From Candidatus Omnitrophota bacterium (lineage in GTDB: Bacteria > Omnitrophota > Gorgyraeia > Zapsychrales > Zapsychraceae), in contig JAHFGL010000024.1 in NCBI GenBank assembly GCA_023247445.1, positions 1 to 36,440 of the forward strand: a stretch of 36,440 bases of DNA, written 5' to 3'. Each line of letters starts with the position of its first letter. The first letter of the stretch is position 1. The notes beneath the pieces were generated by a model that was not told where the DNA came from, did no database searches, and saw only the letters and a list, made by a program, of their open reading frames with translations. The position numbers were made by a program, and so were the translations under genes. Below are positions 1 through 36,440 of the stretch, piece after piece.

Positions 1-82
1 CAATGACAACGCCAATGGCCGGTCCATGGCTTTCGCCGAAGGTTGTTACTTTAAAAACTTGTCCGAAAGTGTTTCCTGCCAT
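1..82 (-). CDS. aroC: Chorismate synthase, N-terminal part (runs off the left window edge)
   Basis: Reverse strand from ATG at 82 reads [27 protein letters not shown], the typical AroC N-terminus. Confidence 0.9.
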
Positions 83-83
83 A

Positions 84-1766
84 TTAACTGTCGGTTACCG
101 CTCCAAGAGATGCTGATGTCACTTCCTTAAAGTACTTATACAACACACCCTGAGTATAGCGTGGTTTAGGTTGTTTCCAACTCTTTAAACGTTTTTTAAT
201 TTCTGAAGCAGGGATATCTAGATTGAGTTCACGTTTATTCGCATCGATGGTAATCGGGTCACCGTTTTTTACAATGGCAAGCGCGCCGCCTTCAAAGGCC
301 TCTGGTGTAATGTGTCCAATGACAAAGCCATGACTGCCACCGGAAAATCGTCCATCGGTAATAAGCGCGACTTCTTTGCCCAACCCTTTTCCCATAATCG
401 CCGAGGTCGGGGATAACATCTCTCGCATTCCAGGTCCGCCTCTTGGTCCTTCATAACGAATGACAACGACATGTCCTTTTTTAACTGAACCATTAAGAAT
501 GGCTTGTAAGGCTTTTTCTTCCGACTCAAAAACGATAGCTTTGCCTGAAAATACCAGCCCCTCTTTTCCCGAAATTTTAGCCACCGCCCCTTGCGAGGCT
601 AAATTTCCGTAAAGGATAACCAAGTGTCCGTCTTTTTTAATTGGATTATCAAAGGAGCGAATAATCTCTTGTCCGTCAGGATAAGGTTTTGTATCTTTTA
701 GATTTTCAGCGACAGTTTTACCGGTCACTGTTAAACAATCTCCGTGGAGTAATCCTTTATCTAAAAGCATCTTCATTAAGGGTGTTGTTCCGCCAATATT
801 AACTAATTCCGCCATCACAAAGCGGCCGCTGGGTTTTAAATCCGCCAAAACCGGAACTTTTTTTCCAATACGGGTAAAATCATCAATGGTTAATTTAACT
901 TTAGCCGCATGGGCCATGGCAATAAAATGTAAGACAGCATTGGTTGATCCACCTAAAGCCGTAATGACCGTGATTGCATTTTCAAATGCTTTTTTTGTCA
1001 TGATATCGCGCGGCTTAATATCATTTTTAAGTAAATTTAAGACAGCGGCGCCAGCATTAATACAATCTTCCTCTTTCTCTTTAGAAATGGCTGCCTGGGC
1101 AGAACTATTAGGTAAACTTAAACCCAAGGCTTCAATCGCTGAGGCCATGGTGTTCGCCGTATACATCCCGCCGCAAGATCCTGGTCCAGGAATGGCACAG
1201 GATTCAATGCCTAAAAGTTCTTGATCATCAATTTTTTTATTGGCATAAGCGCCAACTGCTTCAAAGATGGAGACAATATCTTGATTCTTTCCTTTATAAC
1301 AACCAGGTAAAATGGTTCCACCATAAACAAAAATCGAAGGACGATTAAGCCGGGCCATCGCCATGACACACCCAGGCATATTCTTATCGCATCCACCGAT
1401 TGTGACAAACCCATCAAATCCTTGGCAACCCACAACCGTTTCAATCGAATCAGCAATAACCTCACGAGAAACGAGAGAATATTTCATCCCTTCGGAGCCC
1501 ATTGAAATTCCATCGGAAACAGTAATGGTGTTAAAAATAATCGCCTTGCCGCCAGCCTGATCCGCGCCCTTGGCCGCATCGTCTGCTAGTTTATTGATGT
1601 GCATATTGCACGGCGTAACCATACTCCACGTTGAGGCAATCCCGATTTGTGGTTTTTGGAAATCTTCCGTCTTAAATCCAACGGCGCGTAGCATCCCTCG
1701 GCTTGGCGCACGGTCATAGCCGTCGACAACGATTGAAGAGAATTTTCGCGAATTTTGTTTTGTCAT
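84..1766 (-). CDS. ilvD: Dihydroxy-acid dehydratase
   Basis: 560 aa; IlvD motifs including [27 protein letters not shown] and [16 protein letters not shown]. Confidence 0.97.
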
Positions 1767-1780
1767 AATTTCCTGGAAGG

Positions 1781-1845
1781 TTTTAGGGGGTAGGGTTTAG
1801 GTTTTAGTTGAGCTAACACCTAAACCCTTAAACCTATACCCTAAG
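1781..1845. repeat. Imperfect palindromic element (TTAGGGGGTAGGGTTTAGGTTTTAG ... CACCTAAACCCTTAAACCTATACCCTAA)
   Basis: Inverted arms read directly; right edge contains the leuD stop codon. Confidence 0.75.
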
Positions 1846-2452
1846 TGAGCCACGGTTGTTCTTTATTTAATTTATTTTCAAATGACTCAATCTTATCGCT
1901 AAACTGCTCCGTCCATCCAATTTGATCAAGTCCTTTGATCAAACACGTCTTAGCAAATGAATTAATATCGAATTTATATTCTTTGCCTTCAACGATTAAA
2001 ACTTGTTTTTCTAAATCAGCGTTAAATTGAACGCCAACTTTTTTTTGCGCCACGTTAAAAATTTCATCCACTTGTTCTGATGTTAATCGAATTAGAAGAA
2101 TGCCGTTCTTAACGCAGTTGTTGTAAAAAATGTCCGCAAAGCTTGGGGCAATGATTACACGGAATCCAAAATCCGACAACGCCCACGGCGCGTGCTCGCG
2201 GCTAGACCCGCAGCCAAAGTTATCGCGCGTTAAAAGAATTGTGGCCTTACGATACGGCTCTTTGTTTAAAACAAAATCTGGATTCTCTTTGGTCCCTTCG
2301 TAGTCAGTAAACCGCCATTCGTGGAAAAGGTGTTTACCAAATCCTGTGCGTTCAATCTTGCGCAAAAATTGTTTGGGAATAATTGCGTCAGTATCGATAT
2401 TGACGCGATCAAGTGGGGCAACAATTCCTGTATGTTTTAGAAAAGCTTTCAT
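1841..2452 (-). CDS. leuD: 3-isopropylmalate dehydratase small subunit
   Basis: 203 aa; [27 protein letters not shown] and [15 protein letters not shown]. Confidence 0.96.
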
Positions 2453-2461
2453 TTTTATTAA

Positions 2462-3028
2462 CTATTCAATTAACGCTGACCAAATAGCATCAATATCATA
2501 TCCTTTGATGATTTTATTATTCACTTTGACAAGGGGAACACCTTTTCCTCCATAGTATTTAAATCGTTGTTTGGCTTCTTTATCTCGTTCGATATCGTAG
2601 GCTATATAGTTTACTTCTTTTTCTGTGAAGAATTTAGCAATCTTACGACAATATGGGCACCACGAAGTCATATATAATTCTGTTTGTTTGCCGTTAATTT
2701 TCTTTGCAACTTCTTCATTCTTTTTTTGTCGTTTCCCTTGATGTTCATTAAAGATTTTTAGGACGGCAGCTGTTAATTCAGGATTTGTTCTTTTATTTTC
2801 TTCAGTAATTTCAACATTTTTAAGCATTTTATACGGAACTGCAAAATCGCCCTTATCCGTCTGAATTGTAAACTCCCGTGTATCCGCTTTAATGATTGTC
2901 CCTGAGAGAGTTTTTCCAGAATCTAAAGTGACTGTTTCAGCAAATGCTCTAGATATAAAAAATATTTGGATAAACAAGATCAGGGTAATAGAGGTGATTA
3001 TACTTGTATGTTTTGTAAAAGGTTTCAT
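2462..3028 (-). CDS. Exported glutaredoxin-like protein with an N-terminal beta-rich domain
   Basis: Signal peptide (LILFIQIFFISRAFA), TVTLDSGKTLSGTIIKADTREFTIQTDKGDFAVPYKML segment, then glutaredoxin domain with CPYC and GGKGVPLVKVNNKIIKGYD. Confidence 0.8.
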   Translation of the reverse strand: MKPFTKHTSIITSITLILFIQIFFISRAFAETVTLDSGKTLSGTIIKADTREFTIQTDKGDFAVPYKMLKNVEITEENKRTNPELTAAVLKIFNEHQGKRQKKNEEVAKKINGKQTELYMTSWCPYCRKIAKFFTEKEVNYIAYDIERDKEAKQRFKYYGGKGVPLVKVNNKIIKGYDIDAIWSALIE

Positions 3029-3405
3029 TTTGTATTCTTTAAAAGGTTAATTTGTGTCAAAAAATATTTAGTTGACCACTCAGCTGGTGCATATTGTATC
3101 TGACCGACAATTTGATTGCCCGCCTTTATTCTGATTTTTTTATTAACATAACTTTTTCTTGGATTGACATCAGCGGTAATAATTTGTCCTCGGGTATAAA
3201 GATTAGCACAAGCATCAAATCCGTTTTGGGCATCGATGGTTGTCACTTGATCAATTTTTATTTCAAATGTCTTTGTTCCGGGGCGCCAGTTACCATCAAT
3301 ATCAATAACTTCTGCTTGAATCTCACATTTAGGTTGAGATGGTATCACAGAACCAAATGCATAAGTTGAGCTTAACAAAAATAAAGTAAGAAGAATTGCC
3401 TTCAC
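3025..3405 (-). CDS. Small secreted protein of unknown function (GTG start)
   Basis: 126 aa with signal peptide (MKAILLTLFLLSSTYAFGS); overlaps the downstream glutaredoxin ORF by 4 nt; start GTG at 3403-3405. Confidence 0.65.
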   Translation of the reverse strand: MKAILLTLFLLSSTYAFGSVIPSQPKCEIQAEVIDIDGNWRPGTKTFEIKIDQVTTIDAQNGFDACANLYTRGQIITADVNPRKSYVNKKIRIKAGNQIVGQIQYAPAEWSTKYFLTQINLLKNTK

Positions 3406-3464
3406 TAAAGGTGGCCTCTTATATCCGAAATTTTTCCTTCGATGGCGGCGATGGCGACCATCAT
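3405..3464 (-). pseudogene. Remnant of a leuC 3' end ([19 protein letters not shown])
   Basis: 3417-3461 matches intact leuC 4117-4161 at 39/45 nt and 14/15 aa (MV[A/S][12 protein letters not shown]); stop TAG overlaps the GTG start of the next gene. Confidence 0.85.
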
Positions 3465-3472
3465 AAGATTCA

Positions 3473-3766
3473 TTATGCCAGCTTTGCCCGATGGGTTAAG
3501 ATATTCGCCCACGTATATGATTCCTCAGCCCAATCTGAATCGAGACGAATATTGGATTTAAGCCGATTGAATGTTTTTAAGAAAAAGTCAAAAGTTTCTT
3601 GAAATAGAGATGATTTAGGAGCCAAAGCAAGTTGTTGAACAAATTCCTCTGTCTCTGCCAGAAATTGTTTCAAACGAGCTTCTTTTCCCTCTAAGGCAAA
3701 CCGACCAAGCCGTCCTAAGTTAACAGCAATGTGCAATGTGAGTTCTTGAGCGCTTAATTTTTCCAT
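3473..3766 (-). CDS. Hypothetical 97-aa protein (helical, ends WANILTHRAKLA)
   Basis: ORF spaced 3 nt after the DUF5674-like ORF on the same strand; no family assigned. Confidence 0.6.
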   Translation of the reverse strand: MEKLSAQELTLHIAVNLGRLGRFALEGKEARLKQFLAETEEFVQQLALAPKSSLFQETFDFFLKTFNRLKSNIRLDSDWAEESYTWANILTHRAKLA

Positions 3767-3769
3767 AGG

Positions 3770-4102
3770 TTATTTTAATAATTGATGAATCAAAATTTCC
3801 ATTTGTTTTCTGATATCGACTGATAATACTTCACGGCTTGAATTATTTTGTCCAGGACGCAAATTAATCATGGAATCATAATCTACTTCCATTGTATCAA
3901 GATCAAGTCCGCCGCCCCATAAGTTAGCTTGCTTACTTCCATCTTTAAGAAGCATTTGCTCTCCATCAACATGTTTCATCCCACCGGCTGATAAAATTTT
4001 TCGTTCTAAATCAATAACAACTTTAATGTAGCCCTTTAAATCTTCGGCCACATTCGTTAACGTTTCTTCATCAGCCTTTTTTCGAATAATAAGAAGAGAC
4101 AT
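3770..4102 (-). CDS. DUF5674-like protein
   Basis: 110 aa; VVIDLERKILSAGGMKHVDGEQMLLKDGSKQANLWGGGLD...DSMINLRPGQNNSSREV resembles the DUF5674 pattern from memory. Confidence 0.7.
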   Translation of the reverse strand: MSLLIIRKKADEETLTNVAEDLKGYIKVVIDLERKILSAGGMKHVDGEQMLLKDGSKQANLWGGGLDLDTMEVDYDSMINLRPGQNNSSREVLSVDIRKQMEILIHQLLK

Positions 4103-4104
4103 AG

Positions 4105-5505
4105 TTAAATATACTTTCTAATATCCGAAATTTTGCCTTCAATGGCTGCGATTGAGACCATCTCTGGGCTCATTAAATGCGTGCGGCCACCAGGACCTTG
4201 CCGGCCTTCGAAGTTACGATTGCTCGACGATGCACAGCGTTCACCGGGTTTAAGCTGATCATCATTCATCCCTAAACACATTGAGCAGCCGGCAAAACGC
4301 CATTCAAATCCAGCATCAGTAAAAATTTTATCGAGTCCTTCTTTCATCGCTTGTTCACGCACTTGTCCTGAGCCAGGCACAACAATGGCGACAACACTCT
4401 TGTGAACTTTTTTGCCCTTAACAATTTTTGCAGCGTTACGTAAATCTTCAATGCGTCCATTGGTGCATGATCCCAAAAATACTTTATCGATTGCGATTGA
4501 ATTAATCAGCGTTCCAGGTTTTAAATTCATATAGGCGAGTGCATTTCGTGCGCCTGTGCGTTCGACTGGATCCGAAAAACTTTCTGGATCAGGAACTTTA
4601 TCATCGATTGCGGCCACTTGCCCCGGACTTGTTCCCCAGGTTACTTGCGGTTTAATATCTTCAGCTTTAATTTTGAGAACGTGATCAAATTTTGCGTTCG
4701 CGTCACTTGGCAAAGTTTTCCAATAGTTAACAGCCTTCTCCCACAATTCACCTTCAGGTGAATGCTCACGGCCTTTTAAATAATTAAATGTTGTTTCATC
4801 GGGGGCAATCATCCCAGCTCGCGCGCCAGCCTCGATACTCATATTACAAATCGTCATGCGCGCTTCCATGCTTAAATCACGAACTGCGCTGCCTGCGTAT
4901 TCAACGACGTAACCAGTTGCCCCAGCGGTGCCAATTTTACCGATGACATATAAAATAATATCTTTAGAAGTAATTCCTTTGCCTAATTTTCCATCAATTT
5001 GAATGAGCATGGTCTTTGCTTTATCTTGTTGCAAGGTTTGTGTGGCCAAGACATGTTCAACTTCTGAGGTTCCAATACCAAAGGCGAGTGCACCGAAGGC
5101 GCCGTGGGTTGCCGTATGCGAATCGCCGCAGACAATGACGGTGCCTGGCTTGGTTAATCCAAGCTCCGGACCAATCACGTGGACAATCCCTTGTTTTTTA
5201 TTGGCAAAATCATAAAGCGTTACGCCAAATTCTTTGCAATTTTTTGATAAAGTATCCATTTGTGTGCGCGACGTTGCTTCGACTTTGGACCAATCTTTTG
5301 TTTTGGTTGAAACATTATGATCCATCGTGGCAAACGTATTTTGAGGTCGACGGACTTTACGTTTAGTAACGCGCAATCCCTCAAAGGCCTGCGGACTTGT
5401 CACTTCGTGAACTAAGTGCAGATCGACGTAGATAATGGATGTATCGCCTTGTGATTCACGAACAAGATGCGCATCCCAAATTTTTTCGTACATTGTTTTT
5501 GGCAT
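4105..5505 (-). CDS. leuC: 3-isopropylmalate dehydratase large subunit
   Basis: 466 aa; [66 protein letters not shown]. Confidence 0.97.
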
Positions 5506-5513
5506 AGGTTCGT

Positions 5514-5542
5514 ATAATATATTAATGATTTCAGATTGTCAA
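5514..5542 (-). promoter_or_regulatory. Sigma70-type promoter of leuC: TTGACA-N17-TATTAT
   Basis: -35 at 5537-5542 and -10 at 5514-5519 on the minus strand; predicted +1 about 2 nt before the leuC ATG. Confidence 0.65.
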
Positions 5543-5582
5543 TGAGGAGAGCGGTATAATTGTGATGTTTTTCTCTACTTCC

Positions 5583-5662
5583 TTGTCATCCCCGCGAACG
5601 CGGGGATCAAGAAAGAATATTAATAGTATTTTTGGATGCCCGTTTACACGGGCATGACAGGT
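5583..5662. repeat. Composite palindromic element (TGTCATCCCCGCGAACGCGGGGAT ... GGATGCCCGTTTACACGGGCATGACA)
   Basis: Two local hairpins within outer TGTCAT/ATGACA ends; located between the acnA stop and the leuC promoter. Confidence 0.8.
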
Positions 5663-8368
5663 TTATATTAACTTGCGAAGAACCGTTGGCAAGATGCCAC
5701 CATTTCGAAAGTAATCAATTTCAACAGGGGTATCTAGACGCACCGTGGATACAAATTCTATTTGGTGGCCAGATGGTTGTTTGGCATAGACCTTTAGATC
5801 TTGACGAGGTTTTAAACCTTCGTTGATGGGGTCGAAATAAAAAGTTTCATCGCCTTTTAATCCCAAGCTCTCAGCGGATTGACCATCTTTAAATTCCAGC
5901 GGTAAGACACCCATGCCAGCTAGATTGCTGCGGTGAATACGTTCATAACTTTGTGCGATAACAACGCGCACACCTAACAGTGAGGTTCCTTTAGCGGCCC
6001 AGTCACGACTCGAACCCGTTCCATATTCTTTACCCGCCAAGACTAGTAGCGGTGTGCTATCTTTTTGATAACGCATGGCCGCATCATAAATCGACATCTT
6101 TTCATTTGTCGGTAAATAGGTGGTCCAGCATCCTTCCGTTCCTGGCGCTAAGAGATTACGTAAACGTGTATTAGCAAATGTCCCACGGGTCATGACACGA
6201 TCATTTCCGCGACGGGCTCCGTAACTATTAAAATCTTCAGGTTTAACGCTTTGTTCCATTAAATAGTGACCCGCTGGGCTGTCTTTTTTAATGGCCCCCG
6301 CTGGAGAAATATGATCCGTTGTAATTGAATCACCAACCATAACGAGCACCCGTCCGCCTTTTATTTCTTTGATGCTACCGGGTTCTTTTGTCATGCCAAT
6401 AAAAAATGGCGGTTCTTGGATGTAGGTGCTTTTGGTTTGCCATCCAAACAAATCAGATTTTGTTTCTTTGATCGCATTCCAATTTTTATTTCCCTTCGAA
6501 ACATTTTTGTAACGTTTACGAAAGGCCGTTGCCGTAACAAATTTCTTAGTTAAGGCATTAATTTCTTTTTGTGTTGGCCAAATATCTTTTAAGTAAACGT
6601 CTTTCCCCTTTGTATCTTTACCTAACGGTTCACGATCTAAATCAATTTCAACCGTTCCTGCTAAAGCGTAGGCGACAACCAGTGGTGGACTGGCTAAATA
6701 ATTGGCCTTAACATGCGGATTGATTCGTCCTTCAAAATTTCGATTTCCACTTAAGACGCTCGCGGCCACAAGATCAACTTCTTCGATCGCCTTCGAAACT
6801 TTTTCAGGCAAGGGTCCACTATTTCCAATACACGTCGTGCAACCGTAACCAACGATGTTGAATCCTAATTTATTTAGGTAAGGCATAAGACCTGCGGTTC
6901 GCAGATATTCTTCAACGACTTGAGATCCCGGCGCCAAACTTGTCTTTACAAAACTTTTAACCGTAAGTCCCTTGGCTACTGCTTTTTTTGCCAGAAGTCC
7001 GGCGGCAATAAGGACTGATGGATTTGAGGTATTAGTACAACTGGTAATCGCAGCGATAACAACTGCGCCATGTTTCATCGGAACCTTGACGCCATTTTGA
7101 ACATAGCCAATTTTTTGTAACGCTTCTGGTGTCAAACCAAATCCTCGATCTTTAACCGGCGCAACTAAGGCTTGACCAAAAATTTCTCTCATCTTATTTA
7201 CGGGAACGCGATCCTGCGGACGTTTTGGTCCAGCTAAACTGGGTTCGACTTGCGATAAATTTAATTCCATTAAATCACTGAACTGTGGTTCAGGCGATTT
7301 TGGATTGTAGAACATCCCTTGTTCTTTCATGTACTTCTCAATCAATTCAATCTGCGCTGGGCTTCGTCCAGTTAATTTATAATAATTAAGTGTTTCGCTA
7401 TCGATGGGGAAAATTCCAATTGTTGCGCCATACTCCGGTGCCATGTTGGAAATCGTCGCTCGATCGGGCAATGATAAATATTTTAATCCGTCGCCGTAAA
7501 ACTCAACAAATTTTCCAACGACACCTTTTTTACGCAGCATTTGTGTGACGGTTAAAACTAAATCGGTTGCGGTAATCCCTTCTTTTAATTGTCCGGTTAA
7601 TTTAAAACCAACGACTTCTGGCATGAGCATGTAGATCGGTTCGCCCAGCATGACTGCCTCTGCCTCAATCCCGCCAACGCCCCAAGCAACAATGCCTAAA
7701 CCATTAATCATCGTCGTGTGGCTATCGGTTCCAACAAGACTATCGGGATAAGCAACTGTTTCTTTGCCGATCTTCTTTGTTAATACGCCTTTGGCCAAAT
7801 ATTCAAGATTAACTTGGTGGACAATTCCAGTTGCCGGAGGAACAACGGTAAAATTTTCAAATGCTTTTTGTCCCCATTTTAAAAATTCGTAACGTTCTTT
7901 GTTACGTTTAAATTCAAGGGTGACGTTCGTGGCTAAAGAATCCTTTGACCCAAAGGCATCGACTTGAACAGAGTGATCAATGACCAAATCGCATTGAACT
8001 TGTGGATTAATTTTTTTAATATCTCCACCTAAACGCTTCATCGCCGCGCGCATCGCCGCTAAATCAACAACGCAAGGAACGCCGGTAAAGTCTTGCAAGA
8101 CGACGCGCCCAGGTTTAAAGGCAATCTCTTGCGACTCTTTAGCCGTTGCCGGCGACCATTTAAGAAGTCGGTTGATATCATTGATCGTTACTTGATAATT
8201 ATCGTAGTTACGTAGTGCGCTTTCTAAAAGAATTTTAATCGAGAATGGTAAATGGCTGGGATTACCTAACCCTAATTTTTCTAGTTTGGATAATTGAAAA
8301 ATGGTATATTGACTCGATTTTATTTTTAAGGTTTTTTTAACACTGGCTGAATTAAAATCACTGCTCAT
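5663..8368 (-). CDS. acnA: Aconitate hydratase (AcnA/IRP type); start revised from 8446 to 8368
   Basis: Aconitase motifs [62 protein letters not shown]. Start [12 protein letters not shown] is preceded by GGAG; the longer ORF runs through a palindromic repeat. Confidence 0.95.
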
Positions 8369-8387
8369 AAAGTTCTCCATTTTATTG

Positions 8388-8463
8388 CCGTCATTCTGAG
8401 CGCAGTGAAAAATCTCAAAACACTTAAGAATTTTGAGATCCTTCACTTCGTTCAGGATGACGG
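8388..8463. repeat. GTCATYCTGAG...CAGGATGAC palindromic element, copy A
   Basis: CCGTCATTCTGAGCGCAGTGAAAAATCTCAAAA ... TTTTGAGATCCTTCACTTCGTTCAGGATGACGG. Confidence 0.9.
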
Positions 8464-8497
8464 TGATATGAAAGATATATTAATAAGAACAGGCTGT

Positions 8498-8526
8498 ATT
8501 ATATTAAAACCCTCAGGGGTCGTCAA
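8498..8526 (-). promoter_or_regulatory. Sigma70-type promoter of acnA: TTGACG-N17-TATAAT
   Basis: -35 at 8521-8526, -10 at 8498-8503 on the minus strand. Confidence 0.7.
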
Positions 8527-8569
8527 CAAAGCTTTGTGTTATTTCGTCTGAAAAAACGTGAAATTATTC

Positions 8570-8598
8570 TTGAAATTCATGGCATTGCCCATTAGTAT
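8570..8598 (+). promoter_or_regulatory. Putative promoter of the radical SAM gene: TTGAAA-N17-TAGTAT
   Basis: -35 at 8570-8575, -10 at 8593-8598; about 35 nt leader to the ATG at 8640. Confidence 0.45.
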
Positions 8599-8639
8599 AA
8601 AGTCATCTTAAATTTTTATTTAACCTCTCTAGGTCAATC

Positions 8640-10151
8640 ATGCGTGTAGCAATTCTTAATCCCTCCTTTGGGGATAATTTCGTCCGTGTTGCGCGTTGGG
8701 CCGCGAAATCTCGTGGTCGTGTGCAACGTCATCCTGAATATTTATTAACGGCAGCGCAGGTTCTTCTTGATCGTGGCCATGACGTTATTTTCGTCGAGGC
8801 GGCGGCACGCAATTTTACTCCAGCCCAATCTTACGATATTGTTTCCAACTTTGATCCAGACCTTTTAGTCATTCATGCCACGACCCCGTCTATTTATAAT
8901 GACATTGAACAAGCCAAAGTTATTAAAGGCTTAACCAATTGCAAAGTTGCCTTTGTCGGGCAACATGCTTCCGGCGAATCGGAAAATACCTTTCAAATTG
9001 GCCAAGGCGTGGTTGATTACATTTTAAATGGTGAATATGATTTTACATTACGCGATTTAGCGGACGGTATGGAATCTTCAAAGATTTTAGGAATGACTTG
9101 GTTTGATGGCAACAAAGTTGTCTACAACCCACATCGACCACCAATTAATGTCAGTGAACTTCCTTTTCCCGCTTGGCAGCTCATTGAACCCGAATGGTAT
9201 CCTGATGGCGGCAAAAAATTTCCTTTTTTAACGCTTATTACTGGACGTGGCTGCAACAACGGTTGCACCTTCTGCCGCGATCCGCAGATTATGTATGGGT
9301 ATAAACTTCGCAATCGTTCAGCGCAAAGCGTTGTCGATGAAATGGAATATGGTTTAAAAACTCATCCGCAGATTCGCGAGATTATGTTTGAAACAGATAC
9401 CTTTGCTGCGGACAAAGCTCACGTCACGGAAGTTTGTAATGAAATTATGCGTCGAGGGATTCATAAAAAGATTTCATGGTCATGTAATATGCGCGTTGAT
9501 ACGGATTTAGAAGTTCTGGCTCTTATGCGTAAATCAAATTGCCGAATGCTTATGACAGGATTTGAATTTGGGTATGATGATGGATTAAAGGCGATCAATA
9601 AAGGTGGTGTCAGTGTTGATATGGCGCGTAAGTATGCCTTCGCTGCTAATCGTTTGGGTTTTACCATTCATGGTTGTTTTATGATTGGGGCGCCGGGTGA
9701 AACAAAAGAAACGGCCCAAAAAACAATTGATTTTGCCAAGTCCCTTCCTTTGGATACAATTCAAATTACCGGTGTCGCGACATATCCAGGAACATCACTT
9801 TATCGCTGGGCAAAAGAAAATAGTTTCATTCGGGCTAATGATTGGCGCGAGTGGCTTAATGCTGAAAAAGAACAACGCACTCTTTTGAGTTATCCACAAT
9901 TCTCTAGCCAAGATATTGATGAATATATCGACAAAGGACTCAAAGAATTTTATCTACGTCCAAAACAAATGTGGAAGATGTTTATTTCAATTCGTTCGGT
10001 TGGCGATTTTTTAAGAAAACTACACGGCTTTAAAGCCTTTGTGGATTATTTTATTAAAAAAATTACTGGAGCCTCCAGCAAAAAAGTCGTCAATAGAACA
10101 GAGAAAAACATTCTTGATCAAATTGCGCAGACTGAAACAGTTTCATTATAG
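8640..10151 (+). CDS. B12-binding-domain radical SAM protein
   Basis: 503 aa; N-terminal cobalamin-binding-like Rossmann region; radical SAM motif GRGCNNGCTFCRDP (CxxxCxxC); GAPGETKET. Confidence 0.85.
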   Translation: MRVAILNPSFGDNFVRVARWAAKSRGRVQRHPEYLLTAAQVLLDRGHDVIFVEAAARNFTPAQSYDIVSNFDPDLLVIHATTPSIYNDIEQAKVIKGLTNCKVAFVGQHASGESENTFQIGQGVVDYILNGEYDFTLRDLADGMESSKILGMTWFDGNKVVYNPHRPPINVSELPFPAWQLIEPEWYPDGGKKFPFLTLITGRGCNNGCTFCRDPQIMYGYKLRNRSAQSVVDEMEYGLKTHPQIREIMFETDTFAADKAHVTEVCNEIMRRGIHKKISWSCNMRVDTDLEVLALMRKSNCRMLMTGFEFGYDDGLKAINKGGVSVDMARKYAFAANRLGFTIHGCFMIGAPGETKETAQKTIDFAKSLPLDTIQITGVATYPGTSLYRWAKENSFIRANDWREWLNAEKEQRTLLSYPQFSSQDIDEYIDKGLKEFYLRPKQMWKMFISIRSVGDFLRKLHGFKAFVDYFIKKITGASSKKVVNRTEKNILDQIAQTETVSL

Positions 10152-10184
10152 TTTCTTAATTAATTCAACGAGGAGGAAGATTAA

Positions 10185-10469
10185 ATGCCACACATAGTTA
10201 CTGAACCATGTATTAAATGCAAGTATACGGATTGTGTAACCGTTTGTCCTGTTGATTGTTTTCATGAAGATAAAGAAATGCTGGTTATTGACCCAGAAGT
10301 TTGTATTGATTGCGGCGCCTGCATTCCCGAATGTCCTGTTCAGGCGATTTATACTGAAGAAGATGTTCCAGAGAAATGGAAAAGCTATACTGCGTTAAAC
10401 AAAGATAAATCAAAAGAACTTCCTGTCATTACGGAAAAGAAAACACCTCTCGGTCCTGAAAAGAAATAA
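10185..10469 (+). CDS. fdxA: 7Fe-type ferredoxin (FdxA-like)
   Basis: [28 protein letters not shown]...[16 protein letters not shown]; strong upstream Shine-Dalgarno AGGAGG. Confidence 0.9.
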
Positions 10470-10470
10470 T

Positions 10471-10565
10471 ACACAAATCCCAAGTTCCAAACAATTAACA
10501 ATATCCAATAACCAAGAATTTCTGGCATTGAGATTTGGCATTTGTTTGGTATTTGGGATTTGTAA
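10471..10565. repeat. Long imperfect palindrome (ACAAATCCCAAGTTCCAAACAA ... TTGTTTGGTATTTGGGATTTGT type)
   Basis: Inverted arms visible by eye, beginning 2 nt after the fdxA stop. Confidence 0.75.
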
Positions 10566-10584
10566 TTTATAAGGTTGAAATCAT

Positions 10585-11058
10585 ATGTGGTTTTTCATGA
10601 ACACATGTTACTTGATGAGCATTGTCACCTTCCTCGCTCTTGTGATTGCTTTTTTCCAAAGCTTCCTTAATTTTCATGTGATTAATGCAAATCATGTGAC
10701 GTTTATGATTTTAACCAGTATTCTCTATGCGTTTACTGAAACGCTTGTCATCTTTTTTTACGTTGGCACAGGAGTTAGTATTAAAGAATATACCGCAGAG
10801 CATAAGTTAGATCATTCATTCCACAAACGCTCCATTGCCATTAAGCGTAAAGTGTATCCTCCCCTACTTCTTAATATGCTATTTATGGTCGTCTTATTTG
10901 TTTTGGTTGGCGCGGTTGACACACACCGGATCCCTTTACTCGTTTACGATCTTTTCTTTCTATTTTGTTTAATTGATTACGCTAGAATAAAAATTGTTCA
11001 AAATGATTGTTTTCGCTATAATACACAAATTATTTTAGAGATGTCTGGGTTAAAGTAA
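10585..11058 (+). CDS. Multi-pass membrane protein of unknown function
   Basis: 157 aa with several hydrophobic segments; AAGG upstream of ATG. Confidence 0.65.
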   Translation: MWFFMNTCYLMSIVTFLALVIAFFQSFLNFHVINANHVTFMILTSILYAFTETLVIFFYVGTGVSIKEYTAEHKLDHSFHKRSIAIKRKVYPPLLLNMLFMVVLFVLVGAVDTHRIPLLVYDLFFLFCLIDYARIKIVQNDCFRYNTQIILEMSGLK

Positions 11059-11219
11059 TGTATTATTTAGCCAAGATTGCCCAGGCCACTGGGTTAACGA
11101 TCATACTCGTTGAATATATTCGAAAGTTTCCAAATTTAATGAGTCCGCGCATTTTTGGCGTTGGAATTTTAGTTTTTGTTTTTGGATGGGTTATTAATCA
11201 ATTCTTATTAAAAAAATAG
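11058..11219 (+). CDS. 53-aa small membrane protein (not in the ORF track)
   Basis: ATG overlaps the upstream TAA (TAATG); MYYLAKIAQATGLTIILVEYIRKFPNLMSPRIFGVGILVFVFGWVINQFLLKK. Confidence 0.65.
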   Translation: MYYLAKIAQATGLTIILVEYIRKFPNLMSPRIFGVGILVFVFGWVINQFLLKK

Positions 11220-11223
11220 ATCA

Positions 11224-11364
11224 ATGAGAACGATTTTAAAATTTGATACCGGTGCGGATGGATTTAAGAAGATGATTTATGTCTTGGCTTTTATGGCGGT
11301 CGTTGTTTTAGTATGTGGAGTTTACTTTTTAATAACTACGTTCCCAGCTTCCTCGTCATTCTGA
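11224..11364 (+). CDS. 46-aa small membrane protein whose last codons and stop lie in a palindromic repeat
   Basis: MRTILKFDTGADGFKKMIYVLAFMAVVVLVCGVYFLITTFPASSSF*; start 4 nt after the previous stop; TGA comes from GTCATTCTGAG. Confidence 0.5.
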   Translation: MRTILKFDTGADGFKKMIYVLAFMAVVVLVCGVYFLITTFPASSSF

Positions 11365-11439
11365 GGCCAACGGCCGAAGAATCACAGAAGCACTTAAGTA
11401 ATCTTGAGATCCTTCGTCCCTTCGGACTCAGGATGACGG
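11354..11439. repeat. GTCATYCTGAG...CAGGATGAC palindromic element, copy B
   Basis: CGTCATTCTGAGGCCAACGGCCGAAGAATC ... GAGATCCTTCGTCCCTTCGGACTCAGGATGACGG. Confidence 0.9.
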
Positions 11440-11454
11440 AAAAAATAAAAGAAT

Positions 11455-11766
11455 ATGCTACAAAAATTAAAGAAGAAATGGAACATTGAAAGTAACCGCG
11501 ACTTTATTTTAATTATGATCGTCTTTTCACTGGCCGGGATGTCGATTGGATTCTTCCGTCGGCCAGTTTTTCACTGGTTAGGCATCACCGCACACACCCC
11601 TCTTTGGATTAAAATCCTCGCTTATATCCCGCTTATTCCCCCCATCTATCAAATCAATCTTCTTTTTTATGGATTTCTCTTTGGACAGTTTGATTTCTTT
11701 TGGGAAAAAGAAAAGAGATTAGGTCGATTTCTTTGGCAGGCGATCACACGTCAACGTACGACTTAA
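11455..11766 (+). CDS. Small membrane protein, possibly DUF6787-like
   Basis: 103 aa; LKKKWNIESNRDFILIMIVFSLAGMSIGFFRRPVFHWLGI. Family name from memory only. Confidence 0.55.
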   Translation: MLQKLKKKWNIESNRDFILIMIVFSLAGMSIGFFRRPVFHWLGITAHTPLWIKILAYIPLIPPIYQINLLFYGFLFGQFDFFWEKEKRLGRFLWQAITRQRTT

Positions 11767-12179
11767 AAAACATAAAGCATTAAGTAGATAACTACACCAG
11801 TCACTGATACATATATCCAAACTGGCAGTAGCCACCGTGTGATGCGGGTATGTTTATCAAAATTTTGTTTGTAGGCATGATAGAGCGCCATCAAGATAAA
11901 TGGCACGATCAGCGCCGCAAGCGGTGTGTGGGTAAGAAGAATAGTAAAATAAATGACACGCAGTATCCCGTCATGTTGGTAACGTGTTACACCAGGGTGA
12001 AGAACATGATAAGTCACATACGAGATTAAAAAGAGTGTTGAGAATACAAACGCCATGATCATAAATTGTTTATGGCGTTGTCTATTTTTGCGCTTGATTG
12101 CGAACCAACCACAAAGAAGCATGAGCCCCGCTAAGCCATTGAGTGTGGCATTAAGAAGCGGTTGATTAAAGGAGGCCAT
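11763..12179 (-). CDS. DUF420 family membrane protein (CtaM-like)
   Basis: 138 aa, four TM segments, YHVLHPGVTRYQHDG and HTPLAALIVPFILMALYHA; end of cox assembly operon. Confidence 0.8.
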   Translation of the reverse strand: MASFNQPLLNATLNGLAGLMLLCGWFAIKRKNRQRHKQFMIMAFVFSTLFLISYVTYHVLHPGVTRYQHDGILRVIYFTILLTHTPLAALIVPFILMALYHAYKQNFDKHTRITRWLLPVWIYVSVTGVVIYLMLYVF

Positions 12180-12768
12180 GATATTTCTCCTTTATAAGCA
12201 TAGCCGCATCTTTAAAAAGCTTATTGACGTCCTCTTGTTTTGTCCCATCATAATATCCTCGAATTAGACCATTTTTATCTACGAGAGTGAAATAAGTGCT
12301 ATGAAAAATTGGTTCGCTAATATCCCCTAGCTTAAAACTTTTAACAGCCAAGGTTGTAATATCTTCCCTTGTTCCGGTTAGAAAATACCAGTTAGGATTT
12401 GCTTTTTGCTTTTGAGCATATTGCTTTAAAACTTCAGCTGAATCATTCTCTGGATTTACGGTGATCGATACAAGGGCAATCTCAGGAACTAGCTCAAATG
12501 ATCGATTGAGTGCAGCCATCTGTTTTGTCATCATTGGACAGACACCACTACAGCTAGTAAAGAAAAAATCTGCAACCCACACACGACCTTTGAGTGAACT
12601 AAGGGTAATATCTTTCTGGTCAATATTTTTAAGTTTAAATTCTTGAATTTGTCCTAAGACGGGTAAACGAGGTTTTTTTATTTCAGCTTGGAATGAAAAA
12701 TATCCAAAGATTATCGCTAAAACAGTGGCGAAAATAAAAACAAAAAGAAATATTTTACGTGGATTCAT
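12166..12768 (-). CDS. SCO1/SenC family copper chaperone
   Basis: N-terminal TM, FFFTSCSGVCPMMTKQM (CxxxC) and later His in FHSTYFTLVD. Confidence 0.92.
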   Translation of the reverse strand: MNPRKIFLFVFIFATVLAIIFGYFSFQAEIKKPRLPVLGQIQEFKLKNIDQKDITLSSLKGRVWVADFFFTSCSGVCPMMTKQMAALNRSFELVPEIALVSITVNPENDSAEVLKQYAQKQKANPNWYFLTGTREDITTLAVKSFKLGDISEPIFHSTYFTLVDKNGLIRGYYDGTKQEDVNKLFKDAAMLIKEKYHGLL

Positions 12769-12775
12769 CGAATGA

Positions 12776-13645
12776 TTAGAAGTTAACGTCTATGACAATC
12801 AGTAATAATAGGATCGGGAGATAAAAAACTGTAGCCTTAAGAAGTTTGCGGGCATCAATAAGTGATTTGGTCATAGTTAAATTGCGTCCAACGATAAATA
12901 AAAGAACCCCCGCTATTAAAGCGCCAGCAAAATAAATGTATCCGGATAAGCCAATCAACGTTGGTAATAAGGATACAGGAATTAAAATAATTGAGTAAAG
13001 AAGGATTTGATTGAAGGTGCTTTTTCCATCAGGCTCAACGACAGGAAGCATTTTAAAACCCCCAAGCTTGTAATCTTCTTTAAACATCCAGGCAATCGCA
13101 TAAAAATGCGGATGCTGCCATAAAAATAAAATTAAAAAGATAATCCAAGCGCCAAGATCGATATTTCCTGTGGCCGCCGCCCAACCTCCCATTGGCGGAA
13201 TGGCGCCAGGAATAGAGCCAATGGTCGTATTTAACCAGCTGATACGCTTCATCGGAGTGTAAACGATAATATAGAGAAACGATGTTAAGAGACTTAAGAA
13301 CGCGGTTAAAAGATTAACTTTAATATAAAGAATCGTTAACCCAATAAGTGTAAGAAGAATGCCAAAGCTAAGGGCGTTGGCCGCCGATATAATGCCAGAT
13401 GGAATTGGACGATTGCGAGTTCGTACCATTTTGCAATCAATGTCTCGTTCTAAATAGTGATTTAGAACCCCTGATCCACCACACACACAAGCGGCCCCTA
13501 TTAAAAGATAAGTGAGTAAGCTCCATGAGGAAATTCCGTGTCCACCTAAATAGAATCCAAGCGTTGTTGTCACCAAGACGAGTGTTAGAATGCTTGGTTT
13601 CATCAGCTCTATATAGGCGTTTAATACAGATTTTTGTTTGATCAT
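12776..13645 (-). CDS. ctaB: Protoheme IX farnesyltransferase
   Basis: 289 aa UbiA-family; NHYLERDIDCKMVRTRNRPIPSG and YTPMKRISWLNTTIGSIPGAIPPMGGWAA. Confidence 0.95.
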   Translation of the reverse strand: MIKQKSVLNAYIELMKPSILTLVLVTTTLGFYLGGHGISSWSLLTYLLIGAACVCGGSGVLNHYLERDIDCKMVRTRNRPIPSGIISAANALSFGILLTLIGLTILYIKVNLLTAFLSLLTSFLYIIVYTPMKRISWLNTTIGSIPGAIPPMGGWAAATGNIDLGAWIIFLILFLWQHPHFYAIAWMFKEDYKLGGFKMLPVVEPDGKSTFNQILLYSIILIPVSLLPTLIGLSGYIYFAGALIAGVLLFIVGRNLTMTKSLIDARKLLKATVFYLPILLLLIVIDVNF

Positions 13646-13649
13646 ATGT

Positions 13650-14633
13650 TTATTTTTCTACAGATTTTTGCCACGTAAGCGGCGCAACTCGCAATAATAA
13701 TAAAACTGATAGCCCAAGTGTTGTGGCCCCTGTCATCACATGCAAACTAGTTATCGATGGGCTTTTGAGTGTTAACACGGTTAATATTCCAAGTGTGATT
13801 TGAACGACGATGGCAAAATTAAGCCAAAGGATTGTTCGGTAAATAAGTTTGTTTGAATTTTGGTAGTATTTTAATCCGATAAAATTTAAAAGGCAACAGG
13901 TAAGAAATATAATTAAGGCTCCAAGGCGATGGATAAAGTGAATAATGATTTGAAACATTGTCACGGGATCTAGGTCGTGATCAAAGCGCCAGCTATTGAT
14001 GCGGTTTAGCATGAGTTCGTCAAATTGCGGACGCAAGTCCCACCCCATGGTGGGAAAATCTGGAATGGCTAAGCCTGATTTTGTGTGTCGCATAATTGCG
14101 CCTAAAATTAATTGGATATAAACGAGTACAATCACGATCAAAGATATAGTGATAAATGATGAATTTTTTTTGTAGGATTCGTTTTCACGTTTTTGGCGTT
14201 CAATCGATTGGCTATACGCAAGAAAAATTGTTAAGACAAAGAATGTTTGAGCAAGAATCCCGTGACATATTGAAACAGGCGGCGGTAAAAATAATAATAC
14301 CGTAAGTCCCCCTAGAAGTCCTTGGGCAATAACCGCCCCTAAAGCAGCAAATCCTAAATTGCGAACCCACAGACGAGTTTCTGTCCGCCATAACCAAATG
14401 GCGAGGCACAGTGTTAGAAACCCAACGAATGAGGCCACCATGCGATGCCCATGCTCATAAAAAACTCCACCTACCATCGGTGGGAAAAATGATCCATAGG
14501 ACAGTGGCCAATCAGGAACTGATAATCCTGAGCCAGTGCTCGTTACCATGCCTCCAACAAAAATAAGAACCCATGTTGAAAAACAGGTGAGTTTTGAAAA
14601 TCGTCGTAGCCAAGTATTAGATGAAGTTTTCAT
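13650..14633 (-). CDS. ctaA: Heme A synthase, CtaA/COX15
   Basis: GGMVTSTGSGLSVPDWPLSYG, YEHGHRMVAS, ILGAIMRHTKSGLAIPDFPTM, HFIHRLGA. Confidence 0.95.
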   Translation of the reverse strand: MKTSSNTWLRRFSKLTCFSTWVLIFVGGMVTSTGSGLSVPDWPLSYGSFFPPMVGGVFYEHGHRMVASFVGFLTLCLAIWLWRTETRLWVRNLGFAALGAVIAQGLLGGLTVLLFLPPPVSICHGILAQTFFVLTIFLAYSQSIERQKRENESYKKNSSFITISLIVIVLVYIQLILGAIMRHTKSGLAIPDFPTMGWDLRPQFDELMLNRINSWRFDHDLDPVTMFQIIIHFIHRLGALIIFLTCCLLNFIGLKYYQNSNKLIYRTILWLNFAIVVQITLGILTVLTLKSPSITSLHVMTGATTLGLSVLLLLRVAPLTWQKSVEK

Positions 14634-14699
14634 AAGCTAATTAAGGAAGGAAATACGGTCGTAGGGCGAATTGGATAGTAGATTACCTTAAGCAATATA

Positions 14700-15680
14700 T
14701 TAATTCCAGAAACTATCCCCTCCCTCACTATCCGATGAGGAGGTCTCTTCTTGACTCTTAATCCAGGCATTAAAGGTTTCTTCCGGTTCGATCGTAAGAA
14801 ATCCCTTCATTTTATAATGACCGATGCCGCAAAGTTGTGCACAGCCAATTTGAAAATTATATTGTTGGATAAAATTATAAATATCTTCCTTTTCTTTTGG
14901 TGAAACATCGGTCAATTCCATATCTTCAAATTTTTCTAAGGCCCGTGCTTTTGTTTGTAAAGTCCCTCCCGCATCAATATATCCTAGTTCAACAAGTTTA
15001 GCCCAAACGGTATCAGCATCTTTAGCTACTTCGCTGAGTTCTTTTCTTGTAATGGATCCGGTTTTTGTCGGTGTAAACCATGTGGGGATACTCATTCCAG
15101 GGATGACATCTTGCTTAACGCGCATAACCGGCAAGGCAAAGGAATGCATAACATCGCGTGACGTTAAATGGATTAAAACAGGTTTTCCCAGCGGCAAGTG
15201 TAATTGATTAAGTGAATAGACATCATCCTTGCCATGAGGATCAGATGGATCTCGCCCTAATGGATTTGATTGTTTATCGTAAAATTTCATATCCGTTTTA
15301 CCAAAAATTTGATCAGCTCCAGGATAATGGATATTCCAGGCATATTGTTCAGCAATAATTTTAATTTCAAGTTTGTCAGGTCGATCAGGCAGAGCATTAA
15401 CTTGTTTGACCCAAAAAGGAATCGAGAATCCAATCAATAAAATTGTTTCAACAACGGCAACTGAGATTTCTAAATAACTCGAGACATGGGATTTCACCCC
15501 ATAATAATTTGCTTTAGGATTCGCCCATTTATTAAAACGGACTAAGGTAAAAAGAAAGAATGCCCCCCACCCGACAAATAAAGCAATCATCAGTAGATGC
15601 ACAAGGAAAATCATGAAATCAAGTTCGTGCCCATGGGAAGATGCCATGACGGGTAAATGCAGTAATTTAATAAGATCCAT
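14700..15680 (-). CDS. coxB: Cytochrome c oxidase subunit II
   Basis: Two N-terminal TM helices, AEQYAWNIHYPG, DVMHSFALPVMRVKQDVIPG, CuA motif CAQLCGIGHYKM. Confidence 0.95.
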   Translation of the reverse strand: MDLIKLLHLPVMASSHGHELDFMIFLVHLLMIALFVGWGAFFLFTLVRFNKWANPKANYYGVKSHVSSYLEISVAVVETILLIGFSIPFWVKQVNALPDRPDKLEIKIIAEQYAWNIHYPGADQIFGKTDMKFYDKQSNPLGRDPSDPHGKDDVYSLNQLHLPLGKPVLIHLTSRDVMHSFALPVMRVKQDVIPGMSIPTWFTPTKTGSITRKELSEVAKDADTVWAKLVELGYIDAGGTLQTKARALEKFEDMELTDVSPKEKEDIYNFIQQYNFQIGCAQLCGIGHYKMKGFLTIEPEETFNAWIKSQEETSSSDSEGGDSFWN

Positions 15681-15689
15681 AGAATCCCT

Positions 15690-15917
15690 TTATGAAAGTT
15701 GCCTTAATTTCGTTCGTCTCTTTAGTCCTAAAAAGAATGTGATGAATCCTCCGAGAACACATAGTAGTACAGCCATTAGCAGAATAACCCCTGCCCGAAG
15801 AGCGATGTTCGATTGGTCTTTAGGAGATCCAAAAAAACAGGCACTGCAGGCTAAAGCCTCAGAGCTATATAAAAAATTTATTGCGAATAAAGCAATGGTA
15901 GATATTTTTAGAATCAT
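15690..15917 (-). CDS. Small membrane protein with a CSACFFG motif (cox operon)
   Basis: 75 aa; signal/TM then CSACFFGSPKDQSNIALRAGVILL; between coxB and the other cox genes. Confidence 0.7.
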   Translation of the reverse strand: MILKISTIALFAINFLYSSEALACSACFFGSPKDQSNIALRAGVILLMAVLLCVLGGFITFFLGLKRRTKLRQLS

Positions 15918-16120
15918 TAGAGATTAAGTGACCTTATTTTTTGTAAAAACTTCATTCCATAAATACCAAAAAAAATAGCCAATACAAATGATATGGCGCT
16001 TGAAAATAAGAATTGGCTTGCCGTTGTATTTTGATACTGGAGCACTCCCCAGCAACCGAAAAATACGAGGGTTAAAACAAAAAAACTAATCAAAAGTAAG
16101 TGAACAGTTTTAAGAGACAT
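15917..16120 (-). CDS. Small two-TM membrane protein (cox operon); start likely 16120
   Basis: MSLKTVHLLLISFFVLTLVFFG...; start overlaps coxD end, GGA upstream. Confidence 0.6.
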   Translation of the reverse strand: MSLKTVHLLLISFFVLTLVFFGCWGVLQYQNTTASQFLFSSAISFVLAIFFGIYGMKFLQKIRSLNL

Positions 16121-16427
16121 ACGTTGTTCCGTGTGGGTGGCTCGCATGACTACCTAAAATTAAGGTGACCATGCCAAAAACAAAAAAGACAGTTAGCATT
16201 AATACGAGAAATATAAGTTTTCTTTCTGAGATTAAATGCATTAAATAACAAACCGAAAGTGTTGCTTGGAGTACGGCAATGCTTAAAATAAGTGTAATGC
16301 TTAAGGCTAAGTTTAAATGCATCTGGTGAATGCCCACCGAGATTGCGGTAAGAATAATTAAAGAAATAAAAATCGATCGGTATTGTTTGATTTCGTGTTG
16401 GAAATTTTGACCTTGCGCGTTTGACAT
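16110..16427 (-). CDS. coxD: Cytochrome c oxidase subunit IV (prokaryotic, COX4-like)
   Basis: 105 aa, three TM segments; position after coxC. Confidence 0.8.
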   Translation of the reverse strand: MSNAQGQNFQHEIKQYRSIFISLIILTAISVGIHQMHLNLALSITLILSIAVLQATLSVCYLMHLISERKLIFLVLMLTVFFVFGMVTLILGSHASHPHGTTYVS

Positions 16428-16442
16428 GATACCTTCCCTTTT

Positions 16443-17036
16443 TTAAGTCAAATATAGAACTGGAAATAAAAATAACCAAACTAAATCAACAAAGTGCCAA
16501 TAGAGTCCAGAGATTTCGATACGATTGGTAAATTGTTCTGGATTTGTTTTCCACATCTTGCTCCCTGGCCCCAGATTGTAAGAATTGACAACGAGCCCTC
16601 CCAAAATATGCAAGGCATGAACACCTGTCAGCGTAAAATAAATGGCCATAAAAGTGCTGTGGCTTGGATAAAGATGGTGATGAAATTTTGCCGAATATTC
16701 AGAGAGTTTTATTCCTAAGAAAACAAGTGTTAATAGAATTGTTGCCCCTTGAAAAAGACGAAACGTATCAAACTTTTTTTGCTTTAAGGAAACCCAGGCC
16801 ATGATCATGGTGATGCTTGAGGAAATAAGAATAAGTGTATTTAAGGCGCCCAAGTGAACATGAAGGATGGATGATCCTAGCGGCCAATCAACGGATCCGA
16901 TGCGTAAAATAATGTACGTCGAGAATAATGCCCCAAAGAGCATAACTTCAGAGGATAAAAACAACCAGATGCCTAATTTGGCATTATATAATCCAGAATC
17001 TTCGCGTGCTTTTATTGTATAAGGAATTTCATCCAT
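16443..17036 (-). CDS. coxC: Cytochrome c oxidase subunit III
   Basis: 197 aa; KLGIWLFLSSEVMLFGALFSTY, LTGVHALHILGGL, YWHFVDLVWLFLFPVLYL. Confidence 0.95.
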   Translation of the reverse strand: MDEIPYTIKAREDSGLYNAKLGIWLFLSSEVMLFGALFSTYIILRIGSVDWPLGSSILHVHLGALNTLILISSSITMIMAWVSLKQKKFDTFRLFQGATILLTLVFLGIKLSEYSAKFHHHLYPSHSTFMAIYFTLTGVHALHILGGLVVNSYNLGPGSKMWKTNPEQFTNRIEISGLYWHFVDLVWLFLFPVLYLT

Positions 17037-18766
17037 TATTTCACGACCTCCTGATCTTGGGGAACAAAGTCTTTACTTGCCCCAGGAACACTATATTCAT
17101 AAGGACCACGATAAACAATTGGTTCATGCGAAAAATTTCCATGGGGCGGTGGTGTTGGCGTGCTCCATTCCAATGTTGTGGCATCCCAAGGATTGTCTGA
17201 GGTGACTTTAGGCCCTTTAAAGATGCTCCAAAGAAGATTGATAATAAAAGGCAGTTGAAATATGGCCAAACCGATTGCAGAATAAAGAATCATTCCATGT
17301 AGATTTAAAACACCTTGAACATGCGCATATTGCATTCCCCCATCATATAGCCGTCGTGACATTCCCATCATTCCTTGCGTGAACATCGGGATAAAAATAC
17401 AGTTCATCAAAAACAGCGATGGCCAGAAATGCAGATGTCCCAATAATTCATTCATTCTTCTCCCCGTTACTTTCGGGAACCAAAAATAGATACCGGCAAA
17501 AATGGCAAAAATAGTTCCTGGCGCAACAATATAATGAAAATGGGCTATGACGTAATAAGTATCATGCAAATGAATATCTGGTGAGGATAAACCTAAAGGT
17601 AGCCCCGTTAAACCTCCGATACCAAACATCGGTAAGAATGCTAACGCAAATAACATTGGGGTGTTGATTCGAATGGATCCTCCCCACAATGAAATAAATA
17701 AACACGTTAAAATAATAACCGATGGAATGGAGATAATCATCGTTGTTGCTTGAAAGAAAGAACTGATGGCTGTTCCCATACCGGTTAAATACATATGATG
17801 GGCCCACACAACAAAGGATAAAAATCCTAACGCAATGGATGCCCAAACCATTGAATAATAACCCCATAATGGTTTTCGAATATTATTAGCTAAAATCTCC
17901 GCGATAATACCAATGGCAGGCAAAATTAAAACATAAACTTCTGGGTGAGCTAAAAACCAAAAAAGATGTTGCCATAACAAAACACTTCCTCCCCCACTAT
18001 AACCTTCGAGAGGTTGTCCGCTAATGACGAGTCCACTAGGCATAAAAAAGCTGGTGTGCGCCAATCGATCCATTAACTGCAAGATGCCAGCGGCCTCAAG
18101 CGGCGGAAAAGCTAAAAGTAAAAGAAAGTTTGTCACAAGCTGTGCCCAGACAAAAAATGGCAAACGCATAAAGGTAAGCCCTTTGGCTCTTAACTGAAAA
18201 ATCGTGGTGATAATATTGATTGATCCAAGTAAGGATGACGTAATCAAAAAAACCATCCCCAGCAGCCAAAATGTTTGTCCTTGTCCAATTGAAAGAACGG
18301 ATAATGGCGCATACGATGTCCATCCAGATTTTGCTGCTCCATCAGGAATAAAAAAGCTTGCAAACATGACGACCCCACCAACGAAATAAGCCCAATAACT
18401 GGCCATGTTAAGTTTTGGAAAGGCCATGTCGGGTGCACCAATTTGTAGAGGAACAACATAATTACCGAAAGCTCCGACAACCAAAGGAACAATCGCTAAA
18501 AAGACCATGATTGTCCCGTGCATCGCCCCTAATTCGTTATAGGCATCGGGAGTCATTGGAGAGAAAGATTCTCCCAGAAATTTTCCGATAAATGGAATCG
18601 CTGTCTCAGGATTGGCGAGCTCCCAACGCATCAGAAGCATTAATGAGAATCCAAATAACAAAAAGCAAAGTGCGGTAAGTCCATATTGCAGTCCGATCAT
18701 TTTGTGATCGGTTGAAAAGATATATTTACGCCAGAAAGGTAAATCGTGAGAATGGCTTTCGCTCAT
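17036..18766 (-). CDS. coxA: Cytochrome c oxidase subunit I (A-type heme-copper oxidase)
   Basis: 576 aa; WQHLFWFLAHPEVYVLILP, VWAHHMY, HDTYYVIAHFHYIVAPG, GNYVVPLQIGAPDMAFPKLN. Confidence 0.98.
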   Translation of the reverse strand: MSESHSHDLPFWRKYIFSTDHKMIGLQYGLTALCFLLFGFSLMLLMRWELANPETAIPFIGKFLGESFSPMTPDAYNELGAMHGTIMVFLAIVPLVVGAFGNYVVPLQIGAPDMAFPKLNMASYWAYFVGGVVMFASFFIPDGAAKSGWTSYAPLSVLSIGQGQTFWLLGMVFLITSSLLGSINIITTIFQLRAKGLTFMRLPFFVWAQLVTNFLLLLAFPPLEAAGILQLMDRLAHTSFFMPSGLVISGQPLEGYSGGGSVLLWQHLFWFLAHPEVYVLILPAIGIIAEILANNIRKPLWGYYSMVWASIALGFLSFVVWAHHMYLTGMGTAISSFFQATTMIISIPSVIILTCLFISLWGGSIRINTPMLFALAFLPMFGIGGLTGLPLGLSSPDIHLHDTYYVIAHFHYIVAPGTIFAIFAGIYFWFPKVTGRRMNELLGHLHFWPSLFLMNCIFIPMFTQGMMGMSRRLYDGGMQYAHVQGVLNLHGMILYSAIGLAIFQLPFIINLLWSIFKGPKVTSDNPWDATTLEWSTPTPPPHGNFSHEPIVYRGPYEYSVPGASKDFVPQDQEVVK

Positions 18767-18780
18767 GCGGTAATCCTATT

Positions 18781-19494
18781 TTATTTTTTGCTACCAGGTT
18801 TCGAAAATGTGAAAGCAAGATCTTTCGTCTCACCCTCAGCCACGGTGACTGTTTGTTTTTGTGTACCTAATTTTTCATGCCAGGCTTCGATGTCGTAGGT
18901 TCCGGCCGGAAGATTATCAATTGTAAATTTTCCATCGGCCTTGGTGACATTAAAGAATGGATTCTCCGTTACGGTAACCCAAGCCTCCATCCAAGGATGG
19001 ACATCGCACTTCATCGCGAACATAAATTCGGCTTTATCATAGACCTTTGTTGTCTCCGTTTTAAATTTTGGCATGGCAAGATTAAATTCGGGATTAATTT
19101 TAGATAAGGAATGGACATTGTGAAGCGTTCCATCAGGATTAAGAATCTTTAAGGTTTGACCTTGCATGATAGCAATGACGTGAGGATCATACATACATCC
19201 GACTTGGCTAAGCACCGCCGCCTGCGTTGGAACTGGATAATCTTTTTTAGCAAGGCCACTTGCAACGCGAACAAATACATTGCCCATGGTGTTCCCTTCC
19301 CCTAAAACTAATTTTTGTGGATAAACAGCCTCTTTGTGATGGCTTAAACAAATAAGATCAGCATCCATTTTGATTTCTTTAAACTTTGGCACTTCTCCAT
19401 CAAATTTGGCGGTTCCGGTAATGGTGGCGGCAAAAGCAGGAACTGACAAAACAATTGAAAAAATTAAAGTTAAAAAATAATTTTTGCTTCTCAT
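18781..19494 (-). CDS. Periplasmic cupredoxin-like plus carboxypeptidase-regulatory-like domain protein
   Basis: Signal peptide; DGTLHNVHS ... MKCDVHPWMEAWVTVTENPFF then ADGKFTIDNLPAGTYDIEAWHEKLG. Confidence 0.8.
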   Translation of the reverse strand: MRSKNYFLTLIFSIVLSVPAFAATITGTAKFDGEVPKFKEIKMDADLICLSHHKEAVYPQKLVLGEGNTMGNVFVRVASGLAKKDYPVPTQAAVLSQVGCMYDPHVIAIMQGQTLKILNPDGTLHNVHSLSKINPEFNLAMPKFKTETTKVYDKAEFMFAMKCDVHPWMEAWVTVTENPFFNVTKADGKFTIDNLPAGTYDIEAWHEKLGTQKQTVTVAEGETKDLAFTFSKPGSKK

Positions 19495-19533
19495 ATAGCC
19501 CTTCCTTTTTATCTAAAATAGGTTTGTGAGTAA

Positions 19534-19562
19534 ACTACTATAGAGAAAATTGTTTGTCAAGA
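19534..19562 (-). promoter_or_regulatory. Putative cox-operon promoter: TTGACA-N17-TAGTTT
   Basis: -35 at 19557-19562; weak -10 at 19534-19539; GGAAGG Shine-Dalgarno before ATG at 19494. Confidence 0.4.
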
Positions 19563-19594
19563 AGGGTTTAGGATATTTTGCATCTTAAAATCAA

Positions 19595-19642
19595 AAAGGA
19601 CCATCACTTTCAATTTTTCTAAAAATGATAGTCCTTTTTGAT
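19595..19642 (-). terminator. Intrinsic terminator after the anti-sigma/vWA gene (symmetrical, may act on both strands)
   Basis: AAAAAGGACYATCA ... TGATRGTCCTTTTT hairpin with A/T tracts. Confidence 0.75.
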
Positions 19643-19676
19643 CATCAATATTGCTAATTTTTTATTTTAACCGCTC

Positions 19677-22007
19677 CTATTTCCCTTTAAAATTAATTCC
19701 TGACGAAGAATTATCGAAATAAGGTTCTTCATTTTGTTCATATGGAACATAGGGTTGTGTATAGCGATGATCAAGCGCTCGGGCGCGCTCAACCAGACCA
19801 ATAAATTCCTGTCGATAACCAAATTTATCAACGCCTTGCGTTTGCATCGCCGTTTGTAAAACATGTTCATAATTGGCGGCGGCCTTCCAAGGTGAATTAC
19901 GAAGTAAAAGTCCAAATTCAGCCACACTAGCGGCAAATTTAAAATCAGTATCAGGCGTATTTGTTAAATCGGTTGCCCGAAAAACTTTTTTAACAAGCCG
20001 GCTGATATTGCCTGTGGGTTCTTTGAATCGCAATTTTACCGTCATGACATCGCTACTCTTAAACATTGAAACAGAATTTTGTTGGTAAACTAATGGATCA
20101 ACGCCTGGCTCTGGATAGCTGGTATCGTTCGTTGGAATGATTTCATAAAGCGCGGTAACGGTATGCCCCGCCCCTAACTCTCCGGCATCTTTTTTGTCAT
20201 CATTAAAATCCTGTTTGGCTAGCATACGATTTTCGTAGCCGATTAATTTATAGGCTTTGACTTGTGCTGGATTAAACTCCACTTGAATTTTGACATCCTT
20301 GGCAATAGTAAATAACGTTGAGCCTAATTCATGCACGAGGACTTTGCGGGCCTCAGCATCATTGTCGATGTAAAAATAATTACCATTTCCCTTATCCGCT
20401 AACTGTTCCATTTTGGAATCTTTAAGGTTGCCTGTTCCAAATCCAAGAACGGTTAAGAAGATATTATCTTTTCTCTTCTCTTCAATCATTTGGCCTAATT
20501 CAAAATCGCTGTTGACCCCGACATTAAAATCACCGTCGGTGGCAAGGATTACGCGATTGTTTCCATTTCGAATGAAATTTTGTTTGGCCACTTGATAGGC
20601 TAACTGAATGCCAGCCCCACCGGCCGTTGAGCCACCAGCTTGAAGAGAATCAATCGCTTGCATAATTCGATATTTTTGTGTTCCAGGCGTTGACTCCAAA
20701 ACTAATCCAGCTGCCCCAGCGTATACAACGATTGCAACACGTTCATTATCGTTTAGCTGATTGACCAGCATTCGCAATCCCTCTTTTAATAAAGGAAGTT
20801 TATCTGGCTGATTCATCGATCCAGAGACGTCAATTAAAAAGACAAGATTGCTGGGTGGAATTTGGTTTTGATCAAGTTTTTTTCCTTGAATTCCAATTTG
20901 AACCAAACTGTGACTGGGATTCCATGGACATGCGGAACCTTTTAAAGTAATTGAAAAGCGATCATTCCAACTTGGGTCAGGATAATCATAGCTAAAATAA
21001 TTGATCATCTCTTCAACGCGCACCGCATCTTCCGGTGGCATTTGATTATTGCTTAAAAATCGTCGGATATTGCTATACGATGCATTATCGACATCAATTG
21101 AAAAAGTCGACAACGGATTTAATTTCGCCTCTAAGAATTGATTTTCATAGATGTGCTTATATTCTTCCGTGTTAAATTCAGCGGGCCTTCCATTATATAG
21201 GGCTTCACCTCCACTGATATATCGCTGTTGTAGTTGTTGGTCTTTTTTAGCAAGATAATCTACTCTCGAATAATCGGTTGATTGATAATACGGTTGATTT
21301 TGTAAACCTTCAGAGGCGCGAGCTGCTTGAAAAGCAATTTCAGGAGCAGGCGATGACACAGCTTTTGCAGAAACAAATCCTCTTCCCATTATTTTAGCGG
21401 ATTGTGCGCCAAACTCTCCCTTAGCTAATTGCTCTGGAGCAGAATATCCGGCTATAGAAGAAATATTCTCTTTGAGCTTTTTTCCGTCAGTACCAGATAA
21501 GGTGGATAGATAATATGGTTCATATTGCAAACTGGATTTTGATTGTTGGGCCTGTCCTTGCGCCTGATAAACCGCCGCATCACGAACTCTGGATTGTAGA
21601 GCACCTTGTGGTGTTATTGAGTAAATCCTATCACCAATATCATCAGCAGCTGCTTTTAATCTACCTTGCATTCCTCTGTTTATATAGACCTGAACTGAAA
21701 CAAGTCCGCCAATAATGACAAAGGCAGCGACGGTCCCTGCCAATCGGTTAAAATTCTTATTTTTCATTTTATATGTCTCCTTTTTCACTTCAGGAAGAGA
21801 CGTATAGAGCTTTTGTTGTAAATCCGCGGATAACGATTCATCGGGCCATTTTTTAAGGGCGGCGGAAAGTTTATGAAGTTCTATATAGTAAGCCTGGCAG
21901 GCGGCACATTCTTTTAAATGGGCCACAACCACAGCTTTCTCATCTGAAGTAATTTCTCCATCAAAATAACTGGAGATTAATTGTTTTATTTCGTCATGAT
22001 TATTCAT
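19677..22007 (-). CDS. Transmembrane anti-sigma factor (zinc-finger) fused to YfbK-type von Willebrand factor A domain
   Basis: 776 aa; N-terminal HLKECAACQAYY (HxxxCxxC), TM at AGTVAAFVIIGGLVSVQVYI, vWA MIDAS FLIDVSGSMNQ, ILATDGDFNVG. Confidence 0.88.
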   Translation of the reverse strand: MNNHDEIKQLISSYFDGEITSDEKAVVVAHLKECAACQAYYIELHKLSAALKKWPDESLSADLQQKLYTSLPEVKKETYKMKNKNFNRLAGTVAAFVIIGGLVSVQVYINRGMQGRLKAAADDIGDRIYSITPQGALQSRVRDAAVYQAQGQAQQSKSSLQYEPYYLSTLSGTDGKKLKENISSIAGYSAPEQLAKGEFGAQSAKIMGRGFVSAKAVSSPAPEIAFQAARASEGLQNQPYYQSTDYSRVDYLAKKDQQLQQRYISGGEALYNGRPAEFNTEEYKHIYENQFLEAKLNPLSTFSIDVDNASYSNIRRFLSNNQMPPEDAVRVEEMINYFSYDYPDPSWNDRFSITLKGSACPWNPSHSLVQIGIQGKKLDQNQIPPSNLVFLIDVSGSMNQPDKLPLLKEGLRMLVNQLNDNERVAIVVYAGAAGLVLESTPGTQKYRIMQAIDSLQAGGSTAGGAGIQLAYQVAKQNFIRNGNNRVILATDGDFNVGVNSDFELGQMIEEKRKDNIFLTVLGFGTGNLKDSKMEQLADKGNGNYFYIDNDAEARKVLVHELGSTLFTIAKDVKIQVEFNPAQVKAYKLIGYENRMLAKQDFNDDKKDAGELGAGHTVTALYEIIPTNDTSYPEPGVDPLVYQQNSVSMFKSSDVMTVKLRFKEPTGNISRLVKKVFRATDLTNTPDTDFKFAASVAEFGLLLRNSPWKAAANYEHVLQTAMQTQGVDKFGYRQEFIGLVERARALDHRYTQPYVPYEQNEEPYFDNSSSGINFKGK

Positions 22008-22584
22008 TTTGTCCCTCCGTTACGAAGGATGATAAGTCCTCCCTTAACTGTTCGCGCGCGCGAAAGATCAGAATTTTTGTCTTCTCTAGAGTACAGTTAA
22101 GGATTTGTGCAATTTGTTCATAACTTTGATTGTGATATTCCCGAAGAACAATCGCTTCTTTTTGTTCTAAAGGAAGTTTTTGAATTGAATCACGAACACG
22201 TTTGGCCATCTCTTTTTTTGCCAGGCTCTCCCGGGAAAGATCACTGGAATCTTCGATGTCCCACGCCTCAAAGCCTCCTTCACTATTTTTAGAAGGAAAC
22301 CATGTGGCAACAAAACCTTTTCGTTTTCTGATTCGATCGATACAACTGTTACGGGCAATGGTAAAAAGCCAAGTGGAAAATTTTGCTTTCGGTTGGAAGA
22401 CATATTTTTTAGAAAATAGCGCCAAGAAGACTTCACTGGTAACATCCTCAGCATCCGCCCTATTGCCCAATAGGCGCAGGCTGAAATTAAGGATAGAATG
22501 TTTGTAGCGTTCAAAAATCATCGTGATCGCCTCATCATTTCCGGACTGGTAGTCCGCCATTATGTCTTCGTCGCGTTGTTCCAT
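22000..22584 (-). CDS. ECF RNA polymerase sigma factor
   Basis: 194 aa; region 2 LNFSLRLLGNRADAEDVTSEVFLALF...FSTWLFTIARNSCIDRIRKRKG, region 4 LPLEQKEAIVLREYHNQSYEQIAQILNC. Confidence 0.95.
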   Translation of the reverse strand: MEQRDEDIMADYQSGNDEAITMIFERYKHSILNFSLRLLGNRADAEDVTSEVFLALFSKKYVFQPKAKFSTWLFTIARNSCIDRIRKRKGFVATWFPSKNSEGGFEAWDIEDSSDLSRESLAKKEMAKRVRDSIQKLPLEQKEAIVLREYHNQSYEQIAQILNCTLEKTKILIFRAREQLREDLSSFVTEGQNE

Positions 22585-22599
22585 AAGATTTTTTTAAAT

Positions 22600-22643
22600 C
22601 CTTCGACCTATGCTCCGGAGCAACCCTAAAGCCCTGTCGAATG
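22600..22643. repeat. Structured palindromic leader element (CATTCGACAGGGCTT...GCTCCGGAGC...GGTCGAAGG on the minus strand)
   Basis: TTCGAC/GTCGAA outer arms with internal TGCTCCGGAGCA palindrome. Confidence 0.5.
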
Positions 22644-22661
22644 TTTGGCTTCCACTCATTT

Positions 22662-22688
22662 AAACGAATGAACTCGGGAAAAGTTACA
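22662..22688 (-). promoter_or_regulatory. ECF-type promoter TGTAAC-N16-CGTTT upstream of the ECF sigma gene
   Basis: -35-like GTTACA at 22683-22688 and -10-like AAACG at 22662-22666 (plus-strand letters). Confidence 0.6.
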
Positions 22689-22692
22689 AGAT

Positions 22693-23109
22693 TTATTTAC
22701 GATACTTATCGTATTTAAGCCCAATATGATGCATAAAGGGCTTTAAATTTTTTGGAATTGGAAGATGTCTAAACTCACTGCCGCATTTATAGCAATTAGC
22801 AATCGTAGGCACTCGTTTGTGCAGGAGCCAATCGATTAGGGCAAAGACAGGTAAGCTCAAGCCATATGTCCAGGGAACAAGAATAATTCCAATGGCCATA
22901 ATGGAACAACCAATAAATTGATTAAAATCTTTTGACGTATAAAATTGGCGGGCTTGGCAGGCTGGGCAGAAATCAAAAACTTTATCAAGCGTTGTGATTG
23001 TGCCCCAGGGATGAGCACATTGTGGGCAAACAATCGGGGTCGCGTCTTTTATGTCCACGATATGATATTGTTTACACTTATCACAATGCCGGGCAATGGT
23101 TGGGGTCAC
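22693..23109 (-). CDS. Zinc-ribbon membrane protein of unknown function
   Basis: 138 aa; CDKCKQYH, CPQCAHPWG, CPACQARQF, CYKCGSEF around a hydrophobic segment. Confidence 0.65.
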   Translation of the reverse strand: MTPTIARHCDKCKQYHIVDIKDATPIVCPQCAHPWGTITTLDKVFDFCPACQARQFYTSKDFNQFIGCSIMAIGIILVPWTYGLSLPVFALIDWLLHKRVPTIANCYKCGSEFRHLPIPKNLKPFMHHIGLKYDKYRK

Positions 23110-23879
23110 AACGCGATACCAAATTTAATTAAATAATATTTATAGGTGAGATCGCCTAAAATAACGCCACACAAAATGACATATAAAATACCGGTCGTTG
23201 CTTGTGTATTTTTAAGTTTTAATGTTTCAGTAGCAAAGTATAACGACACCAGTGGAAACATCGTCCCAAAGAATATGGCGATGAGTAAAAAGAATCCATC
23301 GGTTTTCATCATGAACTGCCAGATATAAAGAGAATCGCCGGAATATAAAATATGCCCTGTTAGAAGCACATATGCATCCCAAATAAAGCGCAACAGAACA
23401 AGCAGCCAAAATGTATAGGTGGCGCGAGCAAGATGTGACATGGGAAGTCCATGGACATTCAAATACCAATGACCTAAATTCATGGCAAATAGCGATGAAC
23501 AAAATATGAGCCCCGCTAAAATGGAAATTATTGTCAGCGTAAGTCCTGGGCCAATCAAGGCTTCTTGAACTTTGGCAAAGGTGATGATTCCAAGAGCGCA
23601 AGGAACGGTCATCAACAGCGGTTTTGGATATTCTTTTTTCCATGAATAACTAGAGACGGATAGAAAAGACAATTTCCAAAGAACCGCTAAGATTTTTATG
23701 GGTGACGGAATATCAAGAAGGAGTAGAAAAACAAGCGTGATCCCTCCCACGATATTGGGAAGGCCGATGTGGAACTTGTGAAAATTATTTTTAAGTGGGT
23801 CTTTATAGCTGATCCAGAAGCATAATGGGTAGATGACGGAAAAGATTAGGCTCGTTAGGATGGAAATTTTAAAAAGCAT
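23106..23879 (-). CDS. Polytopic membrane protein with NLGHWYLNVHGLP motif; start revised from 23930 to 23879
   Basis: Start MLFKISILTSL preceded by GAGGA; extra 17 codons of the longer ORF come from a GTGAAGC repeat. Confidence 0.65.
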   Translation of the reverse strand: MLFKISILTSLIFSVIYPLCFWISYKDPLKNNFHKFHIGLPNIVGGITLVFLLLLDIPSPIKILAVLWKLSFLSVSSYSWKKEYPKPLLMTVPCALGIITFAKVQEALIGPGLTLTIISILAGLIFCSSLFAMNLGHWYLNVHGLPMSHLARATYTFWLLVLLRFIWDAYVLLTGHILYSGDSLYIWQFMMKTDGFFLLIAIFFGTMFPLVSLYFATETLKLKNTQATTGILYVILCGVILGDLTYKYYLIKFGIAL

Positions 23880-23891
23880 GTGGTGTGTTCC

Positions 23892-23952
23892 TCGTGAAGC
23901 GTGAAGCGTGAAGCGTATCATACGTTTCACGCTTCACGAACAACGATTCACG
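23892..23952. repeat. CGTGAAG tandem/palindromic element
   Basis: CGTGAAGCGTGAAGCGTGAAGCGTATCATACGTTTCACGCTTCACGAACAACGATTCACG; 18/19-bp stem. Confidence 0.85.
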
Positions 23953-23956
23953 TATA

Positions 23957-26900
23957 TTATTTCGCATCAGAAGTTACAGCTGGAGTTTTATCAGTGGCAG
24001 GTGCTGGAGGTTGTGCTGGTGCTACTTCCTTTGTTTTTTCACCTTCTGGGACGACAACAATAGGACGATCAGCCAAGGACATTAAGAAGTTGCGTAACAC
24101 GCGAATTTGTTCATGCTCATCGCCGCCTAAAATGTCTTTAGGTCCCGCGTTATCAAAATCATTAGGGTCAAAGAAAGTTGGCATCTTAGTCCCAGGCAAT
24201 ACATCTTGAGGATTTGTAATCCATTTAATGATCCAGTCAGGCTTTAAACGATTTTTGGCCAATGCAAGATTTGGAGCTAAAACTTCCGCGTCACCTTTTG
24301 GCACAATGTTTCCAACAACATGGCATTTCATACAGTCCAGGCCATCTGGTGAGAATAATTTTTGCCCTGCTTTGTATTCTTCTTCAGTTAATGATACATT
24401 CGCTTTGTCCATAAAAGGAAAATCTTCTTTATCAAGGGCATTAAAATATTTAATTAACGCGTTTAAATGAGAAGCATTAAAGCTATAGGTGGGCATGCGA
24501 ACCTTAAGCCATGGACGAATTGTCACAGGCTCATGCAAGAATTCAAATAACCATTGTGTCTGAACTTTTTTCCCTTCGCCTTCTAAATTGGGCGGACTAA
24601 AGTTGGATGCCATGATTGTTGCCTTGGCTTCATCACGGTTGTCATATTTCTTTAACCATTCTTTAACACTTGGGGCGATAGCACCACCTTCTCCACTAAT
24701 AATATGACATCCTTGGCAATTAAGCTGACGGATAATTTTTTCGCCTTTTTCAATATACAGATTTTCTGGCGTTCGTGGTTTAATTTTATTGACCACGGTT
24801 TTATTTTTTGTAAACCCAACAATGGCTGTTGTAATAGCCTCCGCTTCTTCTTCGGTAAAATTAAAATTAGGCATGATGAGTTTATCGTTTGCTTCTTTAA
24901 TTTTGCCTTGGTCAAAGATTCGCGGATTCTTAAGCTTTTGCATAAACCATGCTTCTTTACTGTGATCGATGTGAATGAATCCAAAATCTAACTTTGACGC
25001 TGATTTACTTCCTTCTTCAGTTAATTCCGCGCCGATGGGCTTCGCACTTTCAAAACCTTTGATGTTATGACAGGCGTAGCAACCGTAATGACCAACTAAT
25101 TTTTCACCCGCAAAAACTAATTTTTGATCAAGGTTCATTGACGCTAACTTTTTCACAGCGACCTGCATTGGATCAATTTTTTTAAGAAAATCTAAGGCAA
25201 TATCATCAATGATTTTTTCGTTAACCGGAGCAATGGGTTTCTTATCAAACTTCTCGGCCTTATCTTCTGACAAATATTGCGCAATGTCCGCCGCCTCCTG
25301 ATCACTTAAACGCAAGTTAGGCATTCGCGTTTGTGGATGATAACGATTTGGATCCTTTAGCCAACTATAAATCCATTCTTTTGATGTTTTACTTCCTAGC
25401 CCAATAAGATTTGGTCCATGTTCGCGATGAAGGTTTTCAGCGTTTCGTGCTTGATCCGTTTTTTGTGGCTGCACTTGATGACAGGCGAAACAACCAATCG
25501 AACTGACAAGCTCTTCTCCTTTTTTCACATCACCAACAAGTGGAATCGGATCTTTTTTGTATTCCGTTGTATTGGCCAAGAGAAACTGAGTAATCGCATG
25601 AATTTCTTGTTCACCGCGCTGATGCGAGGCGGGATCATTATTATTCGATTGATCAAAAAAGGCTGGCATCCATGTATTGTGACGGAAAGATTTGGGATCT
25701 TCAATCCAACGATAAATCCATTCAGCTGAAGTTTTCGATGATAATTTTGTTAAGTCAGGACCTGACTTGGGCCAATCCTTGTATTTATCAATGGTGTGGC
25801 AGTTATAACATCCAGCGCGCTCAATAAGCGCTAAACCAAAATTTAATTTTTTCGCCCCTTTAATTGTTTCTTGTCCTGCGTGACATTTAAAACAACCAGC
25901 TTCAACATATTGTTTGGCCAGCATCGGTTCTTCCCAATGATGGAATTCCTGCCAATTATATTTTTTGGTCCATTCTTTCTTTTGTTCTTCAGATGATGGC
26001 GTATGAACTGCTGACAAAAAGCCTGTGCCTCGGCCTCGACCACCATGGCAAACGGTACAACCAAATTCTTCGATGGGATGCGCAGAATCTTTCCCTAAAT
26101 AGAGCTCAAGATTGGGATGTGTTCGATAGGGCTGAGCAGCATTTTTGTAGTCAGGGTTACTGATTCCTAAATGGCAGCTGATGCAGCGGTCCACTTTGGG
26201 AACTTGTTTAAAATTGACGTCATCGGTTATATCAGCCAGAACAATCTGTTCGATTTTAACACTGGGGTTGGCCAGATCAATAACCGGTAAATCGCGAACC
26301 AAGCTCGCCATTTGACTAGACAGGCTTTTTTTAGTGTCATCGATTTTGCCAAGTTTGCGTTCAAGAATGCTCGTCTGCTTCGTGAATGTTTTTAGTTTTC
26401 GTTGTAAGTCTTTTAATTGTTGGCCGCAACTTTCGATGGTTTTATTTTTTTCATTGATCGCCTCGGCCGATTGCTCAACCTGGGCTTTTAAATTGGTTGC
26501 TTCGCTAAGAAGCTTTTCATATTCTTGCCGGGATTTCTCGCTATGTTTTGGATCATGAGCTTTAGCCTCTTCGTAGCGAAACCGTGCCGCATCAAGCGTC
26601 GCATTGGTAAATTTTAGTTTCTGTTCAGAAAGTGTATTGGCGGTTGTGAGTGTCTTTATTTCATTTTCAAAATTTTTGAAATTTGTGCATTTCCCATCAA
26701 AATCTTTTTGTGCGGCTTTAATTTCTTTTAATAAAAATTGATATTCTTCGCTACTTTCTAGCTTATGCGAAGCCTCGTCATACTTGGTCCTTGCTTTTTC
26801 AACTTCGTAGGCTTTAAATTGTTTTTGATAATCCTTCCATTGGCGAGAATAATCTTTTAAAAACAATGATCCTAAAGAAAATAACAGAATCAATGACGCG

Positions 26901-26959
26901 ATGGCAAAGATAAAGTGCAGACTGTTAAGATTATAATGACTTTCGGGTTGTTTACTCAC
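23957..26959 (-). CDS. Membrane-anchored octaheme c-type cytochrome with N-terminal coiled coil
   Basis: 1000 aa; N-terminal TM, ~200-aa charged helical region, eight CXXCH (CISCH, CTVCH, CFKCH, CYNCH, CFACH, CYACH, CQGCH, CMKCH). Confidence 0.9.
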   Translation of the reverse strand: MSKQPESHYNLNSLHFIFAIASLILLFSLGSLFLKDYSRQWKDYQKQFKAYEVEKARTKYDEASHKLESSEEYQFLLKEIKAAQKDFDGKCTNFKNFENEIKTLTTANTLSEQKLKFTNATLDAARFRYEEAKAHDPKHSEKSRQEYEKLLSEATNLKAQVEQSAEAINEKNKTIESCGQQLKDLQRKLKTFTKQTSILERKLGKIDDTKKSLSSQMASLVRDLPVIDLANPSVKIEQIVLADITDDVNFKQVPKVDRCISCHLGISNPDYKNAAQPYRTHPNLELYLGKDSAHPIEEFGCTVCHGGRGRGTGFLSAVHTPSSEEQKKEWTKKYNWQEFHHWEEPMLAKQYVEAGCFKCHAGQETIKGAKKLNFGLALIERAGCYNCHTIDKYKDWPKSGPDLTKLSSKTSAEWIYRWIEDPKSFRHNTWMPAFFDQSNNNDPASHQRGEQEIHAITQFLLANTTEYKKDPIPLVGDVKKGEELVSSIGCFACHQVQPQKTDQARNAENLHREHGPNLIGLGSKTSKEWIYSWLKDPNRYHPQTRMPNLRLSDQEAADIAQYLSEDKAEKFDKKPIAPVNEKIIDDIALDFLKKIDPMQVAVKKLASMNLDQKLVFAGEKLVGHYGCYACHNIKGFESAKPIGAELTEEGSKSASKLDFGFIHIDHSKEAWFMQKLKNPRIFDQGKIKEANDKLIMPNFNFTEEEAEAITTAIVGFTKNKTVVNKIKPRTPENLYIEKGEKIIRQLNCQGCHIISGEGGAIAPSVKEWLKKYDNRDEAKATIMASNFSPPNLEGEGKKVQTQWLFEFLHEPVTIRPWLKVRMPTYSFNASHLNALIKYFNALDKEDFPFMDKANVSLTEEEYKAGQKLFSPDGLDCMKCHVVGNIVPKGDAEVLAPNLALAKNRLKPDWIIKWITNPQDVLPGTKMPTFFDPNDFDNAGPKDILGGDEHEQIRVLRNFLMSLADRPIVVVPEGEKTKEVAPAQPPAPATDKTPAVTSDAK

Positions 26960-26967
26960 ACGTGTCC

Positions 26968-28083
26968 TTATATATTGAAGAAGAATTCGGGAATCGCAAT
27001 AATATACTTAATGTTAAAGCCCCAGCGCAAATACATCTTGATCGGCAGGCTAATCGCCAGAAGTAAAAACACAATAAAAATGCTATAGCGAACCGGTCCT
27101 AACCTTTGGTATACATCTTTTAAAAATGTTTTGGCTAAAATAAGTGGAATTAAACCAAAATAAATTCCCATTACAATAAAACCTCCCGCTTCGCGTAAGA
27201 AAATATTCTCGGGCAATGGACGCTTGAGGATTATCATATAAATTAATTCAGAAAGATTAAGGTTTGTTAAGGCAACAAGTTTATGGGGGTCCCAATATTC
27301 AAAGGGTCCAAAGAAGTTCCAGTTAGGGCCACGTAAAAATGTCCCTGTTGAAATTAAAAATATCCAAAGAACAAGCCAGAAAAATAAGAAAATCGACACA
27401 GCCATTTTTCGATCTTTAACGCTATAGTAGCCACAACCTTTGGGATTATTATCAAGAAAAGGTATCGCCATAAATCCTAAGATAATAACCGTGGGGAAAA
27501 CGACCCCAGCAATCCAAGGATCAAAATAGACTAGCATTTCCTGTAACCCCAAGAAATACCAGGGTGCCTTCGAAGGATTAGGTGAAACGGTTGGATTGGC
27601 TGGTTCCTCAAGTGGTGCGCCAAGACCGATGGCCCATACCAAAAGAAGCGCCGAAATTACGACAAGGGCGATTAATTCAATATAAACTAAATCTGGCCAG
27701 ACTAAAACTTTTTCTTTGGCATCATCCGCCTCAGCGGGAGGCTTGCCTTCTTCGATACGTTTATCATTCTCCCAGGCTTGCTTTAAACTTAGCCACAGGA
27801 AAAAAACAACCAAAAATAGAAGTCCAACAATGGGAACATTGTCGGGTTTAATAACGATCAGACGAAAATTATCATCGCTTAATCCAAACGCGAAAAATAA
27901 AATCATAACGACAAAAATGCCAATGCCGCCATTCTTGGTCCATAATTTATTAAGGCCTAACTTTTTACTTGCTTTGTAAAACCAATCATTGGGGGGAAAT
28001 AAAAAGAAGAATACCAAGAGAATGGCTGTAAACATTATCTCTGGTGCGCAAGCTGCGTTAATAATTGCTTTAAGTGATTCCAT
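26968..28083 (-). CDS. Cytochrome b C-terminal-half (subunit IV-like) protein with extra N- and C-terminal TM helices
   Basis: 371 aa; PNPSKAPWYFLGLQEMLVYFDPWIAGVVFPTVIILGFMAIPFLDNNP. Confidence 0.85.
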   Translation of the reverse strand: MESLKAIINAACAPEIMFTAILLVFFFLFPPNDWFYKASKKLGLNKLWTKNGGIGIFVVMILFFAFGLSDDNFRLIVIKPDNVPIVGLLFLVVFFLWLSLKQAWENDKRIEEGKPPAEADDAKEKVLVWPDLVYIELIALVVISALLLVWAIGLGAPLEEPANPTVSPNPSKAPWYFLGLQEMLVYFDPWIAGVVFPTVIILGFMAIPFLDNNPKGCGYYSVKDRKMAVSIFLFFWLVLWIFLISTGTFLRGPNWNFFGPFEYWDPHKLVALTNLNLSELIYMIILKRPLPENIFLREAGGFIVMGIYFGLIPLILAKTFLKDVYQRLGPVRYSIFIVFLLLAISLPIKMYLRWGFNIKYIIAIPEFFFNI

Positions 28084-28088
28084 AAATT

Positions 28089-28883
28089 TTAAGTTGGCCC
28101 CGAAATCCCGCCGTCTTTTCTAACACGCCAGAAGTGAACAATCATAAAAATCATAATAACAAAAGGTAACCCAATGCAATGTAAGACATAAAATCGTAGT
28201 AGCGCCCCTTCCCCGACAAATCGTCCACCGAGCATGGCAAACCGCGCGTCACTGGCGGCATGAACAAAATTAACATCGCCGATGGCAAGTAATGATGCGC
28301 CAGGACCAGATGCCCCTAATAGCGGTGTTGCGCCGGCCATGTTGGATCCAACCGTGATCGCCCAAATTGCAAGCTGATCCCAAGGAAGCAAATATCCGGT
28401 AAAACTCATAAGCATCGTCAAAACCAAAAGAATAACCCCAACCATCCAATTAAATTCACGGGGCGGTTTATACGATCCCGTCATAAAAACGCGAAACATG
28501 TGCAGCCAAACGGTGATGACCATTAAATGCGCGCCCCAACGATGGATTTCGCGCATAAGACCAAGTGGTACTTGTTCACTTAAATCAATGATATCGCCAT
28601 AGGCATATTCAACCGTTGGGCGATAATAAAACATCAGTAAAATTCCTGTAATCGTTAAGACCAAAAATACAAAAAAGGATAAGCCGCCCATGCACCAGGT
28701 GTATTTAACTTTGACGGCATGTTTAGGAAGACGGATCGGATGTAAGTGCAGAAAAACATTATTGAGCGTAACAAGGATGCGCTGTTTATGGGTGGAAATG
28801 GGTGCCCCACCGGTACGAAAGATCGCGCGATACAATTGTGTTTTTTTAAAATTCTCTAAAAATTTATTATTGCCTTCACTCAT
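28089..28883 (-). CDS. Cytochrome b N-terminal half (b6-like)
   Basis: 264 aa; [89 protein letters not shown]. Confidence 0.95.
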
Positions 28884-28902
28884 GTATTCCTCTTTAGTAA
28901 TT

Positions 28903-28972
28903 TGTCATCCTGAGCGTAAGCGAAGGATCGCTTAAGAGATCCTTCAGTCGCTTTCGCTCCTTCAGGATGACG
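28903..28972. repeat. GTCATYCTGAG...CAGGATGAC palindromic element, copy C
   Basis: TGTCATCCTGAGCGTAAGCGAAGGATCGCTTAAGAGATCCTTCAGTCGCTTTCGCTCCTTCAGGATGACGG. Confidence 0.9.
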
Positions 28973-28981
28973 GTATCAATT

Positions 28982-29542
28982 TTATACACTCAAATACGAT
29001 TCCGGATCCGACCACTCCCCTTTTTCCTGCTGGAATTTTTTTGTTTTATCGATAAAGATTTCACCATCATCAGTCAAGGTGATTTTATATCGTTCCAGCG
29101 GCCGTGGGGCTGGCCCTTCAAAATTAATTCCTGTTTTATAAAATCCACTTCCATGACAGGGACATTTAAATTTATTTTCATTACCCATCCAATTGGGCGT
29201 ACACCCTAAGTGAGTACAAAAAGTCGCAAGCACATAAATTTTTTCCGTATCACGGACAATCCACGCCCCATGCTTATCCTTAAACCTTTCTGAAACTTCA
29301 CCAATTGTATATTCATCAGGATAACCAGCTAGGAAGCTTTGTTTTGGCTCAAATAAAACATTTGGGAAAAGATAGCGCATGATCATCGCGCCATAACCGC
29401 CCAAAACAGCCACAAATGCGCCCCAACCAATAACCGACCATTTGATAAAAGATCGACGATCCATTGGTTCGTTTAAACTAACAGGCTTCGGTGGTGTTGT
29501 TTGAGCTGGTTGATTGGAAGGTTTTTGTATTGGGTCGCTCAT
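28982..29542 (-). CDS. Rieske [2Fe-2S] protein with twin-arginine signal anchor
   Basis: CTHLGC...CPCHGSGF; DRRSFIKW before a TM segment. Confidence 0.95.
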   Translation of the reverse strand: MSDPIQKPSNQPAQTTPPKPVSLNEPMDRRSFIKWSVIGWGAFVAVLGGYGAMIMRYLFPNVLFEPKQSFLAGYPDEYTIGEVSERFKDKHGAWIVRDTEKIYVLATFCTHLGCTPNWMGNENKFKCPCHGSGFYKTGINFEGPAPRPLERYKITLTDDGEIFIDKTKKFQQEKGEWSDPESYLSV

Positions 29543-29548
29543 AAAAAG

Positions 29549-30409
29549 TTATTTTAGAATTTTTAACGCTGCTGATCGAATTTTCATATTTTGATCAGTT
29601 CGAGATAATTCTTCAATGCGTTTAGTTAAATCGGAATCCTGTAAATGCGTTATTGCTTCAAGCGTTGTTAACATCAAATTTGTTTGTTCGTCCATATCTA
29701 CTTCAGAAAACTTTGATAAATAATCACGGTTGAGTAATTGTAGCAAAGTTTGTTTTCCTGAATTATCCCCTAATTGCGCCAGCGATATCGCGGCCCCCCA
29801 CTCTACATTTGGTTCAGGGTCAGCTAACGCCTTGATTAAAATATTTTTTGATTCACCATCCCCAATATTACCAAGGGCAACGACGGCTGTCGAACGTATA
29901 CGCGCATTGGGATGATCCACATAAGGATTAATCGCTTCCAGTGCTTCTTTGTCTTTGAGCATTCCTAGGGCATAAATTAAAGCCGCCAGATTTTCTTCTT
30001 TTTCGTCAACTAGCCCGTTAATTAAAGGTTTAACAAATTCCTTTTTGCCCGTACGCCCCATGGCCAGGGCCAAGTACTGACGAACGCGATTATCATCGGT
30101 TGTTGCGTGCTCAAAGGTGCTGATAAGCTCATCATAAAAATTTTCCTGTTTTGGCAAGAGTTTTGGATTGGCCAAAATTTTTGATAATTCAAACGCGGCT
30201 TGCCAGCGCTTAGTGCTTCCACCAATTTTGACATCATTTAAATAATCTTTGGCAGTTCTTTTTTCTTGCGTCAAAAGATTAATGGCGGCAAAAAGCATCA
30301 CACAAAAAACAGCAATTAGAAATGGTATGATAAAGAACGAATGAACAATAACACTAAAAAATGATTTTTTTTCTTCGTCTTTCTGCGCTTCGATTTGTTC
30401 CGTAGTCAT
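29549..30409 (-). CDS. Membrane-anchored HEAT-repeat protein
   Basis: 286 aa; N-terminal TM; repeated helical units (RVRQYLALAMGRTGKKEFVKPLINGL, NLAALIYALGMLKDKEALEAI, RIRSTAVVALGNIGDGESKNIL). Confidence 0.85.
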   Translation of the reverse strand: MTTEQIEAQKDEEKKSFFSVIVHSFFIIPFLIAVFCVMLFAAINLLTQEKRTAKDYLNDVKIGGSTKRWQAAFELSKILANPKLLPKQENFYDELISTFEHATTDDNRVRQYLALAMGRTGKKEFVKPLINGLVDEKEENLAALIYALGMLKDKEALEAINPYVDHPNARIRSTAVVALGNIGDGESKNILIKALADPEPNVEWGAAISLAQLGDNSGKQTLLQLLNRDYLSKFSEVDMDEQTNLMLTTLEAITHLQDSDLTKRIEELSRTDQNMKIRSAALKILK

Positions 30410-30422
30410 TAAATTCTAACCA

Positions 30423-30431
30423 ATTATAACA
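30423..30431 (-). promoter_or_regulatory. Extended -10 promoter (TGTTATAAT) before the HEAT/Rieske/cyt b operon
   Basis: Minus strand TTGTTATAATTGGTTAGAATTTAATG; -10 at 30423-30428; no clear Shine-Dalgarno. Confidence 0.45.
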
Positions 30432-30471
30432 ATCAATATTTTTATACAAAGGTATTTTTGATAATTTTTTT

Positions 30472-30494
30472 AGTGGTTCGACAAGCTCACCACT
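30472..30494. repeat. Short palindromic element AGTGGTTCGACAAGCTCACCACT
   Basis: AGTGGT/ACCACT arms; overlaps the atpC stop codon. Confidence 0.7.
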
Positions 30495-30770
30495 AGTTTA
30501 GTTTGTTCATTTCGGTTGGCGTCGCGTTACTTGCTAAAATCAGAACCTGATTATTTTTAGCGACTTCCAGAATACCGGAATCAATCGCAAAATATTTTTG
30601 CTCAGTATTTTTTTTGATTTGAATAACACCTTTTTTAAGAATCGATATCATGGGGGTGTGGTGTGCAAAGACACCAAAGAATCCCTCCTGTCCAGGGGCG
30701 GTTAAGGATTCAATTTGGTCATCAAAAACTTTTCCACTGGGTGTAACGATGGAACATTGATAGGTTCGCA

Positions 30771-30771
<1 letters not shown>
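30493..30771 (-). CDS. atpC: F1 ATP synthase epsilon subunit, short form (N-terminal beta domain only)
   Basis: 92 aa; CSIVTPSGKVFDDQIESLTAPGQEGFFGVFAHHTPMI; directly after atpD. Confidence 0.9.
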
Positions 30772-32186
<1,415 letters not shown>

Positions 32187-32201
32187 TCAGTTCTCCTTTT
32201 A

Positions 32202-33071
32202 TTACTTTAAAGCTTCTGCACCTGAAACAATTTCAATCAATTCTTTGGTGATGCTCGCCTGACGAGCACGATTACGTAGTAGTGTGTTTCGATCAATTAA
32301 ATCTGACGCATTCTTTGTCGCATTATCCATCGCTGACATTCGAGCGCCATGCTCCCCTGCTGAATTTTCAAGTAACGCAAAATAAATTTTGAAATATAAA
32401 AAATGTGGAATTAAAAATCCGAGTAATTCTTTCTCTTTAGGCTCAAAGACATAAGGAGTTCTTTTGGCAACCGTTTCTTTAACTAAGGCCGTTGGGTCAA
32501 TCGGTAAAATTTTTTCAAAAACAGTCTTTTGGGAAATCGGGCTCAAGAAATGATTGTAAACAATAAAAATATCACTATATTCACCGGTGATAAACGATTG
32601 GCTTAAATCATTGCCTATACGCACGGCATTATCAAATTTTGGACTAATCGTCACATTCTCATAATTTAATTTAAGCGTAAAACGGCGCTTTAAAAACATA
32701 AATCCTTTTTTCCCGCAGCAGCTGACATCAATTTGAGAATATTTTTCTTTGTTTTCACTGACCCATAACATAACTTGCTTCGTGGCATTTGTATTAAAGG
32801 CCCCGCATAATCCACGATCAGAAGTAACAACAAGAATTAAGGCTTTTTTCGTTGTGTCATTAATTTTTAAAAGTGGATGTGAGGCTGATTCTGCTGAGGC
32901 TGAAATACGTGAAATCATTGAGGTGATATCTTGCGCATAAAGTTTGGCATTGACCTGGGCCTGCTGCGCGCGGCGCAGCTTACTTGCCGAGACCATCTTC
33001 ATAGTCTTGGTAATCTTCTTTGTATTTTTAAGACTTTTTAACTTAACGTTGTATTCTTTGATGGTTGGCAT
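32202..33071 (-). CDS. atpG: F1 ATP synthase gamma subunit
   Basis: KSLKNTKKITKTMKMVSASKLRRAQ, SDRGLCGAFN, C-terminal RNRARQASITKELIEIVSGAEAL. Confidence 0.97.
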   Translation of the reverse strand: MPTIKEYNVKLKSLKNTKKITKTMKMVSASKLRRAQQAQVNAKLYAQDITSMISRISASAESASHPLLKINDTTKKALILVVTSDRGLCGAFNTNATKQVMLWVSENKEKYSQIDVSCCGKKGFMFLKRRFTLKLNYENVTISPKFDNAVRIGNDLSQSFITGEYSDIFIVYNHFLSPISQKTVFEKILPIDPTALVKETVAKRTPYVFEPKEKELLGFLIPHFLYFKIYFALLENSAGEHGARMSAMDNATKNASDLIDRNTLLRNRARQASITKELIEIVSGAEALK

Positions 33072-33081
33072 ATATTTTTGT

Positions 33082-33246
33082 CTGTCATCCTGAGTCCCGT
33101 AGGGACGAAGGATCTCAACATTTCTTAAATTACTTTGAGATTCTTCGCACCAACTTTCCTTTAAATATTTTAGATGAAGTTGGTACGTACTGACTTCATC
33201 TAAATATAAATATTGAAAAGTCAGTACGCTACGCTCAGAATGACGA
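33082..33246. repeat. GTCATYCTGAG palindromic element, copy D, with a second palindrome nested inside
   Basis: TGTCATCCTGAGTCCCGTAGGGACGAAGGATCTCAACATTTC ... GAGATTCTTCG [~80 nt insert] CTACGCTCAGAATGACG. Confidence 0.85.
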
Positions 33247-33251
33247 TATAA

Positions 33252-34757
33252 TTAAAATCTTGATTTAAAATCTTTAATTAATTTTTCTAACTGCTCTTTA
33301 ACTTCTGGCGTCAAGGCCTTCTCTTTATCGAAGAGCTTAACAAAATCGACATACAAAGAATCAAGAGCATCACATAATTTTTGTTCGAACTCAGCAATCC
33401 GTGGTAATGGAATGTCATCAAGAAAACCATTAACCCCAGCGTAGATAATCGCCACTTGTTTTGAAACAGGCAGTGGAAGATGGATTCCTTGCTTAATAAT
33501 TCTCATCAATCGCTGGCCACGTTCCAATTGTTTACGTGTTGTCACATCCAAATCTGATGCAAATTGTGAGAAAGCTTCTAGTTCTCGGTACTGCGCTAAA
33601 TCCAAACGAAGTCGGCCTGAGGCTTGCTTCATCGCTTTGGTTTGCGCATCGCCTCCAACACGCGAAACTGATAGTCCAGGGTTAATCGCCGGACGCTGCC
33701 CAGCATTAAATAAATCGGTTTCCAAAAATATTTGACCGTCAGTAATAGAAATAACGTTGGTTGGAATATAAGCGGAAACGTCTCCAGCTTGTGTTTCAAT
33801 GACTGGCAAGGCGGTTAAACTGCCGGCCCCCTTTTTGTCGCTTAATTTAGCGGCACGCTCTAGTAGACGGCTATGTAAATAAAAAATATCGCCTGGATAA
33901 GCTTCTCGGCCTGGTGGTCGACGAAGAATTAAAGACAACTGACGATACGCCTGAGCTTGTTTCGTTAAATCATCATAGACAATAAGTGCATGTCGACCGC
34001 TGTCGCGATAATATTCAGCCATCGCTGTCCCTGAATAGGGTGCTAAAAATTGCATGGGCGCTGGATCTGAAGCGGTTGCGGCAATAATAGTTGTATATTC
34101 CATTGCGCCATATTTCTTGAGTGTTTCATAAACCTGCGCAACAGTTGAACGCTTTTGACCGATCGCTACATAAAAACAAAACACACTTTGACCGCGTTGA
34201 TTAATGATGGTGTCGATGGCAAGAGACGTCTTTCCAGTTTTACGATCGCCAATAATAAGCTCACGTTGCCCACGTCCAATGGGTGTCAGCGCATCAATAA
34301 CTTTAATACCGGTTTGAAGAGGTTCGTGAACATTTTTTCGATCGATGATGCCCGGAGCTTTTAATTCAATCTGTCTAAATTCTTTGGTATTAATTGGCGC
34401 ATTACCATCAATGGCCACTCCAAGCGCATCCACAATACGTCCAACCAATTGATCACCGACAGGAACGGCCGCAATTGTTTTTGTACGCTTAACTTGATCG
34501 CCTTCCTTAATAGACTTGTCTTCACCAAAAACAGAAATACCAACGTTATTTTTCTCAAGATTTAATACCATGCCGCGAATGCCGCTTGAGAATTCAACTA
34601 ACTCTCCCGCCATGACACCGGCCAATCCATAAACGCGGGCAATTCCATCACCGACGCTTAAGACAGAGCCGACCTCATACACATCAGCTTTGCGTTCAAA
34701 TTCATCCAGTTGATTTTTTAGAATCGCTGAAATTTCATCAGAATTAATTTTTGACAC
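33252..34757 (-). CDS. atpA: F1 ATP synthase alpha subunit
   Basis: [56 protein letters not shown]. Confidence 0.98.
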
Positions 34758-34769
34758 GATAAATCCCCC

Positions 34770-35303
34770 TTAGGCACTCAATAATTGTTTATGGAATCGA
34801 GTTAATTGAGTTTGTATGCTGTAATCATAAATAATATCTCCGATACGAATTTTAAACCCTCCCAACAAAGCTGGATCAATGACAAGCTCAGGTTCAATTT
34901 CTTTACGGAATTTAAGCTTCAGATGATGAGAAATGGCATTAATCTGTTGCGTATTTAAATAAACACTGCTGATGATTGTAATGCGAATAATGTTTTTGTA
35001 TTCGAGATAGCTGTTAATAAAAAGCTTGATGATTGCCCGCAGCATGTTTAGATGTTTCTTTTCTTCAAGGAAAACAACAATGCGATACGTTACATCATCG
35101 AGTTTTCCCTCAAAAAGACTTTTCAATATATCAAGACGATTTTGGTGAGAGAGAAATGAATTTTGCAGGAGCTCTTCAAATCCTTCTTCAATATCGAGAA
35201 GATTATAAAGATTTTTGAAATCTTCATAAACGATTTCTAACCAGCTGTTTTCTTTACACAGATCAAATAATGCTTGGGCGTATCTGTTGGCGGTTAGAAT
35301 CAT
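34770..35303 (-). CDS. atpH: F1 ATP synthase delta subunit
   Basis: RYAQALFDL N-terminus, C-terminal DPALLGGFKIRIGDIIYDYSIQTQL. Confidence 0.93.
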   Translation of the reverse strand: MILTANRYAQALFDLCKENSWLEIVYEDFKNLYNLLDIEEGFEELLQNSFLSHQNRLDILKSLFEGKLDDVTYRIVVFLEEKKHLNMLRAIIKLFINSYLEYKNIIRITIISSVYLNTQQINAISHHLKLKFRKEIEPELVIDPALLGGFKIRIGDIIYDYSIQTQLTRFHKQLLSA

Positions 35304-35305
35304 GA

Positions 35306-35845
35306 TTATATTTCTTTAATCATTTGATTGATGAGTTTACGATTCTTTTCTTCATCGAGATTTTCTTCAATGAGTCGACCGGCGAGTGTGATGGCAATGT
35401 TGGCACTGGTTTCTTTTAACTCGGCAAGCGCTCTTCCCTTTTCATCTTTAATTTCGCGTACGGCATTTTCCAAAAGAATGCGGGATTCTTCTTGCGCCTT
35501 TTGATTGATAATTTTGGCCGCTTCAATGGCGGCTTTACGGGATTGCTCGATTAGATCACGTGACTTTTGTGCGGCTTCATCTAAGACTTCCTTACGACTT
35601 TGTTCAATCTTAGCTAATTCAGCTTTGATTTTATCGGCCTCCTCCACAGATTTTCGTATACTTTCTTCCCGATCTTTAATATTGGCCAGGATTGGTTTCC
35701 AGGCAAACTTATGGAGGATGATAAGAACGGAAATAAATGTTACCCATGTAAGAATGAGCAAATTTATCTCGGGACTCATAAACCCTATTTCTTTATGAGC
35801 CACTTCAGTTGACGCAACTTGTGTTTCTGTATTATGTTCGGCCAT
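35306..35845 (-). CDS. atpF: Fo ATP synthase b subunit
   Basis: One TM then long charged helix; FAWKPILANIKDREESIRKSVEEADK. Confidence 0.93.
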   Translation of the reverse strand: MAEHNTETQVASTEVAHKEIGFMSPEINLLILTWVTFISVLIILHKFAWKPILANIKDREESIRKSVEEADKIKAELAKIEQSRKEVLDEAAQKSRDLIEQSRKAAIEAAKIINQKAQEESRILLENAVREIKDEKGRALAELKETSANIAITLAGRLIEENLDEEKNRKLINQMIKEI

Positions 35846-35855
35846 GGCGTTTCTC

Positions 35856-36080
35856 TTATTTCAAGAAGATGGTTAAGATACAAACAACTAAGGCCAAAAA
35901 TGCAACCCCTTCAACGAAGGCGATTCCTAAAATCATAAACTTCTGAATGTCTTTGATAATCTCTGGTTGGCGAGATAATCCATTAAGGGCGGCAGCACCA
36001 ATTAATCCAATGCCAATACCGGCACCAATTGTGACAAGCCCAACTCCAACCGTTGAAAATAATGATATGGGTATTTCCAT
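35856..36080 (-). CDS. atpE: Fo ATP synthase c subunit
   Basis: 74 aa hairpin; GAGIGIGLIGAAALNGLSRQPE and GIAFVEGVAFLALV. Confidence 0.97.
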   Translation of the reverse strand: MEIPISLFSTVGVGLVTIGAGIGIGLIGAAALNGLSRQPEIIKDIQKFMILGIAFVEGVAFLALVVCILTIFLK

Positions 36081-36164
36081 ACAACACTCCTTTTCTAAAA
36101 GTTAATTTTTAACCCGCGCTAATTATATCGGATGTTATTTGCTTGTAAACCTTTAAATCAAAAA

Positions 36165-36440
36165 TTAATGCTCCGGATGAAATGTCTGAGCAATAAAAAT
36201 CGCCGAGAGAAATGTAAAAACATAGGCCTGGATAAACACAACCAAAATTTCCAGCATATAGATAAAAACAGCTAACAATAAAATCGGCAATGTATAAATC
36301 CCGAGGACAATGATGAGTCCCAACAGCGAAGCGATCGCAATATGTCCTCCCAACATGTTGGCGAACAACCGTATCATTAGCGCAAATGATTTAATAAATA
36401 ATCCCATAAACTCAAGTGGCACAACGATAAAAAGAATTGG
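36165..36440 (-). CDS. atpB: Fo ATP synthase a subunit, C-terminal part (continues beyond the window)
   Basis: PILFIVVPLEFMGLFIKSFALMIRLFANMLGGHIAI...FIQAYVFTFLSAIFIAQ; open frame to the window edge, so the track start at 36422 is internal. Confidence 0.95.
   Translation of the reverse strand, partial: PILFIVVPLEFMGLFIKSFALMIRLFANMLGGHIAIASLLGLIIVLGIYTLPILLLAVFIYMLEILVVFIQAYVFTFLSAIFIAQTFHPEH

Follow-up and report, generated by a model that had tools for sequence, protein, structure and literature searches.

An anchored octaheme cytochrome c very probably replaces cytochrome c1 or f in an Omnitrophota bc operon, with an amicyanin-type cupredoxin as candidate carrier to the oxidase

A 1000-residue protein encoded by a Candidatus Omnitrophota bacterium carries eight CXXCH motifs behind a membrane anchor and, as judged from its sequence and gene neighborhood, very probably stands in for cytochrome c1 or f within a complex built around a Rieske protein and a split cytochrome b. 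We lean toward a reading in which this octaheme cytochrome serves a b6f-like complex as its c-type output subunit and an amicyanin-type cupredoxin carries its electrons to the CuA site of the oxidase. The window, by which we mean the whole 36,440-nucleotide stretch of DNA analyzed (contig JAHFGL010000024.1 of assembly GCA_023247445.1), holds both the bc and the cox genes, and their features are collected in Table 1. The source genome spans 2.29 Mb in 75 contigs and is 95.6% complete.

Table 1. Genes, heme sites, and proposed ligands of the bc and cox clusters, with positions counted along the window and residues (aa) along the octaheme.
Feature	Position	Strand	Remarks
Octaheme cytochrome c	23957..26959	minus	1000 aa, GTG start; TM anchor, coiled coil, 3-heme module, 5 class-I domains
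N-terminal membrane anchor helix, aa 11-37	26849..26929	minus	hydropathy and AlphaFold2
Long charged helices / coiled coil, aa 40-206	26342..26842	minus	AlphaFold2 helices 40-69, 71-90, 94-135, 137-206
Heme 1, CISCH, aa 259	26171..26185	minus	motif, 55-sequence alignment
Heme 2, CTVCH, aa 301	26045..26059	minus	motif, 55-sequence alignment
Heme 3, CFKCH, aa 356	25880..25894	minus	motif, 55-sequence alignment
Invariant His 281, 294, 319 outside the CXXCH motifs; proposed distal ligands, hemes 1-3	26003..26119	minus	55/55; role inferred
Heme 4, CYNCH, aa 384, class-I domain 1	25796..25810	minus	proposed ligand Met431, codon 25667-25669
Heme 5, CFACH, aa 490, class-I domain 2	25478..25492	minus	proposed ligand Met546, codon 25322-25324
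Heme 6, CYACH, aa 627, class-I domain 3	25067..25081	minus	proposed ligand Met696, codon 24872-24874
Heme 7, CQGCH, aa 748, class-I domain 4	24704..24718	minus	proposed ligand Met822, codon 24494-24496
Heme 8, CMKCH, aa 876, class-I domain 5	24320..24334	minus	proposed ligand Met926, codon 24182-24184
Cytochrome b C-half, subunit-IV-like, 371 aa	26968..28083	minus	PF00032; about 8 hydrophobic segments, Qo motif KAPWY
Cytochrome b N-half, b6-like	28089..28883	minus	best PDB match cytochrome b6, E 5e-43
Rieske iron-sulfur protein, CTHLGC...CPCHGSGF	28982..29542	minus	PF00355
Membrane-anchored HEAT-repeat protein, likely accessory subunit	29549..30409	minus	PF13646
Membrane protein, 274 aa, directly downstream of octaheme	23106..23930	minus	no Pfam or NCBIfam match
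Exported amicyanin-type cupredoxin with C-terminal TTR-like domain, 237 aa	18781..19494	minus	candidate mobile carrier
COX1, cytochrome c oxidase subunit I	17036..18766	minus	PF00115, E 3e-131
CoxB (COX2), CuA motif CAQLCGIGHYKM, without fused cytochrome c	14700..15680	minus	PF00116

The open reading frame, its eight CXXCH motifs, and a transmembrane helix followed by about 200 charged helical residues were all part of the original prediction, which left the strand unstated, and each was recovered here. The gene starts 8 bp past the stop codon of the cytochrome b C-half and lies in a minus-strand series that runs from F-ATPase genes through those for the HEAT-repeat protein, the Rieske protein, and the N- and C-terminal halves of cytochrome b to the octaheme and then a 274-residue membrane protein. 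All eight CXXCH motifs are invariant in 55 aligned sequences, and 2000 shuffles of the protein gave a mean of 0.012 such motifs and a maximum of one per shuffle. The sole strongly hydrophobic segment by hydropathy (residues 16-34) falls within the anchor helix drawn by AlphaFold2, and the long helices that follow have pLDDT values mostly between 70 and 95. Two checks that had been suggested gave different returns: the domain search placed Pfam class-I cytochrome c domains in the central and C-terminal regions of the protein, including three PF00034 matches, and the structure prediction stood for the anchor and long helices but not for residues 221-320, which include the first two heme sites and have pLDDT values of 38-66 in a model built without hemes. 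Foldseek found no significant match to the octaheme model, its best hits being SMC-type and F-BAR coiled coils with insignificant E values, so no family can be claimed on the basis of fold. An octaheme of the HAO/OTR type was considered and rejected because the last five hemes are assigned to class-I His/Met domains; no HAO match was returned by Pfam, a PDB sequence search, or Foldseek.

Conservation allows the heme ligands to be counted. Eight hemes have 16 axial ligands, of which eight are the proximal His residues of the CXXCH motifs and eight are distal. Besides the motifs themselves, exactly three other His residues (281, 294, and 319) are invariant in 55 of 55 octahemes, as are five Met residues in MP motifs (431, 546, 696, 822, and 926), which sit 47-74 residues after hemes 4 to 8. 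Three His and five Met make up the exact number of distal ligands and therefore point to three bis-His hemes and five His/Met domains. The octaheme would then begin with a three-heme bis-His module and continue with five class-I domains.

The surroundings of the gene speak to the role of its product. The original prediction had set the protein in a bc operon, described it as neither a cytochrome c1 nor a simple diheme c, and raised the replacement of c1. The Rieske gene and the two cytochrome b genes indeed lie directly upstream in the same orientation, and all three are upstream of the octaheme in 62 of 62 checkable loci, namely those with more than 4 kb of upstream DNA. The bc-cluster proteins scanned include no Pfam match to cytochrome c1 and no match to cytochrome f, and the octaheme is the only c-type subunit in the operon. 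Because it is the sole c-type subunit and is found in the bc operon at every locus with enough flanking sequence, it very probably replaces c1 or f; it would work like these two proteins yet is a member of neither family.

Several features of the partner genes are also conserved. The HEAT gene accompanies the others in 61 of the 62 loci, and its product, encoded before the Rieske protein across phyla, is likely an unrecognized subunit or assembly factor. A Cys of the cytochrome b N-half matches, in the alignment, the C in b6's YCLGG stretch (the site of the covalent heme cN) and stands in a WCM or WCA context in 68 of 75 loci. In the Qo motif of the C-half, which reads KAPWY and not PEWY, Pro replaces the Glu of PEWY, and the same holds for 74 of 79 related loci. 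The Rieske sequence CPCHGSGF is kept in most loci, and a serine of this kind has been tied to raised potential (PMC12954380). The 274-residue membrane protein is present in 18 of 80 loci, mostly on the Omnitrophota branch; it and a zinc-ribbon protein (both in 22693-23930, minus strand) follow the octaheme almost only there.

Relatives of the octaheme are encoded by at least 551 stretches of the species collection and by none in the plasmid collection. The closest named ones are mostly Omnitrophota MAGs at 50-59% identity, and the best 80 of the at least 551 include MAGs labeled Omnitrophota, Neomarinimicrobiota, Acidobacteria, Latescibacterota, and Hydrogenedentota; labels such as Planctomycetales and Desulfobacterales may reflect wrong binnings. 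A full or nearly full octaheme is encoded in 20 of 55 related genomes.

The absence of a small soluble cytochrome c from the window, noted in the original prediction, agrees with the lack of any further CXXCH among its translated genes, and the survey for loss of such proteins proposed at the same time favors absence more widely. Pfam Cytochrom_C (PF00034) matches only the octaheme gene in the genome, and PF13442 (Cytochrome_CBB3) matches the octaheme gene and, below the cutoff, one redoxin fusion. Pattern searches for CXXCH-coding sites, with the surrounding open reading frames read (about 1 kb per site beyond the first 30), turned up no small class-I cytochrome c around 192 of 198 sites, in a genome of which about 4% may be missing. 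The credible c-type cytochromes from this survey were the octaheme, five redoxin-monoheme fusions, NrfH, and NrfA; the remaining surveyed sites were out of frame or belonged to zinc, redox, or radical-SAM motifs of cytoplasmic proteins. Across related genomes, a tally of the listed frames makes the octaheme the only Cytochrom_C gene in 11 of the 20 genomes that encode it. The redoxin-monoheme fusions (C1 and C10) were set aside as carriers since they are redoxin proteins of 290-600 aa that are mostly monooxygenase-like. Four of their reading frames stand in tandem (G000:C1:4010-10167, L136) and a fifth lies apart (C10:32527, L049); most of the fusions add a copper-monooxygenase-like part. The NrfH-NrfA pair (G000:C59, L215:5269-7345) comprises a tetraheme quinol dehydrogenase and a nitrite reductase to ammonium.

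A missing cytochrome c gene need not mean a missing mobile carrier. The first gene of the cox cluster, directly before COX1 and overlooked in the original prediction, encodes a CXXCH-free protein whose N-terminal region includes a hydrophobic segment and which, on the strength of its predicted fold and its proposed His, Cys, His, and Met ligands, is a putative type-1 copper protein of the amicyanin type. All 45 aligned sequences keep the proposed Cu ligands (His125, Cys163, His166, and Met169), which show the amicyanin spacing C-x2-H-x2-M. The AlphaFold2 model has a pLDDT of 93.9, and its best small Foldseek matches are amicyanins (E ~5e-6); the family profile matches amicyanin (E ~6e-5) and an archaeal blue-copper protein. 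Searches with Pfam Copper-bind and Cupredoxin_1 found no other cupredoxin in the genome, although this one also scores below both models. The octaheme, COX1, and the cupredoxin occur together in 19 of 55 genomes, which is 19 of the 20 that encode the octaheme, and Fisher tests of octaheme co-occurrence with either COX1 or the cupredoxin across the 55 genomes give p ~1e-10. Neither COX1 nor the cupredoxin was seen in octaheme genome G003. Coordinates read for the loci place the cupredoxin start within ~160 bp of the octaheme stop, on the same strand, in about 15 of them. In Caldithrix, which has no soluble monoheme cytochrome c, plastocyanin has been proposed as the shuttle (PMC5317091).

Other observations concern the cox cluster and its flank. 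Homologues of Sco1, CtaA, and CtaB are also encoded in the cluster. In the CoxB stretch AEQYAWNIHY, as in 25 related loci, F or Y occupies the place at which mitochondrial-type subunit II would have its electron-entry Trp. The CuA site of CoxB has CAQLC. Between the bc and cox clusters (19677-22584, minus strand) lie genes for a sigma factor and for a YfbK/VWA protein whose N-terminus is zf-HC2 anti-sigma-like. A relative that encodes no octaheme (G035) has two COX1 genes and the cupredoxin, with Cytochrom_C genes beside one cox gene.

We infer a path for these proteins that takes in the heme ligation, the order of the hemes, the joining of the octaheme to the bc proteins in one assembly, and a carrier role for the cupredoxin. 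Quinol would be oxidized by a b6f-like complex of the Rieske protein, the split cytochrome b, and the octaheme in place of c1 or f, with one transmembrane helix and the long coiled coil holding the octaheme. Electrons from the Rieske cluster would enter the N-terminal module of three bis-His hemes close to the membrane and then pass through the five class-I His/Met domains in series. The outer domains would reduce the exported amicyanin-type cupredoxin, which would in turn deliver electrons to CuA of an aa3-type oxidase.

Of the candidates for the last step, the cupredoxin is the likeliest carrier between the octaheme and CuA. The original prediction suggested that the octaheme may replace the mobile carrier too and connect straight to CoxB, a proposal that is not supported now that an exported cupredoxin is seen to head the cox cluster. 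For such a connection the octaheme would dock onto CoxB in a bc-oxidase supercomplex and reduce CuA from its outer hemes with no mobile carrier, much as actinobacterial bcc-aa3 supercomplexes have been proposed to use their tethered cytochrome cc. In many loci the bc and cox clusters adjoin, the five serial His/Met domains have ample reach, and both the genome search and the 11 genomes with the octaheme as sole Cytochrom_C gene are in keeping with this arrangement. However, a conserved exported cupredoxin linked to the octaheme and oxidase genes would be superfluous in it, CoxB lacks a fused cytochrome c, and octaheme genomes G002, G015, and G024 also have small Cytochrom_C frames of 102-198 aa. 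We therefore consider direct docking doubtful and less likely than the cupredoxin carrier. Because the cupredoxin is exported, has invariant ligands, and co-occurs with both the octaheme and the oxidase, CoxB is more likely to be reached through a copper carrier.

Copper proteins of cox clusters can be assembly factors, which counts against the carrier role. That the cupredoxin serves copper delivery to CuA or its assembly, with the true carrier having gone undetected (such as a small cytochrome c encoded in the 4% of the genome that is missing), strikes us as improbable. Its place at the head of a cluster that includes Sco1, CtaA, and CtaB homologues fits such a role, and both the completeness of the MAG and the 192 of 198 CXXCH sites covered leave some room for an undetected carrier. 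Yet an H-C-H-M type-1 site that is complete and spaced as in amicyanin is a signature of electron transfer, and Sco1 is already encoded. Moreover, since 11 of the 20 related genomes are without a further Cytochrom_C gene, incompleteness of a single assembly explains the finding poorly. The oxidase as end point can also be questioned, as the NrfHA of the same genome is another periplasmic sink, and a Kuenenia complex of this type has been proposed to make NAD(P)H (PMC12954380). The octaheme complex might then mainly serve another acceptor, through a periplasmic nitrite reductase or reverse electron flow, and its link to the oxidase would be incidental. Against this stands COX1, which accompanies the octaheme in 19 of the 20 genomes that encode it. 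The span from 22693 to 30409 contains no NAD(P) oxidoreductase gene, and for that reason an NAD(P)H-forming complex as in Kuenenia was rejected for the Omnitrophota operon. In addition, NrfH takes its electrons from quinol directly. Service to another acceptor is thus very improbable in our estimation.

If the octaheme does feed the oxidase through the cupredoxin, the bc-to-oxidase segment would consist of a heme wire and copper instead of cytochrome c1 and cytochrome c. For b6f-like Rieske/cytochrome b complexes with a multiheme c subunit, the present case bears on which subunit substitutes for c1 or f and how electrons reach the oxidase, and it supplies an exact ligand count for eight hemes, an architecture fixed across several phyla, and a named candidate carrier. 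We would put at even odds the broader proposal that several uncultured phyla respire aerobically without a small soluble cytochrome c, the octaheme passing electrons to the oxidase directly or via the amicyanin-type protein. The pattern of three His and five Met ligands and the link between octaheme and cupredoxin appear to be new in the literature searched; as far as that literature shows, so are the fixed HEAT partner and the failure of a nearly complete search to find a soluble cytochrome c.

The architecture itself, originally supposed to be poorly characterized, had been reported before. The accessible text of a 2013 report on Nitrospina gracilis already describes an operon of a Rieske protein and split cytochrome b whose only c-type gene encodes an "atypical octaheme cytochrome c," and places such operons also in Kuenenia and Methylomirabilis oxyfera (PMC3578206). 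On that description, the Nitrospina and Omnitrophota operons share a Rieske protein beside a split b6/subunit-IV cytochrome b and an octaheme as the sole adjacent c-type subunit, and Nitrospina is an aerobic organism. The HEAT protein and the linkage of cupredoxin and cox genes, in contrast, are not mentioned in that accessible text (PMC3578206). A 2025 study of Kuenenia Kustd1480-1485 reports a b6-like four-helix cytochrome b, a heme cN site, a subunit-IV-like protein, and a large multiheme c that replaces cytochrome f, all shared with the operon described here; that cytochrome, Kustd1485, likewise has a transmembrane helix and long alpha-helices, which wrap half of the complex (PMC12954380). 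The Kuenenia complex differs in having a putative NAD(P) oxidoreductase subunit, which is absent in the Omnitrophota operon, and a SUIV with five transmembrane helices where the Omnitrophota C-half has about eight hydrophobic segments, and no oxidase linkage is described for it (PMC12954380).

Against the classical complexes, the Rieske and cytochrome b homologues are common to b6f and bc1, and the b6-type fission and cN cysteine are shared features as well, whereas the octaheme stands in place of cytochrome f or c1 and KAPWY in place of PEWY. Alternative complex III was rejected because a Rieske protein and cytochrome b are present; similarity to ACIII is limited to a weak resemblance of one stretch to subunit A. 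The cupredoxin shares with amicyanin and pseudoazurin the predicted cupredoxin fold, the C-x2-H-x2-M loop, and the upstream His, but it falls below the Copper-bind cutoff and adds about 90 N-terminal residues and a C-terminal TTR-like domain. Likened by anatomy and by the published descriptions, the octaheme belongs to the same kind as those of Nitrospina, Kuenenia, and Methylomirabilis.
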